Positions 1 through 47,119 of a DNA stretch of 47,119 bases are shown piece after piece. Numbering within the stretch: the first letter of the stretch is position 1; every line of letters starts with the position of its first letter. The stretch lies in contig SKOZ01000008.1 in assembly GCA_007119795.1 (NCBI GenBank), positions 1 to 47,119 of the forward strand, in the 5' to 3' direction. The position numbers and the translations under genes were made by a program. The notes under the pieces were generated by a model. That model made no database searches, was not told the origin of the DNA, and saw only the letters and a list, made by a program, of their open reading frames with translations. This DNA is from Planctomycetales bacterium (GTDB lineage Bacteria; Planctomycetota; Planctomycetia; Pirellulales; Thermoguttaceae).

Positions 1-672
1 GTACTGGCGATCGCCGCGGCCTGGGCGGTGCCCGCCGCTGCCGAGGACGACGGCTTCATCGAGTTGTTCAACGGCAAGGACCTTTCCGGCTGGCGCGTCC
101 AGGGCGGCGAAGGCGGTCACTGGACCGTCGGCACCGCCTCGCTCCATCCGGACGATCCCCGCGAGTTCGTCGTCGACGAAGGAAACGAGCTCGTCAATGC
201 ACGCAGCCGCGGCCGCAACCTCTATTCGGAGCTCGAGTTCGGCGACGCCGTCATCGAGCTCGAGGTCATGGTCCCTCAGCGCTCGAACTCGGGGATCTAC
301 ATCATGGGCGAATACGAGGTACAGATCCTCGACAGCTACGGCCGCGAGCGGCTCACCCAGGGTGACATGGGCGCCATCTACAGTGCCGCCGCACCACGGG
401 TGAACGCCAGCAAGGCTCCCGGCGAGTGGCAGACCTACCATATCCGCTACCGCGCCCCCCGCTTCGGCGCCGATGGGAACAAGACCGCCAACGCCTTCGT
501 GGAAAGGGTGATCCTCAACGACGTGGTGATCCAGGAGAACGTCGAGGTCCAGGGCCCCACCGGCGGCAGCCTCCGCAACCGCGAGGCCCCCCGCGGCCCG
601 ATCATGTTCCAGGGCGACCACGGCCCGGTCTCCTTCCGCAATATCCGCGTCAAGCCGCTGGACGCGGAGTGA
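1..672 (+). CDS. DUF1080 secreted protein (3-keto-disaccharide hydrolase-like), 5' partial
   Basis: The reading frame is open from the first base, so the true start lies before the window. The visible N-terminus (VLAIAAAWAVPAAAEDDG) is the end of a Sec signal peptide with an AxA-type cleavage site. The mature part opens with GFIELFNGKDLSGW, the signature of DUF1080 domains, followed by a beta-rich LamG-like fold with conserved NSGIYIMGEYEVQILDS and ending FRNIRVKPL. Family knowledge: DUF1080 proteins are secreted, are greatly expanded in Planctomycetes, and some members hydrolyse 3-keto-glycosides. The length (about 215 visible residues) fits a single-domain member. The substrate cannot be read from the sequence. 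No partner gene is visible because the upstream side is cut off. Confidence 0.85.
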   Translation, partial: VLAIAAAWAVPAAAEDDGFIELFNGKDLSGWRVQGGEGGHWTVGTASLHPDDPREFVVDEGNELVNARSRGRNLYSELEFGDAVIELEVMVPQRSNSGIYIMGEYEVQILDSYGRERLTQGDMGAIYSAAAPRVNASKAPGEWQTYHIRYRAPRFGADGNKTANAFVERVILNDVVIQENVEVQGPTGGSLRNREAPRGPIMFQGDHGPVSFRNIRVKPLDAE

Positions 673-678
673 GCAGAC

Positions 679-709
679 GGGGAGGAGCGTGGTGTGGCGC
701 CGCCTCCCC
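679..709 (+). terminator. Possible stem-loop after the DUF1080 gene
   Basis: Seven bases GGGGAGG (679-685) pair with CCTCCCC (703-709), starting seven bases after the DUF1080 stop. There is no U-tract, so this is at most a weak or processing hairpin. Confidence 0.25.
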
Positions 710-820
710 AATCGGCGGATCGCCTTCCCGCAGTCCCTTCGTGCTCCCAAGATTTCCGATCCCTCGTGAGGGCGCAGCGAACGCCGGCGCGCACCGTGGG
801 TTGGTGGCCGTGCGCGCCAC

Positions 821-2131
821 TTACGGGGGCGGCACGAGGCGGGCGCGGACCGCCGGCTGCTCCGGGTCGTCGCCGGGGTGGACGTGGGCCACGGAGACCC
901 AACCGGCGCGCTCCAGCACTTCGTAGGCCGCTCCGGTCAAGGGGTTCACCCGGTAGGGAGGGGCTTCCGCACCGCGGGCGCGCGCCAGGGCCAGGGCCCA
1001 GGCCTCGCAGAGGGCCCGGTCCGCCGCCAGGAGGCCGTGAGCCCGTTCCAGATCGGCCAAGAGCATCTCCCCGGCCACCAGGGGGTATTCGGTGGTCGTC
1101 TCCGTACCCGCCAATTCGTCCCGTATTTCGGCAAAGACTCTTCTCCGCTGGTAAAAGGGACGCGCAGAAGCATCGACGATACGCCGCATGGCCCTCAGAT
1201 AGAAGAGTTGGTCGGCGTCCACGCGCTCGCGGGTGAAGGTCGCCAGGTCGGTGAGGAGCCCCGCGGCGCCAAGGCGTTCCCGCTCGCGATCCGTGAGCAG
1301 ATCGGCGGCGTGTCCCGCGCGGACCAGTTCGTAGAGAAACAGCCCTTCGGCGCGGTCGCCGATCGTGGCCTCGGCGTCGCTGGGCCATTGGCCGAGCTGA
1401 TCGTCGACGACATTCGCCAGCCGCGTCATCCGTTGCGGAGTGACCTGCTCCTCCACGGCGAGGGCGCCGAGGAGGGCAAAGGCCTCTGCGCGAAGCTGCC
1501 CTGCCTGGAGGCGGGAGACGAGATGCCGCTCGGCGCCCAGGTGTGTGGCCAGGCGGAACATGACCGCGAGCGACTCCGCGGCTGCGTCGGCGTCGCCTTC
1601 CGCCAGAGCCTCGGCGGCCAGAAAGGCCTCCAGTCGGCCCACGATGCGGAAGACGTCGATGATGGCCAGGCTGGCGGCGGGTCCTTCGAGATGCGCGAGG
1701 GAGAGGCGGCAATGGGGCCGGCGGAGGGCCTCGCGGGCCGCGGCGCGCTGCGGCTCGTGGACGGTGCGGAAGGCCACGGCGAGGCCCAACCGCTGCGCGT
1801 CGAAGACGAAGCCTGCCTCAGGAAAAAGCCTCCGCGAACGATCGAGGAGGTCGGCAATCTGGTTCGGCGGGAAGAGCGACTCCAGCGCGGCGGCAACGTT
1901 GTCTTCCGGATCGACCTCCACCGCGGCGAGCTGTTCGGGAGTTCCCCCCTCGTCGACGACGCGCGCCAGCTCGTCCTGAAGGGGCTCCAGCGGGGACTGC
2001 CGCAGCCCCGGCAGGCGACCGAAGTGCTCGGCGACGTTCTCGGCCGGAGGGGGCTCCTTTCCGCAACCGACGAGGCTCGCGAGGGCAACCACGAACAACC
2101 ACCCCTCCCACCGCCGCAATGCCGCGTGCAT
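821..2131 (-). CDS. Lipoprotein of unknown function, about 436 aa
   Basis: The start is set by a strong ribosome site (AAGGAGGA) a few bases upstream of ATG at 2131. The N-terminus has a positively charged head, a hydrophobic stretch (WLFVVALASL) and a lipobox LVGC, so Cys23 should be lipidated and the protein anchored in a membrane. The rest is mostly alpha-helical and rich in Ala, Leu, Glu and Arg, with no motif that I recognise. The C-terminus (PYRVNPLTGAAYEV) resembles the ends of planctomycete lipoproteins that carry a short beta hairpin. The downstream end lies close to the DUF1080 gene in convergent orientation. Function is unknown; a structural or envelope role is only a guess from the lipobox. 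Confidence 0.7.
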   Translation of the reverse strand: MHAALRRWEGWLFVVALASLVGCGKEPPPAENVAEHFGRLPGLRQSPLEPLQDELARVVDEGGTPEQLAAVEVDPEDNVAAALESLFPPNQIADLLDRSRRLFPEAGFVFDAQRLGLAVAFRTVHEPQRAAAREALRRPHCRLSLAHLEGPAASLAIIDVFRIVGRLEAFLAAEALAEGDADAAAESLAVMFRLATHLGAERHLVSRLQAGQLRAEAFALLGALAVEEQVTPQRMTRLANVVDDQLGQWPSDAEATIGDRAEGLFLYELVRAGHAADLLTDRERERLGAAGLLTDLATFTRERVDADQLFYLRAMRRIVDASARPFYQRRRVFAEIRDELAGTETTTEYPLVAGEMLLADLERAHGLLAADRALCEAWALALARARGAEAPPYRVNPLTGAAYEVLERAGWVSVAHVHPGDDPEQPAVRARLVPPP

Positions 2132-2175
2132 GATTCCTCCTTCCCGGCGCCGAGGGCAGCGGATACCGCCGCCCC

Positions 2176-2769
2176 CTAGCGGCGGACGCTCTTGCGTCGC
2201 CGGCGGCCGGCCGCACCGTTGTCGGAGCGATCGCCGCCGGGGACGAGCCACGGCAGGGGCCGCAGCGCCACCATTTCGGCCAGCCCGGCCTCGGCGAGCT
2301 CCGGCCCGGCCACATACCGCCCTGGGGTGCTCCAGTTGCGGATGCGTTCCACCGGGGCCCCGAAGAGCTCGGCCAGCAGGCAGTCCATATCCGCCTCCAG
2401 GCGGCCGAAGTGGCGGGCCCACTCGGCGGCCTCGGCGAGGCCCACGTTCTCTTCGCTCTGCCATTTCATCGGATGGAAGAGGAGGACGCTGTAGGGCGTC
2501 ACCAGGCGGCGGCGGCAGGCGGCGAAAGGCCAGAGGGCGGCCGACGAGCATTCGCCGGTGACGATACCCGTCGCCCGCAGCCCGCGGAGGAGGATCAGCG
2601 AGGTCAAGGACATCGCCGCGTAGGCGCCGCCGCCCACGGAGTCGATGTACAGGATGCACTCGCCGCCCGGCTCGACGCCCAAGACATGCGAAAAGAGATC
2701 GGCCTCGTTCTCGTTGAGGTCGCCCACCAGCGCGATCTCGGCCAGGCCCCCAAGATTTCCATCGTCCAC
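2176..2769 (-). CDS. ClpP/crotonase-fold protease-like protein
   Basis: About 197 residues, the usual size of ClpP. The start is GTG at 2769 with GGAG about eight bases upstream; no better in-frame start exists. Family signs: a beta-alpha unit with ILYIDSVGGGAYAAMSL (ClpP has INSPGG), a nucleophile turn GECSSAALW (Ser75/76) and LLFHPMKW supplying His99 where ClpP has HQP. The C-terminal segment YVAGPELAEAGLAEMV matches the ClpP region FLSAEEAxEYGLID, but the Asp that completes the ClpP triad appears replaced (Gly149 by my alignment). The tail is basic (GRRRRKSVRR). It lies 44 bases upstream of the lipoprotein gene in the same direction, so co-transcription is likely. It may be a ClpP paralogue with altered or lost peptidase activity. 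Confidence 0.7.
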   Translation of the reverse strand: MDDGNLGGLAEIALVGDLNENEADLFSHVLGVEPGGECILYIDSVGGGAYAAMSLTSLILLRGLRATGIVTGECSSAALWPFAACRRRLVTPYSVLLFHPMKWQSEENVGLAEAAEWARHFGRLEADMDCLLAELFGAPVERIRNWSTPGRYVAGPELAEAGLAEMVALRPLPWLVPGGDRSDNGAAGRRRRKSVRR

Positions 2770-2918
2770 AAGAAGGCTCCATACAGAGGTAAGGAACTTC
2801 CGTGCCCGCCTCGTCCCCCGACTCGAACTGCCCGGCGAGGCTCCGTCCTGCCGCGGGGCATCCGCTACCTTCTTAGCTCAAGCCTGCGGGTAAAGCAAGC
2901 GTCGGCTGCCGCCGCCGG

Positions 2919-2952
2919 AAAAAAGCAACGGGCCGCACTTGCGCGCGGCCCG
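2919..2952 (-). terminator. Rho-independent terminator after the ferredoxin gene
   Basis: On the minus strand a GC-rich stem (CGGGCCGC pairing with GCGGCCCG, 2930-2952) is followed within a few bases by six T. It lies about 55 bases past the ferredoxin stop codon, so the ferredoxin is probably transcribed alone. Confidence 0.7.
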
Positions 2953-3006
2953 GGGGGGTGAGTCGATCGGCGTGCAGCCGTGCGACCGGGTCAAGCGCCC
3001 GATGCA

Positions 3007-3180
3007 CTACTCGATGGTGATGGCCTCGCTGGGGCAGGCGTCGACGCAGGCGCCGCAGTCGCCGCAGGTCTCCTCGTCGATGACGGCCTTGCCGTCCTTC
3101 AACTCGATGGCATCCAGCGGACAGGACTCCACGCAGTCGCCGCAGGCATTGCACTTTTCGACATCCACGATCGTTGGCAT
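3007..3180 (-). CDS. 2[4Fe-4S] ferredoxin, 57 aa
   Basis: A short gene running from ATG at 3180 to TAG at 3007, with GGGAG upstream as ribosome site. The protein contains two complete bacterial ferredoxin cluster motifs, CNACGDCVESCP (residues 10-21) and CGDCGACVDACP (residues 39-50). Each supplies three Cys for one [4Fe-4S] cluster and one for the other. The pseudo-twofold halves end in LDAIEL and SEAITIE as in clostridial-type ferredoxins. The protein is acidic and lacks a signal peptide, so it is a cytoplasmic low-potential electron carrier. Its redox partner is not encoded nearby. A terminator follows at 2919-2952, which supports a monocistronic unit. Confidence 0.95.
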   Translation of the reverse strand: MPTIVDVEKCNACGDCVESCPLDAIELKDGKAVIDEETCGDCGACVDACPSEAITIE

Positions 3181-3580
3181 TGGCACTCTCCCGTAAGGCG
3201 GCCCGGTGGGCCGAGACGAACAATGAGCAAAGACACCACACCCCCACGGGATGCGATGATCCGATCGGCGAAAAGAGCGGTGGCTCGCTCCCCACGCACC
3301 AGGCGGGCCGGGCCGAAAGAAGTTCTCCCACGGCGAGCCCCGCGACCGACCCGCCTCCTTTTATCTTTATACCGCGGCGGCCCTCCCCCAGGCTATACCC
3401 CGAAACAAGCCGGCCCTTCACCCAAATGTGGGTAAGCGGCAAGCATAACTTCCGCCGGCGGGGCCCGCAAGGCCGACGGCGCAGCGGCTCCAGGCGGAGA
3501 AGCCCGCCCGCCGCGCCGTTCTCGCCTCCGACCAGCCGCGATCGGGTTTAGGCCGTTGGAGGCGGCTGCGAAAAACTGCG
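3181..3580. other. Gene-free stretch upstream of the ferredoxin
   Basis: No credible coding sequence on either strand. An AT-rich block at 3359-3371 reads TATAAAGATAAAA on the minus strand, about 180 bases before the ferredoxin start. It could contribute to a promoter, but I see no good -35 partner. Confidence 0.5.
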
Positions 3581-3621
3581 AAAAAGCAAACCGCCGGCCC
3601 CGGAAGACGCGGAGCCGGCGG
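3580..3621 (-). terminator. Rho-independent terminator after groL
   Basis: On the minus strand CCGCCGGC (3614-3621) pairs with GCCGGCGG (3591-3598), followed by GTTTG and a run of T (TTTTT, then CGCAGTTTTT). It lies about 90 bases beyond the groL stop. Confidence 0.65.
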
Positions 3622-3712
3622 TGGGAGTAGCATCCCGGACGCCTAGGGCCTTTCGCCCCGGCCCGCGCGCCTCTAACCCGGGAAGGGGCCGCGCGGGGTT
3701 CCGCCGGGTGGA

Positions 3713-5341
<1,629 letters not shown>

Positions 5342-5452
5342 GATGGTGGGATCTCCTTCGTGTCCTCTGGGAACTGGTATGGCTCGCGCGCCGCCCTCCG
5401 GCGCCTCTCCCCCTCTCCGCGGCGGCCGGGGCAGCGGCCGCTGCGCCCGGCC

Positions 5453-5785
5453 TCAGCCGATGACCGCCAATATCTCGTCTTCACGCATCAGGAGCAGCTC
5501 GCGCTCGCCGAGCTTGAAGGGCTCGCCGGCGTAGGAGCTGAAGAGCACCCGGTCACCCACCTGTACCTGCAGGGGTGCGCGGGAACCGTTCTCCATCATG
5601 CGACCGTCGCCGACGCTGACCACCTTGCCGCGGGCGGGTTTGTCCCTGGCCGTGTCGGGAAGGACGATCCCCCCCGCGGTCGTCTCCTCCGCCTCCTCGC
5701 GCTCCACGACCACGCGGTCGCCCAGCGGCTGAAGCTTGATGTCCGCCTCGGCGCTCTTCTTTGCCGACTCGCTCTTCTTCGCCAT
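5453..5785 (-). CDS. groS: Co-chaperonin GroES with N-terminal extension
   Basis: 110 residues; typical GroES is about 96. The core starts near residue 16 (IKLQPLGDRVVVEREEAEE) and includes the mobile loop ETTAGGIVLPDTA that docks on GroEL and the roof/base strands ending EDEILAVIG. The first 15 residues are Lys/Ser/Ala-rich (MAKKSESAKKSAEAD) and look disordered. The start is ATG at 5785; GGAGG lies about ten bases upstream. GroES caps the GroEL chamber. The gene is the first of the groES-groEL unit. A perfect inverted repeat lies about 260 bases upstream at 6042-6056 (see separate entry). Confidence 0.96.
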   Translation of the reverse strand: MAKKSESAKKSAEADIKLQPLGDRVVVEREEAEETTAGGIVLPDTARDKPARGKVVSVGDGRMMENGSRAPLQVQVGDRVLFSSYAGEPFKLGERELLLMREDEILAVIG

Positions 5786-6313
5786 GTGACTGCTAGCCTC
5801 CGAATTGCTCGTGTTCGGTTCTGCCGCTTCGTTCGTCGCGGCCCATCACGGCACCTCGGCCGCCGCACCGGGCCTGCCAAGAACGGTGCGGAGCCGGCTC
5901 CCGGTTGCCGCTGAGGTACGCAATCGGCGCGCCAAAGGAGAAGAATTCCGCAAGCCACACGGAACCAACCACTTGGATCAGCAGCCCGCAAACGACCGAC
6001 CGCCAATTCGGGTTGCTCCCCTCCGCAGGATCCCCCTCCGGCTGCCATATTGGCAGGCATGACCTCCTCCCCGAAAATCTCACCGTCCCTCTGTTTCCTC
6101 CCCGTCCGTATCGTGGTCGAATGGCACAGAAGGAACCCCCAGTGATTCTCGATACGCCAGAAACCAACGAATGGGGGGTGAATCCAAGAGAGGTGCCGAT
6201 CCGTCTCGCAGGGCAGGCACCAACGCAAGGGAATGGGGCGCCGAGCCGATCCCCTATCCCGCACCCCCTGCTTTCTTGTATGATTTGACCCCTGATGTAA
6301 GGGATTGACGGCA
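5786..6313. other. Gene-free divergent region between groS and the amidohydrolase operon
   Basis: 528 bases between divergent operons. It contains the inverted repeat at 6042-6056 and a TATGAT hexamer at 6279-6284 that could be a -10 box for the plus-strand operon, though no clear -35 sits in front of it. No CIRCE repeat (TTAGCACTC/GAGTGCTAA) is present. Short open frames here have no recognisable product. Confidence 0.5.
6042..6056. promoter_or_regulatory. Perfect inverted repeat CTGCCA-TAT-TGGCAG upstream of groS
   Basis: Six-base arms around a three-base centre form a 15-base operator-like palindrome about 256 bases upstream of the groS start and about 258 bases upstream of the divergent operon. 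The size and symmetry suit a homodimeric regulator. Which gene it controls is not determined by the sequence. Confidence 0.4.
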
Positions 6314-7168
6314 ATGCACATGCCGCCGTGGCGGGTCTGCCGGGGCGAGGGCGCGCTCGTGGCCGCAGCGATCCACGAGGGGACGGCCGTCCGCGAGGAG
6401 CTGGCATCCTTGCTGGCCGTCGATCCGCGGACACGGCGGCGCGAGGAGGATCCCTTCACGGGGGCGTGGACGACGATCGCCCCCACGCGGATCGTCGGCT
6501 GCCGATCCCGCTTCGAGGTGGACCTGAACCGCCCCCCGCAGAAGGCCGTCTACCTCGCACCGGAAGACGCCTGGGGGCTGACCGTCTGGCGAGAAGCGCC
6601 TTCGGAAGCGCTCATCGAGGGGTCGCGGGCCCTCCACCGCGATTTTTTCGCCGCCGCGGGAGAGCTGCTCAGCGAGCAGGCCCGGAACCACGGCCGGGTG
6701 GTCGTCTTCGACCTGCACAGCTACAACCACCGCCGCGGCGGTCCCGGTGCCCCCTTCGATCCGCCCGAGGCGAATCCTGAAATCAACGTGGGAACCCGCG
6801 GACTCGATGAGCGTCGATGGGGGCGTGTGGTGGCGGCCTTCATGGAGGCGGTGGAGGACTTCGATTTCGAGGCGGCGGTGAAGGCGGCGGAACGCCGCGT
6901 GGAGGAGGACCTATCCTTTTCCGTGGGGCAGTGGCGCGGGGCCCGAGGGCGGCTCGACATCCGCCGCGACAAGAGGTTCCGCGGCGGCTACTTCCCCGCC
7001 TGGATCAACGAGACCTTCGGGGCGTCGGCCTGTGCCTTGGCGATTGAGGTGAAGAAGATCTTTATGGACGAATGGACGGGCCGCCTGGACGAGGCCCTCC
7101 ACCAGGCGATCGGAGAGGCACTGGCTGCCGGGGCGCGCCGAGTGGCCGAGGAGTTGGCAATCCTGTGA
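6314..7168 (+). CDS. N-formylglutamate amidohydrolase family protein
   Basis: About 284 residues from ATG at 6314, chosen because AAGGGA ends about nine bases upstream; TTG at 6305 or ATG at 6320 are alternatives. Motifs of the HutG-type FGase family are visible: IHEGTAVREEL near the N-terminus, VFDLHSYNHRR (metal-binding His in a DLHS turn), INVGTRG, and a C-terminal FPAWINETFGASACALAIEVKKIFMDEWTG with the conserved Glu. Family knowledge: FGases are zinc enzymes cleaving N-formyl-L-glutamate or related N-acyl amino acids. No histidine-degradation genes are present, so the hut pathway is unlikely. The stop codon overlaps the next start (GTGA), indicating translational coupling with the DUF1704 peptidase and ATP-grasp genes. 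The real substrate is unknown. Confidence 0.82.
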   Translation: MHMPPWRVCRGEGALVAAAIHEGTAVREELASLLAVDPRTRRREEDPFTGAWTTIAPTRIVGCRSRFEVDLNRPPQKAVYLAPEDAWGLTVWREAPSEALIEGSRALHRDFFAAAGELLSEQARNHGRVVVFDLHSYNHRRGGPGAPFDPPEANPEINVGTRGLDERRWGRVVAAFMEAVEDFDFEAAVKAAERRVEEDLSFSVGQWRGARGRLDIRRDKRFRGGYFPAWINETFGASACALAIEVKKIFMDEWTGRLDEALHQAIGEALAAGARRVAEELAIL

Positions 7169-9246
7169 CCGCACGGAGATTAACCGGCCGGCGGCACGGG
7201 GACGGCGCCCGGGTGGACGACCCGCCCGCGCCAGCCCGCCCGCGCGCCGTCACGGGGCGGGAAACGGGCAGCGAGGTGCCGGAGGTTGCTCCCGGCCGCT
7301 CCGGGGCCGGCAGCTCACCGCGCGCGCAGGCAGGCTCCGCGGCCGGTCTGGATCGGGCCACGATCGCCGAGATCTGTACACGGCTTGCGGAAGGGCGGCA
7401 GGTCCGTCGCGCCCTGCCCGGCGGGGGGCGACTGCACATCGACCGGCCGTTGCCGTTTCTCTGCGTCTGCCGTGTGCCTCCGGAAGAGACGGAAGCCGCC
7501 GTCGGGCAACTCGTGCTCGGCGAGGCGGCCTACCTGCTGGCTGTGGAGAGTCCCGGCGCCCGCCGCAGTCTGGGACGCCTGGTGCGTGCCATCGCGCGGA
7601 CGCTTGCCGAGCGACTGGGCGGCTACCTGATCCTCGAAGTCTGGGAGTCGCCGGGGCGGGCGGATTCGCTCCCCCCCGCCACTGAACTCCTGCCCATGCG
7701 CCCTCACTTCATCATCCACACTGGTGGGCCCGCGGCGCCTCTGAGCACGGTGGACATCCTTCAGCGGGCCCTGCGGCGGTTCCGCATGGGAAGGACGCCC
7801 GCCTCGGTGGCCGTGGACGGCGACGAGGCCGTCCGTCCCCCCCGCTTCGAGCCCGTGGTCTCCGCGGCGGTCCGCCGCGCCGCGCCCTGCCATCTGATCG
7901 GCCTGGAGGTCTCGCCCGTCTACCGCGATCCGACGCGCGGCGACGTCTTCCCCGCCACGCTGCGGGCGGTGCAGCGGGGGGTGAGCCGCGCGCTGAAACA
8001 GGCGATGTTCACCTTCGCCCGCACGCACACCAGCATCCGGCCTTCCCACTACGAGAGCCTCGGTCGGCGGGCCATGGTCAAGGCGGTCTGGGACGTGGAC
8101 CGCCGCCTCTCGGAGATCGCCGAGTCCTTCGATTTCCTCTGGCAGACGACGCCGGTGAACGCCGAGGCCGCCTGGCAGAAGTTCCACCGCAGCCGCTTCC
8201 AGAGGGTGCCCCAGTTCGAGTACCGGCCGCTGGCCGTCGAGCCGGGCCTGCTCAAGCGGCGGCTCTACGCGATCCCCATCGAGAAGACGGAGGACCCCAC
8301 GCTGGCCGACCTCTTCCGCCAGCGGCAGGACGAGCTGGACCGCAAGATCACCATGCTCGCCGACATCGGCACGCCGCGGTTCCTCCTGGGGAGCCTGCAG
8401 GTCTACGGCGGCGTGCCCGAGGAGCTCCGCGCTTTGGCGGAACACCTCCTCGAGGTGATCCCCGCCCGCAGCCGCGACCGCGCCGGCGGACCGCACCTCG
8501 GCGCCGAGGAATTCGCCGCTCGGGCCAACGAGGAGATCGCCCATTACCGCCGCCGCTACAGCCGCTTCACCGCGGCGGCCACCGTCCGCGACGACATGTA
8601 CAGCGGCCTCCTCGTCTCCGGAGGCGAACTGCGGGTCGGCCGTCAGACCCGCGTCCCCGCGGGCCGCGTGGATGCCCTCTTGCAGCACGAGGTGGGGACG
8701 CACCTGGTGACCCACTTCAACGGCGGCGCGCAGCCCTTCCGGCAGCTCCAGGTGGGATTGGCCGGATACGACGCCCTGCAGGAGGGCCTGGCGGTGCTCG
8801 CCGAGCACCTCGTCGGCGGCCTGAGCCGGCCGCGCCTGCGGCTGCTGGCGGCCCGCGTGGTCGCAGTGCACCGCCTCATCGAAGGAGCCGGCTTCCTCGA
8901 TACCTTTCGCCTTCTCTGGCGATCGTGGGGATTCACCCAGCAGGTGGCCTACACGATCACCATGCGGGTCTATCGGGGCGGCGGGCTGACGAAAGACGTC
9001 CTCTACCTGGCGGGCCTGATGGCCATCATCGAGTATCTCAGGGAAGGGGGCGAGATCGAGCCCCTGCTGATAGGGAAGATCGCCGCGGAGCACGTCCCCC
9101 TCGTCCGCGAGCTCACGCGGCGGCAGGTCCTGCGCCCCGCCCCGCTGCGGCCGCGTTACCTGGACATCCCCGAAGCGCTTGCTAGACTATCGCGAGTTCG
9201 CAGCGGCCTTTCCGTCGCTGCACTCCTCGAAGGAACCGAGCGATGA
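7165..9246 (+). CDS. DUF1704 / QEGLA-motif zinc carboxypeptidase-like protein
   Basis: About 693 residues from GTG at 7165, which overlaps the previous stop by four bases and has GAGGAG eleven bases upstream. The first 60 or so residues are Pro/Gly/Arg-rich and probably disordered. The C-terminal half contains LLQHEVGTHLVTHFNG, an HExxTH zinc motif (His508, Glu509, His512), and then DALQEGLAVLAEHLVGG, the name-giving QEGLA motif, whose Glu540 is the likely third zinc ligand. Family knowledge: these proteins are annotated as flavohemoglobin-expression-modulating QEGLA proteins (TIGR02421/DUF1704). The same family includes the eukaryotic tubulin tyrosine carboxypeptidase MATCAP. In bacteria it often neighbours an ATP-grasp ligase and an FGase, as here. 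Its bacterial substrate is unknown. Confidence 0.88.
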   Translation: MTARRLTGRRHGDGARVDDPPAPARPRAVTGRETGSEVPEVAPGRSGAGSSPRAQAGSAAGLDRATIAEICTRLAEGRQVRRALPGGGRLHIDRPLPFLCVCRVPPEETEAAVGQLVLGEAAYLLAVESPGARRSLGRLVRAIARTLAERLGGYLILEVWESPGRADSLPPATELLPMRPHFIIHTGGPAAPLSTVDILQRALRRFRMGRTPASVAVDGDEAVRPPRFEPVVSAAVRRAAPCHLIGLEVSPVYRDPTRGDVFPATLRAVQRGVSRALKQAMFTFARTHTSIRPSHYESLGRRAMVKAVWDVDRRLSEIAESFDFLWQTTPVNAEAAWQKFHRSRFQRVPQFEYRPLAVEPGLLKRRLYAIPIEKTEDPTLADLFRQRQDELDRKITMLADIGTPRFLLGSLQVYGGVPEELRALAEHLLEVIPARSRDRAGGPHLGAEEFAARANEEIAHYRRRYSRFTAAATVRDDMYSGLLVSGGELRVGRQTRVPAGRVDALLQHEVGTHLVTHFNGGAQPFRQLQVGLAGYDALQEGLAVLAEHLVGGLSRPRLRLLAARVVAVHRLIEGAGFLDTFRLLWRSWGFTQQVAYTITMRVYRGGGLTKDVLYLAGLMAIIEYLREGGEIEPLLIGKIAAEHVPLVRELTRRQVLRPAPLRPRYLDIPEALARLSRVRSGLSVAALLEGTER

Positions 9247-10289
9247 ACATCGGCTTCGTCGTCAACGACCTCCAGACCGAGCAGGCCGGCTACACCACGA
9301 CCCGCCTGGCGATGGCCGCCATCAATCGCGGCCACCGCCCCTGGTTGATCGGCGTGGGCGACCTGGCCTTCGATCCCGACGGCTCGGTGCGGGCCCGCGC
9401 GCGGTCGGTCTCCCGGAAGAGCTACAAGTCGAACGTCGCCTTCCTCGCCGAACTGCACAGCCCCAAGGCGCGCAGCGAGCGGATCACCGTCGACGATCTC
9501 GATGCGCTCCTGCTCCGCAACGACCCCGCCGAAGATCGCATTCGCCGGCCCTGGGCGCAGTCGGCCGGGATCATGTTCGGCCGGGCGTCGCTCCGACAGG
9601 GGGTGATCGTGCTCAACGATCCCGACGGGCTGGCCAAGGCGATCAACAAGATGTACTTCCAGCTCTTCCCCGAGGAAGTCCGCCCTCACACCCTGATCAC
9701 CCGCGACCGCGCCGAAATCAAGGCCTTCGCCAAGGAGCAGCCCGAGGCGATCGTCATCAAGCCCCTGCAGGGTTCGGGAGGCGAAGGCGTCTTCATGATC
9801 CGCAAGAACGACCTGGGGAACCTCAACCAGATGGTCGATGCCGTGGCCCGCGACGGCTACGTGGTCGCTCAGGAGTACCTGCCCGCGGCCGCCGAGGGGG
9901 ACATCCGCCTCTTCATGATGAACGGCCAGCCGCTCCGCCATAAAGGAAAGTACGCCGCCTTCCGCCGCCTGCGCTCGGGCGACGACATCCGCAGCAACAT
10001 CCACGCCGGCGGCAGGAAGGCCCAGGCCTCCATCGACGACCGCGCCCTGCAGATCGCCGAGATCGTCCGCCCCAAGCTGGTCGAGGACGGCATGTTCCTC
10101 GTGGGGCTGGACATCGTCGGCGACAAGCTCATGGAGATCAACGTCTTCAGCCCCGGCGGCCTCGGCAGTGCGCAGACCTTCGAGGGGGTGAACTTCGCCC
10201 ACGCCGTGATCGCCGCCCTGGAGCGGAAGGTCCAGTACATGGGCTTCTACAAGCGGGACTTCAACAACGTCGATATGGCAACGCTCTGA
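9243..10289 (+). CDS. RimK/glutathione-synthase-like ATP-grasp ligase
   Basis: 348 residues. The ATG at 9243 overlaps the previous TGA (ATGA), so translation is coupled. The N-terminus MNIGFVVNDLQTEQAGYTTTRLA is the pre-ATP-grasp Rossmann-like domain. The ATP-grasp fold follows, with VIKPLQGSGGEGVFMI (Lys173 and glycine-rich loop for ATP), VAQEYLPAAAEGDIRLFMM, and LMEINVFSPGGLG with the Mg-binding Glu298 and Asn300. Family knowledge: such enzymes activate a carboxylate with ATP and join it to an amine, as in glutathione synthase and the glutamate ligase RimK. Here it is probably a peptide or amino-acid ligase paired with the DUF1704 peptidase and FGase upstream. No gamma-glutamylcysteine ligase lies nearby, so a true glutathione synthase is less likely. 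Confidence 0.88.
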   Translation: MNIGFVVNDLQTEQAGYTTTRLAMAAINRGHRPWLIGVGDLAFDPDGSVRARARSVSRKSYKSNVAFLAELHSPKARSERITVDDLDALLLRNDPAEDRIRRPWAQSAGIMFGRASLRQGVIVLNDPDGLAKAINKMYFQLFPEEVRPHTLITRDRAEIKAFAKEQPEAIVIKPLQGSGGEGVFMIRKNDLGNLNQMVDAVARDGYVVAQEYLPAAAEGDIRLFMMNGQPLRHKGKYAAFRRLRSGDDIRSNIHAGGRKAQASIDDRALQIAEIVRPKLVEDGMFLVGLDIVGDKLMEINVFSPGGLGSAQTFEGVNFAHAVIAALERKVQYMGFYKRDFNNVDMATL

Positions 10290-10293
10290 GCCG

Positions 10294-11094
10294 CTACCAG
10301 GCGTAAGCGACCCCCGAGCCGTAATCGGGGCGAGGAGCGATCGGTGCCTTTGGGGGTGACTGCGCACGCACCAGGGATGCGGCCGCCCCGCTCGGATTTT
10401 CGCCGAGGCACTCGCCGACGGGGGCGGCCGGCGGCGTCCAGGCTGGGGGGGCCGGTTGCGGGGTGGACGGAAGGAGAGGCGTGGGAACCGTGCGGGTGGG
10501 CTGGCCGAAGCGGGTGAGGAGATGGCCGAGGATCCGCTGTTCGAGGGCCTCGTCGCGGCCCAAGGGGATCCAGCCGGCTGTCGGCGGCTGTTCGCCGACG
10601 GGGCTGTCGATGCGGACCAGGGATGTATCGGTGCGGAAGGTGGCCGCCCCGGCGGTAGCCCGGCTGGGCCGGCGCGCGTCTTCCAGCTCTTTGAAGACGG
10701 CGACCTCGACCCAGAAGCCGCGTTCGCCGGGCATCACGCGGACCACCGCGCGGCGGCGGATCGTCTGCAAGGTGCTCTCCAGGCGCTCCTCGAGACCGAC
10801 CGAATCGTACCGCCAGGGTTCGAAGATCGTGGCCCCCAGTTCGGGGAGCGTCTCCAGCCGCCCCTCGGTGACCACGCTGTCGACGCGGCGCGCCGGTTCC
10901 TCGTGGGCGATGGCGAAATAGTCGCCCACCACTTCGACCACCGTCTCCCAGACGTGGAACGGATCGGTGGCGACGATGAGTGTCGGATTGTCGTACCGGC
11001 CGCCGTCCCAAGGGCCGGGCTGCGGAAAAGGGGCCGGGCCCGCAACACAGCCCACGACGGCAAGGAAGAGTCCGAGGACGACCACGCAGCGCAT
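10294..11094 (-). CDS. Lipoprotein of unknown function, 266 aa
   Basis: ATG at 11094 has AAGG upstream. The N-terminus MRCVVVLGLFLAVVGC is a lipoprotein signal with Cys16 as the modified residue. The middle (residues about 40-185) alternates predicted strands and helices: PFHVWETVVEVVGDYFAIAHEEPAR, then TIRRRAVVRVMPGERGFWVEVAVFKELED. This resembles the secondary structure of small envelope lipoproteins that bind partner proteins. The C-terminal 80 residues are Pro/Ala-rich and probably disordered. The gene converges with the ATP-grasp gene with only four bases between stop codons. I do not recognise the family; it is likely planctomycete-specific. Confidence 0.65.
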   Translation of the reverse strand: MRCVVVLGLFLAVVGCVAGPAPFPQPGPWDGGRYDNPTLIVATDPFHVWETVVEVVGDYFAIAHEEPARRVDSVVTEGRLETLPELGATIFEPWRYDSVGLEERLESTLQTIRRRAVVRVMPGERGFWVEVAVFKELEDARRPSRATAGAATFRTDTSLVRIDSPVGEQPPTAGWIPLGRDEALEQRILGHLLTRFGQPTRTVPTPLLPSTPQPAPPAWTPPAAPVGECLGENPSGAAASLVRAQSPPKAPIAPRPDYGSGVAYAW

Positions 11095-11395
11095 CGGCAG
11101 CCTTGCCTTCTGGAGATCGGAACCCTGAGTCCGCCCCCCATTTGCGGGCGGGGCGATAGTGTCTCAGGAAGCGCGCGGCGCCGCAAGGGCAATCGGGAAA
11201 GGCCCTTCCGAGGCCTCCCGGGCGAGGGGGCGGCAACCACCCCCGCGTTGTGGCCGAAAAGACAGGATGCGACTTGCCCCACCTTGCCCCGGACGCGAAT
11301 GCGTCCAGGGCAAGGCGCGGGCTGGTTCGTGGGGCCGGCCGCGGGGTTACCGCCCCGGCCGACCGTGACACGGGATTGACCTCCGGTCCGTGCCG
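11095..11395. other. Gene-free stretch between the lipoprotein and ACT-domain genes
   Basis: About 300 bases on the upstream side of the lipoprotein gene. No coding sequence, RNA gene or convincing promoter or terminator is visible. Confidence 0.4.
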
Positions 11396-11854
11396 CTAGC
11401 GGGCGTGAACCGGGCGACGGCCGGGCTGCTTCCGCCGCGTGCTCGCCGCGCCGTTGTCGCTGAGGACGCGTTGCGCCTTGGCAAGGTCGTTGACCTTGAT
11501 CACGGCCAACCCCCCTCCCTTGGCGTTCCCCGGCGTCTGGAAGGAACAATAGGCGTAGTCGATGTTGAGGTGTTCGGCGGCCAAACGCTCACAAACCTTG
11601 CGGAAGCCGCCAGGCTGTCCCGGCAGCTCGACGAGGAGAACGTCGGAGATGTCGTGGCTGATGCTGCTCTTCTCGAGGACGTTGACGGCGGCGTTGAGGT
11701 CATCGGGCACGAAGCGGATGGTTCCGCGCTCACCGGAGTCCATGACCACCAGGGCGCGAAAGTCCACCTTCCCCTTGTTCAGCGCCGTCAACATGGCAGC
11801 CAGCCTTCCCGGCTTGTTGACGAGCGTCACGGAGAGCTGCTTGGCCGTTTGCAT
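11396..11854 (-). CDS. ACT-domain amino-acid-binding regulatory protein
   Basis: 152 residues from ATG at 11854, which has an excellent ribosome site (AAAAGGAGGAA). Two ACT-type beta-alpha-beta units are visible. The first is QLSVTLVNKPGRLAAMLTALNKGKVDFRALVVMDS (residues about 6-45), with the NKPGRLA turn that binds amino-acid ligands. The second is VLLVELPGQPGGFRKVCERLAAEHLNIDYAYCSF (residues about 70-105). The tail is Arg/Lys-rich. Family knowledge: stand-alone tandem ACT proteins sense amino acids and regulate enzymes or transport. No target enzyme is adjacent; trpC and leuA lie elsewhere in the window. A TAGAAT hexamer on the minus strand about 175 bases upstream could be a -10 box, but its -35 spacing is poor. 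Confidence 0.82.
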   Translation of the reverse strand: MQTAKQLSVTLVNKPGRLAAMLTALNKGKVDFRALVVMDSGERGTIRFVPDDLNAAVNVLEKSSISHDISDVLLVELPGQPGGFRKVCERLAAEHLNIDYAYCSFQTPGNAKGGGLAVIKVNDLAKAQRVLSDNGAASTRRKQPGRRPVHAR

Positions 11855-12065
11855 CCCGTTCCTCCTTTTCCTGAGACGAGGAAACGAACGTCGATCACGT
11901 GTCCCGCCGTGGGGACACTGAAGAGGAGCCCCTTCGCCTACGGGGAATGCCGGCCGCCGCGGGCGGATCGCCGGCCAGCCCCCGACCGGTCCGCTCGGCG
12001 ACTGATTCGCCGACACCCGCAAGCTACCCTCCTATTCTAATCCAAGTCGCCCCCGGGCAAATCCC

Positions 12066-12093
12066 CAAAAACCCCAGCCTAAGAGCGGGCTAG
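12066..12093 (-). terminator. Possible terminator after mreB
   Basis: On the minus strand CTAGCC pairs with GGCTGG (one G-U) around an eight-base loop, followed by GGTTTTTGGGG. It lies about 40 bases past the mreB stop. The stem is short, so confidence is moderate. Confidence 0.4.
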
Positions 12094-12133
12094 AACTCTT
12101 GCCCCCTGTCGGAAGTGCCCCAATCGAGTGCCT

Positions 12134-13180
12134 CTAGAGGTCGTCACTCGATTCCAGCGTGGGGTGCCAGGCTTCCAGGTGTTCCAGGCAGATGAGCGCT
12201 CCTCTGGCGACGGCGGCCATGGGATCGTCCGCCGTTCGCACGGGCAGTCCGGTGTGCTCGGCCAGATAGCGGTCGAGCCCGCGGAGTTGTGCCCCGCCGC
12301 CGCACAGCACCATACCGCTGTCGACCAGATCGGCGGCCAACTCGGGGCCACAGCCGTCGAGAGTGGCACGGACGGCATCGAGGATGGCCTCGAGCGGTTC
12401 GAGAAGGGCCTCGCGGACCTCCTCGCTGGTCACGGTGGCCCGGCGGGGGAGGCCGCTGACGCCATCGGTGCCGCGAACCTCCTCGACGTCCTCGATCTCC
12501 AGCGGCCAGGCACTCCCCGCGGCGATGCGCAGCTTTTCCGCCGTGGGCAGGCCGATGCGCAGGTTGTGGTGGCGGCGGAGGTAGTCGGCAACGGCGCGGT
12601 CCATGGCGTCGCCGCCGACGGGGATCGACTGGCCGGAGACGACGTCCGAGAGGCTGGTCACGGCCACCTCGGTGGTCCCCCCACCCACGTCGCAGACCAT
12701 GCTGGCCACGGGTTCGGCAATAGGCAGACCGGCCCCGATGGCCGCCGCCTTGGCCTGGCTGACCAGGAGCACCTGGCGGGCCCCGGCACGGAGCGTGCTC
12801 CCAAAGACGGCGCGTTTTTCCACCGGTGTGATGCCTCCGGGCACTCCCACCAGCACGCGGGGCCGCAGCCGCAGCGCGGGCCGCTGCGCCTTGCGGAGGA
12901 AATAGTGGAGCATGGCCTCGCAGAGTTCGAAATCGGTGATCACCCCGTTGCGCAGGGGGCGGACGACGGCGATGGCGTCGCCGGTGCGGCCGAGCATCTG
13001 CTGGGCCAGACGGCCCACCGCGCAGCCGCCGGAGAGAATCCGCCCCGTCCGCTGATCGACCGCCACCACGGAGGGCTCGTCGAGAACCAAACCCTCACCG
13101 ACGACACTGACGAGGGTGTTGGCCGTCCCCAGGTCGACCGCCAGATCGCTGCGAAGGTGGGTGAGGATTCCTCGGAGCAT
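12134..13180 (-). CDS. mreB: Rod-shape determining protein MreB (actin homologue)
   Basis: 348 residues, the normal MreB length. All actin-superfamily nucleotide motifs are present: DLAVDLGTANTLV (phosphate 1), VCDVGGGTTEVAV (phosphate 2), the connecting segments, and DSGMVLCGGGAQLRGLD (adenosine). VPGGITPVEKRAV is a further typical MreB segment. The N-terminal MLRGILTHL can form the short amphipathic membrane-binding helix. MreB filaments guide envelope growth from the inner membrane. The usual mreC and mreD partners are not adjacent. Instead a small membrane protein and a membrane-anchored coiled-coil protein precede it on the same strand, downstream of the strong promoter at 14651-14680. 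Confidence 0.93.
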   Translation of the reverse strand: MLRGILTHLRSDLAVDLGTANTLVSVVGEGLVLDEPSVVAVDQRTGRILSGGCAVGRLAQQMLGRTGDAIAVVRPLRNGVITDFELCEAMLHYFLRKAQRPALRLRPRVLVGVPGGITPVEKRAVFGSTLRAGARQVLLVSQAKAAAIGAGLPIAEPVASMVCDVGGGTTEVAVTSLSDVVSGQSIPVGGDAMDRAVADYLRRHHNLRIGLPTAEKLRIAAGSAWPLEIEDVEEVRGTDGVSGLPRRATVTSEEVREALLEPLEAILDAVRATLDGCGPELAADLVDSGMVLCGGGAQLRGLDRYLAEHTGLPVRTADDPMAAVARGALICLEHLEAWHPTLESSDDL

Positions 13181-13299
13181 CCCTGCTCACCGGCCCGCGC
13201 GGCGCGGACAATGGGAGACATTATACCTGGGGAGGGTCCCTGCCGGCCGGGCCGCCCACGGCGCGCGGCAGCTCCGCGCCGCAGAGGCGCACCTCGCCC

Positions 13300-13503
13300 T
13301 CAGCAGGTCCAATACCCGGCGGCCGAACCCTCGGCGCCCGGCCAAAGATGCCGCACGGCGGCAATCTGCCACTCGTACGCCCCCAGTTCCAGCACCAGGA
13401 GCACCGCGGCCACGATCAGCGCAACGAGCGCGATCAGTAGCAGCACCGAGTAGACGTCGAACTGGGGCTTGCGATAAGGACCGCCGGGAGAAATGGACAT
13501 CAT
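13300..13503 (-). CDS. Small single-pass membrane protein, 67 aa
   Basis: The start is ATG at 13503 or the adjacent ATG at 13500. One strong membrane helix, VYSVLLLIALVALIVAAVLLVLEL (residues about 17-40), follows a short polar N-terminus with KPQFD. The C-terminal 25 residues contain an aromatic-rich patch (YEWQIAAVRHLWPG) and end in Cys. It lies 27 bases after the coiled-coil gene and 119 bases before mreB, on the same strand. No family is recognised. The hydrophobic profile and conserved direction argue that it is real, and the context suggests an envelope or cell-shape accessory. Confidence 0.6.
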   Translation of the reverse strand: MMSISPGGPYRKPQFDVYSVLLLIALVALIVAAVLLVLELGAYEWQIAAVRHLWPGAEGSAAGYWTC

Positions 13504-13530
13504 GGCCGTTGCCCGTGAGTGCGAAAGGTT

Positions 13531-14412
13531 TCAGAAATCGCCGCCGACCGGCGCTCCCGCGGGGCCCGCCAGACCGGTCAGTCTCACCCGCGAGGCCACG
13601 AGATCGCCCTCGGAAATGGGCCCCCTGCGGTATTCGGGGAGGATGCGGCACACCGCCCGATGGGGCTCGCTCCGCATCACGGTTACGCGCCCCAGGTAGG
13701 TGCTGGTGCCGTTGGCAACCCGGAAGGCCTCGAGCTCGTGGCTCTCGCGAATGCCGTCGTCGGTGCCGATGGAGATCTCGATCAGGCCGCTCGGGAGGGT
13801 GGCCACCACAAATCCCCGGACCTCATCCGGCAGTGCCGGGTCGATGTCGGGATCGATGTCGTGCGCCCGGAGGAGGTCTCTCGCTCGCGAGAGGTCGCCG
13901 GCAAGCGTCACTTGGCGTCCCCGGAGGCGGTTCAGTTCGGTCAGGTGCTGGTTGAGCTCGTCGCTGGTCCGGACCATGCGGGCGAAGGACTCGTCGCGAT
14001 CCAGCTGGGCCTGGCGAAGGTCGGCGCGAATCTCGTCGCGCTCGGCGAGGGCCTTCTGCGCCGACTGCTGGGTGGCCTGCATGGCGGCCACCGCTTCGCG
14101 GACTTCCTCCTGCGCCTGGCCGAGGCCCTGCTCCAACTGCTCGAGCTGCCGGACCAACTCGACCCGCTCGTTCTCCAGCTTGGTGAGGCTCTCGCGCTTC
14201 TCGGCGTCCAGGGCGTCGAACTGCTCCTGCAGGCGGTCGCGGCGGGTTCGGAAATCGTCCCGCTCGGCCCGCACGCTGGCAAGCTGCGACTGAAGCTCTT
14301 GGTTTGCTTCCCTCCAGTTCGTGTGCGTTGCGTACAGCGCCAAGGTCAACGACATGAAGACCAGCGCCATCACGAAAATGAGCACGATGAAGATCTTGCC
14401 GATGAGGTTCAT
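13531..14412 (-). CDS. Membrane-anchored coiled-coil protein, MreC-like layout
   Basis: 293 residues. An N-terminal membrane helix (KIFIVLIFVMALVFMSLTLALYA, residues 6-28) is followed by a long heptad-like coiled coil (about residues 35-175, Glu/Gln/Arg/Leu-rich). A beta-rich C-terminal domain (about 185-285) contains GFVVATLPSGLIEISIGTDDGI and YLGRVTVMRSEPHRAVCRILP. Helix, coiled coil and beta domain is the same order as in MreC, and the GLIEISIGTDDG turn recalls MreC's handle-binding beta domain. I cannot claim homology by eye. It is the first gene of the unit leading to mreB, behind a strong promoter. The C-terminal domain would be periplasmic. Confidence 0.65.
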   Translation of the reverse strand: MNLIGKIFIVLIFVMALVFMSLTLALYATHTNWREANQELQSQLASVRAERDDFRTRRDRLQEQFDALDAEKRESLTKLENERVELVRQLEQLEQGLGQAQEEVREAVAAMQATQQSAQKALAERDEIRADLRQAQLDRDESFARMVRTSDELNQHLTELNRLRGRQVTLAGDLSRARDLLRAHDIDPDIDPALPDEVRGFVVATLPSGLIEISIGTDDGIRESHELEAFRVANGTSTYLGRVTVMRSEPHRAVCRILPEYRRGPISEGDLVASRVRLTGLAGPAGAPVGGDF

Positions 14413-14650
14413 AGGGCGAACTCTCCTGTTGCCGCTCGAAGGGATAACGCCTTTGCGATCAAAGGGACCTTCGGAGCGCCTGGCCCACTGCTTCCGGGCG
14501 CCCCCCGCCCGCTAACATTCGTCACGCGCTCCGTGCTCGCGCTGGACGCCGCCTCCGTGCGACAAACAATCGAAATACACCCAGCCGGGGCCACCCGAAC
14601 GATAAGTGGTTCGCACCAACGGGAAACGATCCGGCAAAGACTGTTCCGTT

Positions 14651-14680
14651 AGTATAACTTCGCTCAAATTCGCATGTCAA
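14651..14680 (-). promoter_or_regulatory. Sigma-70-type promoter for the coiled-coil/mreB cluster
   Basis: On the minus strand a perfect -35 box TTGACA (14675-14680) and a -10 box TATACT (14651-14656, five of six consensus) are separated by 18 bases. The predicted transcript starts near 14643 and has a leader of about 230 bases before the gene at 14412. Confidence 0.7.
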
Positions 14681-14847
14681 TCACAATCGCAATGCCGGGA
14701 CACTGGTGAATCTGGGAAGTCTTGCCAGGGCCGGACGCCCATGAAGGCGAATGCACACCAATGGGGGTGGTGAACCCCGCCGCTGAGCCCCGTGCGCGGT
14801 TGATTCTGCCGGTCCTCAACTAAACCGCTCAAGACGCGACTCGTCTT

Positions 14848-14862
14848 GCCGGTATTACCGGC
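14848..14862. repeat. 15-base palindrome GCCGGTA-T-TACCGGC
   Basis: Perfect seven-base arms around one base, in the region between the divergent mreB-cluster and TolC-like genes. Possible operator or part of a REP-like repeat. Confidence 0.4.
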
Positions 14863-14911
14863 CTACGGCGCGCCGGTCCAGGAAAGCGGGGTGGTGCAGT
14901 GAAGATATTAC

Positions 14912-14939
14912 GGTCGCAAAATATTTTCCGATAGCGACC
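14912..14939. promoter_or_regulatory. Inverted repeat GGTCGC/GCGACC around AAAATATTTT
   Basis: GGTCGC (14912-14917) and GCGACC (14934-14939) enclose the self-complementary AT block 14918-14927. It lies about 180 bases upstream of the TolC-like start and could be a promoter/operator. Confidence 0.35.
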
Positions 14940-14976
14940 TTTCGTCAAAGTGCAGCGGTCGCGCTGCCGATAACAG

Positions 14977-14991
14977 GGCTGACGGTCAGCC
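14977..14991. repeat. 15-base palindrome GGCTGAC-G-GTCAGCC
   Basis: Perfect seven-base arms around one base, 127 bases upstream of the TolC-like start. Same size and symmetry as the palindrome at 14848 but a different sequence. Confidence 0.4.
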
Positions 14992-15117
14992 TGAGTTTGC
15001 CGGCGCGCCGCCGCGCAGAAGCCTCGGGGTGGCACTTCTTGGGGGGGAATTGTTGGTGCGCCCGTTCGGCCGCAGCACCCGATGGCACAATCCCGCCGCG
15101 ATCAGGAACGCGACTCG

Positions 15118-17424
15118 ATGACACGTTACACCAGCATCCTCGGCACGGTCGCGCTGGTTGCGGTGCTCGCCGCAGCCGGTTGCCGCCCCCAACACCCATT
15201 CTACCTCTTCGAGGATGGCGACCTATCGCACTACGTGGGGGTGGCCACGGAGATCGAGTTCCCCGATGTCGAGGTCGATTCACTCGCCGAGGTCCGCGGC
15301 GGTCACCGCCCCATGACCTTGGACACCGAAGATGTCGAGTTCTGGGACCTGACCCTCGAGGAAGCCGTCCAGATCGCCTTGACGAACGGCAAGGTTATCC
15401 GGTCGCTGGGGGCCCAGGTAAGTCTGGCCCCCGACTCGCTTACCCGTCTGGCCGAGGCCGTTCCCAGCGTCTACGACCCGGCGCTGGCGGAGGCCCATCC
15501 TACCGGCGGGGTGGAAGGGGCCCTGGCGATCTTCGACCCGCAGCTCACGGCCGGCGTCTTCTGGGAGAAGCTCCACACACCGGTAAACCTCGACCCCGAG
15601 CGATTCCCCTTCGGGGTCCGCACCTCGATCCAGGACATCGGCAACTTCCAGACCCGGCTCTCGAAGACCATGGCCACCGGCGGGACGTTCGGCTTTTCCC
15701 ACAACGCCCGCTACAACCTCAGCAACAGCCCCACGCGGGAATGGCCGGCCGACTGGACCGTGAACCTGGAAGCCGACTTCCGCCAACCCTTGCTGCAGGG
15801 TGCCGGCGTCGGCTTCAACCGCATCGCCGGGCCCGGGGCGCAGCCGGGCATCCACGGGGGCGTGGTCATCGCGCGGATCAATTCGGACATCGCGCTGACC
15901 GACTTCGAGGCGCAAGTCCGCAACCTGGTCAACGACATCGAGCGAGCCTATTGGGCCCTCTATCTGGCGTACCGCGAGAAGGACGCTGTGGTGGCAGGTC
16001 TGCAAAGCGCTACGGCCTCGTGGCGGAGGGTGGAAGCCCTCCGCATCGAGGGGGCCGTCGGCGGCGAGGCCGTCAACGAGGCGCAGGCGCGCGAGCAGGT
16101 GTTTCTCTTCCAGAGCCTCGCCAAGCAGCGCCTGAGCACCCTCTACGCGACGGAAAACAACCTCCGCTACCTCATGGGCCTGGCGGCCACCGACGGCCGG
16201 CTGATCCGACCCAGCGACGAGCCGACGACGGCCCGCATGCAGTTCGACTGGCACGAGGTCCAAGCCGAAGGCCTGGTGCGGAACGCCGAGTTGCGGCGGC
16301 AGAAATGGCGCGTCAAGCAGCGGGAGATGGAACTCGTCGCCTCGCGGAACCACCTCCTTCCCCGGCTGGATGCCACGGGCCGCTACCGCTGGCTCGGCCT
16401 GGGCGAGACCCTGATCGATACCAACCGGGAAAACCCGAGCGCCTGGTCGGATCTGACCGGCGGCGAAAACCAGGAGTGGCAGTTCGGCCTCGAGCTGAAC
16501 GTGCCCATCGGCTTCCGCCGCCAGCACGCGGGCGTCCGCCACTCGGAACTGGCCCTGGCGCGCGAGCGGGTTCTTCTCCGCGAGCAGGAGCTGGAGTTCG
16601 TCCACCAGCTCAGCAATGCCGTTCGCATGGTCGAGGACGGCTACCGCATCGCCGAGTCGCGATTCAACCAGCGGGTGGCGGCCGACCACCAGGTCGATGC
16701 CGTCCAGGCGGCCTTCGAGGCAGGGCAGGTTCCCTTCAGCGACGTGCTCAATGCCCAGAGGCAACTCGCCGAGGCGGAGATCGAGTACTTCCGCGCCCTC
16801 GCGCAGTACCACGAGTCGATCACCACGGTCCACTTCCGCAAAGGCTCCCTGCTGAGCGAGCGGAACATCATGCTGGCTGAGGGGCCCTGGCCGGCGAAGG
16901 CCTACTTCGACGCCCACGGCCGGGCCCGGGCACGCGACGCGGCCCTCTTCATCGACTACGGGATGACGCAGCCGCAGGTCATCAGCCGCGGGGCTTACGA
17001 GCAGCATCCCGAGGGCCCGATGTGGTATCCCAGCGAAGTCTACGAGGAACCGCTGCCTTCTCCGGCCCCCGCGCCGACCTCTCCGGCCCCGGCGCTGCCC
17101 TCGCCGGAAGAGCCGTTGTTGCCCCGGGCCGCGCCCACCCCGGCGCCTCCGCTGGCTGACGGCGGCTCGGGGACCACACTGGAGGCCCTGGCGGCCGACA
17201 TCCGCCCGACGGGCACCCTGCCGGCCAATCAAGCCGGCTGGCAGACCAGTTCCCGGCCGGTCGCGACTGACGCGAACGTCCGGCCGGTCAGCCACGAGGT
17301 GCCCGCGGCGTCTACGGGAAGCGGCTGGCAATCGACCACCCCGGCGGCGCCTGCGCCGGCCGGCGGGCAGTCCACCCGGCCCCCGGTCCCCTCGCAGAGT
17401 GGATGGCGGAGCATCGCCCCCTAA
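15118..17424 (+). CDS. TolC-like outer-membrane efflux lipoprotein
   Basis: 768 residues from ATG at 15118. The N-terminus TSILGTVALVAVLAAAGC is a lipoprotein signal with Cys22 as acylation site, as in OprM/NodT-type proteins. Residues about 80-560 show the OEP pattern: DLTLEEAVQIALTNGKVI, a beta segment ending LRQPLLQGAGVGFNRI, long helices (NDIERAYWALYLAYREKDAV), a second repeat with LLPRLDATGRYRW, and GQVPFSDVLNAQRQLAEAEIEYFRALAQYHESI. Such proteins form trimeric export channels with RND or ABC pumps. No pump or adaptor gene is adjacent. The last 130 or so residues are Pro/Ala-rich and not part of the channel fold. Typical TolC-family proteins are 450-500 residues, so this one is long. Confidence 0.88.
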   Translation: MTRYTSILGTVALVAVLAAAGCRPQHPFYLFEDGDLSHYVGVATEIEFPDVEVDSLAEVRGGHRPMTLDTEDVEFWDLTLEEAVQIALTNGKVIRSLGAQVSLAPDSLTRLAEAVPSVYDPALAEAHPTGGVEGALAIFDPQLTAGVFWEKLHTPVNLDPERFPFGVRTSIQDIGNFQTRLSKTMATGGTFGFSHNARYNLSNSPTREWPADWTVNLEADFRQPLLQGAGVGFNRIAGPGAQPGIHGGVVIARINSDIALTDFEAQVRNLVNDIERAYWALYLAYREKDAVVAGLQSATASWRRVEALRIEGAVGGEAVNEAQAREQVFLFQSLAKQRLSTLYATENNLRYLMGLAATDGRLIRPSDEPTTARMQFDWHEVQAEGLVRNAELRRQKWRVKQREMELVASRNHLLPRLDATGRYRWLGLGETLIDTNRENPSAWSDLTGGENQEWQFGLELNVPIGFRRQHAGVRHSELALARERVLLREQELEFVHQLSNAVRMVEDGYRIAESRFNQRVAADHQVDAVQAAFEAGQVPFSDVLNAQRQLAEAEIEYFRALAQYHESITTVHFRKGSLLSERNIMLAEGPWPAKAYFDAHGRARARDAALFIDYGMTQPQVISRGAYEQHPEGPMWYPSEVYEEPLPSPAPAPTSPAPALPSPEEPLLPRAAPTPAPPLADGGSGTTLEALAADIRPTGTLPANQAGWQTSSRPVATDANVRPVSHEVPAASTGSGWQSTTPAAPAPAGGQSTRPPVPSQSGWRSIAP

Positions 17425-17480
17425 ACCATCGCTGCCGAGAAATGATGCGAGAGCAGAGATTGGGCACGGGGAGGGGGAAT

Positions 17481-17530
17481 GAGCGGGCCGCGGCGCGAGG
17501 GCGCTGCGGCCCGCTCGCGTTGTATTGCTG
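17481..17530 (+). terminator. Terminator-like hairpin after the TolC-like gene
   Basis: GAGCGGGCCGC (17481-17491) pairs perfectly with GCGGCCCGCTC (17506-17516) and is followed by a T-rich but interrupted stretch (GCGTTGTATTGCTGTT). The stem is strong and the U-tract imperfect. Confidence 0.55.
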
Positions 17531-17553
17531 TTAGAAATACTCAATACTATGAT
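17525..17553 (+). promoter_or_regulatory. Promoter for the J-like/LamG gene
   Basis: TTGCTG (17525-17530), a 17-base spacer and TATGAT (17548-17553, five of six consensus) lie directly behind the preceding terminator hairpin, about 155 bases upstream of the gene at 17709. Confidence 0.5.
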
Positions 17554-17708
17554 AACGGGCTCGGGAACGGTCGCGGTTGGGATCGACGCGGCCGTGACGG
17601 CTCGCCAAAGAATTCCAGGAGGGCCCTGCACCGCTACCGAGGAGGAAAGGGACGCACGGCGCCGAGGGGCGGCGCGACCCTTCCGCACCGCTGGGGGGCT
17701 GATTGGGA

Positions 17709-20099
17709 ATGACCGACTCCTTCGACCCATACCGCAAGTGGCTGGGAATCCGCCCCCAGGATCAGCCGCCGCACCACTACCGGTTGTTGGGGCTGGAGAT
17801 TTTCGAGGCCGACGAGGAGACCATCGCCAACGCGGCCGATCAGCGGATGGCCTACCTCAAGGGGTTCCAGTCCGGCAGACACCTTGCGCTCTCGCAAAAG
17901 CTGCTCAACGAGGTGGCGGCTGCCCGCGTCTGCCTGCTCAATCCCGAGAAGAAGGCCCTGTACGATGCGCGCCTCCGCGAGAACCTGGAGCCGGTCTCGC
18001 CTCCACGGGTGGTCGAGGAGACCTGGTTGCCGGTGGCTCCTACCCCGCCGTTGTACGTCGCGCGGAACCGGGGAGGGGTCCGCCGTGGCCCCTGGGGAGC
18101 CGTCTTCTCGGCAGCCGCCCTCGTCTTCCTGGGGGCCTTCGTGGCCGGCGTATGGTATCTGACCCGCATCGACGAACCCCTCTCGGTCTCCGCCGAGGCT
18201 CCCCGAGCCGCGGGCCAGGTTCCAGCGGAGCACCGAGAGGCGTCCCAGGCCCTGGCCGGTGCTCCCACCGATTCCCACGTCCACGATTCGGACCGGAACG
18301 GACCGGTCACTTCCCCAGCCGAGAGTTTGGAAGCAGAGGAAACGGGGGCCGTCCGGGAGGGTCTTCCAGGCGAGGATCCCGCCCCTGAAGATCGCCCCGC
18401 GGAGGAGCCATCGACAAGAGGCGATGCCGCGGGAGTTGACGACGGCAGGGGGGATATTCCCGGCCTGGAATCGTCCCGGGAACCGCCGGACGGAGAACTC
18501 CCGCCAACCCCTGCTCCGGTTCCGGATCCCGCGGAAGTCGAGGAGGCGTCGCGGGAGATACGCGAGCAGAGTTTTGCGGAGCGGTGGCGCGAGGCGACCA
18601 CGCCCGGTACGCGATTGGAGTTGGCCCAGGCACTGGAGCGCCGCGCCGCGGGCGAATCATCGCCCGCCAACCGCTTCGCACTGCGGCAGGCCTCGTTGGA
18701 ACTGGCCGTCGAGGCGGGTATCCCGATCCGCGCTCTGGAGGTTATTGACGGCACCGCCGTCGAGTTTGCCATCGACAAGGGGAGGTGGAAGACCGGCGCC
18801 TTGGCGCGGATGGCCGCGGCGGCCGAAGGCGACCGCTCGGCGTCGCAGCGGATTGTCGTGGCGGCCCTGAGGGTGGCCGACGAGGCCCTCGCGGCGGGCG
18901 AGCCAGCGGCAGCCCAGCAGGCGCTCGACGTCACGGTGCCGCTGGTCCGTTCCCTTCGCGACAGCCGGCTGACACGCGAAGTCCGCCTGCGGACCGAACA
19001 TCTCGTGGAGATCGAGTCCGCCCGGCGCCGCTTCCAGGCCTCGCTGGCCCGGCTCGAAACCGGCGCCGACGACGCGGCCGCGCACTGGGAAGTGGGCGCC
19101 TGGCTGGCCTTGGTGGCGGGAGACTGGGAACAGGGACTCTCCCACCTCGCCCGCGGGGAAGGTGAGCCCCTGGCCGAGCTGGCCCGTCGCGATCTGGCCG
19201 GCCCCGAAGACGCCGACGAGCAAATGGCCTTGGCGGATGCCTGGTGGGATTTGGGAGAGGAGCACGAGGACCTCGCACAGTTGCGGCTGCGCTCGCGGGC
19301 GGCGCGGTGGTACGAGGAGGCCCTCCCGGAGACGACCGGCCCGCGCGCGGTCCGCGCCGAGCGGCGCGCCGCCGAAGCGGGCACCCTTTTCGAACCGGGC
19401 GCCTTCGTGGCCCGCTTCGACGGCTACCGCAGCCACGCAATCACGGATTTCCTGTTCGACGGCCGCTCGCCGATCACCATCGAGGCCATCGTCGCGGCCG
19501 ACCGGCCCCAGAACCAGGCGGGCATCGCCCACAACAACCTCGGCAACGGCGGGCTCGGGCTCACGATCGCCGCCAGACGCTACGCGATGGTCTTCCACGA
19601 GACATTTCTCCCCCGTCCCACGGCCGACCCGCAGTTCCGTTCCCACGTCCTCCGCAGCCGCGAAGTCGTCCCCGTGAACCGGTGGGTCCACCTCGCGGGC
19701 GTCTTCGACGGCAGAGAGGTGCGTTTCTACTTGGATGGGCAGCTCCACCAGGCCGCACGCATCTCCGGCCGCCATCACCCCTCGCCGTTGCCCCTCGTCC
19801 TCGGCGCCGCACCCGCGGGCGAGACGCCCGAAGAGGGCTTCGACCAGCACTTCGCCGGGCGGATCCAAGCCCTGCGGATCAGCAACCGTCCCCGGTACGA
19901 CGCCCCCTTCCCGGCCCCCCTCGATCTCCACCGCGAGGTCGACACCGTGCTCCTCCTCGTCTTCGACCAGGGCCGCGGCGCCACCGTCCGCGATGCCTCC
20001 GGCCGGCGGCACACCTTCCCCGACCCCGTCACGGGGCGTCTCCAGCGAGGCTACATCCGCGCCGAGCTCCGCGAAATCGACTGGGTCCCCGCGAGGTAA
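17709..20099 (+). CDS. Membrane protein with J-like N-terminus and C-terminal LamG-like domain
   Basis: 796 residues from ATG at 17709. Residues 6-92 form a helical J-like module (DPYRKWLGI, PPHHYRLLGL, LSQKLLNEVAAARVCLLNPEKKALYDARL) that lacks the HPD tripeptide needed to stimulate DnaK. This module is common in planctomycete proteins. A membrane helix (about 130-151) follows. Then come an acidic Pro/Glu-rich linker (about 155-285) and a helical segment (285-560). The C-terminus (about 565-795) is a LamG/concanavalin-like jelly roll: AITDFLFDGRSPITIEAIVAA, NRWVHLAGVFDGREVRFYLDGQ, FAGRIQALRISN. The J-like part should be cytoplasmic and the sugar- or protein-binding LamG part outside. The role is unknown. 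Confidence 0.8.
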   Translation: MTDSFDPYRKWLGIRPQDQPPHHYRLLGLEIFEADEETIANAADQRMAYLKGFQSGRHLALSQKLLNEVAAARVCLLNPEKKALYDARLRENLEPVSPPRVVEETWLPVAPTPPLYVARNRGGVRRGPWGAVFSAAALVFLGAFVAGVWYLTRIDEPLSVSAEAPRAAGQVPAEHREASQALAGAPTDSHVHDSDRNGPVTSPAESLEAEETGAVREGLPGEDPAPEDRPAEEPSTRGDAAGVDDGRGDIPGLESSREPPDGELPPTPAPVPDPAEVEEASREIREQSFAERWREATTPGTRLELAQALERRAAGESSPANRFALRQASLELAVEAGIPIRALEVIDGTAVEFAIDKGRWKTGALARMAAAAEGDRSASQRIVVAALRVADEALAAGEPAAAQQALDVTVPLVRSLRDSRLTREVRLRTEHLVEIESARRRFQASLARLETGADDAAAHWEVGAWLALVAGDWEQGLSHLARGEGEPLAELARRDLAGPEDADEQMALADAWWDLGEEHEDLAQLRLRSRAARWYEEALPETTGPRAVRAERRAAEAGTLFEPGAFVARFDGYRSHAITDFLFDGRSPITIEAIVAADRPQNQAGIAHNNLGNGGLGLTIAARRYAMVFHETFLPRPTADPQFRSHVLRSREVVPVNRWVHLAGVFDGREVRFYLDGQLHQAARISGRHHPSPLPLVLGAAPAGETPEEGFDQHFAGRIQALRISNRPRYDAPFPAPLDLHREVDTVLLLVFDQGRGATVRDASGRRHTFPDPVTGRLQRGYIRAELREIDWVPAR

Positions 20100-20112
20100 G
20101 GACCGGCGAAGG

Positions 20113-21462
20113 TCAGTCCTCTTCGTCGGCCTGGAGACTCTGGGGGTCGAGGTTCAGGTCGTGGCAGGCCTTGATGAAGCTGGCGGCCGACCAGGCCTGG
20201 TAGGCCTTCCCCATGGGGCGGCCGGTCTTGCCGTGGTGCCACTCGTTGAACTCCCAGGGCTGTGCCGCCCCCAGAGAGCAGAGTTGGGCGAGCTTGACCA
20301 GCTCGCGGCGGGCCAGCTCGGGCATCCCCAGCTTGTGGATATAGCGGGCCCACAGACCGCCGATGAACGGCCAGATGCCGCCGTTGTGGTAGTGGTAGGG
20401 GAGGTTGAGGAGGTTCACGGTGAAGTACTCCCGCCATTCGGGATCGCCGGCGTGGACGGGGGGATAGAGGTTGGCCACCGGCCAGGGTTCGTTGACCCCC
20501 ACCCCCCACAGGAAGCGGAAGGTCATCTCCGCCCGCTCGCGGTCGATGAGATTGAAGAGGTAGGCGAGCAGGTTCGCGTACACGTCGCACCGCCAACTGA
20601 AGCCGAACGGCGAGACCTGGGCCACCAGGTAGCGGGAATCGCCCAGGCCGAACTGGACGTCGGCGAAGCTGGGAATGCCCTCGCCGTCGCTGGGCGCCGT
20701 AGAGGGCCAGAAGGTCTTGTGGATCAGCCGCCGCACGTGCAGCGCGTGCCGCAGGTGCCAATCGCCCTCCTCGCTCTCGCCCCAATGGTGGAGCATGCGG
20801 CCGTAAGCGATCAGGCAGCGATACCAGAGGAGCTCGTCGTAGAGGACGTGATAGGCGCGGGCGAAGAGGTCCGTCCAGTCGCCGGCTTCGGGGACCTCCA
20901 GGAGCCCGCAACTGTTCGAATCGTGGGCCGCCAGGTAGACCATCGCCTTGCGAATCACCTCCTGGAACTCGTCGAGGAGCGTGTAGTCTTCGCGCGTCTT
21001 GCAGTAGCGCCAGAGGGCGATGAGCACCCAGAGCGGGCTGTCGACCGAGGTGATTCCTCCCACGCCGGCGTACTCGGCCTCGTCGTTGTCGATCCGTACG
21101 TTGCCCGGGAGCTGGCCGTTGCGGGCTTGGCGGCCGAGGATGGTGCGGAAGGTGGCCTCCTGGCAGCGGTGAACGGCCTCGTCCTCCAGGTCGAGCGTCC
21201 AGATGATGGTCTTCGCGCCGTCGCGGGCCCAGACGGCGCGGTAATTGACGTCCGTGCCGTAGACGCGGTTGTCCGTAAGCGAGCAGGCCGTGAAACCCCG
21301 CTCGGTGAGGTTCCGCCCCAGGGCGTCGAGGGCCCGCTGATAGCCCTCCTGGAGGAGCGTCTGCTCCTGCTCGCTCAGCTCCCGGTATTCGTGCGGCTTG
21401 AAGAGGATCCGTGCCACCGGCGACTCCGAAAAGGGGGACGATTCGTCGTTTCCCTGGGCCAT
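20113..21462 (-). CDS. Clan GH-G (alpha/alpha)6 glycosidase, neutral invertase/debranching type
   Basis: 449 residues from ATG at 21462; the upstream extension of the frame is low-complexity and unlikely to be coding. Motifs resemble GH100 neutral invertases and related GH63/debranching enzymes: YRAVWARDGAKTIIWTL, GGITSVDSPLWVLIALWRY (Asp141 as probable acid), HYHNGGIWPFIGGLWARYI, and WEFNEWHHGKTGRPMGKAYQAWSAASF (Glu404/407 as probable base). No signal peptide, so cytoplasmic. Database pipelines often call such proteins amylo-alpha-1,6-glucosidase; sucrose or glycogen-derived sugar is a plausible substrate. The gene ends 13 bases from the plus-strand J-like/LamG gene (convergent). No other glycogen gene is adjacent. 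Confidence 0.72.
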   Translation of the reverse strand: MAQGNDESSPFSESPVARILFKPHEYRELSEQEQTLLQEGYQRALDALGRNLTERGFTACSLTDNRVYGTDVNYRAVWARDGAKTIIWTLDLEDEAVHRCQEATFRTILGRQARNGQLPGNVRIDNDEAEYAGVGGITSVDSPLWVLIALWRYCKTREDYTLLDEFQEVIRKAMVYLAAHDSNSCGLLEVPEAGDWTDLFARAYHVLYDELLWYRCLIAYGRMLHHWGESEEGDWHLRHALHVRRLIHKTFWPSTAPSDGEGIPSFADVQFGLGDSRYLVAQVSPFGFSWRCDVYANLLAYLFNLIDRERAEMTFRFLWGVGVNEPWPVANLYPPVHAGDPEWREYFTVNLLNLPYHYHNGGIWPFIGGLWARYIHKLGMPELARRELVKLAQLCSLGAAQPWEFNEWHHGKTGRPMGKAYQAWSAASFIKACHDLNLDPQSLQADEED

Positions 21463-21634
21463 TTGGGGACCCGCCCGCAACGACCTCGTCCTCGCTCCGT
21501 CGTCGTTCGGCGCACCCCCACCTCCACAATAGTAGGCTATCACACCTACCGCGCAAACCCGCCGTCGCGCCGTCAGGTCGGGTCGGTGACCGATGCGAGT
21601 GGCTGTCGGTGCGTCCGACCGACAACGGAACATT

Positions 21635-22423
21635 CTACAACCGCTGCCCCAGGAGGGCGTCGACGGCGGCCCCCACGTCCGCTTCGGCCATGAGAGTCTC
21701 GCCGACGAGGATCGCGGCCACGCCGGCGGCCTCGAGCCGCTGGACATCCTCGCGGGTGCGGATCCCACTCTCTCCGACGACGAGAACCTCGGGAGGAATC
21801 TGCCGGCGAAGGCGGATCGTGTGCATAAGGTCGGTCTGGAAGGTGGTCAGGTCGCGGTTGTTGATGCCTAGGAGCCGCGGCGAGAGGGCGAGCGCGCGGG
21901 GGAGATTCTCCGGCGCGTAGATTTCCACCAGGGGAGTCATTCCCAAGTCGACGATGGCCGCATAGAGCGCGGAGAGCGCCGTGTCGTCGAGGCACTCGGC
22001 GATCAGCAGCACGGCATCGGCCCCGGCCTCGCGGGCCTCGAGGACCTGGTAGACGTCGAGGATGAAGTCCTTGCGCAGGATGGGCAGGGCCACGGCGGCG
22101 CGGATGGCCCGCAGGTAGTCGAGGCTCCCCTGAAAGAACTCCGCGTCGGTCAGGACGCTCAAGCAGCTTGCCCCGTGGCGCTGGTAGGTGCGGCCGATGG
22201 CCACGGGATCGAAGTCTTCGCGGATCACGCCCCGCGAGGGGCTGGCCTTCTTGACCTCCGCGATCAGCCGCACCGGCGGTCCGGCGGCCAGGGTGGCGAA
22301 GAAGTCGCGTGGCGGGGGGGCTTCGGCCAGCCGTGCGCGGAGTTCCTCTGCCGGCTGCGCGCGCTGCGCCGCCTCGATTTCCTGCCGCTTCCTGGCGACG
22401 ATGCGGTCCAGAATGGTGCTCAT
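21635..22423 (-). CDS. trpC: Indole-3-glycerol-phosphate synthase
   Basis: 262 residues, the usual TrpC size. ATG at 22423 begins STILDRIVARKRQEIEAA. The TIM-barrel active-site segments are intact: LIAEVKKASPSRGVI (catalytic Lys in AEVKKASPS), LSVLTDAEFFQGS, LPILRKDFILDVYQV (catalytic Lys), LLIAECL, PLVEIY, LLGINNRDLTTFQTD and VVGESGIRTREDVQRL, with a phosphate loop VGETLM. It converts carboxyphenylaminodeoxyribulose phosphate to indole-3-glycerol phosphate in tryptophan synthesis. No other trp gene adjoins it, so it is a scattered biosynthetic gene, as is common in planctomycetes. It is divergent from the enolase-like gene. Confidence 0.97.
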   Translation of the reverse strand: MSTILDRIVARKRQEIEAAQRAQPAEELRARLAEAPPPRDFFATLAAGPPVRLIAEVKKASPSRGVIREDFDPVAIGRTYQRHGASCLSVLTDAEFFQGSLDYLRAIRAAVALPILRKDFILDVYQVLEAREAGADAVLLIAECLDDTALSALYAAIVDLGMTPLVEIYAPENLPRALALSPRLLGINNRDLTTFQTDLMHTIRLRRQIPPEVLVVGESGIRTREDVQRLEAAGVAAILVGETLMAEADVGAAVDALLGQRL

Positions 22424-22609
22424 GAGGGTAGGTTGGCCGAGGGCTCGGGAAGTCGTTAGCGCCGGCTTCGTATGCCGTGTACCGTGTAAGGTGTCCGATC
22501 GGCGTCCAAAGATCAATCCGGCGGTCGCGGACTCGACCGAAAGCGGACGAGATGCTAGATTGCGGAAGCTGTTCCCAATGAGCAAGCTCGACCGAGGCCT
22601 CGGCAGGCG

Positions 22610-23659
22610 ATGTGGATTGCGGACCTGGAGCTCTTTCTCGTTCCCGATGCCGGCGACGCCGCCCCGCGTCCGCTGCGGTGGCTCGTCGTCCGGCTGGCGA
22701 CCGACAACGGGCTGGAGGGGTGGGGCGAGACTCGCGTCCCGTGGCGGGAGGGGGAATTGGCCGCGCGCCGGGAGGCCCTCAGCGGCCTCCTCTGCGGGCG
22801 GAATCTCTTCGACATCGAGGAGTTGCTCCGGCTCGAGGGCCTCCGCGACCGCTCCCTCCGCTGCGCCGTGGAGACGGCCTGTTGGGACCTGGTGGGCAAG
22901 CTCGCCGGTCTCCCCCTGTTCCAGCTCTTCGGGGGCGCCTACCGGCAGCAGGTCCCGCTGGCGGTGCGGCTGGAGGGCGACTCGCCCGACGACCTGGCCC
23001 GCCTGGCCCGCCAGCGGGCCGAGATGGGCTTCCATGCCCAGATCGTCACCTCCTCGGGAGAGATCGACGAGGACGTCCGCCGCGTGACGGCCGTGCGCGA
23101 GGGCGTCGGCGAGACCATCGCGCTGCGGCTCGACGGCGCCCGCCGTTACGACATGGAGTCCGCCCGCGACCTCTGCGCCGCCCTGGAATTCGAAGGGCTC
23201 CAGTTCTTCCTCGACCCCCTTGCCGGCGGCGACCTCTTCGCCATGGCCTCCCTCTCCCGCCAGACGAGTGTGCCGCTGGCCGCGGGGCGATCGATCGGCG
23301 GACCGGCCGACGTCCTGGCCGCGGTGCGCTGCGGCGCGGCGCTGCACCTGGTTGTCGATGTAACCCGCCTCGGCGGCATCACCACGGCTCGCAAGGCGGC
23401 GGCCATTGTCGAGGCGGCGGGGCTCTCCGCCTCCCTTGCCGGTGGGCCCTCGCTGGGGATCGCTACGGCGGTGATGGCCCACCTGGCCGCCTCGACGCCC
23501 GTGCTGGCCGGCTGCCACGAGTGCCCGCACCACGGCCTCGAGGACGATGTCCTCGACGAGCCGGTGCCCGTCGTCGAGGGGATGCTCCGGGTCTCCCACG
23601 GCCCCGGCCTGGGAGTCGAAGTGAACCGCGCTCGCCTGGATCGGCTGCAGATCGCCTGA
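22610..23659 (+). CDS. Enolase-superfamily protein with lost active-site residues
   Basis: 349 residues from ATG at 22610. The fold is clear: N-terminal capping domain (GLEGWGETRVPWREG, CAVETACWDLVGKLAGLPLFQLFGG) and a mandelate-racemase-type barrel with VRRVTAVREGVGETIALRLDGARRYD, GGITTARKAAAIVEAAG and SLGIATAVMAHLAAS. Normal members have a KxK acid/base pair, which here reads Gln144-Ile-Val146. They also have three metal ligands: Asp175 is kept, but the second (Glu in EQP/EDP) is Leu201 and the third (Glu in DES) is Arg227. So standard Mg-dependent proton abstraction looks impossible. It is probably a binding or structural protein, or carries an altered site. It is followed 38 bases later by the sirtuin gene. 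Confidence 0.8.
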   Translation: MWIADLELFLVPDAGDAAPRPLRWLVVRLATDNGLEGWGETRVPWREGELAARREALSGLLCGRNLFDIEELLRLEGLRDRSLRCAVETACWDLVGKLAGLPLFQLFGGAYRQQVPLAVRLEGDSPDDLARLARQRAEMGFHAQIVTSSGEIDEDVRRVTAVREGVGETIALRLDGARRYDMESARDLCAALEFEGLQFFLDPLAGGDLFAMASLSRQTSVPLAAGRSIGGPADVLAAVRCGAALHLVVDVTRLGGITTARKAAAIVEAAGLSASLAGGPSLGIATAVMAHLAASTPVLAGCHECPHHGLEDDVLDEPVPVVEGMLRVSHGPGLGVEVNRARLDRLQIA

Positions 23660-23697
23660 CGCGCGCCGGCCGCAGCGCGCCCCAGCGGATTTCCGCC

Positions 23698-24513
23698 ATG
23701 AGTGACCCCCCTCCCCTCTTCGCCGAAGCGGCTTTCCGCCTGCGTGAGGCCTGCGAAGTCGTCGTCTTCAGCGGGGCGGGCATTTCCGCGGAAAGCGGCA
23801 TCCCCACCTTCCGCGACGAAGGGGGCCTTTGGGAAGCTTTCCCCGCCGACCAGTTCGCCACCTGGCAGGGCCTGATGCAGGTGGGCGTCAGGGAACCGCA
23901 GCGGCTGGCCGCCTTCATTCGTGCGGTTCTCACTCCCATCGTCGCAGCCCGTCCAAACGCTGCTCACCTGGCCATCGCCGACTTGGAGCGGTACCTGCCG
24001 GTGACCGTCGTCACGCAGAACATCGACCGCCTGCATCAGGATGCCGGAAGCACGACGGTCCATGAGGTGCATGGCAGCCTCTTTGAGATCGTCACCAAAT
24101 CAGGCCGCTTCGAGCGGCTTCTGTCGCGGCCGGAACTGGCATCCGTCGTGGCAGGCCTCGACAGAATCCGCCAGCGGCGGATCGTGCTGCCGCGGCTGCT
24201 ATGGGCCGTTCGGCCGCTGCTGGGGATCGGGCGCCGGGGTCTGTACCGGCCGCGGCTGGTCCTCTTCGGCTCGGCCATGGCCGAGCCCGACTGGACCGCT
24301 GCGCGCGAGGCCGCCGCCCGGTGCGACCTCGTGCTGCAAGTCGGCTGCTCCGGCGTCGTCCTGCCGGCTGCCACCATCCCGGAGATCGCCCGGGCGGCCG
24401 GAGCGACGGTGGTGAACGTTGACCCTGAGGCTGGCGGTGGTGACCTCGATCTGCCGGGCTCGGCCGTCCGCATCGTCCCCGCCCTGGTCGAAGCGGCTTT
24501 CGCAGAGCGGTGA
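23698..24513 (+). CDS. Sir2-family NAD-dependent deacylase lacking the zinc cysteines
   Basis: 271 residues from ATG at 23698. NAD-binding motifs are intact: VVVFSGAGISAESGIPTFRD (residues 22-40), TQNIDRLH (106-113) and the catalytic VHEVHGSL with His125. The C-terminal half keeps the sirtuin pattern RPRLVLFGSAM, LVLQVGCSG and VNVDP. In ordinary sirtuins two CxxC pairs bind a structural zinc just after the HGS motif. Here no Cys occurs between residues 126 and 190; that segment is instead basic and Leu-rich (SGRFERLLSRPEL, LPRLLWAVRPLLGIGRRG). It probably removes acyl groups from lysine, or acts as an ADP-ribosyltransferase-type sirtuin. The enolase-like gene precedes it on the same strand. 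Confidence 0.85.
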   Translation: MSDPPPLFAEAAFRLREACEVVVFSGAGISAESGIPTFRDEGGLWEAFPADQFATWQGLMQVGVREPQRLAAFIRAVLTPIVAARPNAAHLAIADLERYLPVTVVTQNIDRLHQDAGSTTVHEVHGSLFEIVTKSGRFERLLSRPELASVVAGLDRIRQRRIVLPRLLWAVRPLLGIGRRGLYRPRLVLFGSAMAEPDWTAAREAAARCDLVLQVGCSGVVLPAATIPEIARAAGATVVNVDPEAGGGDLDLPGSAVRIVPALVEAAFAER

Positions 24514-24625
24514 GCGGCGAGGGTCCGCCGGCGGAGCGGCGACAACAGGATGGGGCATCGGAGAGGAACCGGTTCGGCTCAGGTCTGCGACTGCCGGGGG
24601 ATGGGTATGGTCGATGCGGGATGCT

Positions 24626-24654
24626 TTGACCGCCGTGCGCGTTTGTTCTAGACT
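24626..24654 (+). promoter_or_regulatory. Promoter for the CBS-domain gene
   Basis: TTGACC (24626-24631), a 17-base spacer and TAGACT (24649-24654) give a good sigma-70-type promoter about 70 bases upstream of the CBS gene. Confidence 0.55.
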
Positions 24655-24726
24655 GCCTGGGGAGGATGCTCTCCGCCGGCGACCTCCCCTTTGGAAGTAG
24701 GACATCGCTCAGGAGGTAGAGGAGCC

Positions 24727-25173
24727 ATGATTCTTCAGGACGTTCTTCGGGCCAAAGGGAGCACGGTGTACGCGATACGCGCCGAGGCGACCCTCCAGGC
24801 GGCCTTGAACGAGATGCTCGCGCACAACGTCGGCTCCCTGCTGGTAGAACAGCAAGGTGCCTCGCGGGAAGAGATGCCCGAGGGCATCATTACCGAGCGC
24901 GATGTCCTGGGGGCCTGCGCAGCGGGAGGTGAGGCCTTGGCGTCGATGCGCGTCGGTGACGTCATGACTCGCGAGCTGATCTTCGCCGCCCCCGAAGACG
25001 ACGTGGCCAAGACCATGAGCCTCATGACCCGGAACCGCTTCCGCCACGTCCCCGTTCTCAGTGAGGGCCGCGTCGCAGGGATGGTCTCCATGCGGGACCT
25101 GGTCAAGGCCCAGCTCGACCAGCTCGCCCTCGAGAACCGGCTCATGCGCGACTACATCGGCGGCGAGCGGTAG
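24727..25173 (+). CDS. Tandem CBS-domain protein
   Basis: 148 residues from ATG at 24727, preceded by AGGAGGTAGAGGAG. Two CBS motifs form one Bateman module: STVYAIRAEATLQAALNEMLAHNVGSLLV ... GIITERDVL (residues about 10-60) and VGDVMTRELIFAAPEDDVAKTMSLMTRNRFRHVPVL ... GMVSMRDLVKA (about 75-138). Such modules bind adenine nucleotides (AMP, ATP, SAM) in the TERD/SMRD-type pockets and act as energy sensors. There is no fused effector domain, so it must act in trans on an unknown partner. The gene converges with the Ycf46-like AAA ATPase, 35 bases between stop codons. Confidence 0.9.
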   Translation: MILQDVLRAKGSTVYAIRAEATLQAALNEMLAHNVGSLLVEQQGASREEMPEGIITERDVLGACAAGGEALASMRVGDVMTRELIFAAPEDDVAKTMSLMTRNRFRHVPVLSEGRVAGMVSMRDLVKAQLDQLALENRLMRDYIGGER

Positions 25174-25208
25174 CGGGCCGTCCTGCCGCCTAGGCTCTCC
25201 TTCCCCGA

Positions 25209-26696
<1,488 letters not shown>

Positions 26697-26856
26697 ACTG
26701 CCCTCCCCCGCCCCCCGCGGATCCGGATGGGGAAATGTGGAACGGCTTCGTCATCAAAACCGACAGGTTAGTCGCCCCGCCGCGCCGAGGCAACCACTTC
26801 AAGGGCGAAGGCCCGTGCCGAGGACTTGTGCCTCAAGGGAACCGGTGCTATGCTCG

Positions 26857-26887
26857 GCGTGTTACGTATTCCATCAACGTAACACGC
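26857..26887 (+). promoter_or_regulatory. Perfect 10-base inverted repeat in front of the pseudopilin ribosome site
   Basis: GCGTGTTACG (26857-26866) and CGTAACACGC (26878-26887) flank an 11-base loop, ending seven bases before AAGGAGG (26894-26900) of the pseudopilin gene. It could be an operator or an RNA hairpin controlling translation. No U-tract follows, so it is not a terminator. Confidence 0.5.
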
Positions 26888-26907
26888 ACCCCCAAGGAGG
26901 CCCAGCG

Positions 26908-27093
26908 ATGCGCCGGCGGCACGAAGGGTTCACGCTGGTGGAGCTGTTGCTGGTGATCGCCATCCTCGGAATGCTCGCGGCGCTGATGCTCCCGGCGGTG
27001 CAGATGGCGCGGGAGTCGGCGCGGCGGGCGCAGTGCTCGAATCACCTCCGCCAACTGGGGTTGGCCGCACACCGCCACCGCAGCGAGGAATAG
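26908..27093 (+). CDS. Minimal DUF1559-type pseudopilin, 61 aa
   Basis: ATG at 26908 has AAGGAGG eight bases upstream. The N-terminus [30 protein letters not shown] carries the type IV pilin prepilin-peptidase site (cleavage between Gly7 and Phe8, with Glu12) and the hydrophobic helix. [23 protein letters not shown] then matches the start of planctomycete DUF1559 (SBP_bac_10-like) proteins, which normally continue for 250-300 residues with an H-x9-DG motif. Here the frame stops right after HRHRSEE, and the convergent TPR gene begins 22 bases later. It is either a truncated remnant or a very short natural pseudopilin; the good ribosome site and upstream hairpin hint that it is still expressed. 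Confidence 0.72.
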
Positions 27094-27115
27094 CCGCGCC
27101 GCCGGAGGCCCACCC

Positions 27116-28189
27116 CTACGGTCCCCCTCCACCGGCCGCTGCCTCCTCGAGCGCGCGGCGGTGCTCATCGTAGATGCGGCGGACGGCCGCCGTATCTGCC
27201 TCCGCCTTGCTGTTATCGCCCAATGCCCGGTAGGCTCCGGCCCGGGCCTGCAGAGCGATGACGTCGGCAGGATTGAGCTCGATGGCAACGGTGTAGTCGG
27301 CGACCGCGCGGGCGTACTGTTTCTCCTCATGGTAGGCGTAGCCGCGATTGTAGTAGGCCTCGGCCAACTCGGGATCGATCTCGATGGCTCGCGTCAGCTC
27401 GGTGACGGCACGGCGCCGCTCCCCCTTGCGGATGAGGGCAAAACCCCGGCCGTTGTAGGCCTCGGCGTCTTCCGGGTTGCGGCGAATGGCCTCGTCGAGA
27501 TCCGCCAGGGCGGCGTCGTACTCCTCCTTGGCAATCTTGACCATCGCCCGCCGCGTGTAGCCCGCCGATTCATCGGGCACCAGACGAATCAGGTCGCTGA
27601 AGTCGGCCTCGGCGCGGTCGAGCTGGCCGCTCTCCAGGTGGGCCGTGCCGCGATTGAGGCGGGCCTCGGGATCCTCGGGATCGAGCCGGATGACGGCGTC
27701 GAAGTCGGCGACGGCCTCCTCGTAGTCGCGGAGTTGGAGACGGGCGATACCCCGGTTGGCCAGGGCCCCGGCATGCTCCGGCTCCAGCCGCAGCACCTGC
27801 GTGTAGTCGAGCACGGCCCAGTCCCAGTAGCGGGCCGTGAGATAGCAGTTGCCGCGGCGAAAGTAGGCCTCGCTGAACCGCGGGTCGGTGCGGATGGCGT
27901 CGCGGAAACTGAGGACGGCCTGGGGCAGATCGCCCGCCTCGAAGGCCGCCATGCCGGCCTCGAAGGCGGCTTGGGCCTCGGCGGAGCGCTCCTGGGCCGC
28001 TGCAGGAACGGCCGCCGCCACGGCCATCACCACGGCCAAGCCCAGCGGCCAGCGTGCCCTCGGCGCCGGCGGGCGGCCCCCAGGTTTCCGTGTTCCGACC
28101 AGAGCATCCGTCGCTACCGAACCGGTGCTTGGTCGCGAGGAGGAGGCCGATCTTACCGACCGCAGCTTCACATCTTGCCGCCCGAGCAT
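27116..28189 (-). CDS. Exported or membrane-anchored TPR-repeat protein
   Basis: About 357 residues from ATG at 28189, chosen because AGGAG lies nine bases upstream (an ATG at 28216 is in frame but has no good site). A polar 37-residue N-region precedes one hydrophobic segment (WPLGLAVVMAVAAAVPAAAQ). This is an unusually late signal peptide or an anchor; an internal start nearer the helix is possible. From about residue 70 to 340 there are roughly eight tetratricopeptide repeats (for example EAYFRRGNCYLTARYWDWAVLDYTQVLRLEP and AEAYYNRGYAYHEEKQYARAVADYTVAIELNP). TPR arrays scaffold protein complexes. The C-terminus ends in a Gly-rich tail. It converges with the short pseudopilin. Confidence 0.85.
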   Translation of the reverse strand: MLGRQDVKLRSVRSASSSRPSTGSVATDALVGTRKPGGRPPAPRARWPLGLAVVMAVAAAVPAAAQERSAEAQAAFEAGMAAFEAGDLPQAVLSFRDAIRTDPRFSEAYFRRGNCYLTARYWDWAVLDYTQVLRLEPEHAGALANRGIARLQLRDYEEAVADFDAVIRLDPEDPEARLNRGTAHLESGQLDRAEADFSDLIRLVPDESAGYTRRAMVKIAKEEYDAALADLDEAIRRNPEDAEAYNGRGFALIRKGERRRAVTELTRAIEIDPELAEAYYNRGYAYHEEKQYARAVADYTVAIELNPADVIALQARAGAYRALGDNSKAEADTAAVRRIYDEHRRALEEAAAGGGGP

Positions 28190-28705
28190 GGTGTCGTCTC
28201 CTGGTCGCCTGGTCATGGTCTATCGCCGGCCAAGGCCGGTCCGACGGGGGCAGATCCACTGCCGAGAATCCCTACCATACTTTACCGCCATTTTGCCTGC
28301 CAGCCGCCCCGTTCCCCGATCCTCCGAGAGGGGGTTCGGTCTTGCCCGGCAGGGCATTCTCCCCTCTACGTCCCCATGCGCGGCACAGCCTCGAATCTTG
28401 AGCTAGCTTTTCCGGGGGCGCGACCAAGGGGGCGCGAAAGGGGGAACGAGGGACTTCCGCAGCCGGCGAAGCCTGCCGCGAAGACCTTTCGTCTCGAAAC
28501 GGTGCCAAGCCGGGCACCAGGCCGAGTCGCGCGGCGGGCGCGATAGTCGGGGCGATCCGCACGCGCCCTCTCGGCCGGCCCGGTAGCAATGCCGTCGCGG
28601 CGCGCGCCGTTCCTCCCCCATACCGGCTGGCCGCAGCCCGGGGCACTTCGTTGGCGACACGCCGTTTACAATCGTATTTTCTCTTGATCCTGGGGGGATT
28701 ATCTG
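28190..28705. other. Gene-free divergent region between the TPR and chemoreceptor genes
   Basis: About 515 bases with no credible gene. A TACAAT hexamer near 28668-28673 could be a -10 box for the chemoreceptor, but the -35 side is poor. I see no RNA gene or repeat. Confidence 0.4.
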
Positions 28706-31000
28706 ATGAAGAGGTTCAGCGACTTGCGGCTGAAGGTCAAGCTCATCGGCGGTTTCGCGGTCGTGGCGGTGATCACCGCGGTCGTGGGGGGCGTGGGGTA
28801 CTGGGGGATTCGAGGCGTCAGCCGCAGCATGGAGGAAGTGGCCGAGGTGCGGATGCCCGCCATCGACCACGTGATGGTCATCAAGCTCGGCGGCCAAGAG
28901 GTGGCCACGGCGCAGCGGACGCTGCTCGATCCCGAACTGGATCGCGAGGGCCGCCGGCAGCAACTCGCCAACGTGGCGGCCGCCCGTGAGGTCTACGACG
29001 TAGCCTGGGCAGCCTTTGAGGCCCTTCCCCAAACGGCCGAGGAGTTGGCATTGTGGGGGCGGGTGGAATCGAGTTGGGAGAGGTGGCGCCAGGCGAATAC
29101 CGAGTTCTTTCGCATGACCGAAGAGCTCGACGCGCTCGATCTGGGCAACCCCTATGCCTTGAAGGAGAGCATCGAGCGGTTCCGGGCCGACCACTTCGTC
29201 CTCCGCGAACGGATTCGCGAGATGCTCGAGAGTGGAGAGGTCTTCAGGGGGGGCGACGACCACGAGGACTGCGCGATGGGGCGGTGGATGGCCGAATTCC
29301 GCACGACCAATCCGCAGTTCCAGCAGGCCCTCCGCGAGGCAACCGCCTCCCACCAGCAGTTTCACGAGGCCGTCGGGCAAGCCCAGCGACTGGTCCGCCA
29401 GGGCGAAAGGGACCAGGCCCGCGAGGTCTTTCAGACCGTGATCCGGCCGGCGGCTGACGAAGTGGTCGGGCACCTCGAAGACTTCGCGGCCACCGCCGAT
29501 CAAGCCATCGCCCTCATGCGCCAGGCCCAGCACCAGGCGATGGTCGTCTGCCACGAAGCCCAGGTGGAGGCCAATGAACTGTTCGACGAACTGATCGCCA
29601 TGAACCGGCAGGCAGGCCGCGGAGCCGCTGAGCACGGCGTGCAGACGGCCGGTCAGGCAGTGACGGTCGCCCTCTCCGCCACCACCGCCGGTTTCGTGAT
29701 CGCCCTGGCCCTGGGGCTCTGCCTGGCCCTCTCCATCTCGCGTCCCGTGGAGAAGGTGGCCGCGGTGCTCAAGGCCCTCGCCGGCGGCGACTACACGCAG
29801 AAGGTCGACCACGACGCCCAGGACGAGGTCGGCCAGATGGCTGCCGCCCTGAACGTGGCCGTTGACGCGACGGGCAAGGCAATGCGCGACGTCCGGGAAG
29901 CCGCTGAACGCGAAAAACAGGCCCAGGAGGAGCGCGCCGCCGCCGAGCGGGCCCAAGCCGAGGCCGAGCGGAAACAGAAGGAAGAGGAGGCCGAGCGCGA
30001 ACGGCTCCGCGCCGAGGAGGAGCACCGCCGCCAGCAGGAGGAAGCCGAGAAGGAGCGGGCGCAGGCCGAGGCCGAGCGGCAGAAGGCCGAGATCCTCCGC
30101 GGCAAAGTCAACCACCTCCTCGCGGTCGTAGCGGCCGCCGCCCAGGGCGACCTGACCTGCGAGGTCCGCGTCGACGGAGAAGAGGCCATCGACGAGCTGG
30201 CCGCGGGCATCCGCACCATGCTCAAGGATCTCTCCTCGATCATCGGCCAGGTCACCGAGAGCGCGGCCCAGTTCACCGAGGGCTCGCGAGTGATCGCCGA
30301 GAGCTCCCAGACGCTGGCCAGCGGCGCCCAAGAGCAGTCGTCGAGCGTCGAGGAGATGACCGCCTCGGTGGAGGAGCTGGCCCGCTCGATCGAGATGGTC
30401 AAGGGCAACGCCGGAGTTGCCGATCAGGTGGCACGGGATACCAACGCCCTGGCCGAGGAGGGCGGGCGCGCCGTCCACAAATCGATCGAGGCCATGGAGC
30501 TGATCCGCAGCAGCTCGCAGCAGATCAGCGAGATCATCCAGGTGATCTCCGAGATCGCCAGCCAGACGAACCTTCTGGCGCTCAACGCCGCCATCGAGGC
30601 GGCCCGGGCCGGCGAGCACGGCATGGGATTCGCCGTAGTGGCCGACGAGGTCCGCAAGCTCGCCGAGCGGAGCAACCAGGCGGCGCGGGAGATCTCGCAG
30701 CTCATCAAGGAATCGACGCAGCGCGTCGAGGAGGGGGCGGAGCTCAGCGAGAGCACCGGCGAGTCGCTCAAGAGAATCATCGAGGGCGTCGAGGCCACCG
30801 CGGCCAAGATCGCCGAGATCGCCACGGTCACCGTCCAGCAGGCCAGCAACGCCCAGGAGGTCTCCGGCGCCATCCAGGGCGTCGCCCAGGTGACCGAGCA
30901 GGCGGCCGCGGGCAGCGAGGAAATGGCCTCCTCCAGCGAGGAACTCGGCGCCCAGGCCGCCGGCCTGGCCGACGTCGTGTCGCGCTTCCGCACCAAGTAG
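28706..31000 (+). CDS. Methyl-accepting chemotaxis protein with CZB-like sensor and double HAMP
   Basis: 764 residues from ATG at 28706. The first membrane helix is at about 12-35 and the second at about 320-343. Between them lies a helical sensor region containing a CZB-like zinc pattern: His163, then [11 protein letters not shown] (Cys189), then SHQQFHEAV (His216, His220). After the second helix come a HAMP domain (about 344-400), a 65-residue highly charged coiled coil (Glu/Arg/Gln/Ala-rich, about 400-465), a second HAMP-like unit ([17 protein letters not shown], about 468-515) and the signalling hairpin with tip [38 protein letters not shown]. No C-terminal methylase-binding pentapeptide is present. 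It should cluster at the membrane and steer CheA. No che genes are adjacent. Confidence 0.9.
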
Positions 31001-31591
31001 AAGCCCCCTTTCGACAGCAGTGGCACGGGCAGCCTCGCCGCATCCCATCGGCGCGCGAGCTGCCTCTGCCACGCTATGCCCCGAAACCTCGTGAGAATGA
31101 CAGTTCGAACATGAGGAAAAGCGAGGTCTCTCTGCGCCCTCTTGTCAAATAGAGGTCAGTGGAGTGGATGTCGTTGTTGTTGTCTGAGCGGGAGGGAACA
31201 GAGACAACGTAACCGTTCACGGGGGACCGTCCCGATTTTCGCGGCCACAGAGAGTATTCCTCGTGGATAACCCTGTTCGGCCGCGAAAATGGACCAGTCC
31301 CCGGCCGGCCCGTGAACGGTTGCGAGACAACAGAGGGAAGGAATGAGAAGGGAGTGATCGGCGGCGGGCAACCTCGATCGATTCCGTCGCTCTCACCTCC
31401 CTTTTCATCTCCGTTCCCTCGCTTCCCTCCTGTGGAGAATCCCTATCCTCCCCTTAAGAGTCTGCCGTGTGACCGGCGCTCCTCTCCCTTCTTCTCTCCC
31501 ACGATCTCGGCTCGCTCTTGTGCCGTCGCTCTCCCCCTGAAGCGAGAGGGTCGCCCACGGTTCACGGCGTAGCGTCTCCCACGCGGCGGGG
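31001..31591. other. Gene-free convergent region carrying a miniature inverted-repeat element
   Basis: About 590 bases between the chemoreceptor and arabinofuranosidase stop codons. It includes the element at 31209-31323, with flanking 8-base repeats. The right-hand 200 bases are strongly pyrimidine-rich on the plus strand and contain nothing else that I recognise. Confidence 0.6.
31201..31331. mobile_element. MITE-like element with 15-base terminal inverted repeats and 8-base target duplication
   Basis: The element spans 31209-31323 (115 bases). Its ends read GTAACCGTTCACGGG and, on the other strand, GCAACCGTTCACGGG (14 of 15 identical). Inside, ATTTTCGCGGCC (31235-31246) pairs with GGCCGCGAAAAT (31279-31290), so almost the whole element folds into a long hairpin with a loop at about 31247-31278. 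It is flanked by exact direct repeats GAGACAAC at 31201-31208 and 31324-31331, the expected footprint of transposition. It has no coding capacity, so it would be mobilised by a transposase elsewhere. Confidence 0.7.
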
Positions 31592-33946
31592 TCACTCGAC
31601 GCCCGCGTGGATCAGCGTGACGCTGAAAGGCGCCAGGGGAAGCCCTTCGCCCAAGTCATCGACTTCGAAGTCCTCGATCGTCACCTGGGCCTCTTCGCCC
31701 GGGGCGTTGTAGGCCAGGGGGTTATCGTGAGCGATCCGCCAGCCCCGGGCCTGCCCCGCGAGGGCGGCTCCGGCAACGGTCACGGGAACGCGGAAGTGCT
31801 CCGCGGTAGGGTTGACCACCGCAAGCGTGAGCGTCTCCCGGTCGGCCGTCCAGGCGGCCTTGGCATCGAGCGGGGCGGTGATCTCCGTGGCTACCGGCAG
31901 CGTGCCGAAGTGGCCGCGGTAGAGCTTGAGCACCAAACCGGTGGTCTCGAAGGCGGCCTCGGTGGCCGTGGTCTTGATGGCGCCGATGACGTTCACCGTC
32001 TGGGCGTAGTTGGCCATCTCTACGATGTCGCTGTGGCGGGCCATCTCGTGGAGTCCCGCGGCGATCCCCAAGGCGTCTTTCTGGAAATAGCGGGTGCCCA
32101 GCTCGCCGTAGAGGTGCGGCCCGTACCAGTAGTTCCACTCCGTGATGGCAATGGGGATCGCCTTTTCGGCGAGGCCGGGGATTTCCTCGCGGTAGCGGCG
32201 GTGCGCCGCGACGATCGACCGCACGCGGTCGGGCACCTGCTGCACGTGGGCGACCACACCGGGCCGCTCCTGGCAGTAGAAATGCTCGGCGATCATGTCC
32301 ATGTATTCCGCCGAACCCCGCATCATCCCCTCGCTCCAGGCGCCCGCGGCACCCACGGCAATGAGCTGGATCGAGGGGTCGGCGTCCCGCATCGCCTCGG
32401 CGAAACGGTTGTGCTTCTGGACGTAGTCGTCCAGCGGCATGTAGCCGATCTGCCAGGCGCCGAACATCTCGTTCCCCACGCACCACCACTCGACGTCATA
32501 GGATTCCTCGCGGCCATTCTCCGCCCGCAGCCGTCCCATGGGCGAGTCGGCCGGGCCGTTGCAGTACTCGAGCTTGGCCAGGGCCAATCCGACCTCGCCG
32601 GCGCCGGTGTTCACAACCACCAGCGGCTCGGCGTCCACGAGGCGGCAGAAGGCGATGAACTCGTCGATGCCGAAGTCGTTGTGCTCCAGGCCGGTCCAGG
32701 CGGGGTTCCGCCGCGGGGGCCGGCGGTCGCGATCGCCGATCCCCTCGCGCCAGTCGTAGCCGGAGACGAAGTTCCCGCCCGGCCAGCGGTAGATCGGCGC
32801 GTCGAGCTCGCGGAGCAGAGCCAGGGTGTCGGCGCGCATTCCCTCGACGTTGTCGTCGGGCATGAGCGAGACGGTCCCCACGCGGAAGTGCCCCTGGCCG
32901 GCGGCGGCGATCTCCAGGCGGCCGTCGTCGGTCGAGCCGCCCGCGGTGAATTGGAGCGGCGTCATGCGGTACTCGAGGTCGATGTCCACGGTGATCGTCT
33001 CTCGCCCCTCGGCGCCGTCGGCCCAGACGAGACTCACCGAGACCGGTCCGGAGGCGGGCATGCCCGCAAGCCAGATGCGGCCCTCGTAGCCGCGGCCTTC
33101 CCGGAGCGCCAGGCCCCTCTGCACGAGGCCCCGCCGCTGGCCGCCGGGCAGGAGGATCATCGGCGTATGCTCGCCCACGAAGGAATCCATGGTCACCATC
33201 ATCGCCCCGCCGCCGGGCAGCGTCCGCCAGGGCGACTGCTCCGCGCCGACCGGGTGCAGGAACTTGCGGTCCTCGAGCATCTCCGCCCAGATGCCGCCGT
33301 AGATGCAGCGCCCCAGGTGCTCGATGAACTGGCCGTAGACGAAAGGATGGATGGGCGGTGCCACTTCGGTGGCGTCGATGGCGATCTCCGGATCGAGAGT
33401 CGCCGTATCCAACCGCTCCAGCCGCACGTCGTCGAACCAGGCCGTGCCCGTCGACTCCCCCCAACCGCCGAAGAGGCAGTTCAACTGCACGCTGGTCTCG
33501 GTCCCCGTGTCGAAGACCACCTCCACCTGCGTCCAGTCGCGGCTGCCGCGGACGGCGCCGGTGGCTACATTCTGCAAGGTATGGACGTTCAGCAGCGCCC
33601 CGCGGCCGCTGCCGGCGCGGAGCCCCTCGGTCTTGATCCAACCGCTCAGCCGGTAGGTGGAGTGGGGCTCCACGTCCACGGTGGTCGTCCAGCTCGCGTC
33701 GGCCCCCTGCGAGGAGCTGATCTGCACCGAGCGGTCGCCGCTGCGACCGATCTCGGCATGATGGAACTCCGCGGTGCCGCCCCAGGTGTGCGGGCGCCAA
33801 CCGGCGGGCAGGTCGCCGTCGCTTGCCTCAAATGACGGATTGGGGAACAGGTTGCCCTCGTCGCCGCGAGCAGCGGCGATCGCGGCCATCGCAAGGGCCG
33901 CGACCAGTGCCAGCGCCGTGGCGGGTCCGTGGAAGATCGCTCGCAT
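31592..33946 (-). CDS. Secreted GH51 alpha-L-arabinofuranosidase with N-terminal CBM-like domain
   Basis: 784 residues from ATG at 33946 with GAGGAGG upstream. A Sec signal peptide (GPATALALVAALAMAAIAAARG) is followed by a jelly-roll carbohydrate-binding domain of CBM4/9/16 type (NLFPNPSFEASDGDLPAGW ... AWFDDVRLERL, residues about 32-182). The GH51 catalytic part then starts at IDATEVAPPIHPFVYGQFIEHLGRCIYGGIWAEML. The acid/base Glu493 is in WWCVGNEMFGAW and the nucleophile Glu603 in IAITEWNYWYG. The C-terminal beta domain ends SVTLIHAGVE. It releases terminal arabinofuranose from arabinan or arabinoxylan outside the cytoplasm, consistent with polysaccharide-degrading planctomycetes. No transporter or other glycanase adjoins it. 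Confidence 0.93.
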   Translation of the reverse strand: MRAIFHGPATALALVAALAMAAIAAARGDEGNLFPNPSFEASDGDLPAGWRPHTWGGTAEFHHAEIGRSGDRSVQISSSQGADASWTTTVDVEPHSTYRLSGWIKTEGLRAGSGRGALLNVHTLQNVATGAVRGSRDWTQVEVVFDTGTETSVQLNCLFGGWGESTGTAWFDDVRLERLDTATLDPEIAIDATEVAPPIHPFVYGQFIEHLGRCIYGGIWAEMLEDRKFLHPVGAEQSPWRTLPGGGAMMVTMDSFVGEHTPMILLPGGQRRGLVQRGLALREGRGYEGRIWLAGMPASGPVSVSLVWADGAEGRETITVDIDLEYRMTPLQFTAGGSTDDGRLEIAAAGQGHFRVGTVSLMPDDNVEGMRADTLALLRELDAPIYRWPGGNFVSGYDWREGIGDRDRRPPRRNPAWTGLEHNDFGIDEFIAFCRLVDAEPLVVVNTGAGEVGLALAKLEYCNGPADSPMGRLRAENGREESYDVEWWCVGNEMFGAWQIGYMPLDDYVQKHNRFAEAMRDADPSIQLIAVGAAGAWSEGMMRGSAEYMDMIAEHFYCQERPGVVAHVQQVPDRVRSIVAAHRRYREEIPGLAEKAIPIAITEWNYWYGPHLYGELGTRYFQKDALGIAAGLHEMARHSDIVEMANYAQTVNVIGAIKTTATEAAFETTGLVLKLYRGHFGTLPVATEITAPLDAKAAWTADRETLTLAVVNPTAEHFRVPVTVAGAALAGQARGWRIAHDNPLAYNAPGEEAQVTIEDFEVDDLGEGLPLAPFSVTLIHAGVE

Positions 33947-34238
33947 CGAAATCGGCCTCCTCGTACAACGTGCCTCAGTGACGTCCCCTACGCCGCCTCA
34001 CCGGCTGCCTCCCGAGGGAGCGCGCCTGGGGCGACGACGAGCGGGGCCTGCGGACGAGCGCCGCATACCTTGGTGGCGATTCTCGATGCGCTCCGGGGCC
34101 CTGTCAAGCTGCGCTACCTTGACATGACGCGCGACCGGCCGTCTTGAAGCGAACCCCGCCTCCGCCGCCGCCAGGATCGTTTTCCGTTCCGCTCCGGCCT
34201 CCCTCGTAGTCGAGCCGACACCGCAGGTCCTTTTGTCC

Positions 34239-34261
34239 CAAGACGATAGGTTGTCGTCTTG
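34239..34261. repeat. Inverted repeat CAAGACGA / TCGTCTTG
   Basis: Perfect eight-base arms around a seven-base loop in the gene-free stretch downstream of the AroE-like gene. On the minus strand the stem is followed by GGGACAAAAGG rather than a T-run, so a terminator role is doubtful. Confidence 0.4.
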
Positions 34262-34344
34262 CCGGCGCCCGAAAGACCGGTGCGGCCAGGTGCGGAGGGC
34301 GGGAGCCTGCCGGCGGCCCCTCTCGGCCCCGAGCCGTGGATGCG

Positions 34345-34373
34345 CAATCTTGCTATAGCGCTGCGCAAGATTG
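34345..34373. repeat. Inverted repeat CAATCTTGC / GCAAGATTG
   Basis: Perfect nine-base arms around an 11-base loop, about 47 bases beyond the AroE-like stop on the minus strand. It lacks a U-tract. It could be an mRNA 3' stabilising hairpin or a REP-like unit. Confidence 0.4.
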
Positions 34374-34419
34374 TCGTCGCGAGGCTGCAGGAACGGTCGG
34401 CGTCTCGCGGCGCGGAGAG

Positions 34420-35268
34420 CTACAGCTCGAGGAACTCCTCGACGGCTTCGCGGAGGACCTGGCGGTCGGGATCGACGCCCGTCCACCGGCGGAAGTTCAT
34501 GGCTGCCTGGGCGATGTAGATGTCGAGCCCGTCCAATGTCGCGCAGCCGCGCTCCTCGGCCGCCCGCAGCAGCCAGGTGTGGGGTGGGTCGGCCGTCAGA
34601 TCGGCCACCAGCGTCTCGGCGGTGAGGCGGTCGAGGTTCAGCGGCAGCGCCGTCGTCTCGTCGTGGATCCCGGTCTCCGTGGCATGGACGAGCAGGTCGA
34701 GCCCATCGGGGATAGGGAGATCGCCTTCCCAGGGAACCGCCTCGACGGCCAGGGCGCAGCGATTCCGCAGCAGGTCGGCGAGGTCGCGGGCATGGTTCTC
34801 CGCAGGGGCGCTGACGGCCAACTCGGCGATACCCGCCCGGGCCAGCTCCACGGCCGCCGCGCGGGCGGCGTGGCCGGCGCCGAGAAGAAAGCCCCGCTTG
34901 CCCGCCGGATCGAGGCGGGGTCGGAGGACTTCGAGGAACGCCGCCCCCTGGGTGTTTTCGCCACGGATGCCTTCGTCCACTCGCACGAGGAGGTTTACGG
35001 CGCCGATCAGTTCGGCAACCTCATCGAGCTGGTCCAGGTAGGGAAGGACGGCCACCGGGTGCGGCTCCCCGCATACCGCGCCGGCGAATCCCAAGGCCCG
35101 CAGACCCCCGATAGCATCGGCCAGTGCCGGGGGACCGACCTCGAAACTGACAAATCGCCAGTCGAGCCCGTGGTGGGCGAAGGCCTTCTCGACCATGTAT
35201 TGCGTCGGATTGCCGCCCACCGGGTCGGCGAGCAAGGCGAGGATGGGTTGGACCGAGGCGCTGGTCAC
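34420..35268 (-). CDS. Shikimate-dehydrogenase-like protein lacking both catalytic residues
   Basis: 282 residues if started at GTG 35268 (GGAAGAG upstream, and the N-terminus then aligns with AroE); a longer GTG start at 35346 exists. The AroE fold is clear: NPTQYMVEKAFAHHGLDWRFVSFEV, GFAGAV, LDQLDEVAELIGAVNLLV, RGFLLGAGHAARAAAVELARAG (NADP Rossmann loop) and GLDIYIAQAAMNFRRWTG (conserved Gln). In AroE the catalytic Lys follows PH (PHK) and the Asp is in NTDG. Here these read GEPHPVAV (Pro71) and GENTQGAAF (Gln107). So it is unlikely to reduce 3-dehydroshikimate; it may bind a dinucleotide and another ligand, or be a regulatory paralogue. It diverges from the PmoA-like gene. Confidence 0.8.
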   Translation of the reverse strand: MTSASVQPILALLADPVGGNPTQYMVEKAFAHHGLDWRFVSFEVGPPALADAIGGLRALGFAGAVCGEPHPVAVLPYLDQLDEVAELIGAVNLLVRVDEGIRGENTQGAAFLEVLRPRLDPAGKRGFLLGAGHAARAAAVELARAGIAELAVSAPAENHARDLADLLRNRCALAVEAVPWEGDLPIPDGLDLLVHATETGIHDETTALPLNLDRLTAETLVADLTADPPHTWLLRAAEERGCATLDGLDIYIAQAAMNFRRWTGVDPDRQVLREAVEEFLEL

Positions 35269-35645
35269 GTCGGTGCTACTCTTCCAGAAGGACCTGCTGA
35301 ACGATGGGGGCGAAATCCATCCCCGTTTCCAGGATGGCAAGACCACCTATTGTCTCGCCGGGCCCGCACCTTGGCAACGCCCCAACCGCCCACTTCCGGG
35401 GGTCCGCCGGCGATCTTGCGGCCCTCTCTTGAGCGTGTTAGGCTTGAAACACCGTCTCTTTCGAGTCTGTCCTGCGTGCGTCCCGACGTCACTCGGCCCG
35501 GCAAAAGGCTGGACGGCTGGCGCGCCGAAGCAGACGGCGAGTACGCACTACCCGAGGCGAATCTTGCAGCCGGCGGACCTCGAGCCTTTCCTGCCATCTA
35601 CCGTCGAGCCGCCCCCGATTTGCGAAACGAAGGAGTCATGCACCC
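35269..35645. other. Gene-free divergent region upstream of the AroE-like and PmoA-like genes
   Basis: About 375 bases. An AAGGAG ribosome site for the PmoA-like gene sits at its right end (35629-35634). No RNA gene, repeat or convincing promoter is visible. Confidence 0.4.
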
Positions 35646-36902
35646 ATGAAGCGGCACGTCATGCACCGCGCTACGCTGGCGGCGATCGCCGCCCTTGTCC
35701 TGGCAAGTGCCGCCCGCGCCGATCGATTCACCGTCGAGGTGCCCGCGGGCGATACCGAGCGCGTCCATACCCCGGTCCGGTTCTCCCTTCACGTCTCCGC
35801 GGAACACGCCGAACGCACGGCCGTCGTGCTCGCCGCCGCGGATGGCACCGAGCTGCTCGGCCAGCTCACTGGCCCAGGCCTCTTGGTGGAGCCCGCCGAG
35901 GCCCCCGCAGGATTCGTCGCCCGCGAACTGCACTGCGTCATCCCCCGTTTGGCTGCCGGAGAGTCGCTCACGGTCGATCTCGACTTCGCGGCGCCGGTTC
36001 CCGAGGCCCCCAGCTTCGCCTGGGAGGACACGCCTCAGGACAATGCCCTCTTGAGCTTCGACGACCGGCCCGTCCTCCGCTACATGTACGCCCCGCTCGA
36101 CACCTCCTCGCCCCAGGTCCGCGAGGAGACCTACAAGGTCTTCCACCACCTCTACAATCCCGCGGGCACCCGCCCGCTGACCAAGGGACCCGGCGGACTT
36201 TTCTCCCACCACCGGGGCCTCTTCTACGGGTTCAACCGCATTACCGATGCCCAGGGCCGCTCCGCCGACACCTGGCACTGCAGTGGCGACGCCCACCAGT
36301 CGCACCAGGAGTTCCTCGCCGAAGAGGCCGGACCGGTCCTCGGGCGGCACACGGTGGTCGTCGGCTGGCACGGTCACGGCGGCGAGATGTTCGCCCGCGA
36401 GCAGCGCCAGATGACCGTCTACCACACCTCGGGAGGGCACCTCGTCGAGTTCGCCTCGCGGCTGGAGTCGCTCGGCGGCACCATCCGCCTCGACGGCGAC
36501 CCGCAGCACGCCGGCTTCCAGTTCCGCGCCGCCCAGGAAGTGGCCGACGGCGACCCCGACGCGAACACCTACTTCCTTCGCCCGGACGGCAGGGGCGCTC
36601 CCGGCCGGACCCGCAACTGGAGCGAGCCGGGCGATGCCTTCGCCGACCTCCCCTGGAACGCCATGAGCTTCGTCGTCGACGGCGATCGCTACACGGTCGT
36701 CTACCTCGACCATCCCGACAACCCCAAGGAGGCCCGCTACAGCGAGCGGACCTACGGCCGCTTCGGCTCCTACTTCGAATACGACTTGACGGAAAAAGAG
36801 CCGTTGGAGCTGAACTACCGTGTCTGGCTCCAGGCAGGCGAAATGACGGTCGACGAGGCCGCGAGGCGGCACCACGACTTCGTCAGCCCCCCCGGGGCCT
36901 GA
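35646..36902 (+). CDS. Secreted PmoA-like (DUF6807) protein
   Basis: 418 residues from ATG at 35646 with AAGGAG eleven bases upstream; ATG at 35661 is possible. A Sec signal peptide (TLAAIAALVLASAARA) leads into a small beta domain (about 30-115). The PmoA-like domain follows: FDDRPVLRYMYAPLD, VFHHLYNPAGTRPLTKGPGGLFSHHRGLFYGFNRIT, DTWHCSGDAHQSHQEFL, GRHTVVVGWHGHGGEMFAREQRQMTVYH, PWNAMSFVVDGDRYTVVYLDHPDNP and RFGSYFEYDLTEKEPLELNYRVWLQAGEM. The family is named for weak similarity to methane oxygenase but has no known oxygenase activity. It is common in planctomycetes and linked by context to sugar metabolism. The His-rich segments could bind metal. Its function is unknown. Confidence 0.85.
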   Translation: MKRHVMHRATLAAIAALVLASAARADRFTVEVPAGDTERVHTPVRFSLHVSAEHAERTAVVLAAADGTELLGQLTGPGLLVEPAEAPAGFVARELHCVIPRLAAGESLTVDLDFAAPVPEAPSFAWEDTPQDNALLSFDDRPVLRYMYAPLDTSSPQVREETYKVFHHLYNPAGTRPLTKGPGGLFSHHRGLFYGFNRITDAQGRSADTWHCSGDAHQSHQEFLAEEAGPVLGRHTVVVGWHGHGGEMFAREQRQMTVYHTSGGHLVEFASRLESLGGTIRLDGDPQHAGFQFRAAQEVADGDPDANTYFLRPDGRGAPGRTRNWSEPGDAFADLPWNAMSFVVDGDRYTVVYLDHPDNPKEARYSERTYGRFGSYFEYDLTEKEPLELNYRVWLQAGEMTVDEAARRHHDFVSPPGA

Positions 36903-37072
36903 AGGCGCGCGGCCGCGGGGTGACGGCGATGGCGACGCTTCCGGAGGGCCGTGTCCAGGGCAAGCGGTGAACGCTCTTGAATCTCCACCCTCAAGGGACC
37001 GTGCCGTGAGCGACCAGCCCTCACGTCATGCCCGCACGACGTCTCGATGCCGATCCTCCACCCCCTTGTCAG

Positions 37073-37156
37073 TGGCCGAGGCGGGATTCGAACCCGCATG
37101 GGGGTAGCCCCCGAGGGATTTTAAGTCCCTTGCGTCTGCCATTTCGCCACTCGGCC
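37073..37156 (-). tRNA. tRNA-Leu, anticodon TAA
   Basis: On the minus strand the acceptor GGCCGAG (37150-37156) pairs with CTCGGCC (37074-37080), followed by discriminator A (37073). The D-arm is GGCGAAATGGCAGACGC. The anticodon stem is GGGAC/TCCC with loop CTTAAAA (anticodon TAA). The long variable arm GGGGGCTACCCCC is typical of leucine tRNAs, and the T-arm is GCGGGTTCGAATCCCGC. The 3' CCA is not encoded. It begins 11 bases after the stop of the Schlafen-like gene on the same strand. Confidence 0.95.
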
Positions 37157-37167
37157 CGGGATACCGG

Positions 37168-38406
37168 TCACGGTTGCTCCTGCCCGCGAATCCTCTTCAA
37201 CTCCTCCAGAAAACGTGGTTCGTCGGGACAGTATTCGATGGCTTTCTCGAAGGCATGTCGTACGTCGTCGCCCGGCTTTCGCAGCCAGCGGCGGACCCGC
37301 CCCAGGTCGAACCACGCCCACCCATGGCGCGTCGGCGGTGCATCCATTTGGATGACGCGCTGAAGCAGCTCCTCGGCTTCGCGCAATAGTCGCAACCTGG
37401 CCTGCCGGTCGGCTCCCCTGGCCCGGCGCCGAGCCTCTCCGGCCAGCTTGATCTTCGTCTGCGCAAACTCGTGTGCCGCACGCGCATCGGAGAGCACGGC
37501 GTCGCCCGCAGAAAGAAAAAGTCCATGTTCCTGCTTCTGCCTTCCGGCCCTACGTTCCAAGATAGCCGCATCGAATGCCTCTTGCGACCGCAGCACCTTG
37601 GGCATTCGGTCGAGTATTTTTTTGGCGGCGTCCGAATTGCCCGCATCGAGGTAGGCATCGGCCATCGCGGCCGCGACTCCGGCGTATCCCGGTGAATCTG
37701 CCGGGAACGCATCATGAACGGCACGGCAAGCATCGATATTCCCTAGCGCCGCCAACTCTCGGATAAGGGTCGAGGCGACCGGTGCCGAATCCGGCGAACT
37801 CTTCAAGGCGCCGGACAACCTCCGGAGGACACCTTGTCCGTCTCCGGTGGTTTTCAAATAGGCCGCGTCACGCAGGGCCGATAAGGCCACGAATTCCGGA
37901 TGTGCGGGCAACACGACTCGAAAGTAGCTCCTCCCCTTGTCGAAATCGAACCGGGGCGCCGGCGAGCCGTTGTCGCTCATACTGCGGTATATCTTGGGCA
38001 GGCCCGTGCCTCTACCTTCCGCAAGCCGCAGGTCCTTGAGAAACTCACCGATCCGGCGGTTACGAGCCGGTACCGGCGGCAAGGGCTGTTCTCTCGATAG
38101 ATGCTCCTCTTCGATTCCGTCCACCGGGCCGGGATAGCTGATAATTTCAAGCCTGTTGGGGTAAAGGTAAACCTTGGTCGGCTCGCTTACGCTCTCGTAG
38201 CTCCGGCGGTCATCGGTATGGTTCGATAGGGTGCTGCCCACGTCGCGAAGAAACTCCCTCACGCGCGGCTCGCGAACGTCGTCCAGCGTTGACCCGAGTG
38301 CTCTTCGATCGTCAAAGGGGACTCGATTGGTGAGCTGGATCAGCCGGGTAAGCAAAGCGTCCTTTGCTTCCACCGTTTCGTTGCCGGAGGGCAGTATGGT
38401 GCTCAT
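37168..38406 (-). CDS. Truncated Schlafen/RecG-like (AlbA_2 and HATPase_c_4) protein with TPR-like tail
   Basis: 412 residues from ATG at 38406. Residues 1-60 (ETVEAKDALLTRLIQLTNRVPFDDR ... VREFLRDVGSTL) match the segment just after the AlbA_2 DNA-binding domain of Schlafen/RecG-like proteins. Residues about 68-168 (RRSYESVSEPTKVYLYPNRLEIISYPGPV ... RIGEFLKDLRLAEGRGTGLPKIYRSM ... FRVVLP) match the C-terminal ATPase-like part (HATPase_c_4). The AlbA_2 domain and about 110-130 residues between these blocks are missing, by comparison with the family as I know it. Residues about 175-412 are helical, TPR-like. GC content is visibly lower than in the neighbours. The full-length family includes defence and regulatory proteins; this copy may be decayed. 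Confidence 0.68.
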   Translation of the reverse strand: MSTILPSGNETVEAKDALLTRLIQLTNRVPFDDRRALGSTLDDVREPRVREFLRDVGSTLSNHTDDRRSYESVSEPTKVYLYPNRLEIISYPGPVDGIEEEHLSREQPLPPVPARNRRIGEFLKDLRLAEGRGTGLPKIYRSMSDNGSPAPRFDFDKGRSYFRVVLPAHPEFVALSALRDAAYLKTTGDGQGVLRRLSGALKSSPDSAPVASTLIRELAALGNIDACRAVHDAFPADSPGYAGVAAAMADAYLDAGNSDAAKKILDRMPKVLRSQEAFDAAILERRAGRQKQEHGLFLSAGDAVLSDARAAHEFAQTKIKLAGEARRRARGADRQARLRLLREAEELLQRVIQMDAPPTRHGWAWFDLGRVRRWLRKPGDDVRHAFEKAIEYCPDEPRFLEELKRIRGQEQP

Positions 38407-38540
38407 CGCAGGGTATCCCGAGGTGCAAGGTCTTGACGGAAGTCATCACCGATTTGGCGATTGCGGAAATCCCCCGGCCGACAGTGACGATACGCCAAAT
38501 AGGGGTGGATGATCAAGGCCTGCGCTGCAGGTCACCTGCT

Positions 38541-40106
38541 TCACGGATTGGGCGCCACCGGGGCGTCGGCCGGTGCGCGGTGGTTGGCCACGATGCGGTT
38601 GACGGCGCTGAGGAAGGCCTTGGCGCTGGCCTCCAGGCTGTCGGTGGAGACGCCGCGGCCCCGGTAGAGGCGGTTCTCGTACTCGACCTCGACGCGGACC
38701 TCTCCCTGGGCGTCCTGCCCCACGGTGACGCTGTGGACCTGGAAGTCGCGGCAGTGGACGTTCATGCCCGTCAGCTCTTTGATCGCCAGGAAGACGGCGT
38801 CCACGGGCCCGTCGCCGCAGGCCATCCGCGTGCTGTGGGGTTCCTCCCCGTGGCGGAGGGTGAGGCTCACCTCGGGCTTGCACCCGGTGCCGCAGCTCAC
38901 GGAGTAGTCTTCCAGCGTCCAGAGCTCGGGAACGGCGAGAATCTCCTGCTCGATGAGCGCCGCCAGGTCGCCGTCGTAGATCTCCTTCTTCTTGTCGGCC
39001 AGCTCCTTGAAGGCCTCGAAGACGGCGTGGAGCTGCTCGCCGGTGAGGTGGTAGCCTAGCTGGCGCGCGCGGTCGGCCAGCGCCGCCCGCCCGCTGTGCT
39101 TGCCCAGGACCAGGTCCGTCTTCGCGAAGCCCACGTCTTCCGGCCGCATGATCTCGTAGGTGGTCCGCTCCTTGAGGATGCCGTCCTGGTGAATGCCCGC
39201 CTCGTGGGCGAAGGCGTTCTGCCCCACGATGGCCTTGTTCCGCTGCACCTGGATGCCGGTGACGGCCGCCACCAGCCGGCTCGCGGGGACCAGCCGCTGG
39301 GTGACCACCCCGGTCTCCGCCCCGTAGACGTCCTGCCGGGTCCGCAGGGCCATAACGACCTCTTCCAGCGAACAATTTCCGGCCCGCTCACCGATGCCGT
39401 TGATCGTGCACTCGATCTGGCCGGCGCCGGCCTCCACGGCGGCCAGGCTGTTGGCCACGGCCAGTCCCAGGTCGTTATGGCAGTGGACGCTGATCACCGC
39501 CCGGTCGATGCTGGGCACCCGCTCGCGGAGGGTGCGTATCACCTGGGAAAAATGCGCCGGCGTGGCATAGCCGACCGTGTCCGGGATGTTCACCGTGGTG
39601 GCCCCCGCCTCGATGGCCGCCTCGACGACCCTGCACAGAAAGTCGATTTCGGTGCGGGCCGCGTCTTCCGGGGAGAACTCGACGTCCGTGCAATAGCCGG
39701 CCGCCCGCCGCACCCCCTCGGCCGCGCGGGCGATGATCTGCTCCTTGGTCATCCGCAGCTTGTGCTCGCGGTGGATGGCGCTGGTCGCCAGGAAGACGTG
39801 GATCCGCGGCCGCGGGGAGAGCTTCACCGCCTCCCAGGCGCGGTCGATGTCGGCCTCGCGGCAGCGCGCCAGCCCGCAGACCGCCGGCCCGCGGACGGCG
39901 CGGGCCACCTCGCGAACGGCCTCGAAGTCGCCCGCCGAGGCAATGGGAAAGCCGGCCTCAATGACGTCGACGCCGAGTTCGGCCAGCGTCTGGGCGACCT
40001 CGAGCTTCTCGGCCAGGTTCATGCTTGCGCCCGGCGACTGCTCGCCGTCGCGGAGCGTGGTATCGAAGATAACGATGCGGCGGTGGGTGGTCTGTGACTG
40101 AGGCAT
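38541..40106 (-). CDS. leuA: 2-isopropylmalate synthase
   Basis: 521 residues from ATG at 40106. The catalytic barrel has IFDTTLRDGEQSPGASM, LGVDVIEAGFPIAS, IHVFLATSAIH, SPEDAARTEIDFL, TVNIPDTVGYATP and VHCHNDLGLAVANSLAAVEAGA (metal-binding HxH). The linker FAHEAGIHQDG and the C-terminal regulatory domain (about residues 390-505, VTVGQDAQGEVRVEVEYENR) that binds leucine are present. It condenses acetyl-CoA with 2-oxoisovalerate, the first committed step of leucine synthesis. It stands alone; leuB, leuC and leuD are not adjacent. A leucine-rich leader peptide and a terminator lie upstream on the same strand, so regulation by transcription attenuation is strongly suggested on top of enzyme feedback inhibition. 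Confidence 0.97.
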   Translation of the reverse strand: MPQSQTTHRRIVIFDTTLRDGEQSPGASMNLAEKLEVAQTLAELGVDVIEAGFPIASAGDFEAVREVARAVRGPAVCGLARCREADIDRAWEAVKLSPRPRIHVFLATSAIHREHKLRMTKEQIIARAAEGVRRAAGYCTDVEFSPEDAARTEIDFLCRVVEAAIEAGATTVNIPDTVGYATPAHFSQVIRTLRERVPSIDRAVISVHCHNDLGLAVANSLAAVEAGAGQIECTINGIGERAGNCSLEEVVMALRTRQDVYGAETGVVTQRLVPASRLVAAVTGIQVQRNKAIVGQNAFAHEAGIHQDGILKERTTYEIMRPEDVGFAKTDLVLGKHSGRAALADRARQLGYHLTGEQLHAVFEAFKELADKKKEIYDGDLAALIEQEILAVPELWTLEDYSVSCGTGCKPEVSLTLRHGEEPHSTRMACGDGPVDAVFLAIKELTGMNVHCRDFQVHSVTVGQDAQGEVRVEVEYENRLYRGRGVSTDSLEASAKAFLSAVNRIVANHRAPADAPVAPNP

Positions 40107-40388
40107 GGCAACGATTCCCAAGTCGAATGAGTGATCGCCAAAAAACAAAACAAAACGGCCGGGAGAACTTCCGCTAGACGGCATGCCGACCCCTGGTCGG
40201 CGGGGGAAGCACCAGCCATGCCCGACCTGGCGACTGCCGCCACTTTGTCCTCTGCACGTCGTTCACTCGACTCCGCCTTACCCAACCAAGCTGAGTATAA
40301 CCCTATGGGGCCAAAAGTATCCCCAATTGGCCTACCACGCAATGCCGAGATTGCCCCCAAATCGAGGTAGGCCACCACTTCACGGCAC
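40107..40388. other. Long untranslated leader between the attenuator and leuA
   Basis: About 280 bases of transcribed leader on the minus strand, with no good ribosome site other than the weak one before leuA and no coding sequence that I trust. It is long for a classical attenuator and might hold further structure. Confidence 0.4.
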
Positions 40389-40422
40389 AAAAAAACCCCG
40401 GGACCGCTGCCGGCCCTGGGGT
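40389..40422 (-). terminator. Attenuator terminator of the leuA leader
   Basis: On the minus strand the RNA reads ACCCCAGGGCCG, loop GCAG, then CGGTCCCGGGGT followed by seven U (40389-40395). Eleven of twelve stem positions pair, including one G-U. It lies about 50 bases after the stop codon of the leucine-rich leader peptide and 282 bases before leuA. Its 5' arm can alternatively pair with the segment 40468-40481, which overlaps the end of the leader peptide. Confidence 0.85.
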
Positions 40423-40467
40423 CCGTTGTCTTCTGGTATCGTCTCGCGTGCGACGGAAGGCGTGCGA

Positions 40468-40481
40468 ACCCTAGGACCGGC
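40468..40481 (-). promoter_or_regulatory. Antiterminator half-site overlapping the leader-peptide stop
   Basis: On the minus strand GCCGGTCCTAGGGT (40468-40481) can pair with ACCCCAGGGCCGGC (40409-40422), the 5' arm of the terminator: 13 of 14 positions, one of them G-U. It covers the last codons and the TAG of the leader peptide. A ribosome reaching the stop would mask it, while one stalled on the leucine codons upstream would leave it free to block the terminator. Confidence 0.7.
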
Positions 40482-40563
40482 GGGCGGCCAGCACCCATAA
40501 GAGCAGGCTGAGGTTCGCGCGGACCATCGCAGCGGGTATCCGTGAAAGGAGCCAGAACACCAT
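40471..40563 (-). CDS. Leucine-rich leader peptide of leuA (30 codons, or 18 from an internal ATG)
   Basis: Two in-frame starts are possible: ATG at 40563 (30 residues, with AGGTGGG close in front) and ATG at 40527 (18 residues, weak site). Both end at TAG 40471. The C-terminal half reads NLSLLLWVLAARRS and contains five leucines, three in a row; the long form has seven leucines in 30 residues. The leucine codons are CTC, CTG, CTC, TTA and CTG. The peptide ends about 50 bases before a strong terminator, and the complementary segment at 40468-40481 overlaps its end. This is the layout of leader peptides that sense charged tRNA-Leu by ribosome stalling. Confidence 0.75.
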   Translation of the reverse strand: MVFWLLSRIPAAMVRANLSLLLWVLAARRS

Positions 40564-40608
40564 CCCACCTGACGGCGTGTGCAACAGCCTCGGGTGGGTA
40601 ATGCTAGA

Positions 40609-40637
40609 AGATTACGGGGCAGGCATGGGTTGGTCAA
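40609..40637 (-). promoter_or_regulatory. Probable promoter of the leuA leader
   Basis: On the minus strand TTGACC (40632-40637), a 17-base spacer and TAATCT (40609-40614). The -35 box is good and the -10 box weak. Transcription would start near 40601, about 40 bases before the leader peptide's first ATG. Confidence 0.5.
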
Positions 40638-40780
40638 GTCCGGGGCCGAACGAAATCCTTGCCTCCGGCAATCCCCTTCCCCTGCAATCCGTGTTTCCGG
40701 CCGTTCCTGTCCCCCTTCCCAACAGCCCTCGTGGCCGGTCTAAAGCGTCTTACAGGGCGCTGCAGCGTCAAAGCATTCCC

Positions 40781-40809
40781 TTGACACTCCACGCCCTCGC
40801 CGGTATGTT
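40781..40809 (+). promoter_or_regulatory. Strong promoter for the nusA-infB-rbfA operon
   Basis: A perfect TTGACA (40781-40786), a 17-base spacer and TATGTT (40804-40809) on the plus strand. The predicted transcript has a leader of about 215 bases before nusA at 41030. It diverges from the leuA leader promoter. Confidence 0.75.
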
Positions 40810-41029
40810 TACCAGATTGCGGCGCGTACTAAGTGGTAATGCCCATAGCGGTTTGCGGCGCTCGGCGGTCCCTGCCGGAGCGCATCGCGGGCCGGCAAGA
40901 TGGATGGGACGGGCTCAACCTCTGGGCGGGCAGATCAGGGCTGGGTGGCTGTTCGTCCATTTCTCGGGGGTGGATCGGGGCAGGTGATCGGCCCCGGATG
41001 CCCCCCGAAAATGGGGAAAGTGGATATCG

Positions 41030-42697
41030 ATGAATGCCAACGAGCTTCTGCGAATCGTGGACGCGATCCACCGCGAGAAGAATATCGACAAGGAGATCGT
41101 CTTCGAGGGGATCGAAGCGGCGCTCGTCTCGGCGGCCAAGAAGCACTATGGCGAAGACGAAGAGGTTGTCGTTCGCATAAACCGGGAAGATGGGTCCATC
41201 CGCGGGGCCCACAATGGCGTCCCCATGGCGCCTGAGGAGATCAGCGCCCGCATCGGGGCCCAGACGGCCAAGCAGGTGATGATCCAGAAGATACGCGAGG
41301 CCGAGCGAGACGCCCTCCACGAGGAGTATACCGACCTGATCGAACAGGTGGTCACCGGCACCGTGCAGCGCTTCGAAGGGGGTACAGCAACCGTCTCGCT
41401 CGGTAATGTCGAGGCGATCCTCCCCCGCAGCGAGCAGATCCCCGGCGAGGCGCACCACCCCAACGAGCGGGTGCGCGCCGTCGTCTGCGAGGTCCGAAAG
41501 GCCGGCACCCGCGTCAAGGTGATCCTCAGCCGTATCCGCAACCAACTGGTGGCGCGGCTCTTCGAACAGGAGATTCCCGAGATCGCCGACGGCGTCATCG
41601 AGATCAAGGCCGTCGCCCGCGAGCCCGGCTATCGCGCCAAGGTCGCTGTCAGCAGCAGCGACCAGCGCGTCGATTGCGTCGGCGCCTGCGTGGGCGTCCG
41701 CGGTAACCGCATCAAGAACATCGTCGACGAGCTCGGCGGCGAGCGGATCGACATCGTCCGCTTCAACGACGACACGCAGACGTTCATCACCAACGCCCTG
41801 CAGCCCGCCGAGGTCGAGGAGGTCATCCTCTGCCGAATGCTCGGACGGGCCATCGTCCTGGTTCGCGAAGACAACCTCTCGCTGGCCATCGGACGGCGCG
41901 GACAGAATGTCCGGCTGGCCAGCAAGCTCGTCGGTTGGGACATCGAGATCATGACCCAGGAGGAACTGGCCGAGCAACTCGAACAGGCCGTGGCGGGCTT
42001 TGCCTCCATCGAGGGGCTCTCCGACGAACTGGCCGACCGCCTGGTGGGCGAAGGCTTCCTCACCTACGGCGATCTCTCCGTCATCGAGCCGGACGACCTT
42101 GCCGAGATTGGTGAGCTCGACGCCGGGACCGTGCAGCGGATCATCGACGAGGCCGAATTGCGGGCGGAGATGGCCGAGAAGGCCGCGGCCGAGCAGCGGC
42201 GCCGCCAGCACGAACAAGAACGCCGCGCGGCGGCGCAAACGGCCGCTGACGAGATCGCCGAAGAGACGGCATCGGAGGGCGAGGAGTCCGTCGCTGAAGA
42301 AGAGGGCAGCCTCGAGGGCGGGACCGGGGATTCCGTTCTCGGCGGCGCCCCGGCGGCGGAAACCGCTGCGGAGGAATCCGGCGACGAAACGCTCCGGCCT
42401 TCCCCCGGGGTCGTGGAAGGCTCGGCCGAGCAGACGGTAGCGGACGAGCCGCCGCCCGCACAGGAGGGAGACGAACCGCCGCCTGCAGAGGAGGAACAGG
42501 CCTCCGAAGAAGAGGCTGAAGAGGCTACCGAGGAGGACGACAAACCGGATCGTGGGGATGATGCCCACTCGCACGAGCAGGTTTCGCTCACCGACACCCA
42601 GGATCACCCGTCAGAGGGGGATTCTGCGGAGTCGCTTGGCGAGGACTCGAAGCAGGGTGGCAGGGCCTCGCGAGCAGAAAACTCGCCTTCGGGCTGA
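41030..42697 (+). CDS. nusA: Transcription termination/antitermination factor NusA
   Basis: 555 residues from ATG at 41030. The RNA-polymerase-binding N-domain ([38 protein letters not shown]) is followed by S1 ([38 protein letters not shown]), KH1 ([34 protein letters not shown]) and KH2 ([25 protein letters not shown]). One helix-hairpin-helix repeat ([33 protein letters not shown]) comes next. The last 150 or so residues are a highly acidic Glu/Ala/Pro tail of low complexity. NusA binds RNA polymerase and nascent RNA to tune pausing and termination. It heads the operon; rimP, its usual upstream partner, is absent here. Confidence 0.96.
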
Positions 42698-42914
42698 GTT
42701 GCCGGCTTTTTTTTCGCCGGATAAAGTACATTTTGGGGCAAGTGAGTTCGATCACTCGGCGACTGCGGTGTACGGCCCCGAGGGGCGGTGCGTGGAGAGG
42801 ACCCAGATCACGGTCGCGATGCCGGGTAGGGAGAGCTGCCTATGTGAGGAATCTGCAGACCGGTGACGGTCCGCGGGGTGCGGCAGCCCTGCGGCCGGAT
42901 CACCTTAAGGGAGG

Positions 42915-45893
42915 ATGGCGTTGCCCATTCGGATCTACACGTTGGCGAAGGAGTTGAAGCTCGACAGCAAGTCCTTGGTCGAGATATGCGATCAGGCGGG
43001 TGTCGCAGGGAAGGGGTCTGCGCTGGCGAGCCTCTCCGAGGAGGAAGTAGAGAAGGTCAAGGAGTACCTCAACCGAAGCCGCGGCGGTCGCGCCGCGGCC
43101 CCGGCGGCTTCAACCACCACGACCGAGCCGCGCCGCGCCGTTCGTGGTGGAGCCATTCGCCGCGAAGACTACATCGCCCCTGGGGGGGTGGCCACCGAAG
43201 GCAAGGTACGCGTCCTCACGGATCGGGCTCGCCGCCGCCAGGTCGAAGCGTCGCAGCCCGCCGTCGAAGAACCCCCCTCGGAGGCTCCACCGCCGGAGGC
43301 CGAAGTCCCGCAGGAACCCGGCGTCGAGGCGGTCCGGCCGGAGCCCGAGGAGACCGCCGCGCCGCCCGAGGAAGCGGTGGAAGCCGCTCCGGCTGCCGAA
43401 CCCGAGCAACCGTCCGCCGCCGATGAAGCGGCAAAGGCCCCGGGAGCGGCCGAAGAGGCCCCCGTCGAGCCGGCTCCGGAAACGACTCCGGAACCTCCCC
43501 CCCAGCCCTCCGCGCCTCCGGCCCGTCCCGTCTACGGACCGGTCCCCTTCGAGCCGCGGCGCGCCGAGTCGAAGCCGACCGAAAAAGATCGGGCCGACAA
43601 GGATCAAGCCAAGGATCAAGCCAAGGAAAAGAAGGGGCGTCCCAAGGATCGCGAGCGGCCCGCGCCGACGATCAAACTGGCGCCCGTCCCCACCTCCCGG
43701 AAGCCGGCGGCCCCGTCCAAGCCGGCCGAACCGGCACCCCAAAAGCCCGACATTAAGCTGCCGATCGACGCCATCCGGGCGTCGAAGGCCGGTGCCAAGC
43801 CGCTTGCGGAACACCTCCGCAAGCAGGAGGAAAGCCGCAAGACCGCCAAGAAGGGGAAACCGGCGGAGCGCGCGCCCAAGGAGGCGGCGGCCGATGGGTT
43901 GGTTCGCAGCGGGCGGGCGCGGGGCCGGGGCACCCGCGAGAGCGGCCCCACCGAGGATCCCGCCGCGGCGCTCGCGGGACGCGAGCAGCGGCAGCTGAAG
44001 CGCAAGCGCAGCACCCGCCGCCGCCGCGGCGAAGACGAGGAAACGTCGGCCTCGGCCCCCCGGCGTCTCACCCGTCTGCGGCGGAGCAGCAGCACGGCGG
44101 CCCCCAGGAAGAGCAACGTGGTCATCGAACTCCCCTGCACCGTCCGCAGCTTCTCCGAGGCCATCGGGGTCTCCGCGTCCCGCGTTCTCGCCAAGCTCCT
44201 CTCTCTGGGAGCGGGTGTAGGCGTGAACATCAACGCCCAGATCAACGCGGAGATGGCCGACCTCCTGGCGGTGGAGCTCGGCGTGGAGGTCGATTTCCGC
44301 AGTCCGCAGTCCGCCGAGAGCCGCCTCCTCAGCCAATGGGAGGAATCCGAGGAAGACCCGGCCCTAGTGCGCGCCCGGCCGCCGGTGATCACCTTCCTCG
44401 GGCACGTGGACCACGGCAAGACCTCGCTCCTGGACCGCATCCTCGGCCTGGACGTCGTCTCCGGCGAAAAGGGGGGCATCACCCAGCACATCCGCGCGTA
44501 CCAGATCCACAAGGACGGCCGCCCCATCTCTTTCGTGGACACGCCGGGCCACGAGGCCTTCACCGAGATGCGTGCCCGAGGGGCCAACTGCACCGACATC
44601 GCCGTCCTCGTGGTCGCCGCCGAGGATGGCGTGATGCCGCAGACCGAAGAGGCCATCAGCCACGCCCGCGCCGCCGGCGTCCCCATCGTCGTGGCCCTCA
44701 ACAAGATCGACCTGCCGGGGGCCAACCCGCAACGGGTCTTCGAGCAGCTCGCAGCCAACGATCTCCTTCCCACGGAATGGGGCGGCGACCTGGAAGTCGT
44801 CAAGACGAGCGCCATGACCGGCGAGGGGGTCGACGAGCTCCTCGAGACGCTCCTGACCGTCGCCGAACTGCAGGAGTACCAGGCGAACCCGGAGCGGCCC
44901 GCGATGGGGACCTGCCTGGAAGCCGCCCTCCACGAAGGCCACGGCGTCGTCGCCAAGCTGCTGGTCCAGACGGGGACGCTCCGCGTCGGCGACGCCATCG
45001 TCTGCGGCACCACCTTCGGCCGCGTCAAGGCGCTCTTCGACACGCTCCACGAGCATCGCCGCCTCGACGAGGCCGGCCCCTCGGTTCCCGTCAACCTCAC
45101 GGGTCTGCACGAGACCCCGGCCGCCGGCGACCGCTTCCACGTCGTCGAGAACGTCACCCTGGCCCGCGAGGTCGCCGCGGAACGGGTCGCGCAGTCGCGC
45201 CAGGCCTCGCTGGGCCTCGCAGCCCGCCCGCACGTCACACTGGAGAACCTCTTCGAGCGGCTCGGCGAGAAGCAGGAGGTTCAGACCCTGAACATCATTC
45301 TCCGCGCCGACGTCCGCGGCTCCATCGAGGCGATCAACAAGGAGCTCCAGAAGCTGGAGCACCCCGAGGTGCAGATCCGCGTTCTCCAGGCCACGGTGGG
45401 CGGCATTACCGAGGCCGACGTCCACCTTGCCGACGCCTCGGATGCCGTGATCATCGGCTTCAACGTCGTCCCCGACGAAGGCGCCCGCACGCTGGCGGAG
45501 CAGCGCGGCGTACAGATCCGCCGCTACGAGATCATCTACCAGGTGACCGAAGACCTCAAGGCCGCCCTCGAAGGGATGCTCAAACCCGAGAAGCGGGAGG
45601 AGGATCTCGGGCGCGCCCTGGTCAAGCAGACGTTCCAGATCAGCCGCGTCGGGACGATCGCCGGCTGCCAGGTCCTCAACGGACACATCCTCCGCGACGC
45701 GCGGGTCCGCGTGATCCGCGAGAACCGCATCATCGGCGATTACCCCCTGGATTCGCTGCGCCGCGAGAAGGAAGATGCCCGCGAAGTCCGCGCCGGGCTG
45801 GAATGCGGCATGAAGCTGAAAGGGTTCAACGATCTCAAGGAAGGCGACATCCTCGAGGCCTACCGCATCGAGGAGGTCCGACGCACCTTCTGA
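42915..45893 (+). CDS. infB: Translation initiation factor IF-2
   Basis: 992 residues from ATG at 42915. The ribosome site AAGGGAGG touches that ATG, so TTG at 42921 (giving MPIRIYTLAKEL, 990 residues) may be the true start. Residues 1-50 are the IF2 N-terminal helical motif. A long Pro/Glu/Ala/Lys-rich linker runs to about 395, followed by a second IF2_N unit (VVIELPCTVRSFSEAIGVSASRVLAKLLSLG). The G domain has GHVDHGKT (496-503), GITQHIRAY, DTPGHEAF, NKIDLPGA and SAMTGEG. Domains II, III and the fMet-tRNA-binding C-domain follow, ending GDILEAYRIEEVRRTF. IF-2 brings initiator tRNA to the 30S subunit. It lies between nusA and rbfA, the usual order. Confidence 0.97.
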   Translation: MALPIRIYTLAKELKLDSKSLVEICDQAGVAGKGSALASLSEEEVEKVKEYLNRSRGGRAAAPAASTTTTEPRRAVRGGAIRREDYIAPGGVATEGKVRVLTDRARRRQVEASQPAVEEPPSEAPPPEAEVPQEPGVEAVRPEPEETAAPPEEAVEAAPAAEPEQPSAADEAAKAPGAAEEAPVEPAPETTPEPPPQPSAPPARPVYGPVPFEPRRAESKPTEKDRADKDQAKDQAKEKKGRPKDRERPAPTIKLAPVPTSRKPAAPSKPAEPAPQKPDIKLPIDAIRASKAGAKPLAEHLRKQEESRKTAKKGKPAERAPKEAAADGLVRSGRARGRGTRESGPTEDPAAALAGREQRQLKRKRSTRRRRGEDEETSASAPRRLTRLRRSSSTAAPRKSNVVIELPCTVRSFSEAIGVSASRVLAKLLSLGAGVGVNINAQINAEMADLLAVELGVEVDFRSPQSAESRLLSQWEESEEDPALVRARPPVITFLGHVDHGKTSLLDRILGLDVVSGEKGGITQHIRAYQIHKDGRPISFVDTPGHEAFTEMRARGANCTDIAVLVVAAEDGVMPQTEEAISHARAAGVPIVVALNKIDLPGANPQRVFEQLAANDLLPTEWGGDLEVVKTSAMTGEGVDELLETLLTVAELQEYQANPERPAMGTCLEAALHEGHGVVAKLLVQTGTLRVGDAIVCGTTFGRVKALFDTLHEHRRLDEAGPSVPVNLTGLHETPAAGDRFHVVENVTLAREVAAERVAQSRQASLGLAARPHVTLENLFERLGEKQEVQTLNIILRADVRGSIEAINKELQKLEHPEVQIRVLQATVGGITEADVHLADASDAVIIGFNVVPDEGARTLAEQRGVQIRRYEIIYQVTEDLKAALEGMLKPEKREEDLGRALVKQTFQISRVGTIAGCQVLNGHILRDARVRVIRENRIIGDYPLDSLRREKEDAREVRAGLECGMKLKGFNDLKEGDILEAYRIEEVRRTF

Positions 45894-45960
45894 CGGCGTA
45901 GTCCCGGCCCGGCGGCCGGAAGATCGGCGTTCCCTCGTCCCCTCCAGGTGTCCACACCCC

Positions 45961-46473
45961 ATGTCCTCCCGCCGTGTCCTCAAGGCCGCCGCCGCCGTTC
46001 GCGAAGTGGTGAGCATGGCCATCCTCACCGACCTCAAGGACCCTCGCGTCCGCGACGTGACGGTGACCTCCGTCGAGGTCTCCGGGGACCTCCGCCGCGC
46101 CAAGGTCCACGTCTCCGTCATGGGGGACGACTCCGCCCAGCAGTTGACGCTCAGCGGCCTGAGGGCCGCCGCCGGATTCCTTCAGTCGAAGCTCAACGAG
46201 CGCATCGAGACCCGTTACACGCCCCGGCTCGAGTTCGTTCTCGACCAGGGGGTGAAGAAATCCATCGCCGTGGCCGAGATTCTCAAGCGTGTTCTTCCCG
46301 AGGAGGATGCCCCCGCGGCGGACGAGGAGATCGCCGCGGAGGATGCCGATGTCGAGGCGACCGACGCCGACGAGACCGAGCCCGACAGCCGGGACAGCGG
46401 CGCTCGGCGGTCTCCGTCCGAGGAAGCCGGCGGCAGTGAGGAAGGGCTCCACGACCCCCAGCATCGCAGGTAG
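45961..46473 (+). CDS. rbfA: Ribosome-binding factor A with acidic C-terminal extension
   Basis: 170 residues from ATG at 45961. The KH-like core (residues 1-110) shows VREVVSMAILTDLKDPRVRDVTVTSVEVSGDLRRAKVHVSVMG, LSGLRAAAGFLQSKLNERIETRYTPRLEFVLDQGVKKSIAVAEIL, which is the full RbfA domain for 30S subunit maturation at the 16S rRNA 5' end. Residues about 113-170 form an acidic, Asp/Glu/Ala-rich tail not found in the typical 120-residue protein. It follows infB by 67 bases and precedes the HhH-GPD-like gene by three, so it belongs to the same operon. Confidence 0.95.
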   Translation: MSSRRVLKAAAAVREVVSMAILTDLKDPRVRDVTVTSVEVSGDLRRAKVHVSVMGDDSAQQLTLSGLRAAAGFLQSKLNERIETRYTPRLEFVLDQGVKKSIAVAEILKRVLPEEDAPAADEEIAAEDADVEATDADETEPDSRDSGARRSPSEEAGGSEEGLHDPQHRR

Positions 46474-46476
46474 GCA

Positions 46477-47119
46477 ATGACGGCTCCCAGTCGCACCGCC
46501 CAGTTCGCCAAGGTCCACAAGGTCCTGAAGCGGCACTACAAGCCGGTGATTCCCAACAGCGAGCGCCCCGTTCTCGAACACCTCCTCTTCGCCTGCTGCC
46601 TCGAAGACGCCCGCCCCGAGGCCGCCGAAGAGGCCTTTGCCTCGCTGGTCGAGTCGTTCTTCGACTTCAACGAGATTCGCGTCAGTTCGCTCCGCGAGCT
46701 GGCCGAGGTCCTCCACGGCCTCCCCGATCCCGTATCCGCCGCCACCCGCGTGAAACGCGTCCTCCAGCAGGTCTTCGAAGCCAGCTACTCGTTCGACCTC
46801 GAGGAGCTCCGCAAGAAGAACCTGGGAGCCGCCCTCGAGCAACTCTCCAAGCTGGAGGGAATCCCCCCCTTTGCCGTGGCCTACGTCGTGCAGTCGGCGC
46901 TGGGCGGCCATGCCATCCCCGTCAGCCGGGGCGGCATTCGGGCCCTGCAAGTCCTCGGGCTCGTCAGCGACGAGGACTTCGCGGCCCACGTCGTCCCCGG
47001 ACTGGAAAGGGCGATCTCCAAGAGCAAGGGCCCCGAGTTCGCCTCCCTGCTCAACCAACTGGGCGCCGACCTCACGGCCAACCCCTTCGGCTCTTCGGTC
47101 CGCGAAGTCCTTCTCGAAA
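46477..47119 (+). CDS. HhH-GPD (endonuclease III-like) protein without catalytic residues, 3' partial
   Basis: The frame from ATG at 46477 runs open to the window end (214 residues visible). Three bases separate it from rbfA. The fold matches endonuclease III: an N-terminal helical bundle (HLLFACCLEDARPEAAEEAFASLVESFFDFNEIRVSSLRELAEVLHG) and the HhH-GPD core LSKLEGIPPFAVAYVVQSALGGHAIPVSRGGIRALQVLGLVSDED. In EndoIII the hairpin contains the catalytic Lys (GVGRKTA) and the following loop the Asp (VDTH). Here the corresponding positions are Phe132 (GIPPFAV) and Ser150 (VSRGG). So it is probably a DNA- or RNA-binding protein, not a glycosylase. The iron-sulfur Cys cluster, if any, would lie beyond the edge. 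Confidence 0.72.
   Translation, partial: MTAPSRTAQFAKVHKVLKRHYKPVIPNSERPVLEHLLFACCLEDARPEAAEEAFASLVESFFDFNEIRVSSLRELAEVLHGLPDPVSAATRVKRVLQQVFEASYSFDLEELRKKNLGAALEQLSKLEGIPPFAVAYVVQSALGGHAIPVSRGGIRALQVLGLVSDEDFAAHVVPGLERAISKSKGPEFASLLNQLGADLTANPFGSSVREVLLE

Follow-up and report, generated by a model that had tools for sequence, protein, structure and literature searches.

A probable leucine attenuator upstream of leuA in Planctomycetota

In the enteric leu leader, the rare Leu codon is CUA. PMC1183508 names this leader as the paradigm of rare Leu codon choice but warns that invoking rarity alone oversimplifies the matter. For Actinobacteria, the relevant section of PMC1262725 describes upstream of leuA a LEU element, a pseudoknot in whose base stem the Leu codons are paired with the Shine-Dalgarno sequence of leuA, and judges classical attenuation to be unlikely for it. 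The initial annotation of the locus described here supposed that no case was known for planctomycete leuA; likewise, no leucine attenuator described for the phylum was found in the open-licence literature searched, although a 2010 attenuator survey (as cited in PMC4833913) may mention one.

The locus lies in the window, which is the whole 47,119-nucleotide stretch of DNA that was analyzed (contig SKOZ01000008.1 of a Planctomycetales bacterium). There, leuA is divergent from nusA and infB, and the following features, all on the minus strand, are given in the order of transcription.

40609..40637, minus strand: promoter-like TTGACC-17-TAATCT, read from the sequence
40561..40570, minus strand: candidate Shine-Dalgarno AGGTGGG and the ATG of the leader frame
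40471..40563, minus strand: leader frame of 30 codons, 7 of them Leu (ATG at 40563, TAG at 40473-40471)
40489..40512, minus strand: Leu control cluster, L S L L L W V L, at codons -13 to -6 counted from the stop and with a single TTA
40465..40481, minus strand: segment 2, the upstream strand of the antiterminator, overlapping the peptide stop codon
40409..40425, minus strand: segment 3, the terminator 5' arm and partner of segment 2
40389..40424, minus strand: intrinsic terminator, hairpin (40424-40393) and seven U (seven T, 40395-40389)
40180..40223, minus strand: second conserved element in the gap, with the hairpin GCCGACC-AGG-GGTCGGC at 40201-40185
38541..40106, minus strand: leuA, 2-isopropylmalate synthase (TIGR00973, 724.2 bits versus a cut-off of 598.7)

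This arrangement is very probably a ribosome-mediated transcription attenuator of the classical leucine type that senses leucyl-tRNA. Transcription would start near 40602, judging from the promoter match, and a ribosome would begin the leader frame behind the polymerase. When charged tRNA-Leu is scarce, the ribosome would stall in the Leu cluster and leave segment 2 free to pair with segment 3 ahead of the synthesis of segment 4; the terminator would then not form, and leuA would be transcribed. When leucine is plentiful, the RNA switch would shut leuA off. Computation here gave the parts and the extent to which they are conserved, the alternative pairing, the bias in codon choice, and the predicted switch. 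Leader translation, stalling, termination, and leucine control are the four steps that we infer.

The promoter is the weakest part of the system. The sequence proposed as a promoter is present at 40609-40637, but it is weak, matching 8 of 12 consensus bases, and is absent from the output of a consensus promoter scan. The best promoter-like score in the 150 nt before 87 leaders has a mean of 8.07, versus 6.26 for shuffles, at varying distances. On the divergent nusA side, a good promoter match (TTGACA-17-TATGTT) is found at 40781-40809 on the plus strand. The short Leu-rich frame that had been reported to end at 40471 is present and encodes the peptide MVFWLLSRIPAAMVRANLSLLLWVLAARRS. In the MFE fold, GGTGGG of its candidate Shine-Dalgarno sequence pairs with CCCACC farther upstream (40604-40557, minus strand), a predicted pairing that may limit leader translation. 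The terminator with seven U, annotated earlier at 40389-40422, was also recovered, and its hairpin is present in the MFE fold of 40606-40389 (z = -3.0, equalled by 1 of 200 shuffles). Screening both strands of the whole window for a Leu-rich frame followed by a terminator returned two places, compared with none in 15 shuffled windows. The second place is the in-frame end of a 542-amino-acid frame (5341-3713), presumably resembling GroEL, and was rejected as a false match.

Leader and terminator are conserved among relatives. Of 198 genomes searched across the class, 187 have leuA at E <= 1e-150; 148 of 188 leuA matches were taken, with the 38 least similar left out, and 147 upstreams were distinct as judged by their last 300 bases. 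The screen required a Leu-rich short frame, its stop, and then a GC hairpin with a U run, the frame ending 5-130 nt before the hairpin. Conservation of the Leu codons had been set as a check on the proposal, and 86 of the 147 upstreams pass this screen, compared with 0 to 1 per set in 10 sets of shuffled upstreams and with none on the opposite strand. At the same threshold, other residues gave 6 upstreams for Ser, 6 for Gly, 5 for Arg, 2 each for Val and Thr, and none for Ala, Ile, or Pro. Of the 61 that fail, 40 have a Leu leader (0 to 6 in shuffles), and 33 combine the leader with a strong hairpin and a poor U run (0 of 61 in each of four shuffled runs). Leader only was assigned to 7 and no leader to 21 of the 147 by a screen that can miss, since in L086, scored as leader only, a GC-rich inverted repeat stands before six T by eye.

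The 33 upstreams with a poor U run would also fit control exerted on leuA translation or via a protein, with a hairpin that is no terminator, and the actinobacterial leuA leader has been so interpreted (PMC1262725, in the section on the LEU element). However, the U run is clear in 86 of 147 upstreams, and in the window the U run ends 282 nt upstream of leuA, well away from the site at which ribosomes would bind, which makes this reading highly improbable.

Transcription attenuation at leuA may have a long history. Among named genome contigs, represented by the best 80 leuA loci from one scan, leader and hairpin occur in 22 of 36 loci from Planctomycetota (19 of these with a U run), and four of the 36 (L001, L022, L024, and L039) share their upstreams with the class set; among the others, 2 of 44 loci pass the screen, 7 of the 44 having no phylum in the record. 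Cultured planctomycetes that pass it include Stieleria tagensis (L020) and Thalassoglobus neptunius (L033). A phylum-level draw found leuA at E <= 1e-100 in 48 of 149 genomes. The 40 loci taken comprise 9 with leader and terminator, 1 with leader and hairpin, 10 with leader only, and 20 with none, and at least 4 of the 40 genomes (G012, G028, G031, and G035) belong to the same class. Two loci (L267 and L268) have leader and terminator before a leuA only 48-49% identical to that of the window, and thus the arrangement is possibly older than the class or was separately gained. On a FastTree phylogeny of 223 leuA proteins, in which 60 forks are open, the leader-with-hairpin trait needs 29 changes. 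We read it as old in the class and repeatedly lost, for example in the Planctomicrobium (L012) group, where 6 of 6 rows are without it by the screen. The other biosynthetic genes examined were ilvB, trpE, and leuC only; in the class, 30 ilvB genes (of 39 matches) and 26 leuC genes showed no such leader upstream, and 30 trpE genes showed no Trp leader. Phe and Ser matches at one hairpin before one trpE (L318) were taken as chance.

A mutually exclusive antiterminator formed by segments 2 and 3 is supported by comparison with shuffles, by a register test, and by a swap test on the sequences, and the column-wise count is negative. In the window, the reported pairing of 13 of 14 positions at 40468-40481 is correct and extends to 16 of 17 (40481-40465 with 40425-40409, with one A.C mismatch); this duplex has -32.4 kcal/mol (z = -3.9), and 0 of 60 shuffles are as good. 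The tests across relatives cover 87 leaders, namely, the window and the 86 upstreams passing the screen, with the 33 poor-U-run leaders left out. The best duplex between the segment before the hairpin and the 5' arm has a mean z of -2.47 (median, -2.57) and falls below -1.5 in 65 of the 87, and it overlaps the stop codon in 66. The register test used anchors chosen independently of the pairing, the stop codon and the first CCC of the hairpin (n = 86; L212, which is without the CCC anchor, was left out). Of 15 registers, a single one reaches z = 6.6, its neighbors reach 3.0 and 2.6, and the other twelve stay at or below 2.2. By position, the observed value is reached by 0 of 500 shuffles at -7 to -4, by 1 at -2, by 7 at -8, and by 13 at +7, and the remaining ten positions are reached by at least 35 of 500. 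There is no excess at positions -9, -3, -1, and most of +1 to +6; for several of the ten, the reason is their low variability.

Because relatedness inflates the register-test numbers, the swap test was made on 43 tree-disjoint pairs; the leader's own partner pairs better in 22 of 29 informative cases (P = 0.0008). None of 86 foreign arms binds segment 2 of the window as well as its own arm does, the median across all leaders being 15%. Column-wise double changes in the 43 independent pairs number 19, versus a permuted mean of 19.2 (289 of 500 permutations are as high), and neighboring registers give 21 and 21. That count may suffer from indels and from registers that differ between clades. Of the two outcomes named in advance as refuting the proposal, the one concerning relatives, in which the Leu codons or the alternative pairings would lack conservation, did not occur, although the column-wise count speaks the other way.

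Neither of two tests supports a pause helix between segments 1 and 2 as a general rule: among the 87 leaders the median duplex z is -0.64, with 20 below -1.5, and the swap test gives 22 of 33 (P = 0.14). In 19 of the 87 leaders, the motif AACCT, within Asn-Leu codons, has its first base at precisely -42 from the stop, perhaps reflecting a constraint from this pairing in a subset.

The alternative terminator and antiterminator pairing is also used by T-box and metabolite riboswitch classes, and either of these with a fortuitous leader frame would share this property of the locus. The chance of this is close to negligible, given that only a tRNA reaches the Rfam gathering threshold in the whole window, that the best Rfam match in 40080-40650 is subthreshold (E = 0.18) and on the opposite strand, with no leader family matched, and that the Leu codons are conserved.

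The codons of the leader further point to a role in attenuation rather than in a peptide product. Among Leu codons, CUA has a share of 22.6% in the leaders (148 of 655) versus 1.4% in leuA (44 of 3,191), and with one member taken per pair (43 pairs), the leader is higher in 29, equal in 10, and lower in 4. The leader of the window has no CUA but one UUA, a codon that accounts for 1 of 233 Leu codons in five window frames. The density of Leu in the 87 leaders peaks at codons -15 to -6 and falls at -5, close to the beginning of segment 2. An ordinary terminator behind a functional, small Leu-rich membrane peptide, with no alternative RNA fold, is very unlikely in light of this fall, of the enrichment of rare Leu codons, and of a peptide that by eye shows no conservation outside the Leu run; furthermore, segment 2 fits its own hairpin arm in the register and swap tests, and the frame was seen ahead of leuA, with none upstream of the ilvB, trpE, and leuC genes examined. 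What speaks for such a peptide is that ordinary proteins also yield short Leu-rich frames before terminators, as the end of the 542-amino-acid frame of the window illustrates.

The attenuator reading was also followed in a folding model in which ribosome footprints were imposed on the leader RNA. For the window, the modeled probability of the terminator is 0.71 for ribosome-free RNA, 0.97 when a ribosome sits at the stop, and 0.94 after shuffling. With the ribosome at Leu codons, it is 0.00 at four of five tested and 0.97 at the last. In this model, a ribosome at the control codons frees segment 2, and one at the stop covers it, in agreement with the earlier suggestion that stalling would free the antiterminator and that finishing the peptide would mask it. 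A switch of at least 0.5 at equilibrium is predicted in 14 of the 87 leaders and in 0 of the shuffles, and thus most leaders would depend on the order of folding. As long as the 3' arm has yet to be transcribed, the median extent to which upstream RNA holds the 5' arm is 0.76 for stalled ribosomes, 0.22 for ribosomes at the stop, and 0.51 after shuffling (87 leaders). The switch would then be mostly kinetic in the relatives and also thermodynamic in the window.

The distance between terminator and leuA is indeed 282 bases, with the leader stop ~365 nt from leuA, but this gap, initially described as unusual, is not so among close relatives, given gaps of 209 (L081), 290 (L084), 384 (L087), and 513 (L085) bases (94 in L082), and it contains a second conserved element. 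This ~45-nt element (40223-40180) is found in seven close relatives (L084, L085, L088, L089, L091, L093, and L002), and a covariance model adds L086 (E = 6e-8) and L003 (E = 1.6e-6); weaker matches, up to E = 1, occur before leuA in L087 and L094 and in places elsewhere. A search with this model in 14 genomes, scoring 150 of 1,045 to 3,440 first-look candidates per genome, gave 8 genomes whose match reaches E <= 6e-5 and lies before leuA in every case, and two further matches with E near 0.005 that are not before leuA. The hairpin of the element is 98.6% paired (9 of 500 shuffles are as high) and has two compensated pairs, both in one of 10 sequences (L003). An alternative pairing, GGUUGG:CCGACC, was rejected; it shows no covariation and is 86.7% paired, as high as in 432 of 500 shuffles. 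A coding reading was judged unlikely, by eye only, because the loop of one member has an extra base. The element matches no Rfam family. L088 carries it, and there the screen returned no attenuator over 900 nt. With the second element behind the attenuator in the sub-clade of the window, leuA would there be under tandem RNA control.

The leader is also retained in Gemmataceae. A leuA clade (support, 99) that includes the four named members of this family (L021, L023, L026, and L028) comprises 44 rows: 26 with leader and terminator, 15 with leader and hairpin, and 3 with neither. In a sub-clade of seven (L026, L201, L210, L215, L216, L220, and L223), the U run is poor, the hairpin follows 18-21 nt past the stop, and the segment of best complementarity starts inside the leader frame, at -36 to -32, with z from -0.3 to -1.9; the antiterminator of this sub-clade is thus a weakly supported candidate. 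Other Gemmataceae have z values of -3.6 (L200), -3.0 (L217), -2.4 (L021), -2.3 (L023), and -0.7 (L175) for the pairing of segments 2 and 3. Segregated transcription and translation has been reported for Gemmata obscuriglobus (Gottshall et al. 2014, as cited in PMC5394234 and PMC6857541), and a nucleus-like compartment in this species was still under debate in 2019, according to the passage in PMC6857541. Since an attenuator of this kind would work only with a ribosome within roughly 120 nt of the polymerase, the kept leader suggests, short of proof, that transcription and translation are coupled at leuA. An attenuator in a lineage with claimed segregation makes such coupling testable.

Overall, attenuation that is old in the class and kept in 41 of 44 rows of the clade holding the Gemmataceae, coupling at leuA, and tandem RNA control in the sub-clade of the window form a joint picture that we put forward tentatively, as one slightly more apt to fail in some part than to hold entirely. 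The attenuator itself would extend a textbook control mechanism to Planctomycetota and would offer a genetic handle on coupling in planctomycetes.

Compared with the actinobacterial LEU element, the planctomycete leader likewise has an upstream frame with a Leu run before leuA, but it also has a terminator and an antiterminator. Runs of branched-chain codons with a terminator hairpin and poly-U are a point in common with actinobacterial ilvB leaders (PMC1262725, in the part on these leaders), whereas the 30 ilvB genes examined in the class show no such leader. The enteric leu attenuator (leuL) differs in belonging to another phylum; the planctomycete leader is without an Rfam match and without a generally supported helix between segments 1 and 2, its antiterminator arm overlaps the stop codon in most leaders, and in the window no other leu gene adjoins leuA. 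What it has in common with leuL is a run of Leu codons, the use of rare Leu codons, an antiterminator of segments 2 and 3, a terminator of segments 3 and 4 with a U run, and a position of control before leuA.
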